Under the pieces are notes generated by a model that was not told the origin of the DNA, made no database searches, and saw only the letters and a program-made list of their open reading frames with translations. Shown here one piece after another: positions 1-64,000 of a stretch of DNA of 64,000 bases. Source of the stretch: Acidimicrobiia bacterium (lineage in GTDB: Bacteria > Actinomycetota > Acidimicrobiia > Acidimicrobiales > CATQHL01); NCBI GenBank assembly GCA_009835395.1, contig VXXM01000079.1, positions 20,747 to 84,746 of the forward strand. Reading direction: 5' to 3'. Numbering within the stretch: position 1 is the stretch's first letter; each line of letters begins with the position of its first letter. The translations under genes were made by a program, and so were the position numbers.

Positions 1-536
1 GCTTCGGGGACGGGCCGTTCGACTTCGCCGGGGAGTACTACACCGTCCAGGGGCTCGACGCCGGGCCCCAGCCCGTCCAGCGCCCGCGCCCGCCGCTGCT
101 GATGGCCGGCGGCGGCCCGAGGATGCTGACGCTGGCGGCGCAGCGAGCCGACATCGTGGCGGTCAACGTCAACCTGCGCAGCGGCGTGATGAGCGAGAGC
201 GTGGCGGCCAACGCCACAGCCGAGGCGACCGACGAGAAAGTGGCGCTCGTGCGCGAGGTCGCCGGCGCCCGCTTCGCCGACATCGAACTCAGCGTCGGCG
301 TGTTCATAGCCAGCATCGTCGACGACCGCCACGGCTTCGCCGCCGATCTGGCTCCCGCCTTCGGGATCACCGTCGAGCAGGCCCTCGGATCGCCCCACGC
401 CCTATTCGGCACGGTCGAGGAGTGCATCGCCGCCCTCGAGGAACGCCGCGATCGCTGGGGCCTCTCCTACGTCACCATCCCCGCCGAGACCGCCGTGGAG
501 TTCGCCCCCGTCATCGAACGCCTCACCGGCCGCTAG
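1..536 (+). CDS. LLM-class F420-dependent oxidoreductase, C-terminal part (5' end outside window)
   Basis: An open frame from base 3 runs into the window and stops at TAG 534-536, leaving about 177 residues. It contains a proline-rich stretch ending in PVQRPRPPLLMAGGGPRML and then AADIV-like residues, here QRADIVAVN. That pattern is typical of the C-terminal half of luciferase-like monooxygenases that use reduced F420 or FMN, where the glycine-rich turn lies at the end of the TIM barrel. Family membership is established knowledge; the substrate is unknown. The in-frame ATG at 102 is internal and not a start. The gene is followed by a 104 bp gap before a co-directional hydroxylase. Confidence 0.85.
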   Translation, partial: FGDGPFDFAGEYYTVQGLDAGPQPVQRPRPPLLMAGGGPRMLTLAAQRADIVAVNVNLRSGVMSESVAANATAEATDEKVALVREVAGARFADIELSVGVFIASIVDDRHGFAADLAPAFGITVEQALGSPHALFGTVEECIAALEERRDRWGLSYVTIPAETAVEFAPVIERLTGR

Positions 537-640
537 GACCGGAACTCCCGCGGCGCAGCGGAGTCCGGTACTGTCAAACTGTCAGCAGGCGGCGTGACGT
601 CTGCTGAGCGGAGTCAACTGCAGCCAGTGGGGATGGGCGA

Positions 641-1633
641 ATGGCGAGGGCTCAGGGATACGTGCCGGACGGCATGCCGATGGAGCCGCCAAGGTTCCTG
701 ACTAGGCCCTCGGAGTCGCTGGGGAACGTCACCAAGCTCACGAAGCTGATGCTGTGGCCCTACGGGCTGTTCTACATCGGGCTTTCGGTGGTGATCTGGA
801 ACTACTTCACGCCGGCGTTGGCGCGTATGGAACGCTTCGAGATCGGTTGGGTGGCCGAGATCTACGTGCGCAACCTCGTCATGGTGGCGGTGTGGGTGAG
901 CGCCATCCACTTCTGGCTCTACGTGCGACGGGCGCAGGGGATGCGGTTCAAGTACGACGGGCAGTGGCTCAGCACCAGAGCCCGCCGCTTCCTGTGGCGC
1001 AACCAGGCGTGGGACAACGCCTTCTGGAGCCTCGCCAGCGCACCCGTCTTCTGGACCTTCTGGGAGGCACTTCTCTACTGGTGCTACGCCAACGAGTACA
1101 TCCCGCACGTCCGCTGGAGCGACGGGGCGGGTTGGGTCGTCTACCTGGTGGTGATGACGGTCTTCTCGTTCTGGCTGGTGGCCGGCTACTTCTACGTGAC
1201 CCACCGGTTCCTGCACACCCGGCCCATGTACCGGTGGGCCCACTACCTCCACCACAAGAACGTCAACACCGGGCCGTGGTCGGGCCTGTCGATGCACCCG
1301 GTCGAGCACCTGCTCTACTTCTCGACGCCGGTGTTCTTCCTGTTCATCCCCGCCAACCCGTTCATCATCATCGTCACGCAGATCTTCACCGGTCTGGCCC
1401 CGTCGCTGGGCCACTCCAACTTCGACCGGATCGTGGTCGCCGGCGACCGCACCCTCCCGGCCGGCGACTACTTCCACGACCTGCACCACAAGTACTTCGA
1501 GTGCAACTACGGCACCCCGGTCGTCCCCGTCGACGCCTGGGTCGGCACCTGGCACGACGGCTCCGCCGAGGCCCACGAACGGATGCGAGCCCGCCGGGAG
1601 GCCGCCGGCCACCTCGCCCGCAAAGGCGACTGA
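641..1633 (+). CDS. Fatty acid hydroxylase / sterol desaturase family membrane protein
   Basis: 330 residues. Hydrophobic segments lie near 40-56, 75-95, 165-185 and 228-248. The di-iron histidine clusters of the fatty acid hydroxylase superfamily are visible: HRFLH (188-192), HYLHH (201-205), HPVEH (219-223) and HDLHH (279-283). Members use O2 and a di-iron centre to hydroxylate or desaturate lipids, sterols or carotenoids at the membrane; the substrate here cannot be read from sequence. The ATG at 641 gives the N-terminus MARAQGYVPD with no strong Shine-Dalgarno. A close paralog lies at 3602-4579, with long identical blocks around the second and third His clusters, so the two arose by duplication. 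Confidence 0.9.
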   Translation: MARAQGYVPDGMPMEPPRFLTRPSESLGNVTKLTKLMLWPYGLFYIGLSVVIWNYFTPALARMERFEIGWVAEIYVRNLVMVAVWVSAIHFWLYVRRAQGMRFKYDGQWLSTRARRFLWRNQAWDNAFWSLASAPVFWTFWEALLYWCYANEYIPHVRWSDGAGWVVYLVVMTVFSFWLVAGYFYVTHRFLHTRPMYRWAHYLHHKNVNTGPWSGLSMHPVEHLLYFSTPVFFLFIPANPFIIIVTQIFTGLAPSLGHSNFDRIVVAGDRTLPAGDYFHDLHHKYFECNYGTPVVPVDAWVGTWHDGSAEAHERMRARREAAGHLARKGD

Positions 1634-1766
1634 CCACACCGGGCCGGTGCCGGTGTTGGGCCGCCCGGTCCGGTGCACCCGTGGCCGCCACTCGGGCAGC
1701 TTCTACGCTCGGGGATGTGACCCACCCGATCGCATCGCTGCCGTTGCCGGCCGGCGGGAGGGCGGC

Positions 1767-3107
1767 GTGGCCATAGATCTACCCCTGCTGGATGTCTTCG
1801 GCGAGGCGCGGTTCGTGGAGGCTTTCGCCGCGGATCGGACCATCGGGGCCTGGCTCGATGTCGAGGTGGCGCTGGCGCGGGCGCAGGCCGAAGCCGGCGT
1901 GATTCCCGACTCAGCGGCCGAGACGATCCGGGTGGAGCTCGAATCGGTCGAGATCGATCACGAGCAACTGGAGGAGGGCGCCCGGCTCGTGGGGTACCCG
2001 ATCCTGCCGCTGTTGCAGCAGCTCGGCCGATCGCATCCCGATGTGGCGTCGTGGCTGCACTTCGGTGCCACCACGCAGGACATCATGGACACGGCGCTGG
2101 TGATCCTGCTGCGCGACGCCTGCAGGGGCATCGCCCACGTCGGCGTCGAGTTGGGCGACACCCTGGCTGCGCTCGCCGAGTCCCACAGGGCTACGCCGAT
2201 GGCCGGCCGGACGCACGGCCAGCAGGCCGTGCCGATCACCTTCGGCATGAAGGTCGCCGGCTGGCTGGAGGAGATCGCCCGCTCGCTGGCGCGCCTCGGC
2301 GAGGCGCGGGCGGCCGCCGAGGTGGTCCAGCTGTACGGTGCGGCAGGCACGTCGGCGGCCTATGGGCCCCTCAGCGCCGCCACGCGCCGGCGCACGGCGG
2401 AGATCCTGGGTCTGGGTTGCGACGACGTGCCGTGGCACAGCGTCCGAGACCGCCTTGCGCAGGTAGCCGCCGGCCTGGGCGTGCTGGCCGCGGCGACGAG
2501 CCGGATCGCCCTGGAGGTCATCGACCTGGCTCGCAGCGAGATCGCCGAGGTACGCGAGGGCGGTGGCCGGCTGGCCGGGGCGTCCTCCACGATGCCCCAG
2601 AAGGCGAATCCCATCCTCTCCGAGACCATCGTGGGGCTCAGCGGGATGGCCGGCGCGCTTGCCGCCGTGCCGCTACGCGCCATGACCGGTCGCCACGAGC
2701 GGTCGGCGGGGGAGTGGCAGATGGAGTGGGACTCGTTGCCGCTGCTCGTTGCCTATACCGGCAGCTCGCTGGCCCGCTGCGGCGATCTGGTCGCCGGGCT
2801 GTATGTGGACCGTGCCAGGATGGCGGCCAACCTGGACATCGATGGGGGCCTGATCATGGCCGAGGCGCTCATGATCCGCCTCGCCCCGCTGCTGGGGCGT
2901 CAAGAGGCCCACGACGTTGTCTACGACCTGTCGGCGGCGGCTCGGGACTCCGGCGTGCCGCTGGCAGAGGCTGCCAGGTCGTTCCTCGCAGACCGGGGTT
3001 TGGCGGAGCAGGCGGACCTCGAACCGGCGAGCTACCTCGGCGAGGCCGAGGCGATCGTCGACACCGCCGTCGAGCGCTGGCGCAGCGCGCGCCGGCCAGA
3101 GGTGTGA
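1767..3107 (+). CDS. Fumarase/aspartase-superfamily lyase, PcaB or adenylosuccinate-lyase-like
   Basis: About 446 residues from a GTG at 1767, chosen because a GGGAGG-type ribosome site precedes it and the upstream in-frame residues look non-coding. The superfamily signature GASSTMPQKANP is at residues 271-282, the mobile loop that carries the catalytic serine. GRTHGQQ with His150 and HFGATTQD (98-105) are the other conserved active-site blocks. The order and length fit 3-carboxy-cis,cis-muconate cycloisomerase (protocatechuate branch) slightly better than purine-pathway PurB, because of the PITFGMKVAGW segment. No other pca genes are nearby, so the substrate is uncertain. It sits between two paralogous hydroxylases in the same direction as both. 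Confidence 0.85.
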   Translation: MAIDLPLLDVFGEARFVEAFAADRTIGAWLDVEVALARAQAEAGVIPDSAAETIRVELESVEIDHEQLEEGARLVGYPILPLLQQLGRSHPDVASWLHFGATTQDIMDTALVILLRDACRGIAHVGVELGDTLAALAESHRATPMAGRTHGQQAVPITFGMKVAGWLEEIARSLARLGEARAAAEVVQLYGAAGTSAAYGPLSAATRRRTAEILGLGCDDVPWHSVRDRLAQVAAGLGVLAAATSRIALEVIDLARSEIAEVREGGGRLAGASSTMPQKANPILSETIVGLSGMAGALAAVPLRAMTGRHERSAGEWQMEWDSLPLLVAYTGSSLARCGDLVAGLYVDRARMAANLDIDGGLIMAEALMIRLAPLLGRQEAHDVVYDLSAAARDSGVPLAEAARSFLADRGLAEQADLEPASYLGEAEAIVDTAVERWRSARRPEV

Positions 3108-3132
3108 CCGGCGCCGACCGCGCTCGATCGGG

Positions 3133-3480
3133 TCACTCGATGGCGGCCTCCACGGCGGCATCCGCCAGAGCCCCCAGCAGGTCGATCACTGCGAAGGCCT
3201 TGCCTTCGGAGATCGCGTCGAGCGGCCTCATGCCTTCGAGTTCGGGCTGGGGCGACCGCAGCCAGCTTCGCGCCTCGCGGTCGGGCATCGCCTTGCGGGC
3301 GAGATCCACGACGGCGCGCAACTCGAGGAGCCGCTCTTCCACGTCGCGACGGACGGTGGCCCCTCGATAGCGCCAGCGGACGACGTTGCGCTTGCTGGTC
3401 CGGGTGACCTGTGCGAGGTCTCCCACGGTCAGCACCCCCCCGGCGCACACGTTGTCCAGCAGCGATCTGATCGTCGTCAT
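3133..3480 (-). CDS. MbcA/ParS/Xre-type antitoxin-like protein, orphan
   Basis: 115 residues. The ATG at 3480 was chosen over the longer frame because AAGGAGG lies just upstream on the minus strand. An N-terminal helix-turn-helix-like part (LTVGDLAQVTRTSKRNVVRW) is followed by a C-terminal part resembling the DUF2384 toxin-binding domain, with the tell-tale WLRSPQPELEGMRPLDAI segment. Such proteins are normally the antitoxin of a RES-domain NAD-degrading toxin. No RES gene is adjacent: the neighbours are the lyase (convergent, 25 bp away) and the divergent hydroxylase. It may be a solitary regulator or a remnant. Family assignment is by motif; function is inference. Confidence 0.6.
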   Translation of the reverse strand: MTTIRSLLDNVCAGGVLTVGDLAQVTRTSKRNVVRWRYRGATVRRDVEERLLELRAVVDLARKAMPDREARSWLRSPQPELEGMRPLDAISEGKAFAVIDLLGALADAAVEAAIE

Positions 3481-3601
3481 CGTTGCGGTCCTCCTTCTGC
3501 GCAGCGGACCCTGGCGGGACACATACGTTGGCACAATTCAGGCGGGCGAGGGGCGGCTGGTACGATCGGCAAGCCGCGGATCGGCTAGGGGGACGTTGGC
3601 C

Positions 3602-4579
3602 ATGGAGCGGATCGCGGGATACGAGCCGGCAGACGCCATCCCGATGCTTCCGCCCACGCTGCGGGGTGGACCACGGAAGGCGCTGCGCACCGTCTGGGAC
3701 CTCGTTTGGATGACGATGTGGCCCTACGGGTTCGTCTACGCCGGCCTGGCGGCGTTGGTGTGGAACGTCTTCACGCCCGCCATGGAGCGCATGGAGCGGT
3801 TCGCGGTCGGCTGGATCGCCGAGATCTACCTGCGCAACGTGGTGCTGCTGCTGGTCTCGGCGGGTGGTCTCCATCTCTGGCTCTACGTGCGCCGGGCGCA
3901 GGGCAAGGACTACAAGTACGACTACCGGTGGCCGCGCAAGAGGAGTCGCCGCTTCCTCTGGCGCAGCCAGACCCGGGACAACATGTTCTGGGCGCTCACC
4001 AGCGGTGCCTTCTTCTGGACGGCCTACGAGGCCTTGCTTCTTTGGGCGTACGCCAACGACCACATCGCGCGGGTGGATTGGGGTGACGGCCCGGGTTGGG
4101 TCGTCTACCTGCTTGCGATGACGGTCGTGCCGTTCTTCCTGGTCACGGCGTGGTTCTATGTGACCCACCGGCTGCTGCACACCCGTCCCCTCTACCGCTG
4201 GGCGCACTACCTGCATCACAAGAACGTGAACACCGGACCGTGGTCGGGGCTCTCGATGCACCCCGTCGAGCACCTGCTCTACTTCTCCACGGTGCTGTTC
4301 TTCATGGTCATCCCGGTGAGCCCGTTCGTCGTCATTCTCACGAACCTCTTCACCGCCATGGATCCGGCTCGAGGTCACTGCGGCTTCGATCGCTTCGAGA
4401 TCGGCTACGGCCGCACGATGCCCGCGGGCACCTACTACCACGACCTGCACCACAAGTACTTCGAGTGCAACTACGGCTTGCAAGTGATCCCCATAGACGC
4501 CTGGATGGGCACCTGGCACGACGGCTCGCCCGAGGCGCACGAACGCATGCGGGCCCGCCTGGAGGCCACTCGGCGCTGA
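3602..4579 (+). CDS. Fatty acid hydroxylase / sterol desaturase family membrane protein, paralog 2
   Basis: 325 residues from ATG 3602 (MERIAGYEPA); the open frame extends further upstream but the extra 72 residues lack any match to the paralog. It has the same His clusters as the copy at 641-1633 (HRLLH, HYLHH, HPVEH, HDLHH), the same hydrophobic pattern and an almost unchanged block from YRWAHYLHHKN to HLLYFS. By eye roughly two thirds of positions are identical over the shared core, with the N-terminal 30 residues unrelated. Expected to be a di-iron O2-dependent lipid or terpenoid hydroxylase in the cytoplasmic membrane. The 121 bp upstream (3481-3601) is a divergent promoter region shared with the antitoxin-like gene. 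Confidence 0.9.
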   Translation: MERIAGYEPADAIPMLPPTLRGGPRKALRTVWDLVWMTMWPYGFVYAGLAALVWNVFTPAMERMERFAVGWIAEIYLRNVVLLLVSAGGLHLWLYVRRAQGKDYKYDYRWPRKRSRRFLWRSQTRDNMFWALTSGAFFWTAYEALLLWAYANDHIARVDWGDGPGWVVYLLAMTVVPFFLVTAWFYVTHRLLHTRPLYRWAHYLHHKNVNTGPWSGLSMHPVEHLLYFSTVLFFMVIPVSPFVVILTNLFTAMDPARGHCGFDRFEIGYGRTMPAGTYYHDLHHKYFECNYGLQVIPIDAWMGTWHDGSPEAHERMRARLEATRR

Positions 4580-4592
4580 GCGTGGCGGCGGG

Positions 4593-6059
4593 CTAACCCG
4601 GCGGCCGCCCCTCGGCGGCACGGACCAACCGCTTGGCCAGCAGCCGGAAGATCACCGAGTGGACCGGGTACAGCGCCCACCAGTACAGGCGTCCCAACAC
4701 CCCGCGGGGGTACATGCGAGCCAGTTGGTGCAAGGTCTGCCGGCCGTTCTCGGTGGCGATGTGCCACTCCAGGAAGGCCACGCCCGGCAGGCGCATCTCG
4801 GCGCGCAGCCGGAGTAGCCGCGCGGGATCGACGGCCTCGACGCGGAAGTAGTCCAGAGCGTCGCCCACACGCAGGTCGTCCGGATGGCGGCGGCCCCGTC
4901 GCATCCCGACCCCTCCGACGAGCGAGTCGAGCGCGCCACGCAACGCCCACAGGGGTTGGGCGACGTACCAGCCGCGGTCGCCCCCCACGCCCGAGATGGT
5001 GGCGAACAGCGCCTCGGTCGACGCGCCGGTGTGGAGCGCTCGCTCGTCACTGAGCACGGTCCCACCGGCCCAGGAGGGGTCCTGGGGCATGGGCTCTGCA
5101 ACGCTCCGCTCGGGTGAGCTGCCCGTCCAACTGGTCTGCACGTCGAGGTCCTGCACCCGCTGCAGCGCCCGGGTCAGTGCCTCGTCGAGTCCCACTGGCT
5201 CGTGGTCGACGAATTGCCGGATGTCCCGCTCGGGGCTCACGACCACATCGTTGATGAGGCTGTCCACCAGCGGTCGGGCCAGGCCGTAGGGCAGGGGCGT
5301 GACCAGCCGTACCCAGTGCGAGGACAGGCGCGGCGTCAGCACCGGGACCGGAAGGATGACCCGGGGTCGCAGCCCGGCTGCGCGGGCGTAGCGATCCATC
5401 ATCTTCCGGTAGGTGACCACATCCCGTCCGCCCACCTCCACGACGCGTCCCGCCAGCGCCTCGACCTGCGGAGCGGCAACCAGATAGTGCAGCACGTCAC
5501 CGATGGCGATCGGCTGGCAGCTGGTCAGGGTCACCCAGCGGGGACAGGTCATGGCCGGCAGCCGGTCGACGAGGTGGCGCAGCATCTCGAAGGAGGCGCT
5601 GCCCGAGCCGATGATGACCGCGGCCCGCAATTCGGTGACCGGCACTGCGCCGCCGGCCAGCACGCGCCCGACCTCGTGCCGGCTTGCCAGGTGGGGCGAG
5701 AGAGCGGCGGGATCGTCGGCGCCCAGCCCGCCGAGGTACACGATCCGTCTCACACCGGCGGCCTGCGCGGCCGCAGCGGTGTTGGCCGCGCCCAGCCGGT
5801 CGGTCTCGGCGAAGCGGTCGCTGTGACCCATGGCGTGCACCAGGTAGTACACCGCGTCGATGCCGGCGAAGCCCTGCTCGAGAGAGTCCCGGTCCCCGAC
5901 ATCGCCCCGCACCACCTCCACCTGCTCCCCCCAGCCGAAACCGCCGGCGCGCTCAGGGCGGCGCACGATGCAGCGCACGTCACCGCCGGCGTCCAGCAAC
6001 TGCGGCACCAGCCGTCCGCCGACGTACCCCGTGGCGCCCAGAACGGCGACGCGGATCAT
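4593..6059 (-). CDS. NmrA/YbjT-type SDR with C-terminal DUF2867 domain
   Basis: 488 residues. The N-terminal Rossmann fold begins LGATGYVGGRLV (GxxGxxG near 8-14) and continues through YLVHAMGHSD and YLGGLGAD, the pattern of extended/atypical short-chain dehydrogenases of the NmrA group. From about residue 335 a second domain (WYVAQPLWALRGALDSL, RHPDDLRVGDALDYFRV, LEWHI) matches the DUF2867 tail found fused to this SDR group. The active-site YxxxK motif is not obvious, as in regulatory or atypical members. It lies 49 bp downstream of mftD on the same strand, so it may be co-transcribed with the mycofactocin genes. Substrate unknown. Confidence 0.85.
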   Translation of the reverse strand: MIRVAVLGATGYVGGRLVPQLLDAGGDVRCIVRRPERAGGFGWGEQVEVVRGDVGDRDSLEQGFAGIDAVYYLVHAMGHSDRFAETDRLGAANTAAAAQAAGVRRIVYLGGLGADDPAALSPHLASRHEVGRVLAGGAVPVTELRAAVIIGSGSASFEMLRHLVDRLPAMTCPRWVTLTSCQPIAIGDVLHYLVAAPQVEALAGRVVEVGGRDVVTYRKMMDRYARAAGLRPRVILPVPVLTPRLSSHWVRLVTPLPYGLARPLVDSLINDVVVSPERDIRQFVDHEPVGLDEALTRALQRVQDLDVQTSWTGSSPERSVAEPMPQDPSWAGGTVLSDERALHTGASTEALFATISGVGGDRGWYVAQPLWALRGALDSLVGGVGMRRGRRHPDDLRVGDALDYFRVEAVDPARLLRLRAEMRLPGVAFLEWHIATENGRQTLHQLARMYPRGVLGRLYWWALYPVHSVIFRLLAKRLVRAAEGRPPG

Positions 6060-6108
6060 GGGCGGCGACGGTGGCCGGGGCGGTGGGCGGTCACACGTCC
6101 CGAGCGAT

Positions 6109-7287
6109 TCACTCCGAGGTGCCGGTGGTGATGCTGAAACCGGGTGGGATCAGGATGTCGTGAGGGGTGAGATCGGCGATCGAGTCGCGGCCGAGTCCCA
6201 GCAGCGCCGAGTCGATGCCGGCTCGGAGCACGTCCAGCACGTTCTCCACGCCGGCCCGGCCGTTTGCGGCCAGGCCCCACAGGCAGGCCCGACCGATGAG
6301 TACCGCCCGGGCCCCCAGGGCGACGGCCTTGACCACGTCTCCGCCCCGGCGGATACCCCCGTCGAGTAGGACCTCGACATCGTTGCCCACGGCGGCGGCG
6401 ATCGGCTGGAGCAGGCGAATGGTTGCCGGCGTCGTGTCGAGATTGTTGCCGCCGTGATTCGACACGGAGATAGCGGTGGCGCCGATGTCGGTGGCCCGCC
6501 GGGCGTCGTCGACGCGCACGATGCCCTTGATCATGCAGGGCCCGTCCCACTGCTGACGCAGCCACGCCAGGTCGTCCCAGGAGGGGGGCGGGGTCTGCAT
6601 CCACTCGCCGTAGGCGTCGAAGAAACCCGGCGACGCCTCGCCGGGGATCGCCATGTTCGGCACCGTCAGGTCCGGCAGCCGCCCAGCGCGCAGCCAGCGG
6701 CACAGCCAGCGGGGACGGCGGAGCACCTCGGGTGCCAGCCGCCGCATCGCCTCCAGGTTGATCCGCTGGGGGATGAACGGGCTTCCCCAGTCCCGGCTGT
6801 GCACGAAAGACCAGTCCAGCGTGACGATCAGCCCGACGGCGCCCGCCGAGCGGGCGCGTTCGAGTCGCTGCAGGATCCGGTCCCGTGACCCGCACCAGTA
6901 GATCTGGAACAGCGTCCGGGGGTTGGCGGCGACGACCTCTTCGATGGGCTTGCTGCCGAAGGCGCTGAGGCACATGACGGTTCCTCGGGCGGCGGCGGCA
7001 CCGGCGACGGCCACCTCGGCCTCGGGGTGGACGGCCTGCACGCCGGTCGGCGAGATCAGCACCGGCATCGAGACCGGCTGGCCCATGACGCTGGTGGACA
7101 GGTCGCGCCCGCCGGGCTTGCCGGCAACGGTCGGAGCGAACCCCAGCTCGCTGAACGCAGCCTCGTTGTCGCGCAGCGTGACGCCCGCCTCGGCGCCGGC
7201 CCGCAGCGCCGCGGCGACCGAGGCCGGCAGGGTGCGCTCGGCGCGCCGGCGGGCCACCGCCACCGACTCGAACCAGCCGCCGGCCAT
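6109..7287 (-). CDS. mftD: Mycofactocin system FMN-dependent oxidoreductase MftD
   Basis: 392 residues of the lactate-oxidase/glycolate-oxidase TIM-barrel family. Visible are SNHGGNNLD (active-site His plus substrate Arg region, with the Asn-Asn seen in MftD rather than the usual Gly-Arg), LLDGGIRRGGDVVKAVALGA (FMN phosphate site) and IGRACLWGLAANG. MftD oxidatively deaminates the cyclised Val-Tyr intermediate to pre-mycofactocin, which makes the redox-active cofactor. The start codon overlaps the mftC stop by one base (TGATG), so the two are translationally coupled. The assignment rests on these motifs and the gene order mftB-mftC-mftD. Confidence 0.92.
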   Translation of the reverse strand: MAGGWFESVAVARRRAERTLPASVAAALRAGAEAGVTLRDNEAAFSELGFAPTVAGKPGGRDLSTSVMGQPVSMPVLISPTGVQAVHPEAEVAVAGAAAARGTVMCLSAFGSKPIEEVVAANPRTLFQIYWCGSRDRILQRLERARSAGAVGLIVTLDWSFVHSRDWGSPFIPQRINLEAMRRLAPEVLRRPRWLCRWLRAGRLPDLTVPNMAIPGEASPGFFDAYGEWMQTPPPSWDDLAWLRQQWDGPCMIKGIVRVDDARRATDIGATAISVSNHGGNNLDTTPATIRLLQPIAAAVGNDVEVLLDGGIRRGGDVVKAVALGARAVLIGRACLWGLAANGRAGVENVLDVLRAGIDSALLGLGRDSIADLTPHDILIPPGFSITTGTSE

Positions 7288-8465
7288 CAGGCGCTCACGG
7301 TCGTGGCGAGGTCGGAGGGTGCCAGCGGGCTTTCGTCACAGGCCCGAGCGGGACGGCGCGGCAGGAGCCTCACCCGGGAGTGATCGGCTGAGGGTCGCGG
7401 TGCCGAGCCGGGCTCGACGGCTGCCAGCGCCACCGCGCCGTGGCCCTTGACACACTCGGGGTCGGGTCCGGCGAGCGGGAGGCCGGTGAAGAACTTCGCC
7501 GCCATGCAGCCGCCGCGGCAGGCGTCATATGCCGAGCACGTGCCGCAGGCGCCGGCGTCGGCAGGTTCGCGCAGCGAGCGGAACAGGTCCGCCTCGCGCC
7601 ACAGCCGCCCGAATCCGCCGGGGTCGCGCACGTTGCCGGCCAGGAAGGATTCGTGGATGGCGAACGGGCAGGCGTAGACGTCGCCGACGGGGTCGATGAG
7701 GCACACCACGCGCCCGGCGCCGCAGAGGTTCAGCCCGGGCAGCGGCTCGCCATAGCCGGCCAGGTGGAAGAACGAGTCACCGGTCAGGACCTCCTCCCCG
7801 TGCGCCAGCAGCCACCGATAGAGCATCTGCTGCTGCTCGCCGGTGGGGTGCAGTTCGCCCCAGACGTCCGCGCCGCGCCCCGACGGTCGCAGGCGGGTGA
7901 GCCGGAGTTGGGCGCCGTAGCGGTCGGCGAGCGCCTTCAGGTCGTCGACCTGGGGCAGGTTGTGGCGGGTGCAGACGACCGACAGCTTGAAGCCCCGCAC
8001 ACCGGCGGTGGCCAGATGCTCCATGGCGGCGAGCGCGGTGGCGAAGGTGCCCTCGCCGCGCACGGTGTCGTTGACCTCGGGGGTTGCGCCGTCGAGGGAG
8101 ATCTGCACGTCCAGGTAGTCGCTGCCGGCGATGCGCCGGGCGGACTCAGGGGTGATTCGCGAGCCGTTGGTGGAGAACTTGACCCCGACGTGGTGGGCGA
8201 CGGCGTAGTCGACGATCTCCCAGAAGTCGCTGCGGATCGTCGGTTCGCCCCCGCCGATGTTGACGTAGAACACCTGCATCGCCTCGAACTCGTCGATGAG
8301 CGCCTTGGCCTCGGCGGTGGACAGCTCGCGGGGGTCGCGCCGCCCCGAACTAGAAAGACAGTGCCGGCAGTCCAGGTTGCAGGCGTAGGTCAGCTCCCAG
8401 GTGAGGCAGATCGGCGCCTCCAGCCCGGCGGCGAAGTGCTCGACCAGCGGGGCCGCCACGCTCAC
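7287..8465 (-). CDS. mftC: Mycofactocin radical SAM maturase MftC
   Basis: 392 residues. The radical-SAM [4Fe-4S] motif CxxxCxxC is CNLDCRHC with Cys29, Cys33 and Cys36. A GGEPT motif follows (NIGGGEPTIRS). The C-terminal SPASM-type cysteines appear in NLCGAGRVVCLI, VYACPFA and CGTCSAYDACRGGC. MftC decarboxylates and crosslinks the C-terminal Val-Tyr of the precursor peptide MftA held by MftB. The start overlaps the mftB stop by 4 bp. The C-terminal ~45 residues (after VKGHGAVAL) are an extra, Arg/Pro/Ala-rich tail of unknown role. Confidence 0.93.
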   Translation of the reverse strand: MSVAAPLVEHFAAGLEAPICLTWELTYACNLDCRHCLSSSGRRDPRELSTAEAKALIDEFEAMQVFYVNIGGGEPTIRSDFWEIVDYAVAHHVGVKFSTNGSRITPESARRIAGSDYLDVQISLDGATPEVNDTVRGEGTFATALAAMEHLATAGVRGFKLSVVCTRHNLPQVDDLKALADRYGAQLRLTRLRPSGRGADVWGELHPTGEQQQMLYRWLLAHGEEVLTGDSFFHLAGYGEPLPGLNLCGAGRVVCLIDPVGDVYACPFAIHESFLAGNVRDPGGFGRLWREADLFRSLREPADAGACGTCSAYDACRGGCMAAKFFTGLPLAGPDPECVKGHGAVALAAVEPGSAPRPSADHSRVRLLPRRPARACDESPLAPSDLATTVSA

Positions 8466-8734
8466 GGGCGGCGCTCCTGCAGCATGTCCGTCTCCACCAG
8501 CCTCGCAAGCGCCCGCTCGAAGGCAGGAAGTGCCTCTTCGGCGACGCCCGCCTCGTCGCAGGCGGCCCGCGCCGTGGCCGAACCGTCGAGCCGCTCGAGG
8601 ACCTCCAGGAGCCGCCGATCCTTGAGGAACGACAGGCGCCGTGTGCCGAAGTGGTACAGCAGGGCGCCGAAACGCTCGGGCCGCACCGACACCTGCGGCG
8701 CGACGCCGAGCCGGCGATCCAGCACGGAGGTCAT
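8462..8734 (-). CDS. mftB: Mycofactocin precursor-binding protein MftB
   Basis: 90 residues from ATG 8734, preceded on the minus strand by an AGGAG site; the longer frame from 8806 has no such site. It contains VRPERFGALLYHFGTRRLSFLK, here split by position, a block highly typical of the RiPP-recognition protein MftB, which presents the MftA peptide to MftC. It is first in the leftward transcript. No frame coding for the MftA C-terminus (IDGMCGVY) is found in the 159 bp between this gene and the divergent methylase, which is unusual because mftA normally sits directly upstream. Confidence 0.92.
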   Translation of the reverse strand: MTSVLDRRLGVAPQVSVRPERFGALLYHFGTRRLSFLKDRRLLEVLERLDGSATARAACDEAGVAEEALPAFERALARLVETDMLQERRP

Positions 8735-8893
8735 GGTGCCAACTCCTGTCACAGTTACCGGGAGGTGCCGCTGATGGTACCCCTCACCGCCCGGAGGTCT
8801 CCGCAAGCCGGTCGGCCGGGGTCAGAGATTGTTCGTGGTGGATGTCCGGGAGGGTCGATCAGTCGTTGCTCCGTCGGGTGTAAACCTGCAGCT

Positions 8894-11749
8894 GTGGATC
8901 CCTTCCCGCGCAAGCTGATCGAGGTGGCCTTGCCGCTGGAGGCGGTGAACGCAGCCGGGCGAGCCGAGAAGGCGGTGCCGAAGAAGGGACATCCGGCCAC
9001 GATGCACCTGTGGTGGTCTCGCAAGCCGTTGGGGGTGACTCGTGCCGCGCTGTTCGCCTCACTCGTTGACGATCCCTCGGCGCGGCCCGACCTGTATCCC
9101 ACCGAGGCCGCGCAGCAGGAGGAGCGCCGGCGGTTGCTGGCACTGATCGAGCAACTCTGCCGCTGGGAGCGAAGCGCTGATCCGGCCCTGCTGGCCGAAG
9201 CGCAGCGCTGCATCGCGGCGTCGGCCGGCGACAGGCCGCCGCGGATCATCGACCCGTTCTGCGGCGGCGGGGCCATCTCCACCGAGGCGATCCGGCTGGG
9301 GCTGGACACACTCGCCATCGACCTGAACCCTGTGGCGGCGCTGGTCAGTTCGGCCACCCTGTCCGTCGCGCAGCGGTTCGCCGGGCAGCCTGCCATCAGT
9401 CCTGGCGACTCCGGCGGCGACGGCACGTCGGGGATCGCCGCCGACGTCGCCCATTACGGCGAAGCCGTGGAGGACGAGTGCCGGCGGCGCCTCGCCGGAG
9501 TGTTCCCGGCGCCATCCGGCCATTCGCCGTCCGGCTATCACGGCGTGGCCGTCTCGTACCTGTGGGCGCGGACCATCACCTGCGCCGACCCCGCCTGCGG
9601 GCGCACCACGCCGTTGCTGTCCACGTGGTGGCTCTCGAAGAAGCCGACCAACCGCTGGCACGCCCGCCCCGTCGTGGAGGGCGACCGATTCGGGTTCGTC
9701 GCCGAGCGCGGGCCACCTCCCGCCGACCTGGCGGATCTCAAGGTCGGCCGGGGCGCCAACTACAGGTGCCTGCACTGCGGCACCGTGAACGATGCCGACG
9801 TGGTGCGCCGCTGCGGGCGCGGAGCGGGGTTCGGGCTGCGGCTGGTGGCCGTGCAGGGGTTGGCCGACCCGCGCCGCCCCCGGGCGGGCCGCGTCTGGTT
9901 CAGCCCCGACGAGCCCGGCGAGAGAGCGGGCCTGGCCGGTGCCCCGGTCGGCTTCCCGGATGCTGTCGAGGCGGCGTTGCGCCACGATCTGCCCGAGGAA
10001 TGCGGCAACGTCACCGCATTCGGTCTACGCACCTTCGCCGATGTGCTGTCGCCCCGCCAGCGCCGCACGATGGCGACCTTCGCCGAAGTGATCAGCGACA
10101 TGACCCCGGTTGTGCACCGGGATGCCCTCTCGGCGGGACTCGCCGACGACGGGGTTGGCGTCGAGCAGGACGGAAGCGGCGCCCGCGCCTACGCCGAGGC
10201 CGTCATCACCTACCTGGCCGTGGCGCTCTCGCGCATGGCGAACCGCACGACGACGATGACGACGCACAACCGGGCGAACGGATCGGTGGAGCAGTCCTTC
10301 ATCCGGCCGGCCTACGGCTTCTACGGGGAGTTCGCCGAGGCGAACCCGTTCTCCGGATCCACCGGATCATGGGCCGGTGGCTTGGGGTATGTGGTGCGGG
10401 CGATGGCGGCCCTTCCTGCCTCGGGTGGTCCCCCTGCGGACTCGGCCCTGCGGGACAGCGCAACCCGGCCCGGCGCTCAACCCCCCGAAGCGGTGCGCGT
10501 GGCTCGAGCGGATGTGCGCTGCGGCTCGATGCTCGGCGCTCTCGACGGCGCGGCGGGTGTGGTCTGCACCGACCCGCCCTACTACGACATGTTCGACTAC
10601 GCCGCCCTCTCGAACTTGTTCCTGGTGTGGCTGCGGGCCGCACTCGGCGACGTGTGGCCTGAGACGCTGGGTCCGCCGGCGGCGCCGGCGGCCGAGCAGA
10701 TCGTCGCGAACGCGGCCCGCAGTGGCGGCGATCGGGCGGCGGCGCACGAGCGATTCGAGAAGCTGCTGCGCCTGGCATTCGAGCGCATGCGCGCCGTGCA
10801 CGACAGGCGCTACCCGCTCACGGTGTTCTACGGCTACCGGCAATCCGAGACGACATCGTCGCCGGGGACCCGCGGATCTCCCGGCACGGCGTGGGAGGCG
10901 CTGCTGGAGAGCCTGATCGCGGCGGGCTATCGCGTCACCGCAAGCTGGCCGCTGCGGACCGAGCGACCCGAGGGTGTCAAGAAAGGCACCAAGTCGCTGG
11001 CGTCGTCGGTTCTGCTGGTCTGCCGTCCCGTGGCAGGACCGGATTCGGTTCGGCCGGCGGCCACGGTGGGCGATCTTCGATCGGCGCTGCGGGCCGAACT
11101 GCCCGGTGCCGTGCGGATGATGCAGCAGGCCGACGTCGCCCCGTTGGACCTCGTGCAGGCCGTCATCGGTCCGGGGATGGCCGTCTTCACCCGCTTCGAC
11201 AGCGTCCTGACAGCCGACGGTTCGCCCCTCGGGGTCCGCGCGGTGCTCGCCATGATCAACGAGGTGTTGGACGAGACACTCACCGGTGCCGGGGCCGAAC
11301 TCGACGCAACCACCCGCTGGGCGCTCGCGTGGTTCGATGAGCACGGCTTTGCCGAGGGATCGCTCGGTCGGGCCGAGCAGCTCTCAAAGGAGCGGGACAT
11401 CTCGCTGGCCGGTCCGGTCGCAGCCGGCATCGTCGTCACCGACGGGGAGCGGGTGCGCCTGCGCCGGAGCGGCGAGCTGGACACCGGCCAGGATCGGATC
11501 CGCGGTGGGATCCCGACCGTCTGGGAAGCCACCCAACAGCTCCTGCGCCACGTCTCTGACGGGGGTGAGCAGGCGGCGGCGGTGCTGTTGAGCCGCCTCG
11601 ATGCCGACACCGCGGACGCGGCCCGCGAACTCGCCTACCGGCTGTTCCAGATCTGCACGCGGCGCAACCTGTCCGCAGAGGCCGCAGCCTGCAACGGTCT
11701 GGTCAACTCTTGGCCGGAACTGTGCCGTCTCGCCGCCGGCCGGGGGTAG
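8894..11749 (+). CDS. DUF1156-family adenine-specific DNA methylase
   Basis: About 951 residues from GTG 8894, chosen because the family begins with the conserved block that starts here (KLIEVALPLEAVN, then HPATMHLWWSRKPL); the frame is open upstream to 8651 but those residues look random. The SAM-binding motif I is DPFCGGGAIS (120-129) and the catalytic motif is DPPY (560-563), as in N6-adenine or N4-cytosine methylases. A CxxxxC/CxxC zinc-ribbon-like part lies between them (near TCADPACG and YRCLHCGT). Proteins of this family are often part of defence loci with DUF499/DUF3780 and helicase genes, but none of those is present here. Divergent from mftB. Confidence 0.88.
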   Translation: MDPFPRKLIEVALPLEAVNAAGRAEKAVPKKGHPATMHLWWSRKPLGVTRAALFASLVDDPSARPDLYPTEAAQQEERRRLLALIEQLCRWERSADPALLAEAQRCIAASAGDRPPRIIDPFCGGGAISTEAIRLGLDTLAIDLNPVAALVSSATLSVAQRFAGQPAISPGDSGGDGTSGIAADVAHYGEAVEDECRRRLAGVFPAPSGHSPSGYHGVAVSYLWARTITCADPACGRTTPLLSTWWLSKKPTNRWHARPVVEGDRFGFVAERGPPPADLADLKVGRGANYRCLHCGTVNDADVVRRCGRGAGFGLRLVAVQGLADPRRPRAGRVWFSPDEPGERAGLAGAPVGFPDAVEAALRHDLPEECGNVTAFGLRTFADVLSPRQRRTMATFAEVISDMTPVVHRDALSAGLADDGVGVEQDGSGARAYAEAVITYLAVALSRMANRTTTMTTHNRANGSVEQSFIRPAYGFYGEFAEANPFSGSTGSWAGGLGYVVRAMAALPASGGPPADSALRDSATRPGAQPPEAVRVARADVRCGSMLGALDGAAGVVCTDPPYYDMFDYAALSNLFLVWLRAALGDVWPETLGPPAAPAAEQIVANAARSGGDRAAAHERFEKLLRLAFERMRAVHDRRYPLTVFYGYRQSETTSSPGTRGSPGTAWEALLESLIAAGYRVTASWPLRTERPEGVKKGTKSLASSVLLVCRPVAGPDSVRPAATVGDLRSALRAELPGAVRMMQQADVAPLDLVQAVIGPGMAVFTRFDSVLTADGSPLGVRAVLAMINEVLDETLTGAGAELDATTRWALAWFDEHGFAEGSLGRAEQLSKERDISLAGPVAAGIVVTDGERVRLRRSGELDTGQDRIRGGIPTVWEATQQLLRHVSDGGEQAAAVLLSRLDADTADAARELAYRLFQICTRRNLSAEAAACNGLVNSWPELCRLAAGRG

Positions 11750-11798
11750 GACCAGCGGCAGATCTCGGGGTGACATCGCAGAACTCCGGGCTGTGCGT

Positions 11799-11826
11799 AA
11801 CTCTCGGGCTCAGAACGGGAGTTTTT
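11799..11826 (+). terminator. Probable intrinsic terminator after the DNA methylase
   Basis: About 50 bp past the methylase stop, AACTCTC (11799-11805) pairs with GGGAGTT (11817-11823), allowing one U-G pair, and a run of five T (11822-11826) overlaps the end of the stem. This is one of very few stem-plus-T-run structures in this GC-rich window. The 7 bp stem is short, so termination is likely but not certain. Confidence 0.4.
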
Positions 11827-13198
11827 CCACAGATGATGCTCTCCGGCGGCGAGTTTCAGCCCAGCGCCTGCTGGACTTCGTCGCTGTAGGGGCTAAGGCC
11901 TACGAGTTCGCGCTGCTCCACTAGGAGCTGTTGCGACCGATGCTCGACAATCAGGGCCGTGGCGTCCGGTCCGGCGCGGCGCAGCGGCTGAGGCCGGTGT
12001 CACGGCTGACCTGCCTCTCGAGCGGGAGTCGATCGAGCAGTACGGCGACATCACCTGGGGACATTCCGAAATGGCGCAGCACGCCGCTGAACTGCACCAG
12101 GTGCGGCACTGTGCTCGGATCGCCGGGTGTGGCGCCCCGACCGACTCGTGCCGTCGCAGCGTCATCACCGAGGGGCTCGACAGAGTGATCATCTGCGCCG
12201 TCGAGCGCTTCGCCTGTACCGGCGGCGATCACGTGAAAACACTTCCTCGGCAGGGCAAGACGCTCGCCCTCGTCGCTCTGCACCACCTCACCGGCGCCAA
12301 GAGGGTCGCCCACCTGGCCGGGCGGAAAGACCTGTTGAACGACCGGCAGCTGCGGGTTCCCGGTGCCCGAGCGTCCCGAGCGGCGCTGTTGGGCCCCCCA
12401 CTGGCGCCGGGACACACTTCCTGCAATCCCGACGGCACCGTAGTTCGCGCTATTTCAGGTGAAACTGCATGATAGATCGGTAAATCTTCTGCATAGTCCC
12501 TGCCGAATGACACTGATCGGTCGGGCGCCGGTCCCAAGCCGCCCCCGGTGTGCTGCTGCGGTCCTGCGCCCTGCCTGATCCTCATCGACGAGTGGGCGGC
12601 CGACGCCCGCGGCACGACGGGCCGTCGGATCTGCCGGCTGGAACGTCCGACTCCCGATTTCGGGGGTCGGTCGACACGGTTGCCGCCACGCCGCGAGCGG
12701 CGCCGGTTTCCACCATCCCCGCCCCGCAGATCGAGGTCGGCGGTGACGGTGGCAGGTCGCGCATACGCGCCCGGGGGAACATTCTCGTTGCCGCGGAGGA
12801 CGACTGGCGCCCCGCGTTGGCCGGGGAGAGTTCCGAGATCGTCCGGTGCCGGCTGTTCGAGCCCTCGAGCGCGAGCGCCGCCCGCCGATGGGGAGCGGTG
12901 GTGAGAGCCTTCGGTGAGCCCCTTACAGGGTCGACAGCAGCGAGCTACCGCCGGAGTGCCGGAGGGGCTCCACCGCGCCGGATGCGGCGGCGTACCCGGT
13001 TCAACAGGAGCTTTTCGATCGGCTGTTCGGCGATCTGGTCCAACCTGGAGTGCTTTCGGCGCACCCGAGTCCCGCAGCGCCTGATGGCCGAAGTTATCCA
13101 CAGTCTGTGGATGAACGACGACGCGAATTTGCTGCTCAGGGCCGGCGCAGCGGACCACCGAGGGCGGGGGTGACGCCTAGGCTGGGCTCGTTCCCGCC
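11827..13198. other. 1.37 kb with no credible gene
   Basis: Several frames of 90-309 codons are open on both strands here, but none reads like a protein. They are rich in Arg, Pro and Ser, overlap one another, lack ribosome-binding sites and show no recognisable motif. Base composition is a little less GC-rich than the flanks (for example around 12450-12490). The only notable elements are the terminator-like stem at its left edge and a DnaA-box-like palindrome at 13094-13114. It may be a decayed gene remnant next to the methylase or a long regulatory region; I could not decide. Confidence 0.5.
13094..13114. promoter_or_regulatory. DnaA-box-like inverted repeat
   Basis: TTATCCACA at 13094-13102 matches the DnaA-box consensus exactly. 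It is followed after 3 bp by TGTGGATGA (13106-13114), one base off the inverted box. ATCCACA and TGTGGAT form a perfect 7+3+7 palindrome. A weaker box, TTTTCCACA, lies at 11823-11831. There is no dnaA, dnaN or AT-rich unwinding element nearby, so a chromosomal origin is unlikely; a titration or regulatory site upstream of the 13199 gene is possible. Confidence 0.35.
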
Positions 13199-13528
13199 AT
13201 GACCTCAGGTACCGCATCCACCCGGGCCGCCTCGCGACAGGCCGCTGAGCGTCGCTTCAGCCAGTCCATGGTCGTCTCGGGCACCCGTTGCCTCCTGGCC
13301 TACATCGTGTTCCCGTACGTGTTCCCGCTGCTCGGGGTGACCGACGTCGTCGGACCGGCGGTCGGCGTGGCCATCGGCGTCGTTGCGGTGGTGTTCAACG
13401 TGGTGAGCATCCGGCGGTTCTGGCGCGTGAACCACCGCCTCAAGTGGGCGTTGAGCACGGTCAACGTGGCCGTGATCGGGCTGATGTTCTACCTTGCAGC
13501 CGGCGACATCGCCGAGTTCGCCGCTTGA
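13199..13528 (+). CDS. Small integral membrane protein (hypothetical)
   Basis: 109 residues from ATG 13199. A basic N-terminus of about 25 residues precedes three hydrophobic spans, roughly 30-48, 52-70 and 83-101, with a positively charged loop (IRRFWRVNHRLKW) between spans two and three. This length and layout resemble a small conserved membrane protein seen in actinobacteria, but I cannot name a function. It is 17 bp upstream of a DUF454 membrane protein on the same strand and probably shares its transcript. Confidence 0.7.
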   Translation: MTSGTASTRAASRQAAERRFSQSMVVSGTRCLLAYIVFPYVFPLLGVTDVVGPAVGVAIGVVAVVFNVVSIRRFWRVNHRLKWALSTVNVAVIGLMFYLAAGDIAEFAA

Positions 13529-13545
13529 GCCGAGGGGTACCGGGC

Positions 13546-14037
13546 ATGGCGGGGCGGACTGAGCCGGCCGGCGACTCCGACGTGCCGGTCTCCGGGAATC
13601 CCGCTCCGGCGGATAGTCCCGTCATCGTGCGCAGCCGGTTGATCCGGGGCATCTGGATCGCCGCGGGTCTTGTGCTCGTCGGTATCGGCGCCGTCGGCAT
13701 CGTGGTCCCGGGCCTCCCGTCCACGATCTTCTTCATCCTGGCGGCAGGGGCCTTCTCCCGGTCGAGCGCCAAGCTGGAGCGCTGGCTGCTGAACCTTCCC
13801 GCGGTTGGGAAGATGGTGGGCGACTACCGGGCCGGGCTGGGCATGCGCCGCCGGGCCAAGATCGCCGCCGTGTCCATGATCGTGATCGCCGTGGGCATCA
13901 GCACGGGTCTGGCCATCAAGAGTTGGACGCCGCGGACGATCGTCCTGGCTGCGGGTGCCGTCGGTGTGGCCTACGTCAGCTGGCGGGTGCCGACCCGCGA
14001 GGTTCTGGATCGAGCGGCAGCCGAGAGCGCCGGCTAG
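13546..14037 (+). CDS. YbaN-type DUF454 inner-membrane protein
   Basis: 163 residues from ATG 13546; the frame is open earlier but overlaps the previous gene. The core matches the DUF454/YbaN family: a first membrane span with LVGIGAVGIVVPGLPSTIFF, then FSRSSAKLERWLLNLP and a mid-loop basic segment (GMRRRAKI) before two further spans. The family is widespread, with no settled function. An N-terminal ~30-residue Pro/Ala/Ser-rich extension is specific to this copy. It lies between a small membrane protein and a NUDIX hydrolase in the same direction. Confidence 0.85.
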   Translation: MAGRTEPAGDSDVPVSGNPAPADSPVIVRSRLIRGIWIAAGLVLVGIGAVGIVVPGLPSTIFFILAAGAFSRSSAKLERWLLNLPAVGKMVGDYRAGLGMRRRAKIAAVSMIVIAVGISTGLAIKSWTPRTIVLAAGAVGVAYVSWRVPTREVLDRAAAESAG

Positions 14038-14047
14038 CCCTCGCCGC

Positions 14048-14575
14048 GTGACCCTTACCCCGATCGTCGGCACGCTCGGCTACCTGTGGGACCGGGACGG
14101 CGACCGGGTGCTGATGGTGCAGCGGGACGCACGTCCCGACGACGACCACTTCGGCAAGGTCAACGGCCTCGGCGGCAAGCTTGAGGCCGGCGAGCACGTG
14201 GTCGAGTGCATGCGGCGCGAGCTGCGCGAGGAGGCCGGCCTGGAGGTCACCTCGCTGCGGCTGCGCGGCACGATCTCCTGGACCGACTTCGGTCCCCGGG
14301 ATGAGGACTGGCTCGGATTCGTCTTCCTGGCCGACGCCTGGCGCGGCGAGCCCCCGGCTCAGAACGACGAGGGCGGCCTGATCTGGGTGCCGCGCACCCG
14401 CCTGCTCGCCGCCTGCGACCCCGACCCCGCTGTCCGGCAGGCCGCCGGCCTGGTGCTCTGGGACGGCGACCGCCACTTCCTTCCGCTGGTCTTTGACGAC
14501 GACCGGCGCCCCTTCCACGGCACCATGCCCTACGCCGGCGACCGGGCGGTCGGCTGGACCTTCGAACGTCTCTAG
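14048..14575 (+). CDS. NUDIX hydrolase, 8-oxo-dGTP diphosphatase-like
   Basis: 175 residues from GTG 14048, 10 bp after the preceding stop. The Nudix box GX5EX7REUXEEXGU is complete (GKLEAGE, then RELREEAGL). The upstream GLGGKLE and downstream WTDFGPRDEDWLGFVF pattern resembles MutT/NUDT1-like enzymes that remove oxidised purine nucleotides. A C-terminal segment (ILPLVFDDDRRPFHGTM-like) also resembles NUDT1. It ends 1 bp before the convergent ada gene at 14577, so two DNA or nucleotide damage functions lie back to back. Confidence 0.88.
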   Translation: MTLTPIVGTLGYLWDRDGDRVLMVQRDARPDDDHFGKVNGLGGKLEAGEHVVECMRRELREEAGLEVTSLRLRGTISWTDFGPRDEDWLGFVFLADAWRGEPPAQNDEGGLIWVPRTRLLAACDPDPAVRQAAGLVLWDGDRHFLPLVFDDDRRPFHGTMPYAGDRAVGWTFERL

Positions 14576-14576
14576 C

Positions 14577-15752
14577 TCAGCCTCCCGTCGAGGCGGCGGT
14601 GTTCTCGGCCTCGGCGGTCAGCAAGGCGGCTTTGATCTCGGTGCCCCATCGGTAGCCGCCGAGCGCTCCGTCGCTGCGGAGCACCCGATGGCAGGGCACC
14701 AGCAGCGCCACCGGATTCGCCGCGCACGCTCCACCGACGGCCCGGGCCGCGTCCGGTCGTCCAATCTGGGCGGCTACCTCGGCGTAGCTGCGCACCGAGC
14801 CCGCCGCGATGGTGCGCAGCGCCTCCCACACCTCCACCTGGAACGCGGAGCCGCGCAGATCGAGGCCGATGTCGGCCGCCGAACGACCTGCGGCGGGGGA
14901 GGACCGCCCCGACGCCAGGGCGCGGACGACGGCAGTGACCGGCGCAAGTCCGTCGTCGTCGCAGGTGATGTGGGCTCGGGGGAACTCGGCAACCAGTTCG
15001 GCCAGCAGGTCCTCCTCGCAAGCGCCGATGCGAACGGCGCACACCCCCGAGGCGGTCGCCGCGACCAGGATGTTCCCCAGGGCCGTGTCCATCACGCTGT
15101 AGCGCACGTGCACGCCGGGAGAGCCCTGACGGTACGACGACGGCGAGGTGCCCAGACGGGGTGCGCCGTGCTCGTAGAAGGCCCGGGTCGACCCGTAGCC
15201 GGCGTCGAAGACGGCGTCGGTGACCGGAGCGCCGGACCGTAGGGCCGCCCGCGCCCGGTCCGCCTGCTGCGCCCGCGCGTAGGCCGAGGGCGTGACGCCG
15301 GTCAGGGCTCTGAACAGACGGCGGAAGTGACGAGGCGACCAGCCCATGGCGCGCGCCAGATCGGCCAGGTTCACAGACCCATCGCAGGCCTCGAGCCGGC
15401 GGCAGGCGGCGATCACCGCCGCAGCGGCCGGATCGGCGTCGCGGCCCTGGTGGGGTCGGCAACGTCGGCACGCCCGGAATCCCGCGGCTGCCGCCTCGGT
15501 CGCGGTGGCGAAGAAGACCACGTTCCGCCGCTGGGGGCGCCGCGCCGGGCAAGCCGGGCGGCAGTAGATGCCCGTGGAACGCACGCCGTAGATGAACAGG
15601 CCGTCCGCCGCTGCCGAGCGACCTGCAACCGCCTCCCAGCGAGCATCGTCGAGAGCAGCGCCGTGCGTGAAGTCGGCGGCGGGCGAGGATCCGCCGCCGC
15701 CCGGCGAGCCGGCACGCCCGCCGGCGGCACTCGAGTTGTTCGATTCCTGCAT
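14577..15752 (-). CDS. ada: Ada: bifunctional DNA alkylation repair protein and transcription activator
   Basis: 391 residues. The N-Ada zinc site is Cys64, Cys68, Cys95 and Cys98, the same 4/27/3 spacing as E. coli Cys38/42/69/72; Cys64 is the methyl-phosphotriester acceptor. An AraC-type helix-turn-helix domain follows (about 115-205, MGWSPRHFRRLFRALTGVTP). The C-terminal O6-methylguanine methyltransferase has the active-site PCHRV with Cys354 and an upstream EVWEALRTI block. Ada repairs alkylated DNA in the cytoplasm and, once methylated, switches on its own regulon. The first ~30 residues are Gly/Ser-rich and variable, so the true start might be slightly later. Confidence 0.93.
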   Translation of the reverse strand: MQESNNSSAAGGRAGSPGGGGSSPAADFTHGAALDDARWEAVAGRSAAADGLFIYGVRSTGIYCRPACPARRPQRRNVVFFATATEAAAAGFRACRRCRPHQGRDADPAAAAVIAACRRLEACDGSVNLADLARAMGWSPRHFRRLFRALTGVTPSAYARAQQADRARAALRSGAPVTDAVFDAGYGSTRAFYEHGAPRLGTSPSSYRQGSPGVHVRYSVMDTALGNILVAATASGVCAVRIGACEEDLLAELVAEFPRAHITCDDDGLAPVTAVVRALASGRSSPAAGRSAADIGLDLRGSAFQVEVWEALRTIAAGSVRSYAEVAAQIGRPDAARAVGGACAANPVALLVPCHRVLRSDGALGGYRWGTEIKAALLTAEAENTAASTGG

Positions 15753-16006
15753 CGTCCCGACCCTATGCAGCGCATCCCCGATCGGCTATCCGCTACCGGA
15801 CACGGAACTCACTCGGCCATTCGGCGGCACTCCGGCGACGCCCCGGGGTGCCAGTGGCGGTCGCACGGGCCCGTTGTGGCGCGTCGCGAGCGGCGTGGTG
15901 GATCGCGGGCCGGGCTCTCCGTCGCTTCGGAGGTCATGACGCGCGAGAGTTGTGCGGTGGCACGACTCGACAGTCGGGTCGAGCGGCAGCCGGAAGGGGG
16001 ACGAGC

Positions 16007-16951
16007 ATGGGAACGAAGCACGATCCGGGGCGCATGAGCGTCGCCGACTTCGACGCCCTGTTCGCCGAACTCGACAACTCTGGCCGGTGGGGCGGCGAGG
16101 ACGCTCTCGGCACCCTCAACCTGCTGAGGGCCGCGCACGTCGTGGCCGCAGCCGGCACCGTGCGGTCGGGTCGCACGGTCACGCTGTCGCTGCCGGTCAA
16201 CACGGTCGCGGGACCGGACAACCCCGTGCCGGCCATCCACTACATGTCCATCGGCCACGACGATGTGATCGGCGAGGGTGACGGCCGCTTCGCCACGGAC
16301 TTCCTGGGCATCGACTTCCACGGGGAGTCCCAGAGCCACATCGACGCCCTGAACCACGTCTCCTACCGGGGCCTGCTGTACAACCGCCGGCCCATCGACC
16401 TGGTGAAGACCAGCGGCGCGGACGTGCACACCGTCGACGACTACCGCCACGGCATTGTCGGGCGCGGGGTGCTTGTCGACGTCGCCCGCCACCGGGGTGT
16501 CCCCTGGCTGCTGCCGGGCGAGTACGTGACCGCCGAAGAGTTGGAGGAGGCGAGCGAGGCGCAGGGCGTCGAGGTGGGCGAGGGCGACATCCTGGTGTTC
16601 CGCACCGGCCAGCACCGGCGGCGCCTCGAGGAGGGGCCCTGGGACAACAACGTCGAGGGCCGGGCCGGATTCCACCCCACCGCGCTGCGTTTCCTTGCAG
16701 AGCGCAACGTCGCCGCCTTCGCCGCCGACGGCGACGGCGAGACCGTGCCCAGCCCGGTGGACGGCATCAGCTATCCCATCCACCCCCTGATGATCGCCGC
16801 GATGGGCATGGCCGCATTCGACAACCTCCAGTTCGAGGACCTGCGGAAGGTCTGCGACGAGGAGGGCCGCCAGGAGTTCCTCTTCACTGCCGGCCCGCTC
16901 CGCCTGCTCCGAGGCACCGGCTCCCCGGTCAATCCGACCGCCGTGTTCTGA
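16007..16951 (+). CDS. Cyclase-family metal-dependent hydrolase
   Basis: 314 residues from ATG 16007, with GGAAGGGGG 6-14 bp upstream. The cyclase/kynurenine-formamidase family motif appears as GESQSHIDALNH, which supplies metal-binding His and Asp. Conserved blocks DVARHRGVPWL, LEEGDILVFRTG-like (VGEGDILVFRTGQ) and FAADGDGETVPSP follow. The family hydrolyses amides, lactones or related bonds, and this long subtype is common next to catabolic genes; the substrate is unknown. About 45 bp downstream, bases 16997-17100 repeat part of this gene in decayed form. Confidence 0.87.
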   Translation: MGTKHDPGRMSVADFDALFAELDNSGRWGGEDALGTLNLLRAAHVVAAAGTVRSGRTVTLSLPVNTVAGPDNPVPAIHYMSIGHDDVIGEGDGRFATDFLGIDFHGESQSHIDALNHVSYRGLLYNRRPIDLVKTSGADVHTVDDYRHGIVGRGVLVDVARHRGVPWLLPGEYVTAEELEEASEAQGVEVGEGDILVFRTGQHRRRLEEGPWDNNVEGRAGFHPTALRFLAERNVAAFAADGDGETVPSPVDGISYPIHPLMIAAMGMAAFDNLQFEDLRKVCDEEGRQEFLFTAGPLRLLRGTGSPVNPTAVF

Positions 16952-16996
16952 GTCGTCGATCGCTCGATCGCGTCGGCATTGAGGATTGGCGGGGCG

Positions 16997-17100
16997 GTCA
17001 CCTTCGCGGAGCTGGAGGTGGCCGGCGAGGTGCAGGGAGTCGAGGTCGGCGAGGGTGATGTCCTGGTGTTCTGCACCGGCCAGCACCGCTACCGACGCCG
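16997..17100 (+). pseudogene. Fragment of a second cyclase-family gene
   Basis: Reading from 16997 gives VTFAELEVAGEVQG and then VEVGEGDVLVFCTGQHRYR. These align without gaps to VTAEELEEASEAQG and VEVGEGDILVFRTGQHRRR of the intact cyclase at about 16526-16625. By eye around four fifths of the bases match. No start, metal-binding motif or remaining sequence is present, so this is a remnant of a duplicated or exchanged paralog, caught between the cyclase gene and the convergent E1 beta gene. Confidence 0.75.
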
Positions 17101-17143
17101 TCGTCATCTATCTGGACCTCGATCCTCGCCCACTGCAAGAGCT

Positions 17144-18118
17144 TCATGATGCTGCCCTGATGGCCGCCTCGACGATGGCGTCGGTGCCGGGGACGACGGC
17201 GCTCTCGAGTGGGGGGCTGAAGGGGATGGGCGCCCGTGCGGCGCCGACGCGGACCACCGGTGCCCGCAGGTCGGCGAACAGTTCCTCGCTGATGCGGGCG
17301 GAGAGTTCGGCGCCGTAGCCGCCGGTCAGCCAGGCCTCGTGGGCAATGACCGCCCGGCCGGTCCTGGTTATCGACGAGGCCACGGTCTCGAAGTCCAATG
17401 GCCACAGGCTGCGGAGGTCGATCAATTCGGCTGAGATGCCGTGCTCGTCGGCCAGGGTGGCTGCCGCGTCCGTGCCCCGCAGGGTCATCGCCGAGTAGGT
17501 GAGCAGGGTCACGTCGGTGCCTTCCCTGACCACCGAGGCCGAGCCCAGTGGCACCCGGTGGTCACCTTCGGGAACCGGCCCGCGCTTGGCGGTGATCGAC
17601 TTGTTCTCGAGGTAGACGACGGGGTCGTCGTCGTCCATGGCCGAGCGCAGCAGACCCTTGGCGTCGGCGGGGTTGGAGGGCGCCACCACCTTCAGGCCGG
17701 CGACGTGGGTGAACAACGCTTCCAGGCTGCCGGAGTGCTGGGCCGCCGACGATCGCAGGATGCCGTCGGAGGCTCGCAGGACCAGCGGCACGCTGACCTG
17801 GCCGCCGGACATGTAGCGCATCTTGGCGGCCTGGTTGACGATCTCGTCCATGGCGCCGAGGGTGAACTCCAGGAAGCTCATCGACGCCACCGGGCGCAGG
17901 CCGGTCATCGCGGCGCCGACGGCTGCCGACATGATCAGTGCCTCCGAGATGGGCATGTCGATGATCCGGTCGGGGCCGAACTCCTCCAGCAGGCCCCGGA
18001 ACTGGCCGAAGTTGCCACCCCAGCTGATGTCCTCGCCCAGCACGATCACCCGCTCGTCCTCCCGCATGGCGAGGCGGGTGGCGTCCACGGTCGCCTGGCC
18101 GAACGACATGCGCTTCAC
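17144..18118 (-). CDS. 2-oxoacid dehydrogenase E1 component, beta subunit
   Basis: 324 residues. The start is taken as GTG 18118, which overlaps the E1 alpha stop (GTGA); an ATG three codons later (18109) is the alternative. Family blocks: GEDISWGGNFGQF, then RIIDMPISEALIMSAAVGAAMTGLRP cut by position, SMSFLEFTLGAMDEIVNQAAKM, QHSGSLEALFTHVAGLKVVAPS and the C-terminal HEAWLTGGYGAEL. With E1 alpha it forms the thiamine diphosphate alpha2beta2 heterotetramer of pyruvate, acetoin or branched-chain 2-oxoacid dehydrogenases. No E2 acyltransferase or E3 is adjacent, only a free lipoyl domain, so the true substrate is open. Confidence 0.92.
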   Translation of the reverse strand: MKRMSFGQATVDATRLAMREDERVIVLGEDISWGGNFGQFRGLLEEFGPDRIIDMPISEALIMSAAVGAAMTGLRPVASMSFLEFTLGAMDEIVNQAAKMRYMSGGQVSVPLVLRASDGILRSSAAQHSGSLEALFTHVAGLKVVAPSNPADAKGLLRSAMDDDDPVVYLENKSITAKRGPVPEGDHRVPLGSASVVREGTDVTLLTYSAMTLRGTDAAATLADEHGISAELIDLRSLWPLDFETVASSITRTGRAVIAHEAWLTGGYGAELSARISEELFADLRAPVVRVGAARAPIPFSPPLESAVVPGTDAIVEAAIRAAS

Positions 18119-19125
18119 GGGGCGACCTCGCCGGCGGGGGTGTACACGTAGTCCAGGGCCGTGGCGGGGTCCGGGTCCACTGAGGTGACGGCGAACTCCT
18201 CGGCCGCGGCGGTCTCGGCCCGGGCGGCCTCCCAGGTGGCCTCGAGGTCCGCGGCGTCCACCCACCCGGCCGCGACGAGCGCCAACTCCAGCCGGCCGAT
18301 CGGGTCGGCGGCCCGCCACTGCTCCACCTCGGCGGCGTCGCGGTAGACCTCGGCGTCGCCCACGTAGTGGCCGCTGTGGCGGTAGGTGACGCAGTTCAGC
18401 AGGGCCGGCCCCTCGCCGCTGCGGGCCGCCTCCACGGCTGTGCCCACCGCGGCGTACACGGCGCCGGCGTCGTTGCCGTCGAGGGTCATCCCGGGCATGT
18501 CGTAGCCGGTTGCACGAACCGCCAGATCCTCCACGGCCGAGGTGCGACCGATGGCGGTGAACTGGGCGTACTGGTTGTTCTCGCAGACGAACACCACCGG
18601 CAATGCCTTGACGGACGCGAAGTTCAGCGCTTCGTGGAACGGGCCCTTGTTGATGCCGCCGTCGCCGAAGAAGCACACTGCCACCTGCCCCGAGCTCCGC
18701 CGCCGGGCCGACAACCCCGCCCCGGCGGCGATCCCGAACCCGCCGCCGACGATGCCGTTGGCGCCCAGCATGCCGAGCGAGAAATCCGCCACGTGCATGG
18801 AACCACCCCGGCCGCGATTGGCGCCGGTCTCCCTGCCGAACAGCTCGGCCATCAGCCGGTTCGTCGGCATCCCCTTGGCAACGGCGTGGCCGTGGCCCCG
18901 ATGGGTGGAGGTGATGTAGTCGTCGTCGCGGAGGTGTCGGCAGGTGGCCGCGGCGATCGCCTCCTGGCCGAGGTAGGTGTGCACGAAGCCGGGCAGCTTC
19001 CCCGCCGCGAACAGCTCCGTCACCCTTGTCTCGAAGACGCGGATGCGCACCATCGTGGCGTGGATCGGCAGGGCCACCTCCGGGCTGAGGCCGGCGAGGG
19101 TGGCGGGACCTGTCGGCGGCCGCAT
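18115..19125 (-). CDS. 2-oxoacid dehydrogenase E1 component, alpha subunit
   Basis: 336 residues, the usual length. The thiamine diphosphate motif GDG...NN is present: FFGDGGINKGPFHEALNFAS, then VFVCENNQYAQ. The phosphorylation-loop region (TYRHSGHYVGD) and HRGHGHAVAKG are as in PDH/acetoin dehydrogenase E1 alpha. It decarboxylates the 2-oxoacid and reductively acylates a lipoyl domain together with E1 beta, with which it overlaps by 4 bp. It lies 48 bp after the SDR gene in a leftward operon that starts with the RraA-like gene at 20851. Confidence 0.92.
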   Translation of the reverse strand: MRPPTGPATLAGLSPEVALPIHATMVRIRVFETRVTELFAAGKLPGFVHTYLGQEAIAAATCRHLRDDDYITSTHRGHGHAVAKGMPTNRLMAELFGRETGANRGRGGSMHVADFSLGMLGANGIVGGGFGIAAGAGLSARRRSSGQVAVCFFGDGGINKGPFHEALNFASVKALPVVFVCENNQYAQFTAIGRTSAVEDLAVRATGYDMPGMTLDGNDAGAVYAAVGTAVEAARSGEGPALLNCVTYRHSGHYVGDAEVYRDAAEVEQWRAADPIGRLELALVAAGWVDAADLEATWEAARAETAAAEEFAVTSVDPDPATALDYVYTPAGEVAP

Positions 19126-19173
19126 CGTTCTATCGCCGGGTTCCGAGCCGCCGGGAGGGGTGTTTCGACGGCG

Positions 19174-19935
19174 TCACTGGGCCAGGTAGCCGCCGTCGAC
19201 GGCCAGGATGTGCCCGGTCACCATGGCGGCCGCGTCGGAGGCCAGGAAGATCGCCGGTCCGACGATCTCCTCCGGCTGACCGATCCTCCCGAGGGGGGTG
19301 CGCGACTCCCAGTCCGCTCGCATGTCCGGCTCGCGCTCCCACTGGGCCAGCACGATGGCCGACTCGAACTGCGAGGGGGCGATTGCGTTGACTCGCACAC
19401 CCTGGGGTGCCCACTCGATGGCGAGCGTCCGGGTCAGTGCCACCACCCCACCCTTGGAGGCCTGGTAGCCGAGGCTGCCCGGGAAGCCCGCCAGGCCGCC
19501 GACGGAGGCGATGTTGATGATCGAGCCCGACCCCGCGGGAACCATGTGGCGCCCGGCCGCCCGGCAGGCCAGGTAGGTGCCGCGCAGGTTGATCTCCATC
19601 ACCGAGTCCCAGAGTTCCTCGGGGTAGTCCACCGCGGGGGAGCGTCCCCCGACGCCGGCGCTGTTCACGAGCACGTTGATGCGGCCGGCATCGACGACCA
19701 ACCCGTCGACGGCCGCAGCGACCGCGTCGGCATCGGTCACGTCCGCGGTGAAGGCATCCGCAGCCTCGCCGATCGACAGGGCCGCCTCCTCGTTGCCGGC
19801 AGCGTCGCGATCGACGCAGCGCACCCGGGCGCCCGCCTCGGCGAACCCTGTGGCGATGGCCCGGCCCAGCCCGCTGGCGGCGCCGGTGACGAGGGCGACC
19901 TGGCCGTCGAGCGAGAAGTGAGCCAGGGCGGTCAC
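19174..19935 (-). CDS. Short-chain dehydrogenase/reductase, FabG-like
   Basis: 253 residues starting with GTG 19935, overlapping the lipoyl gene stop by 4 bp. The Rossmann motif is VTGAASGLGRAIA (GxxxGxG), with NSAG and the catalytic YQASKGG (YxxxK) after an INIASVGG serine block. It is a classical SDR that probably oxidises or reduces a hydroxy/keto substrate with NAD(P)H. In this operon it may produce or use the 2-oxoacid or hydroxyacid that E1 handles, but that is inference from the neighbourhood. Confidence 0.9.
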   Translation of the reverse strand: MTALAHFSLDGQVALVTGAASGLGRAIATGFAEAGARVRCVDRDAAGNEEAALSIGEAADAFTADVTDADAVAAAVDGLVVDAGRINVLVNSAGVGGRSPAVDYPEELWDSVMEINLRGTYLACRAAGRHMVPAGSGSIINIASVGGLAGFPGSLGYQASKGGVVALTRTLAIEWAPQGVRVNAIAPSQFESAIVLAQWEREPDMRADWESRTPLGRIGQPEEIVGPAIFLASDAAAMVTGHILAVDGGYLAQ

Positions 19936-20180
19936 GCCACTATGTGGCCGATGGTCGCCCCGACGTCGACCTCCACGTCGCCGGAGGGGTCGGCATCGAC
20001 CGCGATCTCGAGAGTGCCGGTGGCGGGCGCCTCGATGGCCGTCTCGGCCTTCTCGGACTCGACGATTACCAACTCCTCACCCTCCTCGACGCGCGTACCG
20101 GACTCGCGCAGCCATTCCACGATGAGCACGCTCTCCACGACGCCGGAGTGCGGGACGACGATGGCCATCCGGGCGGCCAT
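19932..20180 (-). CDS. Free-standing lipoyl/biotinyl-attachment domain protein
   Basis: 82 residues, all one lipoyl domain. The modification turn is VESEKAETAI with Lys44 as the likely lipoylated residue, followed by the APATGTLEI beta-turn. There is no peripheral-subunit-binding domain and no catalytic E2 domain. In 2-oxoacid dehydrogenases this arm normally hangs on the E2 acyltransferase, so a separate lipoyl protein beside E1 alpha/beta is unusual; it might shuttle acyl groups to an E2 encoded elsewhere. Start and stop overlap both neighbours (TGATG with RraA, GTGA with SDR), so expression is tightly coupled. Confidence 0.88.
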   Translation of the reverse strand: MAARMAIVVPHSGVVESVLIVEWLRESGTRVEEGEELVIVESEKAETAIEAPATGTLEIAVDADPSGDVEVDVGATIGHIVA

Positions 20181-20851
20181 CAGATGTAGCCGTGCTTCTC
20201 GAGCCCCTCGGCGGGGGAGAGGCCGCGGCGCATGTCCTCCCGCACCAGGTCCTCGCCTGCCATCACGGTCTCGGAGTCCGCCAGCACTTGCTCCGCCTCG
20301 CCTGCGGGGATCACGAGGATGCCGTCGAAGTCGGCGTGGATCACGTCGCCGGGGTGGATCTCCACGTCGCCGATGGTCACGGGCACCTGCGTGGCCGCCA
20401 TCTCCCAGCGGCCGATGGCGTTCAGCGGCGACATGTCGCGGTAGAAGACCTGCAGCCCGATGTCGCGCAGCCCGTCGGTGTCGCGCAGGTTGCCGTCGAG
20501 GATGACGCCCACGCAGCCGTGCACCTGCGCGGCGTTGCCGGTGAGTTCGCCGAAGTGGCCGACGGGGCTGTCGCGGTTGACCGACACCAACACATCATCG
20601 GGCTGGATGCCGTCGAACATCCGCAGGTATGACTGGATGCGCCCGACGCCCTCGTCCCACGGCAGGTGCTCGGCGATGGGGACGCCCAGAACCGTGCGGG
20701 CGATGCCGACGATCCGCTGGGTGGGGAACAGCGGCCTGAGGTACGACGGCAGGACGCGCTCTTCGCGGCCGCCCCGGTAGATGGCGTCGCAAACCGCCGT
20801 CATGGGTATGCGCCGGAAGCGCTCGCACAGCTCCGCCCGAGGTATCGCCAT
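20180..20851 (-). CDS. RraA-family aldolase/decarboxylase-like protein
   Basis: 223 residues. Conserved blocks of the RraA / 4-hydroxy-4-methyl-2-oxoglutarate aldolase family are visible: GVILDGNLRDTDGL (the Arg-Asp pair contacts substrate and metal), YRDMSPLNAIG, and VIHADFDGILVIP. Enzymes of this fold cleave or decarboxylate 2-oxo-4-carboxylic acids such as oxaloacetate or HMG, giving pyruvate; others regulate RNase E. Pyruvate formation would suit the 2-oxoacid dehydrogenase encoded downstream. First gene of the leftward operon; a 92 bp divergent promoter region separates it from ridA. Confidence 0.85.
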   Translation of the reverse strand: MAIPRAELCERFRRIPMTAVCDAIYRGGREERVLPSYLRPLFPTQRIVGIARTVLGVPIAEHLPWDEGVGRIQSYLRMFDGIQPDDVLVSVNRDSPVGHFGELTGNAAQVHGCVGVILDGNLRDTDGLRDIGLQVFYRDMSPLNAIGRWEMAATQVPVTIGDVEIHPGDVIHADFDGILVIPAGEAEQVLADSETVMAGEDLVREDMRRGLSPAEGLEKHGYI

Positions 20852-20943
20852 GGCGCCGAACGTACTCCAACGTGGGTATCGGCGGGACGGGCACGCCGCG
20901 TCTACAGTCTCCGAACCGACCGCGAACAGCCTCGGGAGGGCCC

Positions 20944-21363
20944 ATGAAGCGCGTCTACGAGGTCCCGGACGGACCGCCGGGCCATCCGTTCCTGTCGCCG
21001 GTGATCAGGGCGGGGGATTTCGTCTTCGTGTCGGGCAACGCCGGGCTCTTGCCGCGCAGTTCGGCGACCGCCGGGGACGGCAGTTGGCAGCCGGGCGCCC
21101 TCGTGGAGGGGGGCATCGAGGCCGAGACCCGCCAGACATTGGAAAACATCAAGACGGCCCTCGAGGCCGCCGGCGCACAGCTGTCCGACGTGGTCAAGGT
21201 CAACACGTTCCTGCGCGACGTCGACCGCCACTTCGGTGCCTACAACAAGGTCTACCTGGAGTACTTCCCGACCGAGCCACCCACCCGCACAACCGTCGGA
21301 GCGAAGATCTACGGAAACATCCTCGTCGAGATCGAGTGCGTGGCCTACGCACCGGAGTCCTGA
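20944..21363 (+). CDS. RidA-family imine/enamine deaminase
   Basis: 139 residues from ATG 20944, with GGGAGGG just upstream. RidA/YjgF signature elements are present: FVFVSGNAGL, GGIEAETRQTLENIKTALEAAG, VVKVNTFLRD and the closing TTVGAKIYGNILVEIECVA. The conserved Arg that binds the carboxylate in true RidA (usually in an RxxxxV block) is replaced by the KIYGN context, so it may belong to a Rid subfamily. RidA proteins hydrolyse reactive 2-aminoacrylate-type intermediates released by PLP enzymes. It sits 3 bp upstream of a PLP-dependent deaminase-like gene, a fitting pair. Confidence 0.87.
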   Translation: MKRVYEVPDGPPGHPFLSPVIRAGDFVFVSGNAGLLPRSSATAGDGSWQPGALVEGGIEAETRQTLENIKTALEAAGAQLSDVVKVNTFLRDVDRHFGAYNKVYLEYFPTEPPTRTTVGAKIYGNILVEIECVAYAPES

Positions 21364-21366
21364 GCC

Positions 21367-22668
21367 ATGAGCAGCCGAACAGCCGGCTGGAGCCGGCACT
21401 ACGACCTAGCCAACGCCGATCTCGGCTGGCAGTACAAGGGTTGGCTGCTGTCACCGGGCGCCGCCGACCTCGATTCAGTCGCCTCGGCGGGGCTGAACCT
21501 GTTCGCCGACGACTTCATGTTCCCGGTGATGGTGATCTCCCACAGCGATCTGATGCACAACATCGATGTCGTCGCCCGGTTCTGCGCTGACAGTGGCGTG
21601 TCGCTGGCCCCGCACGGCAAGACGACCATGTCGCCCGAGTTGTCACACCTGCAGCTCGAGGCGGGCGCCTGGGCCATCACCGCCTCGACGGGTAGCCAGG
21701 CGCGCATCTTCCGGGCCTTCGACATCGGTCGGATCCTCATCGCGCACCAGGTCGTGGATCCGGCAGCGGTCACCTGGATGGCCGACGAGCTCGACGCCCA
21801 TCCGGACGTGGACTTGCTGTGCCTGATCGACTCCGTCGAATGCGTCGACCTGATGGAGGCGGCACTGGCCGGACGACCCGCAGGGCGGCCCATCGACGGG
21901 CTCGTGGAGCTGGGCATGATGGCAGGCCGAACCGGCTGCCGCACGATCGACGGTGCGGTGCAGGTGGCCGAGCGGATCGCCGCCTCCGACCGGATCCGCC
22001 TGGTCGGGGTGGAGGGCTACGAGGGCATCCTGCACTTCCACGGCGACGACTTCAGCGAGGTCGACGAGTTCCTCCACCGCATGCGGGAGCTCACCGAGCG
22101 ACTCGCCGCAGCCGGGCACTTCGACCATCTCGAGGAGGTGATCGTCACCGCCGGCGGCAGCATGTTCCCCGACCGGGTGGTGGAGATCCTGGGCAGCGGC
22201 TGGGACATCGGCCGGCCGGTGCGGCCGGTGATCCGCCCCGGTGGCTACGCCACGCACGACTCGAAGATGTACACCGACTCGGGCCCGTTCGGCGTGCGGG
22301 CGCCGATGGACACCTACCCGGCCCTGCGCCCCGCGCTGACGTTGTGGTCCTACGTGGTCTCCCGGCCGGAACCCGATCTGGCCCTGCTCGGCTTCGGCAA
22401 GCGCGACGGCTCCTACGACGTTGACCTGCCCATGCCCGAGGTGCTCCGCCGCGGCGGCGAGATGTACGACATCGCCGGCCGACTCAAGGTGTTCGAACTC
22501 AACGACCAGCACGCCTTCGTGCGCATCGCCCCAGGATTCGACCTCAGAGTCGGCGACCAGGTGGGATGCGGGATCAGCCACCCCTGCACCTCGTTCGAAC
22601 GCTGGCGGGCCATCCCCGTCACCGACGACGACCACGACATCGTCGGCTCCGTGCGTACGTTCTTCTAG
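21367..22668 (+). CDS. DSD1/D-threonine-aldolase-type PLP enzyme (amino acid deaminase-like)
   Basis: 433 residues. The N-terminal alanine-racemase-fold barrel carries the PLP lysine in APHGKTTMSP (Lys85). The C-terminal D-serine-dehydratase-like domain has the zinc-site pattern CGISHPCTSF. Such enzymes eliminate water and ammonia from D-serine-like hydroxy amino acids or cleave D-threonine; the exact amino acid is not readable. The gene follows ridA by 3 bp. RidA would detoxify the 2-aminoacrylate it could release. It ends 12 bp before the convergent M81 peptidase gene. Confidence 0.85.
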   Translation: MSSRTAGWSRHYDLANADLGWQYKGWLLSPGAADLDSVASAGLNLFADDFMFPVMVISHSDLMHNIDVVARFCADSGVSLAPHGKTTMSPELSHLQLEAGAWAITASTGSQARIFRAFDIGRILIAHQVVDPAAVTWMADELDAHPDVDLLCLIDSVECVDLMEAALAGRPAGRPIDGLVELGMMAGRTGCRTIDGAVQVAERIAASDRIRLVGVEGYEGILHFHGDDFSEVDEFLHRMRELTERLAAAGHFDHLEEVIVTAGGSMFPDRVVEILGSGWDIGRPVRPVIRPGGYATHDSKMYTDSGPFGVRAPMDTYPALRPALTLWSYVVSRPEPDLALLGFGKRDGSYDVDLPMPEVLRRGGEMYDIAGRLKVFELNDQHAFVRIAPGFDLRVGDQVGCGISHPCTSFERWRAIPVTDDDHDIVGSVRTFF

Positions 22669-22680
22669 GCCGCCTCGGAT

Positions 22681-24174
22681 TCAGGCGAAGACAGTCGGCC
22701 GCAGGCCGGCGATGTCGTCGTCGAGGGGGAAGAACGGACGCTGCATCCGCTCGAACGGCAGTGATCGCACCGAGGCGGGCGTGGGTCCGGGGGAGTCGAT
22801 GACGATCACGGGGGCGTCCGGGTACACCATCCGGTAGTTCATCGGGTTCTTGGCCACGGCGAACTTCGGGGTGAGTGCGTCCACGCCCACCGAGGTGTAC
22901 TGCTCGCCGGTCCACTCGTAGGTGGGATGGGTGGCGATGACGATCAGCAACCCGCCGGACCGCAAGACCGCCGTCGGGCCCATCTCGCCGATCACACCCT
23001 CCCAGATGCCGCCCTCGTAGACGAAATCGCCGTCGGTGAGCGCCTCCACGATGCCGGTCACGGTGATCGCTTCGCCCCAGCGCGGATCCAGTTGGTGGCC
23101 CAGCCGGACCGTCACCGCCGCGTCGATACCTGCGGCGTGGCATTGCGCGGCCGCCGCGGGGTCCACCACCGGGGCGACGGACACCGCATCCGGCGCGTGC
23201 CGCAGCAACGCTGCGATGCAGGCCACGCTGTCGCCGGCTGCGCCGCCCCCGCAGGCGTCGGCGGTCTCCATCAGCACGATCGGCTGGTCGTCGATCGCCA
23301 GGCCTTGCCGGACGGCCTCGGCGGGGCTCGACATGGCCGGCTCGAACTCGTGGCGCCGCTGCCAGTACTCCTCGGCGAGCGCGACCGCTGCCTGCCGGGC
23401 ACCGGCGGCGTCGCCGTCGGTGATGACGAGCCCGCCGCTGCCCATGCCGGGGCGGTCGATGAACGGATGGACCAGGAACATGCTGGTGGAGAGCACGTCG
23501 GGGCGTTCCTCCAGCGCCTTGGCCTTGCGCATCATGTCGGCGAACGGGCCGTCGCCCTCGGTGGAGCCGTTGACAGCGCCCGTCAACACCGGCACCTTGG
23601 CCATCACCATCGTCGGGTGTGCCGCGCCGACGGCGGTATCGACGATCAGCGAGGCACCGCGCCGGCCGGTGGTGTAGGCGTCACGGTGGGGGTAGGTCTC
23701 CCAGGCGACCAGCCCGTCGGCGTTGGTGACCATGTCCTCGGTGACGTGTGCGTGGAGGTCGAGAGTGGCAACGATCGGGACCTCGGGACCGACGAGGGCG
23801 CGGGCGCGCGCCAGCAGGTCGCCCTCGATGTCGTGCACCGTCTCGGACACGGCGGCGCCGTGCAGTGCCAGCAGCACTGCGTCGACCGGCACAACCGCCT
23901 CGAGAGCCGCCAGAAGATGGCGGCGGAGCGTCTCGTAACACTCGGTGGTGAGTGGCCCGCCGGGGCTCGTCGAGGCGAACAGCAGGGGTACGGGTTGCGC
24001 TCCCCGCTCGGCCAGCACCTCCAGCATCCCGCCCATCACACCCCCGGCGACCTCCAGAACGTCGTCGCCGTAGCGGAGTTCGAATCGCTCGAAGGCGGCG
24101 ACGTCGATCGGCTGCCCGCCGAAGTCGTTGCACTCGGTCAGGATCCCGCCGACCGCCACGCGTGGTGAGGGCAT
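22681..24174 (-). CDS. M81-family metallopeptidase (microcystinase MlrC-like)
   Basis: 497 residues, the usual family size. N-terminal block RVAVGGILTECNDF, metal-site region TLDLHAHVTEDMV and WETYPHRDAYTTG with conserved His/Asp, and a C-terminal VVIDSPGPTPASVRSLPFER tail match the M81/MlrC family (DUF1485 plus C-terminal domain). MlrC is a zinc enzyme that cleaves linearised microcystin peptides; most M81 proteins instead sit next to peptide or amino-acid transporters and act on unknown small peptides or amides. Last gene of a leftward operon with an ABC importer and an amidohydrolase. Confidence 0.88.
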   Translation of the reverse strand: MPSPRVAVGGILTECNDFGGQPIDVAAFERFELRYGDDVLEVAGGVMGGMLEVLAERGAQPVPLLFASTSPGGPLTTECYETLRRHLLAALEAVVPVDAVLLALHGAAVSETVHDIEGDLLARARALVGPEVPIVATLDLHAHVTEDMVTNADGLVAWETYPHRDAYTTGRRGASLIVDTAVGAAHPTMVMAKVPVLTGAVNGSTEGDGPFADMMRKAKALEERPDVLSTSMFLVHPFIDRPGMGSGGLVITDGDAAGARQAAVALAEEYWQRRHEFEPAMSSPAEAVRQGLAIDDQPIVLMETADACGGGAAGDSVACIAALLRHAPDAVSVAPVVDPAAAAQCHAAGIDAAVTVRLGHQLDPRWGEAITVTGIVEALTDGDFVYEGGIWEGVIGEMGPTAVLRSGGLLIVIATHPTYEWTGEQYTSVGVDALTPKFAVAKNPMNYRMVYPDAPVIVIDSPGPTPASVRSLPFERMQRPFFPLDDDIAGLRPTVFA

Positions 24175-24207
24175 GTTCCGGCCTCCTCTCCTCTGGCTCG
24201 CCGGTCG

Positions 24208-25074
24208 TCAGTCCAGGCCGTAGGCCCGGCAGGCGGATCGCCATTGCAGGTCCTCGGTGGCCTCGGCGTCCAGCGGAGCGATGAGCGCCTCGAAGGCCTC
24301 GACCTGGCGCGGGTAGCCGCCGCCGACGTTGCACACCGGCCAGTCGCTGCCGAACATCAGGCGCCCGGAACCGAAGGACTCGAGGGCCACCTCGAAGGCG
24401 CCGCGCAGGTCGTCGGGCGTCCAGTCGGCGTGCGGCGTGACGTTGTGAAGCCCCGAGACCTTGGCGAACACGTTCGGGAAGCTCGCCACCGCGCCCATCA
24501 ACTCCACCCAGCGCGGGAAGTCGTCGGTGCCGATGGGTGGCTTGTTCAGGTGGTCGATCACGATGTGGAGGTCGCCGACCGCACTCGCCAGGGTGGGCAC
24601 GTGCTCGAGGTGGCGCAACTGCACCCCCACGAAGTCGTAGGCCATCCCGTGCTCCGCCAGCACGCTCAGGCTCTCGCCGACCTCCGGTCGCAGCACCCAG
24701 TCGGGGTCGGGCTCGTCGTGGATCAGGTGACGGATCCCCACGACCGGCCCGGCGGCCTGCAGGGCGTCCAGTGCCGCGGGTGCGCTCTCGGGGTCGAGCA
24801 GGTCGAACCAGCCGACGACGGCGGTGACCCGGTTGCCGGCAGCCGTCACGGCGAGCATGGCCTCGGTGTCGGCGAGGCTGTTCTCGGCCTGGACGAGAAT
24901 CGCTTCGGTCACACCTGCGGCCTCGATGTGCTCCCGTGCCTCGTCAACGCGGAACGTCCTACGGAGTTGGTGGAACGCCGGCGGCAGGTCGGCGTCCAGC
25001 CAGGCGTATTCGCACTGGTCGAGGTCCCACTGGTGGAGGTGGGTGTCGATGAGCCGGGTGGCGGTTTCAGACAT
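24208..25074 (-). CDS. Amidohydrolase family protein (PF04909-type, lactonase-like)
   Basis: 288 residues from ATG 25074, chosen because GGAGG lies 8 bp upstream on the minus strand. The entry motif IDTHLHQWD gives the HxH metal ligands; HLNKPP and LMFGSDWPVCNVGGGY supply later active-site His/Asp residues. This pattern is shared by L-fuconolactonase, L-rhamnono-lactonase and pyrone-dicarboxylate lactonase-type enzymes, which open sugar or pyrone lactones. Placed between the MalG-type permease and the M81 peptidase, so it likely processes the imported substrate. Confidence 0.87.
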   Translation of the reverse strand: MSETATRLIDTHLHQWDLDQCEYAWLDADLPPAFHQLRRTFRVDEAREHIEAAGVTEAILVQAENSLADTEAMLAVTAAGNRVTAVVGWFDLLDPESAPAALDALQAAGPVVGIRHLIHDEPDPDWVLRPEVGESLSVLAEHGMAYDFVGVQLRHLEHVPTLASAVGDLHIVIDHLNKPPIGTDDFPRWVELMGAVASFPNVFAKVSGLHNVTPHADWTPDDLRGAFEVALESFGSGRLMFGSDWPVCNVGGGYPRQVEAFEALIAPLDAEATEDLQWRSACRAYGLD

Positions 25075-25180
25075 GGTCTCGGCCTCCGGATGATGTTCGG
25101 GCAGGATGGCGTTCACGGGCTCGAGCGACGCGACGGCGCCGCTTGCTGCCGGCAGGCGATGGGCTGTGCACGGCCACCCC

Positions 25181-25987
25181 TCACTTGGTGGCGCCCGCGG
25201 TGAGGCCGCGGACGAAGTACCTCTGCAGCAGCAGGTAGAACACCAGCACCGGGATCGACACGAAGAGCATGTAGCTGAAGAGCTGCCCGTAGTTCACGTC
25301 GAACTGCCCGACCGACCGGAACAACCCGACGGTGACCGTGTTGCCCTGCAGCGGACCCAGCAGCACCAGCGGGGGCAGGAACTCGTTCCACACCCAAACC
25401 CCGCAGATCACCAGCACGCTCGCCGTGGCCGGCCGCAGCAGCGGCAGGATCACCGACCAGTAGATGGATGCCAGGGAGGCGCCGTCTATCGAGGCCGCTT
25501 CGGCCAGCTCCCTCGGGATCGACCGCATGAAGCCGCGATACACGAGCACGGCGAACGGGGCGTAGTAGGCGCACAGGAACAGGATGAGTCCCGGGAAGCT
25601 GTTCTCCAGCCCGACGTACTTCAGCACCCGGAACACCGGGATCAGGATCACCGGAGTCGGCAGGATCAGGCCGAAGAGAATGACGGTGCCGACGGTGTTG
25701 CTGATCCAGCTGTTGGACATGTGGAGGGCGAACGCCAGCATCGAGGACACGACCATGATCAGGGCGATCGTCGAACCCGTGATGAGCAGCGAGTTCACCA
25801 GCCCGCCGGTCACGTCCCCGACGCTGAGCACCCCCGACATGCCGTCCAGGGTCGGACCGATGGGCGGCTTGGCCGGCGATCGCAGGATCTCGGGGTCGGT
25901 CTTGAAGGCGTTGGCGATCACCAGGTACAGGGGGAACAGGAAGAAGGCCGAGACGACGATCGCCAGCAGTGCCCGGAGCTGGCGCAT
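25181..25987 (-). CDS. Carbohydrate ABC importer permease, MalG type
   Basis: 268 residues from ATG 25987, overlapping the MalF-type stop (TGATG). Six hydrophobic spans are apparent. The EAA loop that docks on the ATPase reads EAASIDGASLASIYWSVILPLL, cut here by position, near residue 190. The C-terminus ends RYFVRGLTAGATK, typical of MalG-like CUT1 permeases. It forms the membrane channel with the adjacent MalF-type subunit. No dedicated ATPase is in the operon, so a shared MsmK/UgpC-type ATPase encoded elsewhere is likely. Confidence 0.92.
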   Translation of the reverse strand: MRQLRALLAIVVSAFFLFPLYLVIANAFKTDPEILRSPAKPPIGPTLDGMSGVLSVGDVTGGLVNSLLITGSTIALIMVVSSMLAFALHMSNSWISNTVGTVILFGLILPTPVILIPVFRVLKYVGLENSFPGLILFLCAYYAPFAVLVYRGFMRSIPRELAEAASIDGASLASIYWSVILPLLRPATASVLVICGVWVWNEFLPPLVLLGPLQGNTVTVGLFRSVGQFDVNYGQLFSYMLFVSIPVLVFYLLLQRYFVRGLTAGATK

Positions 25988-26949
25988 CACAACTCCACCT
26001 CGCGGCGCCGCAGCACCCGGAGCGAGATGACCGTTGTCGCCGCGGTGATCACCAGCAACAACACCGCCATCGACGAGGCCAGGCCGGCGCGATTCTGGGT
26101 GAACCCGGCGCGGATGATCGCCAGCCCGACGGTCTCCGACGAACGTCCCGGTCCACCCCCCGTCAACGCCACGACGTGGTCGTAGAGCTTCAGGGCGGAG
26201 ATGAGCGAGATCAGGGTCGTGATGGTCACCGCGGGCGCCACCAGCGGCCAGGTGATGAGGCGGAACCGCAGGTATCCCGAGGCACCGTCGATGGAGGCCG
26301 CCTCGTAGAGGTCGGTCGGGATGGCCCGGAGCGAGGCCACGTAGATGACGGTGGCGAACGCGATGAGCTGCCACGCCAGTGCCAAGCCGACCGACACGAC
26401 GGCCAGATTGGGGGAGGCGATCCACTCCGGTCCGGGGATCCCCAGCGCCTCGAGCGCGTTGTTCAGCGAGCCGTCGTTGGCCAGCGTCCAGCGGAACGTC
26501 AGGCCCACGACGAGGGGACTGAGGACGAACGGCGCGAACAGGATGATGCGCAACGTCGTGTAGAGCCGCGACCCTGCGTCCAGCAGCACCGCGAAGAGCA
26601 ACCCCAGAGCGTTGGGGATGACAACCGAGGCGGCGGCGATCAGGAGGGTGACGTAGAGGGCGTGGCGGAAGTCGCCGCTCTCCCAGAGCTTGGCGTAGTT
26701 GCTGAAGCCCACCCACGAGATCTCGTCCCGCAGGAAGTTCACGTCGTTGAGGCTGTAGTGGACGGTGATGCCGATGGGCGCCACCACCAGCGCTGCGAAC
26801 AGCGCCGTGGTGGGCGCGCCCATCGCCATCAGCCCGAAGCTGCGCCGCCCCGCGCCGGGCGGCCGGCTGCGCCCTCCGGCTCGACGGCCGGAGGGGCGCT
26901 CGGCGCGACTCCGCCCCGGCAGGAGGGTGCTCCTGGCGGCGGAGGTCAA
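25987..26949 (-). CDS. Carbohydrate ABC importer permease, MalF type
   Basis: About 320 residues if translation begins at TTG 26949, 10 bp after the binding-protein stop. An ATG at 26829 is the other plausible start; the still longer frame to 27027 overlaps the upstream gene and reads as Arg/Pro-rich noise. The transmembrane core begins at LMAMGAPTTALFAALVV. The EAA loop is EAASIDGASGYLRFRLITWP. Together with the MalG-type partner it forms a CUT1 channel for a sugar or glycoside. Start uncertain, function well supported. Confidence 0.88.
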   Translation of the reverse strand: MTSAARSTLLPGRSRAERPSGRRAGGRSRPPGAGRRSFGLMAMGAPTTALFAALVVAPIGITVHYSLNDVNFLRDEISWVGFSNYAKLWESGDFRHALYVTLLIAAASVVIPNALGLLFAVLLDAGSRLYTTLRIILFAPFVLSPLVVGLTFRWTLANDGSLNNALEALGIPGPEWIASPNLAVVSVGLALAWQLIAFATVIYVASLRAIPTDLYEAASIDGASGYLRFRLITWPLVAPAVTITTLISLISALKLYDHVVALTGGGPGRSSETVGLAIIRAGFTQNRAGLASSMAVLLLVITAATTVISLRVLRRREVEL

Positions 26950-26959
26950 GTTGGTTGGT

Positions 26960-28750
26960 TTAGCCGGAGAGGTCTTCGAGGGCGTCCTGGAGGGCCTGCG
27001 CGGCCTCCTCCGCCGACCTGCCCGCAAGCATCTCCTGGGCCTGGATCCAGATTTCGTTCTGGAGGCCCGCCACCAGGGCGTCGTCGCCCACCTCGAAGGT
27101 GTAGAAGGCGACCTGCTGCGCGTCCGGATCAGCGAGGATCTCGATGACCTCGGTGATCAGCGGGTGCAACTCGACGTCGTCGGGCAGCACGAACAGCTTG
27201 TTGTTGGCGATGTGCGCGTCACGGATCAGGTCGTCGAGGTTCGTCTCGACGTTCGTGGCGAACTCCACCGAGAACAGCCGCGCCGCCTCCGGATCAGGGG
27301 TAGCGGCCGAGATGGCCGGGCCACCCGACGTGTACGTCGCCAGGCGCTTGGTTCCGTCGAGGGTGGGCATCGGGAAGATGCCGATCTCGAACGGATGGTC
27401 CATGGGCACCGCCCCTGCGAAGAAGCTGCCCATCGGGTACATCGCCGCGGCGCCGTCGAGGAACGTCTGCTGCAGATCCGCGTAGCCGAGGTTCAACTCC
27501 TCGCCGGTGAGCCAGCCGGCCGCGACCAGCTGCTCGTACGGCCGCAGGGCCTCCACGAAGATCGGGTCGGTGAAGCTGGCCTCACCGGTGCGCAGCCTCT
27601 GGTTGAACGTGGGATCCGCGCCCGTCACGTTGAGCGAGGCCAGGTTCATGATCGGCCAGCCTGCGGCCCAGGCATCGCCCCCGGCGCCGCCGATGACGAA
27701 CGGGGTCTCACCCGATGCGGCGATCGCCAGGGCCGCGTTGATGAACTCTTCCCAGGTCTCCGGCTCGGACGTGATGCCGGCCGCGTCGAACATGTCCTTG
27801 TTGTAGAACACGCCCGACTCGTAGACCGTCAGCATCGGCAGCGCGTACTGCTTGCCGTCGGTGTAGCCGAGGCCCACCGGGTCGATGAACCGCTCCAGGT
27901 CCTCCGGCTCAAACGGCAGGAGCAGGCCCTCGGCGATGAACTCCGCGGTGGAGAAGTTGCTCATCATGATGTCGGGGAGTTGGTCGGTTGCGGCCAGCTG
28001 CTTGAGGAAGTCGCCGATGTTGAGGTCGGGAGCCACGATCTTGTTGATCTTGAACTGCGGGAAGTCCGCCACCGTGCGGGCGATGGCGTCGTCCCAGAAC
28101 TCCGCCGGCAGGTTCGGCGTCTCGAAGACCAGGAAGTCCAACTCGATCAGCTCGGCAGCGGGTGCGGCTGCTGCCGCTTCGGCCTCGGCCGCGGCCGCTG
28201 CTGCCGCCTCGGCCTCGGCCCGAGCCTCGTCGGCTTCGGCCTGCGCGGCCTCTGCCTCGGCCTGCGCGGCGGCTGCGGCCTCCCGAGCCTCGTCGGCTTC
28301 GGCCTGCGCGGCCTCTGCCTCGGCCTGCGCGGCCGCGGCCTCCGACAGCGCTGCGTCGGCGGCGGCCTGCGCGTCGGCGAGCGCTGCTTCGGCCGCGGCC
28401 ACCGCTGCCTCATTGCCCTCGGCGGTGGCCTGTGCAAGATCGGCGGCGGCCTGCGCCGCCTCAGCTGCAGCCTGAGCCGCCTCTGACGCGGCGAGCCCCG
28501 CGTCAGCTGCGGCCTCTGCGGCGGCGGCGTCGGCGATCCCGGTGGCGGCGTCGGCCTGTGCACTCCGAACCCCCGCCGCCGTCGCCTCAACCTCGGTCAT
28601 CGCCTCGGCCGCTGCGGCGGCAGCGCTCCGGGCCTCGGCCATTGCCGCGTCAGCGGCCTCCGAGCCTGAGTCGTCTGCCGCGCACGCCGCTGCCAGAAGC
28701 GTCAACACGAGCAGCGCCGCAAGAACTCCGCTCTTCCTCAGGTGTCTCAT
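26960..28750 (-). CDS. Carbohydrate-type ABC binding lipoprotein with long Ala-rich helical stalk
   Basis: 596 residues from ATG 28750, with GGAGG just upstream. Lipoprotein signal peptide 1-22, lipidated Cys23 (LLAAAC). Residues ~30-198 are almost only Ala, Glu, Gln, Asp and Arg, with a 21-residue internal repeat (AAQAEAEAAQAEADEAR twice). This part should form one long helix or coiled coil. The extracellular solute-binding domain (family 1, MalE-like) starts near 200 (DFLVFETPNLPAEFWDD). It contains GVFYNKDMFDAAGI and WEEFINAALA, usual in sugar binders. It feeds the MalF/MalG permeases encoded downstream. The stalk is almost identical in part to that of the unrelated binding protein at 29006. 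Confidence 0.93.
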   Translation of the reverse strand: MRHLRKSGVLAALLVLTLLAAACAADDSGSEAADAAMAEARSAAAAAAEAMTEVEATAAGVRSAQADAATGIADAAAAEAAADAGLAASEAAQAAAEAAQAAADLAQATAEGNEAAVAAAEAALADAQAAADAALSEAAAAQAEAEAAQAEADEAREAAAAAQAEAEAAQAEADEARAEAEAAAAAAAEAEAAAAAPAAELIELDFLVFETPNLPAEFWDDAIARTVADFPQFKINKIVAPDLNIGDFLKQLAATDQLPDIMMSNFSTAEFIAEGLLLPFEPEDLERFIDPVGLGYTDGKQYALPMLTVYESGVFYNKDMFDAAGITSEPETWEEFINAALAIAASGETPFVIGGAGGDAWAAGWPIMNLASLNVTGADPTFNQRLRTGEASFTDPIFVEALRPYEQLVAAGWLTGEELNLGYADLQQTFLDGAAAMYPMGSFFAGAVPMDHPFEIGIFPMPTLDGTKRLATYTSGGPAISAATPDPEAARLFSVEFATNVETNLDDLIRDAHIANNKLFVLPDDVELHPLITEVIEILADPDAQQVAFYTFEVGDDALVAGLQNEIWIQAQEMLAGRSAEEAAQALQDALEDLSG

Positions 28751-29005
28751 GGGTCCTCCAGTCGCGGAATTCTTGCCCGATGCCGCCCTGCCCGCGAACA
28801 AGACTTGTCGGCGGCAACGAGAAACTGCCGGGGGCACAGTAACCGGTGCTCCGCTGTGTGGGAAATGAGTAGCTCGTTGCTCGCGGCAACCTCCGACGGC
28901 TACGCATGAGCGGGAAAAACAGGGCTGTACTACAGTGCCGATCGCCGGCGCCACTGGGGGGAGGCGCCCCTCCTTCCGTTACGGCGTTGGCGGAAGGAGA
29001 TCACT
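28751..29005. promoter_or_regulatory. Divergent promoter region between two stalked binding-protein genes
   Basis: 255 bp with no gene separates the leftward sugar-type importer operon from the rightward peptide-type importer. It holds the ribosome sites of both (GGAGG on the minus strand near 28755-28760, GGAAGGAGA at 28991-28999). A small palindrome, CTGTA-C-TACAG, lies at 28925-28935 and could bind a regulator. I cannot place -35/-10 boxes with confidence. Confidence 0.45.
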
Positions 29006-31033
29006 ATGGAACCGCGACACAGCCGCCGTTGGAGGCGGTTGATCGTGCTCGCTGCTGTGACGATGCTCATCGCCGCCTCGTGCGCGGCCGATGACTCTGC
29101 ATCGGATGCCGCTGATGCCGCAGCAGCGGCCGCCAATGCCGCAATGGCGGAGGCGAGCAGCGCAGCCGCCGATGCGGCAGACGCCATGGCCGAAGCTCGA
29201 GCCACGGCGGCGGACGCCGCCACCGGCATCGCCGACGCGGCAGCCGCGGATGCCGCAGCTGCGGCGGCGCTCGCCGCGGCCGAGGCGGCGCAGGCCGCCG
29301 CCGACCTGGCGCAGGCCACCGCCGAGGGCAACGTGGAGGCCATGGCCGCTGCCGAAGCCGCGCTTGCCGACGCGCAAGCCGCCGCGGAGGCGGCGCTCTC
29401 GGAGGCCGCAGCCGCACAGGCCGAAGCCGACGAGGCGCGGGCCGCGGCCGACGCGGCACGCGAGGAGGCCGCCGCAGCGCAGGCCGAAGCCGATGCGGCG
29501 CGCGCCGAAGCCGAAGCAGCAGCTGCGGGTGCAGCCGCGGCGCCGGGCGGCCCGCAGCGCGGTGGGACGCTCACCTTCGCCCGGTTCTTCGAGACGCAGA
29601 ACCTCGACCCGGCGGGGGTGGCCGACAACGGATCCATCTTCGTGCGGGTGCAGATCTACAACACCCTCGTGGAAGCCGACCCCGACACCATCCCGAACGT
29701 CGGCCCGGGGATCGCCGACGAATGGAGTTCCAGCCCCGACGGCATGACCTGGACGTTCCACATCCGCGACAACGCACGGTTCTCCAACGGCGAGCCGGTC
29801 ACGGCCGAGGACGTGCAGTTCTCGCTGGAGCGCTTCGCGGACCCGACGATCAGCGTGAACATCCCGAGCCTCGGCGTCGGGGTCGAGAGCGTGGACATCA
29901 TCGATGATCAGACGGTGCAGGTGAACCTGGACCGCCCGGTCGGGGCGTTCCTCGAGAACATCTCGGTGTTCCCCGCATCGATCATCAACAAGGCCGCCGT
30001 GGAGGCCGAAGGCGACGACCACTGGTTGAACCCGCTCGGCACCGGCCCGTTCAAGGTGAAGGAATGGGTACCCGGCTCGCACATCACCCTCGAGCGCAAC
30101 GAGTACTACTGGGAGGAGGGCAAGCCGTATCTCGACGAGATCCGGTTCGACTACATCCCCGACGACAACGCCCGCATGCTGCGCATGCAAGGTGGCGACG
30201 CCCACATCCTGGAGGGCGTGCCCTGGACGCAGATCCCCGACCTGCAGGACAGCGAGGGGTTCAGCATCCACGTGGCTGACATCGTCCGCTACGAGGGCGT
30301 GTTCCTGAACCACACCATCCCGCCGCTCGACGAGATCGGCGTGCGCCAGGCTCTGAACTACGCCACCAACAAGGCGGCGATCAACGAGGCGGTCTACGGG
30401 GGCGTCGGCGAGATCGCCAACAGCATGATCCCCAAGGCGCTGTACCACTCCGACTACGACACGCTGCCGGCGTACTTCTACGACCTCGAGAGGGCCCAGG
30501 AACTGATGGCGGCGTCGTCGATGCCCGACGGCTTCGATCTCGCCTATATCTACCCGTCGGGATCCACTGCCCACGAGCAACTCGGGACCATCCTCCAGGC
30601 GGACTGGGCGAAGATCGGCGTGAACCTCACCATCGAGGAGGTGGACACCGGCACGCTGTTCGGCGACCGCTTCTTCACGATGGAGTACGAGTCGGGCGTG
30701 CCGCTGCCCAAGTTCACGTCCGACGTGGTCGTGCCCGACGAGGTGGCGTTGCTGTTCTACGACAAGGCCCCGGAGAACATCCTGGCCGGGTTCTTCACCG
30801 GCTGGGACATCCCCGACGAACTCGAGCGCCTCACCGAGGAGGCGGCGTTCACGAACGATGAGGCCATACGGGCCGAACTCTGGCCGGAGGTGCAGCGCAT
30901 CGCCATGGAGGAGGCCCCGTGGGTGACACTGTTCTTCCTGCCCACCGTGCACGCGGTGGCCGACGGTGTCGAGGGATTCCGTGTCGTGCCCAACGGCTGG
31001 TGGGACATGGAGGATGTCTGGCTCAGCGGCTGA
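29006..31033 (+). CDS. Peptide/Opp-type ABC binding lipoprotein with long Ala-rich helical stalk
   Basis: 675 residues from ATG 29006. Signal peptide with Cys26 (LIAASC). Residues ~31-180 form an Ala/Glu/Asp/Gln-rich helix. The family 5 binding domain begins near 184 (QRGGTLTFARFFETQNLDP) and shows typical blocks such as WTFHIRDNARFSNGEPVTAEDV split by position, LGTGPFKVKEW and RQALNYATNKAAINEAVYGG. It captures peptides, nickel chelates or oligosaccharides for the Dpp-type transporter at 31129-35013. Stalk residues 91-141 match residues 95-144 of the neighbouring family 1 protein nearly residue for residue, although the binding domains are unrelated. Confidence 0.94.
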   Translation: MEPRHSRRWRRLIVLAAVTMLIAASCAADDSASDAADAAAAAANAAMAEASSAAADAADAMAEARATAADAATGIADAAAADAAAAAALAAAEAAQAAADLAQATAEGNVEAMAAAEAALADAQAAAEAALSEAAAAQAEADEARAAADAAREEAAAAQAEADAARAEAEAAAAGAAAAPGGPQRGGTLTFARFFETQNLDPAGVADNGSIFVRVQIYNTLVEADPDTIPNVGPGIADEWSSSPDGMTWTFHIRDNARFSNGEPVTAEDVQFSLERFADPTISVNIPSLGVGVESVDIIDDQTVQVNLDRPVGAFLENISVFPASIINKAAVEAEGDDHWLNPLGTGPFKVKEWVPGSHITLERNEYYWEEGKPYLDEIRFDYIPDDNARMLRMQGGDAHILEGVPWTQIPDLQDSEGFSIHVADIVRYEGVFLNHTIPPLDEIGVRQALNYATNKAAINEAVYGGVGEIANSMIPKALYHSDYDTLPAYFYDLERAQELMAASSMPDGFDLAYIYPSGSTAHEQLGTILQADWAKIGVNLTIEEVDTGTLFGDRFFTMEYESGVPLPKFTSDVVVPDEVALLFYDKAPENILAGFFTGWDIPDELERLTEEAAFTNDEAIRAELWPEVQRIAMEEAPWVTLFFLPTVHAVADGVEGFRVVPNGWWDMEDVWLSG

Positions 31034-31045
31034 TCGACTGACCTC

Positions 31046-31104
31046 GGCGACGTAGTCGCCACAGCGCGAAACTGGTCGGGTCCCCGCATCGCGGGGGCCC
31101 GACC
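31046..31104 (+). promoter_or_regulatory. Two stem-loops between binding-protein and permease genes
   Basis: GGCGAC-GTA-GTCGCC (31046-31060) is followed by a strong hairpin: GGTCGGGTCCCCGC (31074-31087), loop ATC, GCGGGGGCCCGACC (31091-31104), 14 pairs with one U-G. There is no T-run, so rather than a classic terminator this looks like an mRNA-stabilising or partial-termination structure. Such a structure would keep binding protein in excess over the permeases, as in other importer operons. Confidence 0.6.
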
Positions 31105-31128
31105 CACGCCGGGAGGTCGTAGGCGCGT

Positions 31129-32076
31129 ATGTGGGGGTTCCTAGGGCGACGGGTGCTGCACAGCATCTGGGTGCTGGCCGCCATCATCATCGTGTCGTTC
31201 CTGGTCATCCGGCTCATACCGGGCGACCCGGTCGTGCAGATGCTGGGACTCCAGGCGACACCGGAGAACATCGCGGCTGTCAACGAGGACCTCGGGTTGG
31301 ACCTCCCGATGGGTCAGCAGATCACCTCGTTCGTGCAGCGCGCCTTCCAGGGCGACCTGGGCACGTCCATCATCAAGCGGGCGCCCGTGAACGACATCGT
31401 GTTCGACAGGCTCCTGCCCTCGGTTTACCTGCTCCTGTATGCCACGGTCCTGGCGCTGATCATCTCGGTACCGCTCGGCGCCCTCTCGGCCATCTACCGC
31501 AATCGCGTGCCTGACCAGATCGTCCGGCTGACAAGCATGGTGTCCTTCGCCATGCCGCAGTTCTGGCTGGGCCTGATGCTGATCCTGCTGTTCGCCATCC
31601 AGCTCGACGTGTTGCCCAGCGGGGGTTACGGGGAGGGGTTCGGCGGGATCCTCCTGCACCTCACGCTGCCGGCGCTCACGATCGGCCTCTACCTCGCCCC
31701 GCAGCTCATGCGCACGCTGCGGTCGAGCCTCATCGAGGCGATCGACAGCGACTACGTGGAGGCTGCCCGCTCCCGGGGCTACCGGGAGAGCCGGGTGGTG
31801 GGCAAGCTGGCCATGCGCAACGCCCTGGTGCCGCTGATCAGCGTTCTCTCCATCAACATCGGCTTCCTCATCAGCGGCACGGTGATCGTGGAGGTGGTCT
31901 TCCAGGTGCCGGGCCTCGGGGCCCTGCTCGTGCAGTCGGTGCTCAACAGGGACTACCCGGTGATCCAGGGGCTGATCCTCGTCTTCGGGGCGATGGTCAT
32001 TCTCGTCAACATCCTCGCTGACGCCGCCTACGCCGTGGTCGACCCGAGGGTGCGAGCAGGGATGGCCGCCGAATGA
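31129..32076 (+). CDS. Peptide/Opp-type ABC permease, DppB-like
   Basis: 315 residues; first span at residues ~9-29 (VLHSIWVLAAIIIVSFLVI), then the large extracytoplasmic loop with GDPVVQMLG and the RGYRESRVVGKLAMRNALVP docking loop (EAARSRGY). The overall pattern is the DppB/OppB group. It pairs with the DppC-like permease, overlapping it by 4 bp (ATGA). GGGAGG lies 12 bp before the ATG. Confidence 0.94.
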   Translation: MWGFLGRRVLHSIWVLAAIIIVSFLVIRLIPGDPVVQMLGLQATPENIAAVNEDLGLDLPMGQQITSFVQRAFQGDLGTSIIKRAPVNDIVFDRLLPSVYLLLYATVLALIISVPLGALSAIYRNRVPDQIVRLTSMVSFAMPQFWLGLMLILLFAIQLDVLPSGGYGEGFGGILLHLTLPALTIGLYLAPQLMRTLRSSLIEAIDSDYVEAARSRGYRESRVVGKLAMRNALVPLISVLSINIGFLISGTVIVEVVFQVPGLGALLVQSVLNRDYPVIQGLILVFGAMVILVNILADAAYAVVDPRVRAGMAAE

Positions 32077-32975
32077 GGACCCTCGCCTGGGCGGGCCGCC
32101 GTGCCGTGGGCCTCAGAGGGGAGGCGGCCGACCTGCTGCGCCAGGCCCAGACGGAGCGGCGCTGGTCGAACGTCACCCTGGGCGTCGGGATCGCCATCGT
32201 GGGCGCGCTCGCGGTCGCGGGCTTCTTCGCATCCGTGATCGCTCCCGCCGACCCCAATGCCGTCGACCTGACCCAGCGGCTGCTGAGTCCCTCCGGGAAG
32301 CACTGGATGGGAACCGATCCGTTCGGTCGGGACATCTTCACCCGCACGCTCTACGCCATCCGGCTCGACCTCATCGTCGTTCTCATCATCACTTACGTTC
32401 CGATGGTCTTCGGGATGATCGTGGGGGCGCTCGCCGGCTACTTCCGGGGGTGGGTGGACGCCGTCACGATCCGTGTGATCGACGCCTTCATCGCCTTCCC
32501 GTTCATCGTGCTGGTGATCGCCGTGGTGGCGATCCTGGGGCCGGGACTGCAGGGGGTGTACATCGGGGTTCTCGCCGTGGGTTGGACCTTGTACGCCCGC
32601 CTCACCAGGGGCGACATGCTGGTGCTGCGCGAGCAGCAGTTCATCCTGGCGGCGCGCACGCTGGGCTACTCGCCGCGGCGGGTCATCCTCCGCCACGCCA
32701 TCCCAAACCTGATCAGGTCGAACCTGGTGTTCTCGATGGCCGACATCGTGCTGAACCTGCTGCTGCTGGCGGGGCTGTCGTACCTGGGGTTGGGTGTGCA
32801 GGCGCCGACGGCGGAGCTGGGTGCGATGGTTGCCGACGGCCAGTCGTTCCTGCTCCAGGCGTGGTGGGTGACGACGCTGCCGGGCGTGGTGATCGTGGTC
32901 CTCGGCGCGGGCTTCAGCATGATCGGTGATTCGCTGGCCGACCGCCTCGGCCAGAAGTTCGGAGTGGTCGGATGA
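32073..32975 (+). CDS. Peptide/Opp-type ABC permease, DppC-like
   Basis: 300 residues. N-terminal cytoplasmic extension of ~45 residues, then SVIAPADPNAVDLTQRLLSP cut by position, and the hallmark HWMGTDPFGRDIFTRTLYAIR of OppC/DppC proteins. ATPase-docking loop: ILAARTLGYSPRRVILRHAIPN. It ends by overlapping the first ATPase gene (ATGA). Six membrane spans expected. Forms the channel with the DppB-like subunit. Confidence 0.94.
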   Translation: MRTLAWAGRRAVGLRGEAADLLRQAQTERRWSNVTLGVGIAIVGALAVAGFFASVIAPADPNAVDLTQRLLSPSGKHWMGTDPFGRDIFTRTLYAIRLDLIVVLIITYVPMVFGMIVGALAGYFRGWVDAVTIRVIDAFIAFPFIVLVIAVVAILGPGLQGVYIGVLAVGWTLYARLTRGDMLVLREQQFILAARTLGYSPRRVILRHAIPNLIRSNLVFSMADIVLNLLLLAGLSYLGLGVQAPTAELGAMVADGQSFLLQAWWVTTLPGVVIVVLGAGFSMIGDSLADRLGQKFGVVG

Positions 32976-33994
32976 CGTCCCTCGACGCGGCGCCCCGAAC
33001 CGACCGGCCGGAGGCGAGCGCAACTCCGCTCCTCACCATCGAAGGTCTCCGCATCGGCTTCCCGTCGCTGGAGGGCCTCGTCCTCGCCGCCAACGACGCT
33101 CATCTGACCGTCGGTGAGGGTGAGGTCCTGGGGCTGGTCGGGGAGTCGGGGTCGGGCAAGAGCGTGACGTGCCGTGCCATCGTGGGGATGGTTCCCCATC
33201 CGGGGGCGGTACTCGGGGGGCGTATCGACTTCGCCGGGCGCAACGTCCTGGAATTCAGCAAGGCTGAGATGCGCGAGCTACGGGCCCGCCAGATCGCCAT
33301 GATCTTCCAGGATCCTGCCAGCGCCCTCAACCCGGTCTTCACGATCGGCCACCAGATCTCCGAGGTCCTGCGGCTGAACGCCGGACTCAGCCGAGCCGAG
33401 GCCCGGAACAGGAGCATCGAGTTGCTGGAGCGGGTGGGGATCCCGGCGCCGGACAGGCGCATGTCGGCATACCCGCACGAGATGAGCGGCGGTATGCGCC
33501 AGCGGGTCATGATCGCCATGGCGCTGGCAGGCGAGCCTCGCCTGTTGCTGGCCGACGAGCCGACGACCGCCCTTGACGTCACGATCCAGGATCAGGTGTT
33601 GCGGCTTCTCGAGGACCTGCGGCGGGAGCGCAACATGTCGATGATCCTTGTCTCGCACGACATGGGGGTCATCGGCACGGCCGCCGACCGCGTGGCAGTC
33701 ATGTACGCCGGGCGCATCGTGGAGGTTGCCCCGACCGATGTCCTGTTCTCGCGCCCCGACCATCCCTACACCCGGGCGCTAATCGATGCGATGCCGCAAC
33801 TCACCCCGGAGGATCGGTCCGACCTTCGCACCATCCCGGGCCAGCCGCCCGACCTGCTGAAGCTGCCGGAGGGTTGCCCCTTCGCCCCTCGCTGCCCGCT
33901 TGCGCGCGACGAGTGCGCAGAGGTGTCGATGGAGTTGACCGCCGTCTCGCCGGCGCAGTCCTCGGCGTGCCCGTTCGCGCGGGACGGGTCATGA
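32972..33994 (+). CDS. Peptide/Opp-type ABC ATPase, DppD-like
   Basis: 340 residues. Walker A GESGSGKSVT, Q-loop MIFQDPASALNPVF, ABC signature MSGGMRQRVMIAMA and Walker B LLLADEPTTALD are all intact. The C-terminal oligopeptide/dipeptide extension has the FeS-like Cys pattern CPFAPRCPLARDEC found in DppD/OppD. Hydrolyses ATP to drive import with the DppF-like partner, which starts inside its stop codon. Confidence 0.95.
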   Translation: MTSLDAAPRTDRPEASATPLLTIEGLRIGFPSLEGLVLAANDAHLTVGEGEVLGLVGESGSGKSVTCRAIVGMVPHPGAVLGGRIDFAGRNVLEFSKAEMRELRARQIAMIFQDPASALNPVFTIGHQISEVLRLNAGLSRAEARNRSIELLERVGIPAPDRRMSAYPHEMSGGMRQRVMIAMALAGEPRLLLADEPTTALDVTIQDQVLRLLEDLRRERNMSMILVSHDMGVIGTAADRVAVMYAGRIVEVAPTDVLFSRPDHPYTRALIDAMPQLTPEDRSDLRTIPGQPPDLLKLPEGCPFAPRCPLARDECAEVSMELTAVSPAQSSACPFARDGS

Positions 33995-35013
33995 GTGCGC
34001 ACGCGCCCACCGGTGCTCGCGACGGCGTGCCGATTCTCGTGGTGGCGGCGCTGGAGAAGTGGTTCGCCGTCGCACGCTCGCCTATCGACGTGATTCGCCG
34101 GAGGCCGCGAGAGCGCGTTCACGCCGTGGACGGTGTCTCGCTGCAACTGCTGCCGAACGAGGTGCTCGGGATCGTCGGCGAATCAGGGAGCGGCAAGAGC
34201 ACCCTGGCCCGCTGTCTGGTCGCCCTGTACCGGCCCGATCAGGGGACCATCAACTTCGACGGGGTCGACGTCACCGAGGCCACGGGACAGGTGCGCCGCG
34301 ATCTCCACGGCCGGATGCAGATGATCTACCAGGATCCGTTCACCTCGCTCAACCCGCAGATGTCGATCGGCGCGGCCATCGAGGAGGCCGGCAAGGTGCA
34401 CGGCCGCGAGGGCGACGACTTCGTGGGTGACCTCCTCGAAGTGGTCGGATTGCCGCGTTCGTTCGCTCGGCGCCGGCCCCGGGCGCTGAGCGGGGGGCAG
34501 CGGCAGCGGGCCGCCATCGCTCGAGCGCTGGCCGTGCAACCCGAGGTACTGATCGCGGATGAGGCCGTGAGCGCGCTCGACGTGTCCATCCAGGCTCAGA
34601 TCCTGAACCTGTTCGCCCAGCTCAGCGACGATCTGGGCCTGGCGATGATCTTCATCGCCCACGATCTGGCCGTCGTCTCCCACGTCGCCGACCGCGTCGC
34701 CATCATGTACCTCGGGCGGATCGTCGAGGAGGGTCCGGTCGAGTCCGTCTTCCGCACCCCCAGGCATCCGTACACGCGGGCGCTGCTCGACGCCCACCCC
34801 GATCCGTACGCGCTCGGCGCGGCCGAGGAGACCGCCGCGATCTCGGGAGACATCCCCTCGCCGCTCGACATCCCGTCGGGATGCCGTTTCCGGACCCGCT
34901 GCCCCTACGCCACGGACGTCTGCGAGACCGATGATCCGGCGCTCGCGCCCGACGACCGGCCGCATCGAGTGGCCTGTCACGTGCTGCCGTTCGGACCCCC
35001 GGCGGAGGGTTAG
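33991..35013 (+). CDS. Peptide/Opp-type ABC ATPase, DppF-like
   Basis: 340 residues from ATG 33991, overlapping the previous stop (ATGA). Walker A GESGSGKSTL, Q-loop MIYQDPFTSLNPQMSIG, signature LSGGQRQRAAIARAL and Walker B VLIADEAVSALD are intact. The C-terminal cysteine cluster is CRFRTRCPYATDVC. It completes a five-gene importer (binding protein, two permeases, two ATPases). Last gene before a convergent SRPBCC gene. Confidence 0.95.
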   Translation: MSAHAPTGARDGVPILVVAALEKWFAVARSPIDVIRRRPRERVHAVDGVSLQLLPNEVLGIVGESGSGKSTLARCLVALYRPDQGTINFDGVDVTEATGQVRRDLHGRMQMIYQDPFTSLNPQMSIGAAIEEAGKVHGREGDDFVGDLLEVVGLPRSFARRRPRALSGGQRQRAAIARALAVQPEVLIADEAVSALDVSIQAQILNLFAQLSDDLGLAMIFIAHDLAVVSHVADRVAIMYLGRIVEEGPVESVFRTPRHPYTRALLDAHPDPYALGAAEETAAISGDIPSPLDIPSGCRFRTRCPYATDVCETDDPALAPDDRPHRVACHVLPFGPPAEG

Positions 35014-35055
35014 CGGGCTCGGCTCCCGGCTGGCGGACGCAGTCGCGGTCGCGGG

Positions 35056-35478
35056 TCAGCCGAGGGCGGCTTGCAGTCCTGCGGCGTACTTCTTGCGCTG
35101 CGCTTTGACCATGAGGGGCACGAATGGCCGCAGCAGGATGAACGGCCCGGAGGGCTTCATCTCCAGGTCCATGGTGATGCGCGTGCCGCCCGCGGCCAGG
35201 TCGCTGAGGCGGTAGGTGCCACGCACCGGCCAGGTGGTCTCCTCGGCACACACCCAGGAGATGGCTGAGCCGTCCTCCACACCGGTGATGCGGAACTCCA
35301 CCTCCTGGCCGCGGTTGGTCTGGCGGTAGACGGCGCCGACGGCTCCGGAGGTGCCCTCGGTCAACGCGCACGTCTCCACGTCGTGGCGCCAGGCGGGCTG
35401 GTTGGCGGCGTCGGCCAGGAATTCGAAGGTTCGCTGCTGGTCGGCGGCGACGTCGATCTCGACGGTGCAGATGCCCAT
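35056..35478 (-). CDS. SRPBCC (START-like) family protein
   Basis: 140 residues, almost entirely one SRPBCC domain: an initial beta strand (ICTVEIDVAADQQRTFEFL), the AANQPAWRHDV segment, and alternating strands with RGTYRLSDLAAGGTRITMDL. This fold binds small hydrophobic ligands (polyketide cyclases, coenzyme Q-binding and related proteins). No catalytic residue is evident. It is a lone leftward gene between two rightward operons, convergent with the Dpp-type importer. Confidence 0.82.
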   Translation of the reverse strand: MGICTVEIDVAADQQRTFEFLADAANQPAWRHDVETCALTEGTSGAVGAVYRQTNRGQEVEFRITGVEDGSAISWVCAEETTWPVRGTYRLSDLAAGGTRITMDLEMKPSGPFILLRPFVPLMVKAQRKKYAAGLQAALG

Positions 35479-35595
35479 GGGCGGCGATCCTACGGCGCGC
35501 CGAGCGTTTCAAGGCAATCCCTGCTCTCCTGGCACGGGGGTTCTGGAGCCGGGTGAAGTAGGGTCGCTGTGAGCCGGCGACGATCGGAGGTCACG

Positions 35596-36225
35596 GTGGC
35601 TGATCTGGTGGCGGCGGAGTTGCGTCGCAGCATCGTGGTGACGATGAAGCGCCTGTCGGCGTCGTCGCTCATGCCCGCGTCGCAGGGGAATCTGAGTGCG
35701 CGCGACGGCGACACGGGCAACGTGGTGATCACGCCGCACGCCTATCCCTACGAGGACATGACGCCCGACGATCTGGTGGTGCTCGCTTCTGACGGGATGC
35801 AGATCGGCGGTCGCCTCGACCCTTCCTACGACGCGCTCCTGCACCTCGGGGTCTACGCGGCGCGTCCCGAGGTGTTCGCGGTGCTGCACACCGAGCCGCC
35901 GTACGTCAACGCCTTCGGCGCCCTCGGCCGGGACATCCTTCCGATCACCACGACCGGCCTGAAGTCGGCCAACGGCAGCATCCCGATCATGCCGTTCCGC
36001 CACCAACGGGACGAGGCCTTCGTTGTCGAGATGCTGGAGGTCATGGGCGATCGGCACGGGGTGGTGTGGCAGAACCACGGTCTGCTGGTGGTGGCCGACA
36101 CCGTGGAGAACGCCGCCGAGCGCACCATCGGAATCGAGTTCAACGCGCAGGTCATGCATCTCGCCGTCCGGGTCGGCGAGCCTCAGACGCTCGAGCGCGT
36201 CGGCGCCGACATGATCGTGGCCTGA
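35596..36225 (+). CDS. Class II aldolase/adducin-family protein with altered zinc site
   Basis: 209 residues from GTG 35596, chosen over GTG 35569 because GGAGG lies 5 bp upstream. Family blocks SQGNLSARDGD, ITPHAYPYEDM, VLHTEPPYVNAF and GVVWQNHGLLV are clear. In zinc-dependent members the first ligand pair is HxH; here it is His98-Thr-Glu100, with His161 as the third ligand. The usual PSSE catalytic segment is PSYD. It may still bind metal, but its chemistry could differ from fuculose/ribulose phosphate aldolases. It precedes an FGGY kinase by 119 bp, as in ketose phosphorylation-cleavage pathways. Confidence 0.82.
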   Translation: MADLVAAELRRSIVVTMKRLSASSLMPASQGNLSARDGDTGNVVITPHAYPYEDMTPDDLVVLASDGMQIGGRLDPSYDALLHLGVYAARPEVFAVLHTEPPYVNAFGALGRDILPITTTGLKSANGSIPIMPFRHQRDEAFVVEMLEVMGDRHGVVWQNHGLLVVADTVENAAERTIGIEFNAQVMHLAVRVGEPQTLERVGADMIVA

Positions 36226-36344
36226 GGGGATGAAAGGCCCGGTTCCAAAGGGCACTCCCCGCAACGGATGACCCTTACCGGCGTCGCCGCGGGTTCGGGC
36301 GCCGGCGAGCCAACCGCCGTGACCCGTCGGAGGGCAGCGAGCCC

Positions 36345-37868
36345 GTGACACTCCTCGGCGTCGACGTCGGCACGACCGGGTGCAAGGCCGCCGTGGTCGG
36401 ACTCGAGGGGTCGGTTCAGGCGACCGCGTACCGCGAGTACCCCCTGGCGACGCCACGGCCGGGATGGGCCGAACTGGACCCCGACGGCGTCTGGGACGCG
36501 GTCTGCGCGGCCATCCGGGCGGTCACCACGGCCGTGGCCGAACCGCCGCGAGCTCTCGCGTTCGCCACCCTCGGTGAGGCGGTGACGCCCATCGACGCGT
36601 CCGGCGCCGCGCTGGCTCCCATGATCGTCTCCTTCGACGGCCGGGCCGGCGCCTGTTACGAGGAGATGGTCGCCGCCGTTGGCGTGGAGCGGCTCACGGC
36701 CGTGTGCGGCATGGCGCCCCAGCCGCACTACTCGGTCGCCAAATGGCGCTGGATCGTCCGGGAGATGCCCGACACGTACCGCCGCGCCGCCCTCCTCGCC
36801 TGCTTCGGTGATCTCTGCGCCGTGCGCCTGGGGCTTCCGCCCGTGATCGACCACACGATGGCGACGCGGACCCTCGCCTTCGACGCCGCCGATCATTGCT
36901 GGTCCCCCGAGATCCTCGATGCCGCCGGCGTGGATGCCGGGAAGCTCCCGACCCCGGCGCCCACCGGGACAGTCGTCGACGCCGTCGCTGCACCGCAGGC
37001 CCGCGACCTGGGGCTCGCCGACGGCGCACTGCTCGTCACCGGAGGGCTCGACCAGGCCTGCGCCGCCCATGGCGTCGGCATCGCCGGCGATGGGAGCGCC
37101 ATGCTGTCGCTCGGGACCGTCGCCGTCCTAGCGGCGGTGACCGGCACCGACTCTCCGGGCGCGACCGCGGTGCCGACGGTGCCCTACGTCCAACCGATGA
37201 AGCGGCTCGCCATCGCCGGGACTCCCGCCGGGGGCGCCGTCCTTCGCTGGTGGCGCGATCAGTTCGCCGCCGCCGAGGTGCCGGCGCCGGGCGGCGCCGG
37301 TGCGGAGGGCGAGTTCTACGACCGGATCGTCGCCGCCGCTGCCGATGTCGAAACCGATCTGATCGCCCTGCCCCACTTCGCGGGCTCGCGCACGGCCTTC
37401 GCCGATCCGGAGGCGAGAGCCGCAGTCGTCGGCCTGACGTTCGCCACCGAGCGGCGCCACATCGTCCGTGCCCTGCTGGAGGGCGTGGCGCTGGAGACCG
37501 CAGTGATGGCCGAGCGGCTCGCGGCGGCGGGCGCCCCGGTGACGTCGCTCCGCGCCGCCGGTGGCGGATCGCGCTCAGCGGTCTGGATGCAGATCTTCGC
37601 CGACGTGCTGGGAATCCCCGTGGACTCGACGGCCAGCGCGGACGCGGCAGCGGTTGGGGCGGCGATGATCGCCGGTGCCGCCACGGGAATGGTCGCCGAC
37701 GATCACCGAAGCCTTCCTGTGGTCATGCGGTGTGAGCCGGAGGACTCCCTCCGCGGGCGGTACCGTTCGACGCTCGAGCGGTACCGGGCTCTTCATGGCG
37801 CGCTGGTATCGGGCAGGGACTCGGACTTGCCACGCCGCGCCCGCGGCGAGGGGAGCGAGGCCACATGA
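36345..37868 (+). CDS. FGGY-family carbohydrate kinase
   Basis: 507 residues from GTG 36345 behind a GGAGGG site. The ATPase phosphate-1 motif is LGVDVGTTGCKAAVVGLEG and the adenosine-side block is LRAAGGGSRSAVWMQIFADVLGIPV, split by position. GGLDQACAAHGVGI supplies the catalytic Asp region. Such kinases phosphorylate a pentulose, hexulose or polyol in the cytoplasm; the substrate is not readable. Overlaps the following dehydrogenase by 4 bp. Confidence 0.9.
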   Translation: MTLLGVDVGTTGCKAAVVGLEGSVQATAYREYPLATPRPGWAELDPDGVWDAVCAAIRAVTTAVAEPPRALAFATLGEAVTPIDASGAALAPMIVSFDGRAGACYEEMVAAVGVERLTAVCGMAPQPHYSVAKWRWIVREMPDTYRRAALLACFGDLCAVRLGLPPVIDHTMATRTLAFDAADHCWSPEILDAAGVDAGKLPTPAPTGTVVDAVAAPQARDLGLADGALLVTGGLDQACAAHGVGIAGDGSAMLSLGTVAVLAAVTGTDSPGATAVPTVPYVQPMKRLAIAGTPAGGAVLRWWRDQFAAAEVPAPGGAGAEGEFYDRIVAAAADVETDLIALPHFAGSRTAFADPEARAAVVGLTFATERRHIVRALLEGVALETAVMAERLAAAGAPVTSLRAAGGGSRSAVWMQIFADVLGIPVDSTASADAAAVGAAMIAGAATGMVADDHRSLPVVMRCEPEDSLRGRYRSTLERYRALHGALVSGRDSDLPRRARGEGSEAT

Positions 37869-38962
37869 GCAGGCTGCGACTGGGGCTGATCGGAGCCGGC
37901 GCCTGGAGCGTGGCGTCGCATCTGCCGCGGCTCCAGCTTCACCGGGATCTCGTGGAGTTCGTGGCCGTCAACCGGCGCGATCCGGAGATGGCAGAGAGCG
38001 TGCGCTCGCGCTTCGGGTTCGCCTCGGCGCACACGCACTACGAGGGTGTCCTGAAGGCGGATCCCGACATCGTCGTGATCGCCAGCCCGGTGCGCTGGCA
38101 CCACGAGCAGGCCAAGGCCGCGCTGGAGGCCGGAGCGCACGTCCTCGTGGAGAAGCCGTTCACGCTGCATCCCGACGAGGCCCGCGATCTGGTCGCCACC
38201 GCAGCGGCGATGGACCGCCATCTACTGATCGCACTCGGTTGGCACTACAAGGACATCGTGATCAAGGCCAAGGACTTGATGGTGCGGGACGGGGGAGTCG
38301 GTGAGATCGAGCACGTCTCGATCGTGATGTCCTCCACGACCCGCGAGGCGCTCGTGGGCCGGCAGCCCTCGTTCGCGGCCGACCAGACCGCCGGAGAGAT
38401 CGTCAGCAGCGAGCAGGTCCCCGAGCTGACGCCGCGTCCGGAGACGTTGACCGACCCGGCGATCTCCGGCGGCGGCTACGCGCAGGCTCAACTCAGCCAT
38501 GCACTCGGTTTGGCACTCTGGCTCACAGGGTTGGGCGGCGCCGAGGTGTTCGCCATGATGTCGTCACCGCAGGGCACGGCGGTGGAGTTCCATGACAGCC
38601 TGTCGGTTCGCTTCACGAGCGGCGCCATCGGCAGCGTCTCGGGCGCCTCGGCCCATCTGGCCGTCAACGCCGGCAAGCACTACTTGGTGGTACAGGTCAT
38701 CGGTTCCGATGGCCAGCTCACGGTTGATCTGCAACGTGAACTGCTGACCCGCTACCGCGTCGACCAGGGCGAGGTGACGGTTCCGCTTGCCGCCGATGCC
38801 GGGGCGTACGACTGTGCCGGCCCGATCGACGCCCTTGTCGCCCTGGCGCGTGGCGACACGGTGGCGAACAACTCGCCCGGAGACCTCGGCGTACGGACGG
38901 TGGAGATCATCGAAGCCGCCTATCGGAGCGCTCGCAGCGGGCGCGCCGAGTCCGTGGCGTGA
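37865..38962 (+). CDS. Gfo/Idh/MocA-family NAD(P)-dependent oxidoreductase
   Basis: 365 residues. N-terminal Rossmann fold LRLGLIGAGAWSVASHLPRL, then the family hallmark HVLVEKPFTLHPDEA, whose EKP lysine is catalytic or NAD-contacting. A C-terminal alpha/beta domain has the GGGYAQAQLSHALGLALWLTGL pattern. It oxidises or reduces a sugar or cyclitol. Coupled to the FGGY kinase by an ATGA overlap, so it probably acts on the same substrate family. Confidence 0.92.
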   Translation: MSRLRLGLIGAGAWSVASHLPRLQLHRDLVEFVAVNRRDPEMAESVRSRFGFASAHTHYEGVLKADPDIVVIASPVRWHHEQAKAALEAGAHVLVEKPFTLHPDEARDLVATAAAMDRHLLIALGWHYKDIVIKAKDLMVRDGGVGEIEHVSIVMSSTTREALVGRQPSFAADQTAGEIVSSEQVPELTPRPETLTDPAISGGGYAQAQLSHALGLALWLTGLGGAEVFAMMSSPQGTAVEFHDSLSVRFTSGAIGSVSGASAHLAVNAGKHYLVVQVIGSDGQLTVDLQRELLTRYRVDQGEVTVPLAADAGAYDCAGPIDALVALARGDTVANNSPGDLGVRTVEIIEAAYRSARSGRAESVA

Positions 38963-38979
38963 GGACCAACCTCTGAGGC

Positions 38980-39038
38980 GGCGCTCCGAAGCCCCCAGGC
39001 GCCTCCGGCCTGACACCTTCTTGTCACCACGGAGCGCC
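38980..39038. promoter_or_regulatory. Inverted repeat between two transcription units
   Basis: GGCGCTCCG (38980-38988) and CGGAGCGCC (39030-39038) are a perfect 9 bp inverted repeat. The loop contains TGACA-CCTTCT-TGTCA (39011-39026). It lies 18 bp after the dehydrogenase stop and 78 bp before the small-protein start. It could be a terminator without T-run or a regulator site for the following operon. A TATAGA box at 39059-39064 may be the -10 element. Confidence 0.4.
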
Positions 39039-39115
39039 GACCCGGGCGACGCGACTTCTATAGAGTGTGCGGGTCGCCCGAATCGGTCGGGCGCAGAGGA
39101 TGGGGGGACTATCCG

Positions 39116-39361
39116 ATGGACGCACTGCTCAGCCCGATCTACGGATTGATCAAGGCTCTGATGACCCTGGTGGCGAGAGTCATCCTTCTCCCGGTCGGAA
39201 TCCTGCACGCGCTCCCGTTGCCGAGTGTGATCTGGAAGCCGATCGACATGATCATCGGCCTTCTGGTGACGATCGTCGAGGTCGTGCCGATGCCGGGGGC
39301 ACTCAAGGAGCACATGGCCGAACTGCGTGCGGAGTTCGAGGCGGTCACCGGCGGTGGCTAG
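39116..39361 (+). CDS. Small hydrophobic membrane protein (hypothetical)
   Basis: 81 residues from ATG 39116 behind GGGGGG. Two hydrophobic stretches (about 4-30 with LIKALMTLVARVILLPVGIL, and 38-55 with PIDMIIGLLVTIVEVVPM) are followed by a charged amphipathic tail (LKEHMAELRAEFEAV). I do not recognise it. It is the first gene of the long rightward run that includes a sugar importer, 86 bp before the binding-protein gene. Confidence 0.6.
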   Translation: MDALLSPIYGLIKALMTLVARVILLPVGILHALPLPSVIWKPIDMIIGLLVTIVEVVPMPGALKEHMAELRAEFEAVTGGG

Positions 39362-39363
39362 GC

Positions 39364-39424
39364 GGCGCTAGCGCCGGTCTGTTCGAGTCCCTACAGTTGC
39401 CACACCGCCCGGACGAGCCGGGCG
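39364..39424 (+). promoter_or_regulatory. Two palindromes in the leader of the sugar-binding protein gene
   Basis: GGCGCTAGCGCC (39364-39375) is a perfect 12 bp palindrome. CGCCCGG-ACGAG-CCGGGCG (39406-39424) is a perfect 7 bp stem-loop ending 22 bp before the GTG start and just upstream of its GGGGG site. They may be an operator, an attenuator or an mRNA 5' stabiliser for the importer genes. Confidence 0.45.
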
Positions 39425-39446
39425 CCGAATCAATTGGGGGACACTC

Positions 39447-40421
39447 GTGAAGAGAATCTCAGGCCTTCTGGGCCTCATCCTGGCCGTCGTCCTCGTAGCC
39501 GCGGCCTGCGGCGGCGACGACGACGAGAAGACGGTTGGTTTCGCCAACATTCTGCGGACGGGTTGCGAGTTCTGCAATGACGTGGAGAACGGTGTCACAG
39601 CGGAGACGGCCGACGCCGGTTGGGAGTTGTACGCCCTCGACCACGACCTGGACGCCAACAAGATGCTCGCCAACGCCGACGCCATGATCACCCGCGAGGT
39701 GGACGTCTATCTGAACTTCGACGGCGGCATCACGAACTACGAAGCGACGCTGGAGAAGATGGCCGACGCGGAGATCCCGATGATCTTCATTGACGGCCCG
39801 ATCCCCGAGCCGGCCGATGACGTGTACTGGTTCGGCGCGCACGGCCAGTCGGCAGGCCAGCAGATGGGCGAGTATGCCCTCGACTACATCAACAACAATT
39901 GGGGTGGCAACGTCGACGGCATCTTCGGTATCTACCAGAGCACCTGGCCCGATGAGACCAAGGCGCGCATGGTCGTGGCCATGGACGTCATCTCCCAGCA
40001 GTTCCCGGAGTGGACGATGGACACGATCACCCTCAACGACGTCGTGCTGGAGGGCTCGGAGACGCAGGCCGCGGCCGCGGCGTACCTGAACGCCAACCCG
40101 GACGCCAAGAACCTGCTGTTCATCGCCACGACCAACGACCTCGCCGGCGTGGCCGTGGTGGCGGCCATGGAGCAACTCGGTCGCCTCGACGCGGGCGTGG
40201 TGCTGTCCAACGGCGGCGCCTCGGACGCCCTGGCGGAGATCCGCGATCCGGACTCGCCGTTCATCATGTCGATCGGCTACTTCCCGGATCGCTACGGCGA
40301 GTTCCTGCGTCCGATCATCGCAACGATTCTCGACGGTGACACGCCCGCCCAGCGGGTGAACCACGTCACCCACGTCCCCATCGACGCCAGCAACATCGAC
40401 GAGTGGTACCCCGAGGGCTGA
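39447..40421 (+). CDS. Sugar ABC importer substrate-binding lipoprotein (PF13407-type)
   Basis: 324 residues from GTG 39447. Lipoprotein signal with Cys21 (LVAAAC), followed by an acidic linker but no Ala-rich stalk, unlike the three other binding proteins of this window. The fold begins TVGFANILRTGCEFCNDVENG and shows LLFIATTNDLAGVAVVAAME, both typical of ribose/xylose-type (CUT2) periplasmic binding proteins. It should deliver a monosaccharide or polyol to the ATPase and two permeases encoded at 43391-46202. A strong hairpin follows its stop. Confidence 0.9.
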   Translation: MKRISGLLGLILAVVLVAAACGGDDDEKTVGFANILRTGCEFCNDVENGVTAETADAGWELYALDHDLDANKMLANADAMITREVDVYLNFDGGITNYEATLEKMADAEIPMIFIDGPIPEPADDVYWFGAHGQSAGQQMGEYALDYINNNWGGNVDGIFGIYQSTWPDETKARMVVAMDVISQQFPEWTMDTITLNDVVLEGSETQAAAAAYLNANPDAKNLLFIATTNDLAGVAVVAAMEQLGRLDAGVVLSNGGASDALAEIRDPDSPFIMSIGYFPDRYGEFLRPIIATILDGDTPAQRVNHVTHVPIDASNIDEWYPEG

Positions 40422-40443
40422 CCCTCCCCTGAGCAAGTAGGCC

Positions 40444-40483
40444 GGGTGCGTCCGCGGCAGCGCGCACGCAGGCGGACGCACCC
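40444..40483 (+). promoter_or_regulatory. Perfect 12 bp stem-loop after the sugar-binding protein gene
   Basis: GGGTGCGTCCGC (40444-40455) and GCGGACGCACCC (40472-40483) pair perfectly around a 16-base loop, 22 bp after the binding-protein stop. There is no T-run. Position and strength fit a partial terminator or RNase barrier that keeps the binding-protein mRNA more abundant than the rest of the operon. The same arrangement occurs after the peptide-type binding protein at 31033. Confidence 0.65.
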
Positions 40484-40634
40484 AGAGCCTCCCAGCGAGC
40501 GCGCGACCCCGCCTCGGTTACTGTCGTCTCGAGACGGCGGGCGGGGCTTCGGGCACCCGCCCGAAGGCGACGAGGTTGGTCCGCATGAATGGAACGACGC
40601 GGTGACGAGTCCCGGGCAGGCGCGCGGGCCCGCC

Positions 40635-41630
40635 ATGGGACTCATCGTCCGGATGTTCACCGCAACAAGCGGTCGGCCGGACGAGAGCAAGCCGGAACAC
40701 GCCGGGCCGGCTTGGATGAACCCCGTGTCCACCCGGGCCGAGTTCGAGGCCCGCCTCGACATCGCCACCGAGATCGGGGCGAGGGGCATCGAGGTCACCC
40801 AGGCGGGGCAGCCGTCGGGCGTTCGCCATCTGCTCGAGAGCGAGCGCAGCCGGGCGATGTTCACCGATGCGTTCGCTAGTCGCGGCTTGGAAATCTCCGC
40901 CCTCAACTGTGCGGGCATGCCCCTGCATCCGCTTCGAGGGCCCGAGCACCGCCGGCTCATCGAGGACACGTTCCGGCTCGCAGAACTCCTCGGCGTCGAG
41001 AAGATCGTGACGATGTCCGGCACGACCGGCGACGGCGGTGATGCATCCACCGTGAATTGGGTGTTCTATCCCTGGCCCGACGACAGTGTGGTGCTTCTGG
41101 AACGCCAGTGGTCCGAGGGAATCGCGCTGTGGACCGAGCTGGCGGAACTGGCCGAACGCTGTGGCGTGCGCCGCATCGCCTTCGAGCTGCATCCGATCCA
41201 TCTCGTCTACAACGTGCCGACGCTGCTGCGCATGCGGGAGGCGGTCGGTCCCGTCGTCGGCGCCAATGTCGACCCCAGCCACCTGTTCTGGCAGCAGATG
41301 GACCCGGTCAGGGTCGTGGAGGCCCTCGGCGAGGCGGTCCATCACGTGCAACTCAAGGACACCGAGATGGTGCCCGAGCAACTCGCCCTCGCCGGCGTGC
41401 TGGACCAGCGGCCCTTCGGTGACCCTTCGGCGCGCGCCTGGCGCTACCGGACGATCGGGCGGGCTCACGACGCCGCCTTCTGGGGGGCACTCGTGGACGC
41501 GCTCGCGGCGGCCGGCTACGACGACTACGTGAGCATCGAGAACGAGGATCCCTACCAGACCTACGAGGAGGGCGTGCGCGAGGCAGGACGCTTCCTGGCT
41601 CCGCTGCTGACGGGCGACCCGGAGAATTGA
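40635..41630 (+). CDS. Sugar phosphate isomerase/epimerase-type TIM-barrel protein
   Basis: 331 residues from ATG 40635 (MGLIVRMFTAT); the frame is open ~190 bp upstream but those residues are Arg/Pro-rich and cover the hairpin. The xylose-isomerase-like fold is seen in IEVTQAGQPSG, ALNCAGMPLHP, IAFELHPIHLVYN (metal Glu), GANVDPSHLFWQQMDP, HHVQLKDTEM and the closing VSIENEDP. It should interconvert a ketose, inosose or similar inside the cell. No clear ribosome site, so translation may depend on upstream structure. Followed 7 bp later by a dehydrogenase. Confidence 0.87.
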   Translation: MGLIVRMFTATSGRPDESKPEHAGPAWMNPVSTRAEFEARLDIATEIGARGIEVTQAGQPSGVRHLLESERSRAMFTDAFASRGLEISALNCAGMPLHPLRGPEHRRLIEDTFRLAELLGVEKIVTMSGTTGDGGDASTVNWVFYPWPDDSVVLLERQWSEGIALWTELAELAERCGVRRIAFELHPIHLVYNVPTLLRMREAVGPVVGANVDPSHLFWQQMDPVRVVEALGEAVHHVQLKDTEMVPEQLALAGVLDQRPFGDPSARAWRYRTIGRAHDAAFWGALVDALAAAGYDDYVSIENEDPYQTYEEGVREAGRFLAPLLTGDPEN

Positions 41631-41637
41631 GACGGCC

Positions 41638-42771
41638 ATGGCCCCGCAGATCGACCTGAGTTCGGACATCCCCCCGGTGGATCTGGGCCCCGTCGCGGCC
41701 CTGGATCTCGTGCCGCCACCGTTGCGCCAGGAGATCCCCGGCGACCTGCGGATCGGTCTGGTGGGAGCCGGTCGCATCGTGCACAGCGGCGTCATGCCCG
41801 CCTACCGGGCGGCCGGCCTCCAACCCGTTGCCGCCTGCGACCCCGACCCTGTCGCCGCCACGGCGATCCGTGACACCTGGGGCGTGGCGCAGGTATTCGA
41901 CGACTACCGGTCGATGATCGACGCCGTCGATCTGGACGTCCTCGACATCAACATCCGCTGGGACGTCGGCCTCTCGCCGCTGCGCGTCGAAGTGGTGGCC
42001 GAGGCCGCCCGTCGCGGCATCCACGTCATCATCGCCAAGCCCGTCGCCGAGACGTGGCAGCAGTGCCAGGACATGGTGGGCCACGCCCGCGCCGGCGGTA
42101 TCACGTTCGGCGTCGACTTCAACACCCGCTACGCCCCGGCCTTCTACGGCTGCCGCGCCCTCATCCTGGCCGGCTCGTTGGGGCCGCTCATCTCGGCGGG
42201 GATCAACTACCACTCGGGGATCGGGCGCCAGCACACCAACGCCTTCGACGCAGTGCACGACGTGTGCATCCACGCTGTGGACGTGCTCCAGTCGTGGTTC
42301 GGCGAGGCGCCCGAGGAGGTGTACGGCAACTGGTCGCGCCGCGTCGACGGTGTTGGCTCGGTGCTCTCGGGGGTCTTCAGCTTCGCCGGCGGCGCCAACG
42401 CCACGCTCCTGTACGACTTCGCCACCCGTCACCGCCGCCGTTTCGAGATGTTCGCCGTGGGCGAGCGGGCAGGCGTCGACGGGATCCAGGATCAGGAACT
42501 TCCCGGGCCGGCCCGGCTGGTGCGTGCCGAGTTGCGGTTCGGGCCGCACGAGCCACGGGGCTCGGCACTCGAGTTGCCGCTGCAGTACACGCTGTCGCCG
42601 GAGTCGTACCTGGCGACGCGGGCCGATGTGCTGCAGTGCATCGCCACCGGTGGGGAGCCCTGGGCCAGCGGCACGGACATCCTGCGCAGCATGAGCACGC
42701 TGTTCGCGCTCAAGGAATCCATCCGCAGCGGTCGGCCCGTGCGGCCGTCCCTCGATCCGGAGGAATCATGA
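41638..42771 (+). CDS. Gfo/Idh/MocA-family oxidoreductase
   Basis: 377 residues. The Rossmann fold starts about 40 residues in (LRIGLVGAGRIVHSGVMPAY). The family lysine motif is HVIIAKPVAET, with Ala instead of Glu before the Lys. The C-terminal domain has the conserved HDVCIHAVDVLQSWFGEAP. It acts on a sugar or inositol-like substrate with NAD(P), likely the product or precursor of the isomerase just upstream. It overlaps the next gene by 4 bp. Confidence 0.9.
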   Translation: MAPQIDLSSDIPPVDLGPVAALDLVPPPLRQEIPGDLRIGLVGAGRIVHSGVMPAYRAAGLQPVAACDPDPVAATAIRDTWGVAQVFDDYRSMIDAVDLDVLDINIRWDVGLSPLRVEVVAEAARRGIHVIIAKPVAETWQQCQDMVGHARAGGITFGVDFNTRYAPAFYGCRALILAGSLGPLISAGINYHSGIGRQHTNAFDAVHDVCIHAVDVLQSWFGEAPEEVYGNWSRRVDGVGSVLSGVFSFAGGANATLLYDFATRHRRRFEMFAVGERAGVDGIQDQELPGPARLVRAELRFGPHEPRGSALELPLQYTLSPESYLATRADVLQCIATGGEPWASGTDILRSMSTLFALKESIRSGRPVRPSLDPEES

Positions 42772-43385
42772 GTACCGATCCCGTCGGTGTCCGCCGCCTG
42801 CCGGTGGAACGCCTCGACCGGACCGCTTTCGAGCCGTTCGGCGCCGTCATCGCCCCCGAGACCGCCGACTCGCCGAATCTCAACAGGGCAGCCAACAACC
42901 TGGGCTACCTCTGGGTCCAGAAGGAGCTGGAGTTCCCGGGCAGGGCGTACATGTGCTCGCTGCGCTACTACTACCGGGGCAACCGCTGCGAATTCGTGCA
43001 GAAGCATCCGGCGAGCACCATCACGCTCATCACCCTCGGCATGTATCCGGCCGCTTTCGTCGTCGTTCCCGACGTCGACGGCCGTCCCGATGTCGACGCG
43101 GCCCGTGCATTCCTGCTCACCGGGGGAACGGGCGTGGTGATCAATCGCGGCACCTGGGTGCGCTACGCCTACCCACTCGGCGCCTACGCGGACTTCGCCT
43201 ACGTCACCCAGCGGGTCGACCCCGCGACCGCCAACACCACCGACGACGTCGTGCGGGTCAACCTGGACAGCGAACTGGGTTTCGTCTTCGACCTGGAGTT
43301 CGCGCCGCCGGCAGACGACGACTACCAGCTTGGACCCAGCGGGGCGGTTGTCGCCGGCCCGCCCCACAACCCACCGGGGGAGTGA
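42768..43385 (+). CDS. Ureidoglycolate-lyase (AllA)-like family protein
   Basis: 205 residues from ATG 42768, translationally coupled to the dehydrogenase. The AllA-family opening VRRLPVERLDRTAFEPFGAV and the mid block of a cupin-type fold (LLTGGTGVVINRGTWVRYAYPL) are recognisable. AllA releases glyoxylate from ureidoglycolate, but this operon has no purine or allantoin genes; family members with other roles exist. It may act as a lyase or lactonase on the sugar-derived intermediate. Assignment is to family, not to function. Confidence 0.72.
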   Translation: MSTDPVGVRRLPVERLDRTAFEPFGAVIAPETADSPNLNRAANNLGYLWVQKELEFPGRAYMCSLRYYYRGNRCEFVQKHPASTITLITLGMYPAAFVVVPDVDGRPDVDAARAFLLTGGTGVVINRGTWVRYAYPLGAYADFAYVTQRVDPATANTTDDVVRVNLDSELGFVFDLEFAPPADDDYQLGPSGAVVAGPPHNPPGE

Positions 43386-43390
43386 TTCGA

Positions 43391-44197
43391 GTGAACGAAC
43401 ACGCAAGCCCGAACGGCAACGGATCGAGCCGCGCCCCGCTGCTGCAGCTGCGGGGGATCTGCCGCAGCTTCGGCCACGTCCGGGCGGTGCACGAGGTGGA
43501 CGTGGATCTGCAACGCAACGAGATCCTGGGGATCGTCGGCGACAACGGCGCCGGCAAGTCCACACTCATGAAGATCATCGCCGGCACCGTGAGTCCCGAC
43601 AGCGGCCGGATCCTCATGAACGGCGAGCCCGTCGAGATCACCACCGCCCAGGATTCCCGCCGCCTCGGGATCGAGATGATCTACCAGGACCTGGCACTCT
43701 TCGACAATCTGGACGTGGCCGCCAACGTCTTCATCGGGCGCGAGCCCACCCGAGGGCTGCCGAGCCTGCTGGGCTTCCTTGAACGGCGCCGCATGCACCG
43801 CGAGGCAGCCGCCCTGCTCGAACGGCTGAACATCATGATCGGGTCCACGAGGCTTCCGGTTGGCGTCCTCTCGGGCGGTCAGCGGCAGATGGTGGCCATC
43901 GCCCGGGCGGTTGCGTTCGAGGAGAACAACCACATCCTGCTGATGGATGAGCCCTCCGCGGCACTCGGGGCCACCGAGTCGGCCACGGTGACCGAGTTGA
44001 TCCGGGACATCCGCGGCGACGGCCTGTCGATCATGATCATCAGCCATCGCATCCCCGAGGTTCTGGACCTCGCCGATCGGGTCATGGTCATGAAGCGGGG
44101 CGAGCACGTGGCGACGCTCGACGCCCGCAGCACGTCGGTGGAGGAGTGCGTCAACCTCATCGTGGCCGGCGCACCGGCGGCGACCGGGCAGGCGTGA
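43391..44197 (+). CDS. Sugar ABC importer ATPase (single-domain)
   Basis: 268 residues from GTG 43391, with GGGGGAG 8 bp upstream. Walker A GDNGAGKSTL, Q-loop MIYQDLALFDNLDVAANVFI, signature LSGGQRQMVAIARAV, Walker B HILLMDEPSAAL. It has one nucleotide-binding domain, whereas CUT2 importers such as ribose RbsA have two fused; the protein probably works as a homodimer. The following permease begins inside its stop codon (GTGA). Confidence 0.93.
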   Translation: MNEHASPNGNGSSRAPLLQLRGICRSFGHVRAVHEVDVDLQRNEILGIVGDNGAGKSTLMKIIAGTVSPDSGRILMNGEPVEITTAQDSRRLGIEMIYQDLALFDNLDVAANVFIGREPTRGLPSLLGFLERRRMHREAAALLERLNIMIGSTRLPVGVLSGGQRQMVAIARAVAFEENNHILLMDEPSAALGATESATVTELIRDIRGDGLSIMIISHRIPEVLDLADRVMVMKRGEHVATLDARSTSVEECVNLIVAGAPAATGQA

Positions 44198-45189
44198 CCG
44201 CCACCGCCACCCCGCCGGGCGCTCCCCTCGACAGCCGCGCCCAGGCCGCGGCGCGGGCGCGCCGCCTCCTGCTGGGCCAGCACGTCCTGTTGCTGATCGC
44301 TCTCATCCTGCTGGGCACGTACTTCACCTCGCGCCTCGATTTCTTCCTCACCAGTCAGAACGTCCTCACGATCCTGCGGTTCAGCGCGGTCACCTTCATC
44401 GTGGCGACCGGTTTCACCCTCGTCCTGATAGGGGGTGGGCTCGACCTCTCCATCGGTTCGGGGATGGCGGTGGTCGGGGTCACCGCCGGCAAGCTGTTCG
44501 AGGCCGGTGTCCCGCTCGTGCTGGCGTTCGTGCTCGGGGTGGTGGTGGGCGTCGCCATCGGGTTCGTGAACGGGTTCATCGTCACGCGGTTCCGCATCAA
44601 CCCGCTCATTGCGACCCTGGCGATGCTCTTCGTCCTTCTCGGTGTCGCGTTCATCATCACCGACGGGCGCTCGACGCAACTCCGCGACGACGGGTTCCGC
44701 TTCGCCCGGGAGAACGTGGGCGGCGTTCCGGTGCCGGTGTTCTTCCTGATCGCCGTGGCCGTGCTGTCCGTCGTCCTGCTGCACACCACCAAGGCGGGGC
44801 GCCACCTGTTCGCCGTGGGAGGCAATCCCGACGCGGCCCGGCAGGCCGCCATGAACGTCGACCGGTTCCGCCTGGGGATGTACACCGTTGCCGGGCTCTA
44901 CACGGGGATCGCCGGCGTCCTGCTGGCGTCGGACCTCGGCGCCATCGCCCCCAACTCGGCACGCAACTGGGAGCTCTACGTCGCCACGGCGGTCTTCCTG
45001 GGCGGCGCCAGCCTCACAGGGGGTCGGGGTTCGGTCGTCGGCACCTTCATCGGCGTGGTTTTCGTGAGCGCCCTCGACAACGGCCTCGTCCAGATGGCGG
45101 TGCGACCCCAGATCGTCCTGATCGTCGTTGGTGCCGCCATGATCCTGGCGGTTGCTTTCGACCAGCGACCCAAGGGCGGGTTCCGATGA
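44194..45189 (+). CDS. Sugar ABC importer permease 1 (RbsC-like)
   Basis: 331 residues from GTG 44194. Eight or more hydrophobic segments. The conserved GGGLDLSIGSGMAVVGVTAG and NGFIVTRFRINPLIATLAML blocks, then AVGGNPDAARQAAMNV, are those of RbsC/XylH-type permeases. With the next gene it would form a heterodimeric channel, unlike the homodimer of RbsC. Confidence 0.92.
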   Translation: MTATATPPGAPLDSRAQAAARARRLLLGQHVLLLIALILLGTYFTSRLDFFLTSQNVLTILRFSAVTFIVATGFTLVLIGGGLDLSIGSGMAVVGVTAGKLFEAGVPLVLAFVLGVVVGVAIGFVNGFIVTRFRINPLIATLAMLFVLLGVAFIITDGRSTQLRDDGFRFARENVGGVPVPVFFLIAVAVLSVVLLHTTKAGRHLFAVGGNPDAARQAAMNVDRFRLGMYTVAGLYTGIAGVLLASDLGAIAPNSARNWELYVATAVFLGGASLTGGRGSVVGTFIGVVFVSALDNGLVQMAVRPQIVLIVVGAAMILAVAFDQRPKGGFR

Positions 45190-46202
45190 CCGCCGTCGTG
45201 CCCGAAGATCCCACCACCGAGATGTCGGGCTGGCCGCAGCGCCTGCGCGACCTGGTGTTCTCCGGGAAGCTGACATGGGTCACGCTGGGTGCGGTCATCG
45301 TGGCGGAGTTCGTGATCTTCAGCATCGCGGCGCCCCGCTTCCTGAGCACCACGAACCTGCTGAACACCGGCCGGGCCACGGCGGTCCTCATGATCGTCGC
45401 CACCGGCGCCACGTTCGGGCTCATCTCCGGCGCCCTCGACATCTCGGGCGCCTCGGTCATGGCCCTGTCGGGCACGATCGGCACGCAGATCGTCATAGCC
45501 GGCTATCCGGCGTCCCTCGCCATCCTGGCGGCCATCGCCTCGGGCTTCGGCGCGGGGCTCGTCAACGGCTTCGTCGTGGTGAAGCTGCGGGTCAACCCGC
45601 TTGTGGCGACGCTGGGCATGCTCGGCATCGCGCTGGGGCTGGCCTTCATCGTGGACGGTGGCTCCGGCATCGCCGGCAACCTGCGCCAGACCACCGACGG
45701 GGCCTACGGGGTCATGAAGAACGACCTCGTGGGGATCCCGCTGCCGCTCGTCTTCGCCGTGCTGTTCGCCGCCGCCGGGTGGGTGTTGCTCGCCAAGACC
45801 CGCTTCGGGCTCTACGCCTACGCGGTGGGCGGGAACGCCTCGGCGGGGCGCTCAGTGGCGCTGCCGGTGGACAGGCTGCGCATGATGTACCTCGTCTTCA
45901 GCGGCGCCTGCGCGGCAACCGGTGGCTGGGTGCTGTCGTCCACCCTCGGCGGCTCGGGGGCGGCCAGTGTGCCCGGCACCCTGATCCTGACCGTCGTCAC
46001 CGCCGTGATTCTGGGCGGGGTCGGCCTCATGGGGGGCACCGGCACGATGGGCGGCACCATCCTCGGCGTGATCGTCCTGGGAGTGCTGGAGAACGGCATG
46101 ACCCTGGCCGGCTGGCCCACGTTCTACCAGTACGTCGTGGAAGGCTTGCTCCTCCTGCTGGCCGTAGGCTTGGAAGCGGTCCGGACAGGGGGCTACCGCT
46201 GA
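45186..46202 (+). CDS. Sugar ABC importer permease 2 (RbsC-like)
   Basis: 338 residues, overlapping permease 1 by 4 bp. It has the same family blocks in diverged form: GALDISGASVMALSGTIGTQ, NGFVVVKLRVNPLVATLGML and YAVGGNASAGRSVALPVD. Paralog of the upstream permease, so the transporter has two different permease chains and one ATPase. An aldehyde dehydrogenase gene follows after 22 bp. Confidence 0.92.
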   Translation: MTAVVPEDPTTEMSGWPQRLRDLVFSGKLTWVTLGAVIVAEFVIFSIAAPRFLSTTNLLNTGRATAVLMIVATGATFGLISGALDISGASVMALSGTIGTQIVIAGYPASLAILAAIASGFGAGLVNGFVVVKLRVNPLVATLGMLGIALGLAFIVDGGSGIAGNLRQTTDGAYGVMKNDLVGIPLPLVFAVLFAAAGWVLLAKTRFGLYAYAVGGNASAGRSVALPVDRLRMMYLVFSGACAATGGWVLSSTLGGSGAASVPGTLILTVVTAVILGGVGLMGGTGTMGGTILGVIVLGVLENGMTLAGWPTFYQYVVEGLLLLLAVGLEAVRTGGYR

Positions 46203-46224
46203 GAGCTGGTTTGGAGGGCGCGGC

Positions 46225-47739
46225 ATGACCATGACTGCGGCTAAGGCCGGCACGGATCCATCTCCGAGGGACCCGCTGCGCATGTTCATCGGGGGCGAGT
46301 GGACCGAGGCGCGCTCCGGGCGCACGTTCGACTCCATCGACCCCTACACCGGCCAGGCATGGGCACAGGTGCCCGAGGCGAGTGCCGCGGATGTGGACCG
46401 CGCCGTCTCGGCGGCGCGTGCGGCATTCGACGAGGGACCCTGGCCTCAGATGGCGGGTGTCGAGCGCGCCCGGATCATGCGCCGCCTCGCACGGCTTCTC
46501 GAGGAGAATGCGGACGAACTGGCGGCCATCGAGGTGCGGGACAACGGCAAGCTGCTGCGCGAGATGGCGGGACAGGCGGCGCTGCTGCCGGAGTTCTACG
46601 ACTACTTCGCCGGCGCCGCCGACAAGATCGGCGGCGAGGTGCTGGACTCGGCCAAGACCAACTTCTTCGTCTACCAGCTGTTCGAGCCGGTCGGGGTCGT
46701 GGGCGCGATCACCGCCTGGAACTCGCCGCTCATGCTGGTGGCCTACAAGCTGGCGCCGGCGCTCGCCGCGGGGTGCTGCTTCGTGTTGAAGCCGTCGGAA
46801 CACACCTCGGTCTCGGCGTTGCGGTTCGCCGAGATCGTGGCCGAGGCCGGAGTTCCCGACGGCGTCTTCAACGTCGTCACCGGCGACGGCCCGAGCGTCG
46901 GTGAGCCGCTGGTGTCGCACCCTGGTGTCGACAAGGTGGCCTTCACGGGCTCGGTCGCCACGGGAATACGAGTCGCCAAGGCGGCTGCGGAGCACCTGGC
47001 GCCGGTCTCGCTCGAGTTGGGCGGCAAATCGCCCAACGTCGTCTTTGCCGATGCCGACATCGAAGCCGCCGCCAACGGCGTGGTGGCGGGGATCTTCGCC
47101 GCCTGCGGGCAGACCTGCGTCGCCGGGTCGCGCCTGCTCGCGGAACGCCCGATCCACGACGAGTTGGTGGAGCGGGTGGTCGGCAGGGCGCAGGAGATCA
47201 TCCTCGGCAACCCGATGGACCTGGCGACCGAGATGGGGCCGCTGGCATTCGCCGCCCAGTGGGACAAGGTCATGGGCTACATCGACGTCGGTAACGGCGA
47301 AGGGGCCGAACTCGCCACCGGAGGGTGCCGTCCCGAGCGCTTCGGTGACGGGCTGTTCGTCGAGCCCACCGTGTTCGTCAGGGTGGACAACAGCATGCGG
47401 ATCGCCCGCGAGGAGATATTCGGCCCGGTGCTGTCGGTCATCCCGTTCGACGGCGAGGCCGAGGCGTTGAGCATCGCCAACGACTCACCCTTCGGCTTGG
47501 CGGCCGGCGTGTGGACCAGGGACGTGCAGCGGGTGCATCGCATGGTGCCGCGCCTGCAGGCGGGCACCGTCTGGATCAACGCCTACCGAACGATCAACTA
47601 CGACGTGCCCTTTGGTGGCTACAAGATGAGCGGTCACGGCCGGGAGAACGGGCTGGAGGGCCTGCGCGAGTATCTGCACACCAAGTCCGTCTGGGTCGAG
47701 ATGTCCGGCGCCACGCGCGACCCGTTCAAGCTCGGCTGA
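46225..47739 (+). CDS. NAD(P)+-dependent aldehyde dehydrogenase
   Basis: 504 residues, family length. Catalytic Glu264 in SLELGGKSPNVVFAD and catalytic Cys298 in ACGQTCVAGSRLL; the cofactor-binding block AFTGSVATGIRV precedes them. It oxidises an aldehyde to a carboxylic acid, and the end product could feed the citrate-synthase-type gene 49 bp further on. The sequence does not distinguish among betaine, succinate semialdehyde or sugar aldehydes. Confidence 0.93.
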   Translation: MTMTAAKAGTDPSPRDPLRMFIGGEWTEARSGRTFDSIDPYTGQAWAQVPEASAADVDRAVSAARAAFDEGPWPQMAGVERARIMRRLARLLEENADELAAIEVRDNGKLLREMAGQAALLPEFYDYFAGAADKIGGEVLDSAKTNFFVYQLFEPVGVVGAITAWNSPLMLVAYKLAPALAAGCCFVLKPSEHTSVSALRFAEIVAEAGVPDGVFNVVTGDGPSVGEPLVSHPGVDKVAFTGSVATGIRVAKAAAEHLAPVSLELGGKSPNVVFADADIEAAANGVVAGIFAACGQTCVAGSRLLAERPIHDELVERVVGRAQEIILGNPMDLATEMGPLAFAAQWDKVMGYIDVGNGEGAELATGGCRPERFGDGLFVEPTVFVRVDNSMRIAREEIFGPVLSVIPFDGEAEALSIANDSPFGLAAGVWTRDVQRVHRMVPRLQAGTVWINAYRTINYDVPFGGYKMSGHGRENGLEGLREYLHTKSVWVEMSGATRDPFKLG

Positions 47740-47788
47740 GGACGGCAAGGCCGCGGGTGCCGAGCGGGCCGACCACGGGAGGTCACCG

Positions 47789-48919
47789 ATGAGCGAGGAC
47801 AGCCGTCCGCAGGTCACCTCCGGGCTCGAGGGCGTGCTGGCCTGCTACTCCTCGGTCTGCTCCATCGACGGTCCCGGCGGGGTCCTGACCTACAGGGGCT
47901 ACGACATCCGCGACTTCGTGACCGACGCCTCGTTCTGTGACGTCACCTGGCTGTTGTGGCACGGCGACTGGCCGGACGAGACCGAGAGCGAGGCATTCGC
48001 GGCAGAGGTTGCGTCTCATCGCGACCTGAGCGAGGGCGTGGCGGCGCTCCTGGCCGCCGCACCCATCGAGAGCGCCAACCCGATGGCGGTGCTGCGCACG
48101 GCCGTGTCGCTGGTGGGCGCTGAGGATCTGACAGCCGACGACATCTCGCGGGACGCCGTCGTGGCGAAGGCGGCCCGGCTCGTGGGCTGCCTGCCGACGA
48201 TGGTCGCCGCCATGTCGCGCCACATGCAGGGCAACGAGCCGATCGAGGCCGATCCGAGCCTCGACCACGCCGCCAACTTCTGCTGGATGCTCACCGGGCG
48301 GCATCCGTCCGAGAAGGAGGCGGGTGCTCTGAACGCTCTGTTGAACACCTACGCCGAGCACGAGCTGAACGCCTCCACGTTCGCGGCGCGGACCACCGTG
48401 GGAACGCTCTCGGACTACTACTCGGCGATGGTCACGGGCATCGGGGCCGTCAAGGGGGCGCTGCACGGGGGCGCCGTGGACGACGCCATGGCGGTCTTCT
48501 CCGAGATCGGCCGGCCCGAAGGTGTGGTCCCGTTCGTGGAGGCGGCGCTGGCGGCGCGGCGCAAGGTCCCGGGATTCGGCCACCGCGTCTACCGGACCCG
48601 CGACCCGCGGGCGATCGCCATGTACCGCCTCGCCGCCGAACTCGGTGACGAGGCGGGAGAGCCGCACTGGCACGCCGTGGCCAGCGCGCTGGAGTCGGAG
48701 CTGCACGAGCGCAAGCGGCTCAACGCCAACGTGGACTACTACTCGGCGCTGGTGCTGTACCACCTCGGCTTCCCGCTCAGCATGTTCACGAGCTTCATCG
48801 TCTGCAGCCGGGTGGCCGGATGGACGGCGCACGTCCTGGAGCAATACGCCAACAACCGTCTCATCAGGCCCCGCGCGCAGTACGAGGGGTCACCGCCGCG
48901 CCCGTACCCGGCGGGCTGA
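47789..48919 (+). CDS. Citrate synthase / 2-methylcitrate synthase
   Basis: 376 residues. The short, type I-like citrate synthase pattern is clear: YRGYDIRDFV, AALHGGAVDDAM-like (GALHGGAVDDAM, catalytic His) and PGFGHRVYRTRDPRA (second His and the Arg that binds oxaloacetate), with catalytic Asp in VDYYSALVLYHLGFP. It condenses oxaloacetate with acetyl- or propionyl-CoA. The adjacent PrpF and aconitase/AcnD genes argue for a methylcitrate synthase role (propionate). prpB is not in the window. Confidence 0.88.
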   Translation: MSEDSRPQVTSGLEGVLACYSSVCSIDGPGGVLTYRGYDIRDFVTDASFCDVTWLLWHGDWPDETESEAFAAEVASHRDLSEGVAALLAAAPIESANPMAVLRTAVSLVGAEDLTADDISRDAVVAKAARLVGCLPTMVAAMSRHMQGNEPIEADPSLDHAANFCWMLTGRHPSEKEAGALNALLNTYAEHELNASTFAARTTVGTLSDYYSAMVTGIGAVKGALHGGAVDDAMAVFSEIGRPEGVVPFVEAALAARRKVPGFGHRVYRTRDPRAIAMYRLAAELGDEAGEPHWHAVASALESELHERKRLNANVDYYSALVLYHLGFPLSMFTSFIVCSRVAGWTAHVLEQYANNRLIRPRAQYEGSPPRPYPAG

Positions 48920-48921
48920 GC

Positions 48922-50235
48922 GTGGACCGGCCCGTCCCCGCGTCGTTCTGGCGGGGAGGCACGAGCCGCGCCGTCCTGTTCCGGGCCGACGATCTGGCCG
49001 GCTACACCGCCGAGCAGGTCGAGGCGATCATCCTGGCGGCGCTGGGCAGTCCCGACCCCGACGGGCGCCAGATCGACGGCCTCGGCGGTGGGATCTCCTC
49101 GCTCAGCAAGGCGGCAATCGTCGGCCCTGCACCGGCCGGCAGCGGTGCCGACGTGGCCTTCCGCTTCGCCCAGGTGGAGGTGGCCGAACCGCGAGTGGAC
49201 TTCGCCGGCAACTGCGGCAACATCTCCGCCGCCATCGCCCCGTTCGCCGTCGAGTCGGGCCTCCTGCCCGCCCGCACCCATGCATGTCATCCCGGCGAAG
49301 AGCCTGCCCCGGACTCGATCCGGGGCCGGGATCCATCGTCAAGCGGCGGCGCGGACCGTTCAATCATCTCTGTCGAGGTCCTGAGCCTCAACACCCTCCA
49401 GCGCTTCCGCACCCGGGTTCCGCTGCGCGAGGGCCGCTACGACCCGTCCGGCGACTTCGCCATCGGCGGGGTGCCCGGTATGGGAGCGCGGCTGACCCTC
49501 GAGTACCTCGATCCGGACGGCTCGATCGGGCGGGGCGCACTGCCCACCGGCCTGGTCCGCGACGGCATCGACGTGCCGGGATGTGGCACCGTGCCAGTCT
49601 CGATCATCGATGTCGGCAACCCGGCGGTGTTCGTGGCGGCCCAGGCTCTGGGGGTGCCCCGGGCCGCCACGACCCTGCCCGCCGCGCTCGATGCCGATGC
49701 CGTCCTGCAGGAGCGCCTCGAGCTGATACGCAGCGAGGCCGCGGTGCGCATCGGCGTCGCCGGCTCGCCGGCCGAGGCCACCCGCCGCCACCGCACCGTG
49801 CCGAAGGTGGCGCTGGTGGGCGCGCCCGCGGCGTACCGGACCACCAGCGGCACCGAAGTGCCGTCGGTCGCCGTCGACCTGGTCGTACGGCTCATCTCGA
49901 TGGGGCGGACCCACCGCACCCTGGCGATGACCGCGGCGATGGCCTGCGCGGCTGCTGTCGCCGTGGACGGCAGCGTCGTGGCGGAGGTTGCCGCCGGTTC
50001 ACCCACGGCCCAACCGGCACAGAGCGGCGGGGCAACGCCGGCGCGGGAGGTCCGTCTCGGACATCCTGCCGGGGTGCTCGCCCTGAACGTGACTGCGGAG
50101 TGCCCCTCCGGTACGTGGCGGGTCCCGAGCCTCACCATGGATCGCACGGCGAGGGAGATCATGCGCGGCACGGTGCAGGTGCCTCAGGCTTACCTCGACG
50201 GCGAGGCGTGGTTCCTCCCGGGATCGTCCCGTTGA
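48922..50235 (+). CDS. prpF: PrpF-family 2-methylaconitate isomerase, with an in-frame palindromic insertion
   Basis: 437 residues from GTG 48922, 2 bp after the previous stop; family members are ~390. N-terminal FWRGGTSRAVLF replaces the common RGGTSKG, GGGISSLSKAAIVGP carries the conserved lysine, and NCGNISAAIAPFAVESG is intact. PrpF isomerises 2-methylaconitate and works with AcnD. Between LLPAR and ISVEVLSLNT sits a foreign stretch of ~28 residues (HPGEEPAPDSIRGRDPSSSG), encoded by a palindromic repeat-like DNA segment (49289-49332). It keeps the frame and lies at a loop, so the enzyme may still work. Confidence 0.85.
   Translation: MDRPVPASFWRGGTSRAVLFRADDLAGYTAEQVEAIILAALGSPDPDGRQIDGLGGGISSLSKAAIVGPAPAGSGADVAFRFAQVEVAEPRVDFAGNCGNISAAIAPFAVESGLLPARTHACHPGEEPAPDSIRGRDPSSSGGADRSIISVEVLSLNTLQRFRTRVPLREGRYDPSGDFAIGGVPGMGARLTLEYLDPDGSIGRGALPTGLVRDGIDVPGCGTVPVSIIDVGNPAVFVAAQALGVPRAATTLPAALDADAVLQERLELIRSEAAVRIGVAGSPAEATRRHRTVPKVALVGAPAAYRTTSGTEVPSVAVDLVVRLISMGRTHRTLAMTAAMACAAAVAVDGSVVAEVAAGSPTAQPAQSGGATPAREVRLGHPAGVLALNVTAECPSGTWRVPSLTMDRTAREIMRGTVQVPQAYLDGEAWFLPGSSR
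49289..49332. repeat. Palindromic repeat element inserted in prpF
   Basis: ATCCCGG (49289-49295) pairs with CCGGGAT (49326-49332), and inside it CCCCGGA-CTCGA-TCCGGGG (49307-49325) is a second perfect 7 bp stem. This nested layout and the flanking GTCATCCCGGCGAAGAGCC resemble the short palindromic repeats that are scattered in many bacterial genomes. No second copy occurs in the window. Confidence 0.7.
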
Positions 50236-52922
50236 GTGCCTTCGGTTCGGAGGCCACGCTCCGCACCGCCACCGGTGCGCTTCGCTACTACCGCCTGAGC
50301 CGCCTCGAAGAACTCGGGGTCGGCGCCGTGAGCCGCCTACCGGTGAGCATCAAGGTGCTTCTGGAAGGCGCGCTGCGGCATGCCGAGCGGAGAGCGGTCA
50401 ACGGTGGATCGCCGGAGGGGGCGGAGGCCGAAGTCGTGGCACTGGCGTCCTGGGCCGGGCCGGATGCCGCGGGGGGCTCGGTGACGTTCCGCCCGGGCCG
50501 CATGGTCCTGCAGGACTTCACGGGAATACCGGCTCTCCTCGGGCTGGCTGCCATGCGCGGTGCGGTGCAGAGCGCCGGTGGCGATCCGGAGCGGGTGGAT
50601 CTCCGTGTACCGACCGATCTGGTGATCGACCACTCCCTGCAGGTGGACGTCGCCGGGAGCCTCGACGCACGCGCCGCCAACCTGTCCATCGAGTACGAGC
50701 GCAACGCCGAGCGCTTCCGGTTCGCCCGCTGGGCCCAGCAGGCGTTCGCCACCCTGCGCGTCGTCCCGCCCGGCCGGGGGATCGTGCACCAGGTCAACAT
50801 GGAGTTCCTGGCATCGGTCGTCTCGGTGGACGAGAGCAGCGGGGAGCCAATCGCCCGTCCGGACACGGTCGTGGGCACCGACTCGCACACGACGATGATC
50901 GGGGGCCTCGGCGTCCTGGGCTGGGGGGTCGGTGGGATCGAGGCCGAGGCCGTGATGCTGGGCGAGCCGATCGATGTCGTCCTGCCCGAGGTCGTGGGCG
51001 TCCGGCTGGACGGGCATCCCGCAGCGGGCGTCACGGGGACCGACCTGGTCCTGGCCCTGGCGCGAGCGCTGCGCACCGAGGGGGTCGTGGGCGCTTTCGT
51101 GGAGTTCTTCGGTCCCGGGCTGGACTGCCTGAGCCTGGAAGACCGGGCCACCGTCGCCAACATGGCGCCCGAGTACGGCGCCACGATCGGCTACTTCGCG
51201 CCGGACGCCGAGACGCTCGCCTACCTCCGGCGCACGGCCCGGAGCCCCGCACACGTGGACCTCGTCGAGCGCTACTGCGGTGCCCAGGGACTGTTCCGCA
51301 CCGCCGGCGGCGAGGAGCCGGCGTTCAGCCGGGTCATGCCCTTCGATCTTGGCTCAGTCGAGACCGTCGTGGCCGGGCCGTTCCAGCCGACCCAGACGCG
51401 GACGCTTGCGGAGGTCCCGGAATCGCTGGCCGCCGCGCTCGCCGCCCGTGGCCGTGGTCCCGGAGCCACCGGAGCGGTGCCCGTCCGTGACGGCGACATC
51501 GTCATCGCCGCCATCACGAGCTGCACCAACACATCCAATCCCGCCGTCATGATCGGCGCGGGGCTGCTCGCCCGCAACGCGACCGAGCGCGGCCTGGCCA
51601 CCCCGGCGCACGTGAAGACCAGTCTGGCGCCGGGCTCGCCGGTCGTGACCGACTACCTGGCGCGGGCGGGCCTGCTGGCCCACCTCGAGAAGCTCGGCTT
51701 CGCCGTCGTCGGCTACGGGTGCACCACCTGCGCGGGCGGGTCCGGGCCGCTGGAGGCGCCGGTGGCCGCCGCCATCGAACGCCACGACCTGTCAGTAGCC
51801 GCCGTGCTGTCAGGGAACCGCAACTTCGAGGGCCGCATCCATCCCCAGTGCCGCCTGGCCTATCTCGCCTCGCCACCGCTCGTCGTGGCGTACGCCCTCG
51901 CCGGCACCATCGATATCGACCTGACGTCCGAGCCCATCGCGCACGACGCAGATGGCGCTGCGGTCTTCCTCGACGACCTGTGGCCCGACGCGGCGGAGAT
52001 CAGCCGGGTGATCGAGACCTCCCTCGATGCCAACCTGTTCGCAGCCCGTGCCGACGACATCTTCAGCGACGACCGGCGATGGATCGCGGCCGGGGATGAC
52101 GGATCGGCGGTGCCCGAGTGGGATCCGGAGTCCACCTACATCGTCGAGCCGCCGTTCTGCGACGGCGTGCCCGCGGACCCCTTACCGGTCAGCGACATCG
52201 CGGGCGCCCGCTGCCTGTTGCTCCTGGGCGATGCGATCACCACCGACCACATCTCGCCCGCCGGTGCAATCGATCCCGCCGGCCCTGCCGGGCGCTACCT
52301 GAGCGGTCGGGGCATCGGCCACCGGCACTTCGGCGTCCTGGGTGCGCGGCGCGGGAACCACGAGGTGATGGTCCGCGGCACCTTCGCCAATCCCCGGCTG
52401 CGCAACCGATTCGTCGAGGGTCGGGAAGGGGGCTGGACGGTGCATCACCCGAGTGGCGAGGTGATGGCCCTTTTCGATGCCGCCGAGCGCTATCGCCGGG
52501 AGGGAACGCCGCTGATCATCGTCGCCGGCGACCAGTACGGCGCGGGATCGTCCCGGGACTGGGCGGCGAAGGGAACGGCACTGCTGGGAGTCCGGGCGGT
52601 GGTGGCCGAGGGCTTCGAGCGGCTGCACCGCCAGAACCTGATCGCCATGGGAGTGTTGCCGCTGCAGTTCCCCCCGGGGCGGGGTTGGCAGCGCAGTGGT
52701 CTCGACGGCGCCGAGACGTACGACATCGGCGGGCTCACAGCCGGTCTCGAGTCGGGCGGAACCGTCACCCTCACAGCCACCTCCGCCGACGGCGCCGAAC
52801 GGCACTTCCCGGTGACCGTCCGCCTCGACAGCCCGACCGAGGTGACCTACTACCGGCACGGGGGCATCGCCCCTTACGTTCTCCGGCGGCTCCTGCGGGA
52901 GGCCGCCGTCCAGGCGAGCTAG
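50232..52922 (+). CDS. acnD: Aconitase-family hydratase, AcnA/AcnD type
   Basis: 896 residues from TTG 50232, which overlaps the prpF stop (TTGA); the frame is open far upstream only because of GC-rich bias. The [4Fe-4S] cysteines are Cys431 in TSCTNTSNP and Cys497/Cys500 in GYGCTTC, the same spacing as E. coli AcnA 435/501/504. VGTDSHTTMIGGLGVLGWGVGG and GDAITTDHISPAG are intact. AcnD dehydrates 2-methylcitrate to a 2-methylaconitate isomer that needs PrpF, so the prpF neighbour favours AcnD, though ordinary aconitase cannot be excluded. Its TAG lies within CTAG shared with the convergent next gene. Confidence 0.88.
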   Translation: MSAFGSEATLRTATGALRYYRLSRLEELGVGAVSRLPVSIKVLLEGALRHAERRAVNGGSPEGAEAEVVALASWAGPDAAGGSVTFRPGRMVLQDFTGIPALLGLAAMRGAVQSAGGDPERVDLRVPTDLVIDHSLQVDVAGSLDARAANLSIEYERNAERFRFARWAQQAFATLRVVPPGRGIVHQVNMEFLASVVSVDESSGEPIARPDTVVGTDSHTTMIGGLGVLGWGVGGIEAEAVMLGEPIDVVLPEVVGVRLDGHPAAGVTGTDLVLALARALRTEGVVGAFVEFFGPGLDCLSLEDRATVANMAPEYGATIGYFAPDAETLAYLRRTARSPAHVDLVERYCGAQGLFRTAGGEEPAFSRVMPFDLGSVETVVAGPFQPTQTRTLAEVPESLAAALAARGRGPGATGAVPVRDGDIVIAAITSCTNTSNPAVMIGAGLLARNATERGLATPAHVKTSLAPGSPVVTDYLARAGLLAHLEKLGFAVVGYGCTTCAGGSGPLEAPVAAAIERHDLSVAAVLSGNRNFEGRIHPQCRLAYLASPPLVVAYALAGTIDIDLTSEPIAHDADGAAVFLDDLWPDAAEISRVIETSLDANLFAARADDIFSDDRRWIAAGDDGSAVPEWDPESTYIVEPPFCDGVPADPLPVSDIAGARCLLLLGDAITTDHISPAGAIDPAGPAGRYLSGRGIGHRHFGVLGARRGNHEVMVRGTFANPRLRNRFVEGREGGWTVHHPSGEVMALFDAAERYRREGTPLIIVAGDQYGAGSSRDWAAKGTALLGVRAVVAEGFERLHRQNLIAMGVLPLQFPPGRGWQRSGLDGAETYDIGGLTAGLESGGTVTLTATSADGAERHFPVTVRLDSPTEVTYYRHGGIAPYVLRRLLREAAVQAS

Positions 52923-53479
52923 ACGAGGCTGCGGAGCCGGCGGTCGACCCGGGCGAGGAACGCCTGGCGATCCGCCATGCTCGAGCGGTCGGAGTCGTAG
53001 AAGGCCAGCCACCGCAGCCGGCAGTGCGCGGGGCAGAGCGGGTGCAGGCTGCGTCGCAGGAAGTGCATGCCTGCCTCGCCCTGCACGACGTTGACGAACT
53101 TCGAGGAGCCGTGGCTGGTGACCGCCGCCACGTAGCGCAGGTTCGCCAAGAGCTCGCGGCTCGCCGCGGTCGTCTCCGGCCTGCCGGGCCGCGGCGTCGA
53201 TCCGCCGGCCACGACGTGCTCGAGCCAGCCGGTGAGCATGGCCGGCAGGCCGCTCCACCAGGTGGGGTACACCAACACGAGGGCGCCGGCGGCGCTCAGG
53301 GCCTCCTGGTGCGCGGCGACGGTCACCGTGTCGGCGTCGGTTGGGGAGAACCCGTCGGCATACAGGTCCAGCAGTTGCGGCTCGCCTCCGGCGTCGTCGA
53401 GCGTCTCGACGACCTGCGCCGCCACCGCCGCCACGAAACTCTCCGGCACCGGGTGGCAGAGGACGACCAGCGTGCTCAC
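52919..53479 (-). CDS. NAD(P)H oxidoreductase, flavodoxin-like fold (copy 1)
   Basis: 186 residues from GTG 53479, overlapping the stop of the next gene (GTGA). The flavodoxin_2 pattern is visible: VVLCHPVPESFVAAVA, LVLVYPTWWSGLPAMLTGWLEHV and VTSHGSSKFVN. These FMN/FAD-dependent enzymes (MdaB/KefF/NQO type) reduce quinones or other electron acceptors in the cytoplasm. Its stop overlaps the AcnD stop on the other strand. A diverged paralog is immediately upstream. Confidence 0.82.
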   Translation of the reverse strand: MSTLVVLCHPVPESFVAAVAAQVVETLDDAGGEPQLLDLYADGFSPTDADTVTVAAHQEALSAAGALVLVYPTWWSGLPAMLTGWLEHVVAGGSTPRPGRPETTAASRELLANLRYVAAVTSHGSSKFVNVVQGEAGMHFLRRSLHPLCPAHCRLRWLAFYDSDRSSMADRQAFLARVDRRLRSLV

Positions 53480-54060
53480 AGTCCCACCAGGACTCGGTCG
53501 AGCTTGGCTGCGAAGCGCCGGCGCGCCGCGGCGACACGCTCGGAACGGGTGTCGTACAGGGTCACATAGCGCCGACGACAGCGCGGGTTCACGATCAGCC
53601 GCATCGTGCGCAACAGGATGCGGCGCCCATGGTCCCGGCTGCGGAACACCTCGGATCGGGAACGATCGTGGATGACGATCGCCACCAGCCGGCGCACCCC
53701 GACCAGTCCCCGATGCAGCTTCCCGTCCACGAGGTGGAAGCCGACGCCGGGAACAAAGGTGCGGTCCACGAAGCCCTTCAGGCGCGGGGGCATGCCCGTC
53801 CAGCCGGCCCGGTACACGAAGATCAACGCCTCGGCAGCACTCACCCGCGGCCCGAAGTCGGCGACGTCGGGCTCCACGAGCGGCTGCCCGGAGTGGTAGG
53901 CCCGGCGTCCGGCGGTGGTCATGGCGGCGTTGAAGTCGCCCTCGTGGAGGTCGATCAGGTCGACGTCGTGGTCCGCCGTGGCGAGTGCCGCCTCGACGGC
54001 CCGGCGCAGCCCGCCGTCGTCGATGTCGGGCTCGTCGGCCAGAACCAGCACCACGCGCAC
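53476..54060 (-). CDS. NAD(P)H oxidoreductase, flavodoxin-like fold (copy 2)
   Basis: 194 residues from GTG 54060 (VRVVLVLADEP); the longer frame adds Arg/Gly-rich noise. It shares the fold with copy 1: FVYRAGWTGMPPRLKGFVDRTF corresponds to the WWSGLPAMLTGW region. The N-terminal FMN-phosphate loop, usually HPxxxS, is absent (LADEPDIDDG), so cofactor binding may be altered. The pair could make a heterodimer. Function unknown beyond the family. Confidence 0.7.
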   Translation of the reverse strand: MRVVLVLADEPDIDDGGLRRAVEAALATADHDVDLIDLHEGDFNAAMTTAGRRAYHSGQPLVEPDVADFGPRVSAAEALIFVYRAGWTGMPPRLKGFVDRTFVPGVGFHLVDGKLHRGLVGVRRLVAIVIHDRSRSEVFRSRDHGRRILLRTMRLIVNPRCRRRYVTLYDTRSERVAAARRRFAAKLDRVLVGL

Positions 54061-54164
54061 GGCCCCATTCTGGCAGTCCCGCAGCCACCGGCCACCAGCG
54101 AGGCCGTTCGCCTGGCCGCTCCCTGTGGCGGGGCCGCGACCGCGGCGGGCTACCCTCGGCGCCG

Positions 54165-55448
54165 GTGCGTGCATCCTGCATCCTGGCCGATGCCCTGCTG
54201 CCCGGCGGGCGGCGGGTGGACGTGACCGTCGTCGACGGGGTGGTCACGGTGGTGACCGACGCACGGCCGCGAGACGAGGTTGCCGCCGGGGCCGACGGGA
54301 ACGAGACCGGCGCCGCGCCGGCGGAGCCGCTCGAGCGTCACGACCTGGAGGGGATGCTGCTGCTGGGAGGCCTCGCCGAGCCGCACGCCCATCTCGACAA
54401 GGCACTGTCGGCGGACGTGGTGGTGAACGCCACCGGTGACCTGATCGGTGCTGTTCAGGCCTGGCAGGCCCATCGCGGCGGCATCAGCAGCGAGAGCACG
54501 ATGGCTCGGGCGCTTCGAGCGGTCGAGATCGCCGCCGAGCACGGTGTGACGGCGATCCGCAGCCACGTCGACGTCGGCGCCGACATCGGCTCCCGCGGCG
54601 TGGAGGCGCTGGTCGCCGTGCGGCGGCTGTGCCTCAGACTCGTGGACCTCCAGCTCGTGGCGCTGGTCGGCCTGCCTCTGACGGGTCCCGAGGGTGCGGG
54701 GAACCGGCGTGCGCTGGCGGCCGCCCTCGCGGCGGGAGCCGATCTGGTCGGCGGTGCGCCCGCGCTGGACCCGCGCCCGGCGGAGTGCGTGGCGATCTGC
54801 CTCGACGCGGCCGCCGATGCGGGACTGCCGGTCGATCTGCACATCGACGAGACGCTCGATCCGAGCACTCGCACGCTGGCGGATCTGGCTCGCGGCGTCC
54901 AGGACCGGGGATTCCCTCACCCGGTGACGGCCAGCCACTGCGTCAGCCTCGGGATGATGCCCGAAGCCGAGCAGCGACAGGTCGCCGAATCGGTCGCCGC
55001 GGCGGGCATCGCCGTGGTGACCCTCCCGCAGACCAACCTGTTCCTCCAGAGCCGGGGCCTCCGCACGGCGCCGCCACGCGGCCTCACGGCCATCGAGGCG
55101 CTCTCGGACGCAGGCGTGCGCCTCGCCGGGGGCGGCGACAACCTGCAGGACCCCTTCAACCTGATGGGTCGGGGAGATCCGTTCGAGACCGCCTCGCTCC
55201 TGGTGACCGCCGGGCACATGTCCCCGGCGGCGGCGCTGGCGGCGGTCTCCTGCGAGGCCCGGGGCGTGATGGGGCTTCCGCCGGCCGAGGTTCAACCCGG
55301 CGCCGCCGCGGACTTCGTGGCGGTGGCGGCCGGGTCGGCGCGCCAAGCCATCGCCGCGGCACCGGGAACGCGCCGCACCTTCAAGGCGGGCCGGCTGGTT
55401 GCACAGACCACCCGCACCAGCGTCGTCGGCCGCGGGCCGTCGGTGTGA
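54165..55448 (+). CDS. Cytosine-deaminase-like amidohydrolase
   Basis: 427 residues from GTG 54165. Metal and catalytic motifs run in order: EPHAHLDKAL (HxH plus Asp-Lys), RSHVDVGADIG, VDLHIDETLD (His-Glu), TASHCVSLG and GGGDNLQDPFN (Asp). This set is the CodA/cytosine deaminase subgroup, which opens or deaminates ring nitrogen compounds; the substrate may be a pyrimidine, triazine or other cyclic amide. Divergent from the flavodoxin-fold pair by ~100 bp and followed by an F420-type oxidoreductase 28 bp downstream. Confidence 0.85.
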   Translation: MRASCILADALLPGGRRVDVTVVDGVVTVVTDARPRDEVAAGADGNETGAAPAEPLERHDLEGMLLLGGLAEPHAHLDKALSADVVVNATGDLIGAVQAWQAHRGGISSESTMARALRAVEIAAEHGVTAIRSHVDVGADIGSRGVEALVAVRRLCLRLVDLQLVALVGLPLTGPEGAGNRRALAAALAAGADLVGGAPALDPRPAECVAICLDAAADAGLPVDLHIDETLDPSTRTLADLARGVQDRGFPHPVTASHCVSLGMMPEAEQRQVAESVAAAGIAVVTLPQTNLFLQSRGLRTAPPRGLTAIEALSDAGVRLAGGGDNLQDPFNLMGRGDPFETASLLVTAGHMSPAAALAAVSCEARGVMGLPPAEVQPGAAADFVAVAAGSARQAIAAAPGTRRTFKAGRLVAQTTRTSVVGRGPSV

Positions 55449-55476
55449 CGGCGCCGGCTGCGCCGCGGGGACCGGA

Positions 55477-56424
55477 ATGAGCCCCGCGGCTCCCGCCATC
55501 CCCTGGGGTGTGTGGTTCGAGCCGACCCAACCCGTGCGGCGGCTCGTGCATCTGGCGAAGCTCGCCGAGCGATTAGGTGCGGAGGTGTGCCTGGTGGCCG
55601 ACGAGGGCACCGAGCGCGACGTGTACGTGGCGCTCACCGCGATCCTCTCCGCGAGCGACGATCTGGTGGTCGGCCCGGCCATCACCAACCCCTTCTCGCG
55701 CCATCCCGTGACGACTGCCGCCGCGGTGGCCACGCTCGCCGAGATGGCGCCGGGGCGCGTGTGGCACGGGCTCGGCGTCGGCGGCAGCCGGGTGCTGGCT
55801 CCCCTGCAGATCGAGCCGCGGCGGCCGTTCACGGCGCTCGCCGATGCCTTCGCCGTGAACCGGCGGCTGCTCACCGGGCGCCGGGTCGGCGACGCCCACC
55901 TGCCGTGGTTCCGCGGGACCGTGCCGATGGCCGTGGCCGGGCGAGGACCACGCGTGCAGCGCTTCGCAGCCGCTGAGGCCGACTGGGTGATCCTGTCTGC
56001 AAAGGCGCTGGCCGACCTCCCAGAGGCGGCCAGTGCGATCCGCCAGGGAGACGCCCGGGTGGCGTGGTCGGCGTACCTGGCCTACGACGACACCGAGCGC
56101 CGCCGGGCCCTGCGCCACTTCGCCTACATGGCCCTCGACGCGCCCGACGACATCCGCCGCCAGGTCGGCCTCGACGAACTGCGGGCGGCCAGGGTTCGCC
56201 GCGCCATGCTCGCCGGTGACCTCGACGAAGCCGCCGAGCACCTGCCCGAGTCGCTGCTCGACCTGTACGCGGTGAGTGGCACGCCCAGCGAGTGCGCCGT
56301 CCGGATCGCCGGCCTCCGCGATTCGTTCGACCTGTTCGTGCTCCCGATGAACGACGAGGAGACCTGCGAGGCGCACATCGAAGCCAGCGCGGCGATCCTC
56401 GCTCATGCAGGCGATCTGATCTAG
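55477..56424 (+). CDS. LLM-class F420-dependent oxidoreductase
   Basis: 315 residues from ATG 55477. Luciferase-like barrel elements: WGVWFEPTQPVRRLVHLAKLA, split by position, GVGGSRVLAPL and PMAVAGRGPRVQRFAAAEADWVIL, split by position. The PVTTAAAVATLAEMAPGRV strand pattern is typical. It would use F420H2 or FMNH2 to reduce or oxygenate a small molecule. Following a cytosine-deaminase-like gene, it might act in the same N-heterocycle or amide pathway, which is inference. Confidence 0.86.
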   Translation: MSPAAPAIPWGVWFEPTQPVRRLVHLAKLAERLGAEVCLVADEGTERDVYVALTAILSASDDLVVGPAITNPFSRHPVTTAAAVATLAEMAPGRVWHGLGVGGSRVLAPLQIEPRRPFTALADAFAVNRRLLTGRRVGDAHLPWFRGTVPMAVAGRGPRVQRFAAAEADWVILSAKALADLPEAASAIRQGDARVAWSAYLAYDDTERRRALRHFAYMALDAPDDIRRQVGLDELRAARVRRAMLAGDLDEAAEHLPESLLDLYAVSGTPSECAVRIAGLRDSFDLFVLPMNDEETCEAHIEASAAILAHAGDLI

Positions 56425-56432
56425 GAGTCATC

Positions 56433-57074
56433 CTGACCCCGCTGAAGATCGTCCTGATGCTGAGCATCTTCGCAGCCGGGTGTGGCGGCGGTGCCGAGAC
56501 TGTGCGGACCGGGACCAGCGAGGGTGCAGCCCCCACGACCGCGGCGCCTGCACCCACCACGACGACCGTCGCACCTGCACCCACCACGACGACCGCGGCC
56601 GACCTGGCCGATGGCGCGGAGACCGCCGAGCCGGCTCCTGCGAGCGAACTCACCGATCGTGTCGTGGCCGCCCTCGCCGACCGGTCGTTCCGCCGGTTCG
56701 ATCCCTCCCGAGACGCAGACAAGCGCAAGGCGGTGATCCTGGACTTCTTCGCCGGCATCGAACTCTGGGCGCAATACGCCGAGGGTGAGCATGCGCTCGT
56801 CGAGTGGCAGATCCGTGCCGACTCGTACCGGGTCGAGAGCGGGCCCGGCGCCTCTGAGGTCACGCTCTACTTCGTCGATCCGCGTGGATCGCAGATCCTG
56901 CCGACGGAATGCTCCACCTGCGTCGAGTCGAGGAACGTGTCGATCTCGGTGCTGAACGTCTTTGACGCCGAGCAGATCGCCTTCAAGGTGAACGACCCCT
57001 ATGGCGTCCTGCAGTCACCGTTCCCCGTGTTTGACAACTGGACCCGGTTCGAGGAGGACGAACTCTTCGACTGA
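56433..57074 (+). CDS. Secreted lipoprotein with Pro/Thr-rich linker (hypothetical)
   Basis: 213 residues if translation begins at CTG 56433. The reason is that AGGAG (56423-56427) sits 5 bp before it and only this start yields a proper lipoprotein leader (basic K, hydrophobic core, FAAGC with Cys17). The first ATG (56457) would leave a leader without positive charge. A duplicated APAPTTTT linker (about residues 34-52) precedes a globular part of ~150 residues with two Cys (LPTECSTC). I recognise no domain. Starts 8 bp after the F420-type gene. Confidence 0.6.
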   Translation: MTPLKIVLMLSIFAAGCGGGAETVRTGTSEGAAPTTAAPAPTTTTVAPAPTTTTAADLADGAETAEPAPASELTDRVVAALADRSFRRFDPSRDADKRKAVILDFFAGIELWAQYAEGEHALVEWQIRADSYRVESGPGASEVTLYFVDPRGSQILPTECSTCVESRNVSISVLNVFDAEQIAFKVNDPYGVLQSPFPVFDNWTRFEEDELFD

Positions 57075-57115
57075 GCAAAGAGTTGTGAAATCTGGTGGCC
57101 CGCAGCCCGGATCAG

Positions 57116-59224
57116 TCAGGGTTCGGCTGGGGTCGGGGACGTCATGAGCTGGTCGACCCCTACGTAGAGGAACTCCCACGGCTCGGGATCTGGCCCCTGG
57201 TTCTCGACTCCGGCCGGGTAGCTCGGTATGAAGCCGTGCCTCTTGGCCTGCAGGAAGTTGTCGGCGGCCAACCAGGCGTACGCGTCGGAGTACTTGAAGT
57301 CGTTGATCCCGTAACCGGGGGTTTCCAGATCGACGGCGTACCCGGTCTGGTGACGCGAGTAGCCGGGTGGCGCAACGACTCGCAGTGCGTGCCGGATCCT
57401 CTCGCTCGTGAAGGGCTCCTTCAGGTGGCGGAACAGCAGGAACCTCTGCACGTCGAATCCACGGTAGGCCGACCTCAGAATGAGTTGATGGCCCGCCTGC
57501 CGGGCCGCCGCGCTGAGAGCCCCGTAGGCGCGTGCCGCCTCGGGTTGCAGCAGCTTCTGCTCGACGCTCACCAACTCGTCCGGGGAGGCAACCACAGGCT
57601 GCAGCCGGTAGCCCCGATCCTCGGCGACCTCCCGGATGCGCTCGTCGGTCTTTGTGTCGCCGGTGATGGCGGGGGCGTCGGCGATGTCCACCAGGTTGGG
57701 GAGTCTCACCGAATCAAGCAGTTCCTTGAACTGCCGGCCGGAGAAGCGCCGCAGTTCCGCATCCGGCTGCTCGCCCGAACCCGATGTGTCGCCTCGAGGA
57801 GTGAGGTCGTAGGGCGACGTTCCCTCGTGCCGCTCGCAGTCGCCCTCGATGAGGTCACCGAGGCGGTCGACCCGCCAGCCCCCTTCGGCGGGGCGCGGCG
57901 CGCCGTTCTCGTCGAGCAGGTGCGGATGGAACTCCCAGCCGACGATCCGGTCGCCGGCGAAGTCGATCTGCAGGACGCCCGTCTCGCCGCTGATGCCCCT
58001 TCTCGGGTGCCACACGAAGTTGCCCAGCGAGTAGGCCACCAACCTTCCGTTGTCGAACTCGATCGCCTGCAGGACGTGCGGGTGGTGGCCGATGACGGCG
58101 ACGGCGCCGGCGTCGAACAGCTCCTGGGCGAAGGCCCGCTGCTCGGCGCTCGGGCAGGTGGCCACCTCGACGCCCCAATGGACGACGGCGATCACCACGT
58201 CCGCCTCGTCGGCGGCGGTGCGCACGCTCTGCAGGACGCGTCCGGGCTCGGTGCCGGTGGCGATGCCGGGCGAGTCGGGGCCGGCGGGGAAACTCCAGGG
58301 CACGATCATGGACACGCCAACGAACGCCACCGTCACGGCCCCGTGGACCTCCAGGAGACGGTGCCGGAAGGCCTCGGTGTCGTTGGCTCCCGCCCCGAGG
58401 GCGACCACGCCGGCGGCCTCCAGCGAGGCGATCGTGTCGGTCAGCGCCACCGGGCCGTAGTCCTTGGCGTGGTTGTTCGCCAGATTGGCCACGTCGATCC
58501 CGGCGTCGCCGATCCGCTGGGCCGCCGACGGCGGGGCGCGGAAGGTGAAATGCTTGCCGATCGGCGCGCCCCGGTCGCTGATCGCCATCTCCACGTTCAC
58601 GATGGCGAGGTCGCCCGAGGCCAGTGGCGGCTCGATGCCCGCGAACGGGTCGACGCCGGCCGGCTCGGTGCGGTCCATCAGCACGTCCCCGCCCGCCAGC
58701 AAACTCCACTCCGGCAGTGGCGGGATGGCGGTCGGTCCGGCGGGCGTCAGGGGCGAACTGTTGAGCCAGCGTCCCGGCGCAGCGTCGGCGGCGATGAGCC
58801 GGCTCGCGGGCAGTTGACGGGCTCCCCAGGATCCGTCGCTCCATCGCTGGAGAGCGAGTTCGATGCTCCCGCCGTCGAGCCTGCGCGCGGCGATGCGCAC
58901 CTGCAGGCCGGCGGGCGTCAGAGGCGAACTGGTGAGCCAGCGGCGGGGCGTGGCGTCGGCGGGCATGAACCGTCTGGCGGGCAGTTGGCGGGTCTCCCAG
59001 ACTCCCGCGCGCCGCTGCTGGAGTGCGAACTCGATGCTCCCGCCGTCGAGCATGCGCGCCGCGATGCGCACCCGCAGGCCCTCGAACTCATCCGCCGTCG
59101 CAACCGCAGTGCCGGAAACGCACGTCGCGACGATGGCGGCGACGAGCACACACGGAACCAGCCTCCCGACCGCCCAGGGTCGTCCCACCCCGACCCTCCG
59201 GCCGCATTCAGCCACAGAGGTCAC
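57116..59224 (-). CDS. CapA-VanY fusion protein with duplicated N-terminal module
   Basis: 702 residues. Signal peptide ~1-44 then two copies of a 57-residue module (50-106, 107-163). A CapA/PGA_cap metallophosphatase-like domain follows (~173-420: SLLAGGDVLMDR, NLANNHAKDYG, GHHPHVLQ, YSLGNFVW). The C-terminal ~200 residues are a VanY/DD-carboxypeptidase domain: SRHQTGYAVD gives His625 and Asp632. The usual third zinc ligand (EPWHxRYVG) is EPWEFLYVG, so Glu684 replaces His. Likely an extracytoplasmic protein acting on capsule or peptidoglycan; VanY activity may be altered or lost. Convergent with the lipoprotein gene. Confidence 0.88.
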   Translation of the reverse strand: MTSVAECGRRVGVGRPWAVGRLVPCVLVAAIVATCVSGTAVATADEFEGLRVRIAARMLDGGSIEFALQQRRAGVWETRQLPARRFMPADATPRRWLTSSPLTPAGLQVRIAARRLDGGSIELALQRWSDGSWGARQLPASRLIAADAAPGRWLNSSPLTPAGPTAIPPLPEWSLLAGGDVLMDRTEPAGVDPFAGIEPPLASGDLAIVNVEMAISDRGAPIGKHFTFRAPPSAAQRIGDAGIDVANLANNHAKDYGPVALTDTIASLEAAGVVALGAGANDTEAFRHRLLEVHGAVTVAFVGVSMIVPWSFPAGPDSPGIATGTEPGRVLQSVRTAADEADVVIAVVHWGVEVATCPSAEQRAFAQELFDAGAVAVIGHHPHVLQAIEFDNGRLVAYSLGNFVWHPRRGISGETGVLQIDFAGDRIVGWEFHPHLLDENGAPRPAEGGWRVDRLGDLIEGDCERHEGTSPYDLTPRGDTSGSGEQPDAELRRFSGRQFKELLDSVRLPNLVDIADAPAITGDTKTDERIREVAEDRGYRLQPVVASPDELVSVEQKLLQPEAARAYGALSAAARQAGHQLILRSAYRGFDVQRFLLFRHLKEPFTSERIRHALRVVAPPGYSRHQTGYAVDLETPGYGINDFKYSDAYAWLAADNFLQAKRHGFIPSYPAGVENQGPDPEPWEFLYVGVDQLMTSPTPAEP
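58736..59077 (-). repeat. Tandem 57-residue (171 bp) protein module, two copies
   Basis: Copies occupy 58907-59077 and 58736-58906. Each reads VRIAAR-LDGGSIE-ALQ...W-RQLPA...ADA-P-RWL-SSPLTPAG. By eye about two thirds of residues match, so it is an old tandem duplication. It lies just after the signal peptide. I cannot tie it to a named domain; it could be a small beta-rich binding or cell-wall module. Confidence 0.85.
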
Positions 59225-59254
59225 TCAGGTGCGGATCGCTGTGGGCCGTACTCG

Positions 59255-59944
59255 TCAGGTGCCGCCGGCGACCGACCCGTCCCGGGCGGCGGCGATCTCG
59301 GCCCACGGGATGCGAGGGAGGAAGTAGGCGCCCTCGTCGACGGTTCGCAGGAATGACCGCAGTCCCAGCCGCCCGATGGCGCCGAGGCGCAGGGGGTCGA
59401 TGCGACCGCGCTCATTGCAGATCGCCTCGTCGTAGACCGCCCACACCACCTCGGCCACGACGAGGTGCACCTCGCCGAACGGCAGATCCGGTGTGCCGAG
59501 GTCGACGACCTGCCGCACCTCGCACTCCAGCCGGGCGAGGGCCTCGCCGATGGCCGGCGAGGTCACCTTCGTGGCGGGCACCGGGGTCCAGCCCGTCAGC
59601 TCGAACTCGTCGGAGTCCGCCGGACCCTCGATGGCGACAACTTCGATCTGGTCACCGAAGACCTCGGTGGTGACGTTCACCACGAAATCCCCCGAGGCCA
59701 TGGCGTTCTGGTAGGTGTGTTTCAGGCCTCCGTCCTCGCGCAGCCCCATCGTGATGCCGATCAGCATCGGGTCGCCGGTGATGGGCAGGTAGTAGCTCAT
59801 CGGGGCGATGTTGGCGATGCCCTCCGGGCTGCGAGTGGACACCATGGCGATGGGGCGGGGCACCACCAGCTGCGACAGCAGGAACTGGCAGTCCATCGGG
59901 CTGTTCTCGGCCGGATCGAAGGTGATCGCGCGATCGGGATTCAT
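59255..59944 (-). CDS. Flavin reductase family protein (FMN-binding split barrel)
   Basis: 229 residues. Family blocks: LSQLVVPRPIAMVSTRSPEGIANIAPMS (split by position), MGLREDGGLKHTYQNAMASGDFVVN and the ARLECEVRQVVDLG strand. Such proteins bind FMN and reduce it or use it in electron transfer to oxygenases. Leftward, 30 bp downstream of the CapA-VanY gene start, but the two are unlikely to share a function. Confidence 0.87.
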   Translation of the reverse strand: MNPDRAITFDPAENSPMDCQFLLSQLVVPRPIAMVSTRSPEGIANIAPMSYYLPITGDPMLIGITMGLREDGGLKHTYQNAMASGDFVVNVTTEVFGDQIEVVAIEGPADSDEFELTGWTPVPATKVTSPAIGEALARLECEVRQVVDLGTPDLPFGEVHLVVAEVVWAVYDEAICNERGRIDPLRLGAIGRLGLRSFLRTVDEGAYFLPRIPWAEIAAARDGSVAGGT

Positions 59945-60035
59945 CGGACCTCCGGATTGTCGTGGGCGGAATCAGGTCATCCCGTCGGACAACGGTACGG
60001 CGAAAGCCGCCGGCGGGTGGTGTGCCGCCGGCGGT

Positions 60036-60611
60036 TCAGTCGGAGGGGATTGCCTCGTAGGCGGGGAAGTCCGGGTCAACGACGGTGTGGATGCCCAGAC
60101 CGGTGACCACCCGGTTCACGTAGTTGAGGTGGGCGCAGTGGGCATTGGCGTCGAGGATGGCAAGGTCATCGAAACCGGCCTCACGCAGCGCCGCCAAGTC
60201 GGTCTCGGCGATCTCGCCCGGCCGCCTGGTCAGGTCGATGGTATAGCGCACGAGGGCGGCCTCGGGCGCCGGTAGGGCCTCGGCGGCGGCGCCAGGGTCG
60301 CCGGCCAGCAGGCTGATCTCCTCGTCGTTGAAGCCGTCGGCGCGCAACTTCACGGTCACCTGGCTCATGCAGTGCACCGTGCCGTTCAGCGCCGAGGTCA
60401 CGAAGCCGACGAGGTTGCGCTGGCGCGAGGTCAGCGCGGAGGGGCAGCGCTCGGTCGCGGCGTAGAGCTCCAGGCGGGCGGCCACCAGCCGCGGGTACAG
60501 CGACCCCGCCAGGGTCATCTCGGTGACCTCGCCGAGCGACTCGCGCTGGCGGTCGTAGTGACGGCGCAACTCGTCGCCGGCCTCGTCGTAGGGCACGGTG
60601 CGGATCCACAT
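60036..60611 (-). CDS. Carboxymuconolactone decarboxylase/AhpD-like protein, redox cysteines incomplete
   Basis: 191 residues from ATG 60611. The AhpD-like fold is seen in LTSRQRNLVGFVTSALNGTVHCMSQVTVKL and a second half with AILDANAHCAHLNYVNRVV, both cut by position. Peroxidase-related members carry CxxC in the first block; here only one Cys is left (HCMSQ) and a second Cys lies far away (HCAH). It might be a non-redox lyase or a single-cysteine variant. Convergent with the flavin reductase, divergent from an amidohydrolase. Confidence 0.78.
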   Translation of the reverse strand: MWIRTVPYDEAGDELRRHYDRQRESLGEVTEMTLAGSLYPRLVAARLELYAATERCPSALTSRQRNLVGFVTSALNGTVHCMSQVTVKLRADGFNDEEISLLAGDPGAAAEALPAPEAALVRYTIDLTRRPGEIAETDLAALREAGFDDLAILDANAHCAHLNYVNRVVTGLGIHTVVDPDFPAYEAIPSD

Positions 60612-60697
60612 GTCGCCATGTTCGCGCAAGCAGCCGGCCGGGTTGGCAGCCACAGCTAGGGTCGGCGGATCGGGTGGGCCGGGCGACCGGAGGACAC

Positions 60698-61573
60698 ATG
60701 GCACCGCTCCCCTTCGTGGACAGCCACGTCCACTTCTACGACCTGCAGTTGCCCGACGTCCACTACGCCGGGATGGAGCCCGGCGTGACCCACCCGGTAT
60801 TCGGCTCGGTGGCGCCCATCCAGGCACAGCGCTACTGGGCCGACGACTACATCGCCGAGACCCGCTTCGCCAACGTCGTGAAGTCGATCCACGTGAATGT
60901 GGCGGTGCGCACGCCCGATCCCGTGGCGGAGACGAAATGGCTGCAGGCATTCGCCGACCGACTCGGTCACCCGCACGGGATCGTGGCGGAGGTGGACCTG
61001 CTGCGAGCCGACGCCGCGGCCGTCGTCGAGCGACATCTCGAGTACGCCAACCTGCGCGGGGTGCGCGACCTCGGTCCCGAGACCGAGGGCTACCTGCACC
61101 ATCCGGCCTGGCAGCGGGGGTTCGCGCTGCTGGAGCGCTACGAACTCGTGGCGTGCGTCGATGCCGCCTGGGAGGACTTCGGCACCCTGCGGATGCTGGC
61201 GGAGCGCTCGCCGGAGATGACCATCTCGCTGGACCACTGCGGGTTCCCGAAGGCACGCACACCGGGGTACTTCCGGGACTGGCGGGAGGCGCTGTTCAAC
61301 CTGGCCGGCGCCGCCAACGTCGTCGTGAAGATCTCCGGACTGGGGATGGGGGACACCCGCTGGACCGTCGACTCCATCCGTCCGTGGGTTCTCTCCTGCA
61401 TCGAGGCGTTCGGCACCGACCGCAGCTTCTTCGGCACCAACTGGCCCATCGATCGGCTGTTCTCCAGCTATCCCGACGTGATCAACGCCTACGCCGAGAT
61501 CGTCGCCGAGTTCCCGCTCCACGAGCAGGAGGCCATGTTCCGCCGCAACGCCGAACGGATCTTCCGGATCTGA
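60698..61573 (+). CDS. Amidohydrolase family protein (PF04909-type)
   Basis: 291 residues from ATG 60698, with CCGGAGG just before it. Metal motif VDSHVHFYD (HxH), later DHCGFPKA (His) and FFGTNWPIDRLFSSY (Asp replaced by Asn in the usual GSDWP context, here GTNWP). Family members open lactones or decarboxylate; the missing Asp may affect metal binding. It is the last gene before the third stalked binding protein (239 bp gap), so it may process that importer's substrate. Confidence 0.85.
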   Translation: MAPLPFVDSHVHFYDLQLPDVHYAGMEPGVTHPVFGSVAPIQAQRYWADDYIAETRFANVVKSIHVNVAVRTPDPVAETKWLQAFADRLGHPHGIVAEVDLLRADAAAVVERHLEYANLRGVRDLGPETEGYLHHPAWQRGFALLERYELVACVDAAWEDFGTLRMLAERSPEMTISLDHCGFPKARTPGYFRDWREALFNLAGAANVVVKISGLGMGDTRWTVDSIRPWVLSCIEAFGTDRSFFGTNWPIDRLFSSYPDVINAYAEIVAEFPLHEQEAMFRRNAERIFRI

Positions 61574-61763
61574 GCCTCGCCTGGACCGCGGCCGGCCAGT
61601 CGTGAAATGGCCGGTCGTCCAGTCGAACCCACCACCGCTCTGCTGGCGGTACGGCTCCCGGGCGGCGTCTCTGTGGAAGAACTAATGTGCCTCCGTCACA
61701 GAACGGTGGCCGGCCACAGCGCGCCGCTCTCAGAGTCGGCTCGGGGGGACCTGCACTCGTTAC

Positions 61764-61786
61764 ACCTGTGAGCATTGTTGACAGGT
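61764..61786. promoter_or_regulatory. Inverted repeat with a -35-like box upstream of the third stalked binding protein
   Basis: ACCTGT (61764-61769) and ACAGGT (61781-61786) form a 6+11+6 inverted repeat that could bind a dimeric regulator. TTGACA (61778-61783), the consensus -35 hexamer, overlaps its right arm. No -10 box is found at the proper distance before the GGGGG site at 61802-61806, so promoter status is tentative. Confidence 0.35.
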
Positions 61787-61812
61787 CATCGCACGATCCA
61801 AGGGGGATGAAG

Positions 61813-63858
61813 ATGACGAGGAAGAACTATTGGACGCGACTCCTGGCGATCGGGGTCGTCCTCTCCCTCCTCCTGGCGGCGTGCGCCGCCGAGGACACGG
61901 GCGAGACGGACGCCGCGCGCGCCGAGGCGGCGGCCGCCCAGGCGGCAGCCGACGCGGCCTCGGCAGCCCAAGCAGCCGCCGAGGCTGAGGCCGAGCAGGC
62001 CAGGGCCGAGGCCGAACTGGCTGCGGCGCAGGCAGCGGAGGACGAGGCTGCCGTTGCCGCCGCCGAGGCGGCAGTGGCGGAGGCCGAGGAGAGAGCAGCC
62101 GCTGCTGCGGCGGCCGCCGATGCTGCGGCGGCCGCCGCCGAGGCGGAGGCCGCGGCTGCCGAGGCTGAGGCCGAGCAGGCCAGGGCCGAGGCCGAGCTGG
62201 CTGCCGCTCACGCCGCGGAGGACGAGGCCGCTGTGGCCGCCGCCGAGGCCGCTCTGGCTGAGGCGGAAGCAGCAGCCGCGGCAGCCCAGGACGCCGCCGC
62301 GGACGCGCAGGCGCAGGCCGAAGCAGCGCAGGCGCAGGTTCAGGCCGCCCAGGCCGAGGCAGCTGCGGCACTGGCCGCTGCGGAGGAGGCCGCGGCCGCT
62401 GCTGGTATCGATCTCAACAACGTGATCATCAGCACGCCCAGCCTCGTGGCGCAGGCCGACTACGCCCGTGCGCCCTACGTCGCCCCGGCCCACGCCGCGG
62501 GCCTGCTGGCCTTCGGTGGCTACCTGTACCGCTATGACCCGCAGGGCGACTACGTCCCGGACCTGGCGACGGACTTCCCGGAGTTCTCCGAGGACGGCCT
62601 GACGATGACGGTGACGCTGCGCGAGGGGCTCGTCTACTCCGACGGCACACCGGTCGTGGCCCAGGATGCCGTCGTGACCTTGCAGCGCGCCAGGGACGAG
62701 GGACCGTTCGGAGCCCAGATGGCTTCGTTCGAGTCCGCCGAGGCCGTTGACGATCGCACGATCGTCTACACCCTGAACGAGCCGTTCAGCTGCCTCAACA
62801 ACCAGATCGTCTGCAGCGAGAACATGCCTCTGCACCCGCACGAGCAGGTGCTGGCAGACCCCGAGGGCTACTTCGCCAAGCCGGTCAGCGCCACGCAGTA
62901 CGTGGTTTCGGACTGGGTGCCCGGATCCCCGACGATGGTGCTCGAGGCCAACCCCACCTACTGGGCAGGCGAGGCCGTCATCAAGAAGCTCACGCTGGCG
63001 TCGGCCACCGACCCGATCTCGCGACTGTTGCAAGTCACCACCGGGGCCGCCGCAATGGGCTTCGACATTCCCGCATCGGTACGCGCCGACCTGCCGGACG
63101 ACGTCATCCAGATCGTCCACCCCATCGGCGGCACGTTCTGGTTCGTGATCCGCAGCGACGTCGAAGGGCCCCTTGGTGACGTGAGAGTGCGCAAGGCCCT
63201 GTGCCTCGCCATGGACCGCGACGCGATCAACGAGAGGGCGTTCCTGGGCACGGCCGAGCCGGGTGGCTCGATCCTCTCCAGGTACCGGAGCGAGTGGGAA
63301 TACGAGGACATCGTCCCGCTGGAGCGTGACGTCGAGGGTGCCAAGGCTCTACTGGCTGAGGCCGGCTATCCCGACGGATTCTCGACGCCGCTGCAGACGA
63401 TGGGTGCTCGTCCAGGCTGGACGGACGCCGCGACGATCCTGGCCGAGAACTGGGCCGACATCGGCGTCACCGCCGAGGTGCAGCCCCTGGAGGACGCCAT
63501 CATCATCGACAACATCATCAACCGGGCCTACGACGCCATGTGGATCGGGAGCGGTGGTCCGAACTTCTCGACCCTGCGGACCCTGTTCTACCCGGACAAT
63601 TTCTGGTCCAGGTCGGTGGCATTCGCCGATGACTCGGTGACGGCCGCGTTCGACGAGTTGGCGCAGGCCATGCCGAGGGGTGAGATGGAGGCGTCACAGC
63701 GCCTGCAGTCCGAGGTGCAGCGTCTGGCGCTCGACATCGGCGCCAACTACTGCCCCCAGGGTGAGCGCGCCGTCCTCGTCGGCAGCCGCCTGTCGACGGA
63801 CATCCTGGCGATGATCCCGGCTTCCCAGAACTTCTGGGTCGCCACCGAGGGCGGATAG
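61813..63858 (+). CDS. Peptide/Opp-type ABC binding lipoprotein with long Ala-rich helical stalk (third copy)
   Basis: 681 residues from ATG 61813 (MTRKNYWTR) with AAGGGGG 6 bp upstream; ATG 61807 is less well spaced. Signal peptide, Cys24 (LLAAC). Residues ~31-197 are an Ala/Glu/Gln/Arg-rich helix with a 60-residue direct repeat (EAEAEQARAEAELAAA at 57-72 and 117-132). The family 5 binding domain starts near 200 (LNNVIISTPSLVAQ) and shows DLATDFPEFSEDGLTMTVTL (split by position) and RVRKALCLAMDRDAIN. No permease or ATPase follows inside the window; they may lie beyond the end. Confidence 0.92.
   Translation: MTRKNYWTRLLAIGVVLSLLLAACAAEDTGETDAARAEAAAAQAAADAASAAQAAAEAEAEQARAEAELAAAQAAEDEAAVAAAEAAVAEAEERAAAAAAAADAAAAAAEAEAAAAEAEAEQARAEAELAAAHAAEDEAAVAAAEAALAEAEAAAAAAQDAAADAQAQAEAAQAQVQAAQAEAAAALAAAEEAAAAAGIDLNNVIISTPSLVAQADYARAPYVAPAHAAGLLAFGGYLYRYDPQGDYVPDLATDFPEFSEDGLTMTVTLREGLVYSDGTPVVAQDAVVTLQRARDEGPFGAQMASFESAEAVDDRTIVYTLNEPFSCLNNQIVCSENMPLHPHEQVLADPEGYFAKPVSATQYVVSDWVPGSPTMVLEANPTYWAGEAVIKKLTLASATDPISRLLQVTTGAAAMGFDIPASVRADLPDDVIQIVHPIGGTFWFVIRSDVEGPLGDVRVRKALCLAMDRDAINERAFLGTAEPGGSILSRYRSEWEYEDIVPLERDVEGAKALLAEAGYPDGFSTPLQTMGARPGWTDAATILAENWADIGVTAEVQPLEDAIIIDNIINRAYDAMWIGSGGPNFSTLRTLFYPDNFWSRSVAFADDSVTAAFDELAQAMPRGEMEASQRLQSEVQRLALDIGANYCPQGERAVLVGSRLSTDILAMIPASQNFWVATEGG
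61981..62268 (+). repeat. 180 bp direct repeat inside the stalk-coding DNA
   Basis: Bases 61981-62088 and 62161-62268 are the same sequence with a few mostly third-position changes, exactly 180 bp (60 codons) apart. They encode the repeated EAEAEQARAEAELAAA region. This suggests that the stalk grew by in-frame duplication. Confidence 0.85.
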
Positions 63859-63897
63859 CCGCCTCACGCCAACGGGTACGTGAGTGCCCGTGACCGG

Positions 63898-64000
63898 AGT
63901 GTCGGGGGGGGGGCGCCCCCGCGCCGCGCGGGGGGGGGGGGGCCCCCCCCCGCGCGCCCACCCCCGGGGGGGGGGGGGGCGGGGGGTGGGGGGGCCACGC
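63898..64000. other. G/C homopolymer runs, probable assembly or contig-end artefact
   Basis: From about 63900 the sequence consists of long runs of G and C (up to 14 in a row), unlike anything else in the window. There is no reading frame, codon pattern or known repeat. Just before it, CTCACG and CGTGAG around 63863-63884 could form a 6 bp hairpin after the binding-protein stop. Confidence 0.8.

What the first reader, a model, noticed from the sequence alone, without database searches (positions are those of the whole stretch)
26960..31033. Unrelated ABC binding proteins share a near-identical Ala-rich helical stalk
Two divergent neighbours, a family 1 (sugar-type) and a family 5 (peptide-type) binding lipoprotein, carry ~150-170 residues of Ala/Glu/Gln/Asp/Arg between the lipid anchor and the binding domain. 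Family 1 residues 95-144 and family 5 residues 91-141 (around AEAAQAAADLAQATAEGN) match almost residue for residue, although the binding domains are not homologous. The stalk therefore moved as a module. At 0.15 nm per residue an uninterrupted helix of 160 residues would be about 24 nm, enough to lift the receptor through the wall. Normal binding proteins have only a short flexible linker, so this suggests an undescribed receptor-positioning architecture.
Basis: partly seen in the sequence, partly recalled or inferred. Interest (0 to 1): 0.85.

Follow-up and report, generated by a model that had tools for sequence, protein, structure and literature searches.

The report
Swappable hairpin foot on nutrient receptors
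In this bacterial genome about two dozen proteins, predicted to be lipid-anchored and mostly unrelated nutrient receptors, share an alanine-rich segment that is predicted to fold back on itself as a long hairpin, sits where some sister-genus relatives have a quite different linker, and likely serves as an exchangeable foot rather than a tall mast.

Summary
The two neighbouring binding lipoproteins share a homologous Ala-rich stalk: 46 of 50 residues identical in the quoted stretch, score far above residue and heptad-register shuffles, excess synonymous-codon identity. The same stalk sits on 23 ORFs of this genome, before six Pfam binding-protein families (a seventh weak) and an M16 peptidase. 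A third, double-tipped version lies at 61807-63858.
AlphaFold2 gives two helices broken at a conserved Gly-Asn (F1 stalk alone: pLDDT 90, helices of 87 and 81 residues). The best structural matches include antiparallel hairpins such as RipA. Arm lengths come in heptad steps, and the arms change together (20 of 29 contrasts same direction, 0 opposite). So it is likely a 10-13 nm hairpin with the receptor at its foot, not a 24 nm mast.
Three sister-genus orthologs (71-79% identical binding domains) have Pro- or Thr-rich linkers at the same place, so the hairpin looks like an exchangeable cassette. No Pfam or PDB sequence relative of the stalk was found. Function (spacer, bundling or docking) is inferred, not shown.

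The parts
26960..28750 (-). F1: family 1 (SBP_bac_1) binding lipoprotein, 596 aa, with hairpin stalk
   Evidence: searches (start; Pfam SBP_bac_1 2e-27), stop TAA at 26960-26962
28682..28684 (-). F1 lipobox Cys23 (LLAAAC-AADD)
   Evidence: sequence; lipobox pattern, lipidation not tested
28418..28678 (-). F1 N-arm of the hairpin (residues 25-111, predicted helix of 87)
   Evidence: stalk-only AlphaFold2, H3-89
28412..28417 (-). F1 predicted tip turn Gly112-Asn113 in LAQATAEGN
   Evidence: tip conservation
28169..28411 (-). F1 C-arm of the hairpin (residues 114-194, predicted helix of 81)
   Evidence: H92-172; DNA repeats with periods including 21, 42, 63 and 84 bp
26963..28138 (-). F1 sugar-type binding domain
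   Evidence: Pfam residues 248-493
29006..31033 (+). F5: family 5 (SBP_bac_5) binding lipoprotein, 675 aa, with hairpin stalk
   Evidence: (1.2e-92)
29081..29083 (+). F5 lipobox Cys26 (LIAASC-AADD)
   Evidence: sequence; lipidation not tested
29099..29320 (+). F5 N-arm of the hairpin (residues 32-105)
   Evidence: AlphaFold2 H32-105
29321..29332 (+). F5 predicted tip turn AEGN (106-109)
29333..29527 (+). F5 C-arm of the hairpin (residues 110-174)
   Evidence: H110-174
29567..31030 (+). F5 peptide-type binding domain
25184..27027 (-). two ABC permease frames downstream of F1 (starts not fixed)
   Evidence: BPD_transp_1 in window:25990-27027:- and window:25184-26716:-
31129..35013 (+). importer genes downstream of F5: two permeases and two ATPases with oligo_HPY
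61807..63858 (+). third stalked SBP_bac_5 lipoprotein of the window, 683 aa, with two tandem tip-like motifs (AAEDEAAVA) 60 residues apart

Best explanation
The shared stalk is a homologous cassette that is predicted to form an antiparallel alanine-coil hairpin and likely acts as an exchangeable membrane-side foot for receptors with a predicted lipid anchor, rather than as a mast. Shown by the calls: homology of the stalk on unrelated binding domains, heptad steps in arm length, joint change of the two arms, and different linkers at the same place in close orthologs. Predicted: the N-arm leaves the lipid anchor for about 10-13 nm, turns at the conserved Gly-Asn, and the C-arm returns close to the anchor, where the binding domain hangs beside its importer, in some proteins on an additional Pro-rich tether. 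Inferred: the hairpin replaced or was added to disordered linkers as a rigid, acidic spacer that keeps the receptor at the membrane while a fin stands up into the wall zone; it spreads by recombination between stalk genes and grows or shrinks by 21-bp repeat units.
Against: A residue-covariation test between the arms was not informative (14 of the top 40 pairs on the antiparallel diagonal, 12.5 expected; effective number of sequences 36). The heptad register runs through the tip without a phase shift (Ala at the same two phases in both arms), so register alone would also fit one continuous helix with Asn in a core position. AlphaFold2 was run on monomers only; a parallel oligomer was not tested. 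Only 11 of 22 own-genome anchor-to-tip lengths have remainder 5. Some paired arm changes are probably whole-stalk swaps rather than paired indels (L213). SBP1b shows no rank correlation across 4 distinct pairs. Arms do not match in L030 (61 and 36) or in the VWA lipoproteins (short N-arm). Nothing tests the function.
Confidence: 0.55

Rival explanations
1. One reading: one uninterrupted helix, or a parallel bundle of several, carries the receptor about 24 nm outward.
For: Predicted helical except at the tip; heptad phase is continuous across the tip, and Asn in a core position is tolerated in parallel coiled coils (second point recalled).
Against: AlphaFold2 breaks at Gly-Asn in both proteins. 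Matched arm lengths and joint length change are not expected of a rod. Best structural matches include hairpins over nearly the whole stalk.
Confidence: 0.1
2. Lateral bundling module: hairpins of different receptors pack together through their alanine faces, so that many receptors form mixed clusters.
For: The stalks are 48-60% Ala in their first 90 residues (ten stalks), which leaves spare small faces. The near-identity of stalks on unrelated receptors would follow if they must fit each other.
Against: Stalks are strongly acidic (E+D 22-36 against K+R 1-5 in the 12 stalks counted), which would repel, and N-arm lengths differ by about six heptads between receptors (60 to 103).
Confidence: 0.2
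3. Docking handle: the conserved tip LAQATAEGN is recognised by one shared partner in wall or membrane, as the RipA hairpin is bound by SteB.
For: Tip residues vary far less than arm ends and arm lengths; 145 of the 192 listed database hits with a recognisable tip (of 194) carry exactly LAQATAEGN. RipA-SteB precedent (PMC12977500; abstract, outline and passages seen).
Against: The conserved residues also fit a purely structural role (Leu and Val plug, Gly-Asn turn). No partner was identified. Some orthologs do without the hairpin.
Confidence: 0.13
4. Low-complexity artefact: GC-rich slippage makes Ala/Glu repeats that resemble each other by composition or through misassembly.
For: The DNA is repetitive, largely in multiples of 21 bp, and several stalk copies lie at contig ends.
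Against: Shuffles and codon test; same motif in other genomes of the genus; 69 of 76 stalks are nearest to a stalk of the same ortholog group.
Confidence: 0.02

Closest known systems
RipA N-terminal coiled-coil hairpin (Actinomycetota cell-wall hydrolase)
   Same: Antiparallel helical hairpin of similar size in an actinobacterial envelope protein; the F1 stalk model superposes at 1.7 A over 163 residues. In the SteB complex it stands roughly perpendicular to the membrane (PMC12977500, passages).
Lpp / OprI alanine-zipper lipoproteins (PF04728)
   Same: Lipobox followed directly by an Ala-containing heptad helix (recalled).
   Different: Predicted to turn back; carries a binding domain; almost no Lys; no Pfam match at E up to 10.
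HlyD/MacA-type adaptor hairpins
   Different: No lipoyl or beta-barrel domain found by Pfam in the proteins scanned.
Alacoil (tight antiparallel Ala coil)
   Same: Ala at two of seven positions in both arms, 92-98% except one at 71%.
   Different: Alacoil is a packing motif; the packing distance was not measured here. Name recalled; one search was a listing only.
ABC substrate-binding lipoproteins with disordered linkers
   Same: Same kind of lipobox and binding domains; importer genes lie beside F1 and F5.
   Different: Pro-, Thr- or Ser/Asp/Gly-rich linker instead of the hairpin.

Membership tests
ABC substrate-binding protein family 1 (PF01547), F1 | Pfam profile above curated cut-off | tested here: met
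   97.4 bits against 26
ABC substrate-binding protein family 5 (PF00496), F5 | Pfam profile above curated cut-off; fold of peptide-binding proteins | tested here: met
ABC importer operon | permease genes adjacent | tested here: met
   BPD_transp_1 beside both genes; ATPases with oligo_HPY beside F5
Bacterial lipoprotein | signal peptide ending in a lipobox Cys | tested here: met
   sequence pattern only, Cys23 and Cys26; lipidation itself not testable
Lpp (PF04728) | profile match | tested here: not met
   no Pfam match of the three window stalks at E up to 10; HMMER's filters can hide weak or biased matches
Lpp (PF04728) | C-terminal Lys for peptidoglycan linkage (recalled) | tested here: not met
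   stalk leads into a binding domain; Lys 0 or 1 in the 12 stalks counted
RipA / NlpC-P60 hydrolase with coiled-coil hairpin | antiparallel helical hairpin | tested here: met
   predicted model only
RipA / NlpC-P60 hydrolase with coiled-coil hairpin | NlpC/P60 domain | tested here: not met
   Pfam of F1, F5 and 20 other own-genome stalk proteins
RipA / NlpC-P60 hydrolase with coiled-coil hairpin | SteB partner | not tested
   no search for SteB was made
HlyD/MFP adaptor | lipoyl or barrel domains flanking the hairpin | tested here: not met
   none at E up to 0.001 (0.01)
Single alpha-helix (SAH) domain | rich in Arg, Glu and Lys, stabilised by salt bridges | tested here: not met
   48-60% Ala in ten stalks, K+R 1-5 per 140-183 residues in 12; definition from the abstract of PMC5347031 in the listing
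Alacoil | very close inter-helix distance | not testable with these tools
   no coordinates returned by structure prediction

The most novel reading that the evidence does not exclude
The hairpin is a lineage-specific receptor chassis: one recombining, length-tunable, lipid-anchored alanine-coil fin fitted to many classes of binding protein and to other envelope proteins (M16 peptidase, VWA lipoproteins, an anti-sigma-like membrane protein), through whose conserved tip or alanine faces a cell gathers unrelated receptors in one shared envelope array. In one variant a second turn (three-helix stalk) would flip the receptor to the far end, turning the foot into a mast.
Probability: 0.2. Interest if true: 0.85.

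Novelty: new variant of a known kind. Interest (0 to 1): 0.62.

Why it matters
Receptor tethers in bacteria without an outer membrane are usually treated as passive linkers. Here close orthologs exist with and without a predicted rigid hairpin, and many unrelated receptors in one cell carry the same one. This gives natural replicates for asking what the geometry of the tether does for uptake, and shows a repeat-rich envelope domain that has come to sit on many folds and changes length in heptad steps.

Tried and rejected
Continuous 24 nm rod: rejected as best reading. Composition-only similarity: rejected. Residue covariation between arms: uninformative. Lpp or any Pfam family for the stalk: no match. 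PDB sequence relatives of the stalk: none at E up to 1; a profile of alignment A3 (stalk plus family 1 domains) gave 87 matches, and in the 60 shown the best stretch starts at profile position 178 or later, that is in the binding domain. Foldseek had no PDB match of the stalk at E <= 0.001; the VIA matches are a common arrangement and also include F-BAR, chemoreceptor and SMC helices. A first fold search with the whole F5 model tested only the binding domain. Class-wide tip pattern: 20 places in the own genome, one each in 15 of the other 394 genomes; nine of those 15 places were fetched, seven gave a frame with the motif, none in an Ala stalk, and the other six places were not read. The pattern misses diverged tips: the sister genus scored 0, yet has at least four Ala-rich stalks (L240, L297, L298, L302). 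Tip residues are invariant by construction in loci fetched by that pattern; conservation is therefore quoted from the protein searches. The lists show 120 of 298 and 120 of 178 hits, and P0091 in them is an Ala-rich protein without the tip. My first arm table mis-cut some C-arms and was redone; L028 is still cut short by a Phe, and in the filtered figure 11 of 91 proteins were dropped. One locus (L171, two tips 133 bp apart) gave no frame passing the filter, and nine other fragments or cut genes were left out of the Pfam tally (61 of 70 non-own ORFs used). NCBIfam gave no model for F1 and only sub-cut-off ones for F5. Literature: nine searches listed no paper that I recognised as describing such a stalk on binding proteins; listings only, except PMC12977500, of which I saw abstract, outline and passages.
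Full report

How widespread. A protein search of the own genome gave 26 places (150 of 628 candidates scored), which with the later stretches resolve to 23 ORFs. Pfam, at E up to 0.001, finds SBP_bac_1 in 4, SBP_bac_5 in 6, Peripla_BP_6 in 2, Peripla_BP_4 in 3, OpuAC in 1, NMT1 in 1, a Peripla_BP_1 below its cut-off in 1 and peptidase M16 in 1; three gave no family and one cut at a contig end was not scanned. One of the three, L034, does match Peripla_BP_4 in the genome search, so the scan can miss families in these Ala-rich proteins. A third stalked SBP_bac_5 in the window (61807-63858) was not among the places but is Ala-rich and has two tip-like motifs 60 residues apart. In seven other genomes of the genus the tip pattern occurs 4-18 times each. 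Of 61 of those ORFs (70 found), 18 match SBP_bac_5, 13 SBP_bac_1, 10 Peripla_BP_6, 6 Peripla_BP_4, 2 NMT1 and 1 SBP_bac_8 (a protein can match more than one family). Database searches list 298 and 178 hits (120 shown each), with Bmp, OpuAC and VWA (YfbK-type) proteins added, a few named Acidimicrobiia. P0102 has a hydrophobic stretch that reads as a membrane span, a Pro-rich stretch and then the hairpin motif ('anti-sigma-like' is my reading of the sequence, no Pfam family supports it).

Arm lengths. Distance from Cys to the tip Gly has remainder 5 on division by 7 in 91 of 117 database hits (three of 120 could not be measured) and in 112 of 181 of the enlarged set (13 of 194 not measured). 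In the own genome it is 11 of 22. The two arms go together: rho 0.72 for 22 own-genome proteins, 0.65 for all 91, 0.77 for 80 after dropping 11. In five ortholog sets with independent contrasts, of 29 with N-arm change of at least 3 residues the C-arm changed the same way in 20, less than 3 in 9, the opposite way in none; some of these are probably swaps of whole stalks. Within sets: F5 rho 0.76 and F1 rho 0.81 over distinct pairs, SBP1b -0.06 over 4 pairs. Tandem DNA repeats in the stalks have periods including 21, 42, 63, 84 and 126 bp, besides 6 and 15. Residue covariation between the arms was uninformative, and the heptad phase runs through the tip unchanged, so those two do not separate hairpin from rod. 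Arms do not match in L030 or in the VWA lipoproteins.

Origin. The exact tip pattern is absent from the one sister-genus genome held and occurs once each in 15 of 394 other class genomes; nine of these were fetched and the seven that gave a frame are not Ala stalks. The sister genus nevertheless has at least four diverged Ala-rich stalks (L240, L297, L298, L302; none was modelled), among them orthologs of the double-tip protein (L302, 76%) and of L028 (L240, 73%). Three other sister-genus orthologs, with 70.5%, 78.6% and 78.2% identical binding domains (to L003, L026 and L033), carry Thr-rich, Thr/Ala/Pro and Pro-rich linkers in the same place (L304, L301, L299). In L026 and L033 the hairpin stands in front of a Pro-rich stretch, as if added to the old linker. 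An ortholog of L028 in another family of the order has a Ser/Asp/Gly linker (L289). Within the genus 69 of 76 stalks are nearest to a stalk of their own ortholog group and 7 to another group, the exceptions being members of the F1, F5 and L003 groups and L213. So the hairpin likely arose in the family, spread in this genus onto receptors that had floppy linkers, and is since mostly inherited with them, with occasional exchange.

Mechanism, with what is inferred. A hairpin returns to its anchored end, so the binding domain would hang near the membrane and the importer while a fin of 10-13 nm stands in the wall zone. Because some orthologs manage with a linker that looks disordered, a spacer or tether role is the most economical; shared docking or lateral bundling would better explain the conserved tip and is not excluded. 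The acidic surface (E+D 22-36, K+R 1-5 in 12 stalks) speaks against simple bundling. RipA shows that an actinobacterial hairpin can be held roughly perpendicular to the membrane by a partner (PMC12977500; abstract, outline and passages).

Verdict. The mast reading does not stand. I rate it a new variant of a known kind: a predicted helical-hairpin tether, without a match in Pfam and PDB sequence searches, on many unrelated receptors of one lineage. The host class is given as Acidimicrobiia because relatives are so named; contig lengths tie two genomes of the genus to bins IRC4_bin_37 and APA_bin_18, which I recall as sponge samples.

Noticed in passing
window 61807-63858 (+): Third stalked SBP_bac_5 lipoprotein with two tip-like motifs at stalk offsets 53 and 113; the commonest ortholog lengths differ by 7 (688, 681, 674, 667). 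Segments of 53, 60 and 67 residues could be a three-helix stalk with the receptor at the far end.
   Followed up: partly
L225:1429-3987: M16 peptidase lipoprotein with the same stalk and an acidic Pro/Glu linker.
   Followed up: no
P0120, P0172, P0200: VWA (YfbK-type) proteins with lipobox-like start, Pro-rich stretch, then the tip motif with a short N-arm (arms not matched).
   Followed up: no
P0102: Protein with an anti-sigma-like N-terminus, one hydrophobic stretch, Pro-rich stretch, the tip motif, and a duplicated C-terminal segment.
   Followed up: no
L261, L262, L299: Other binding lipoproteins carry long (PAPEP)n-type linkers of about 60-85 residues.
   Followed up: no
G398:C95:16313-16472 (L171): Two tip motifs 133 bp apart, not a multiple of three: a frame change or an assembly fault in a repeat.
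   Followed up: no
L001, L254, L226, L169, L205: Several stalk genes are cut at or near contig ends, so repeats may break assemblies and stalk counts per genome are lower bounds.
   Followed up: no
P0117: A stalked Bmp-type protein with two tandem binding domains.
   Followed up: no
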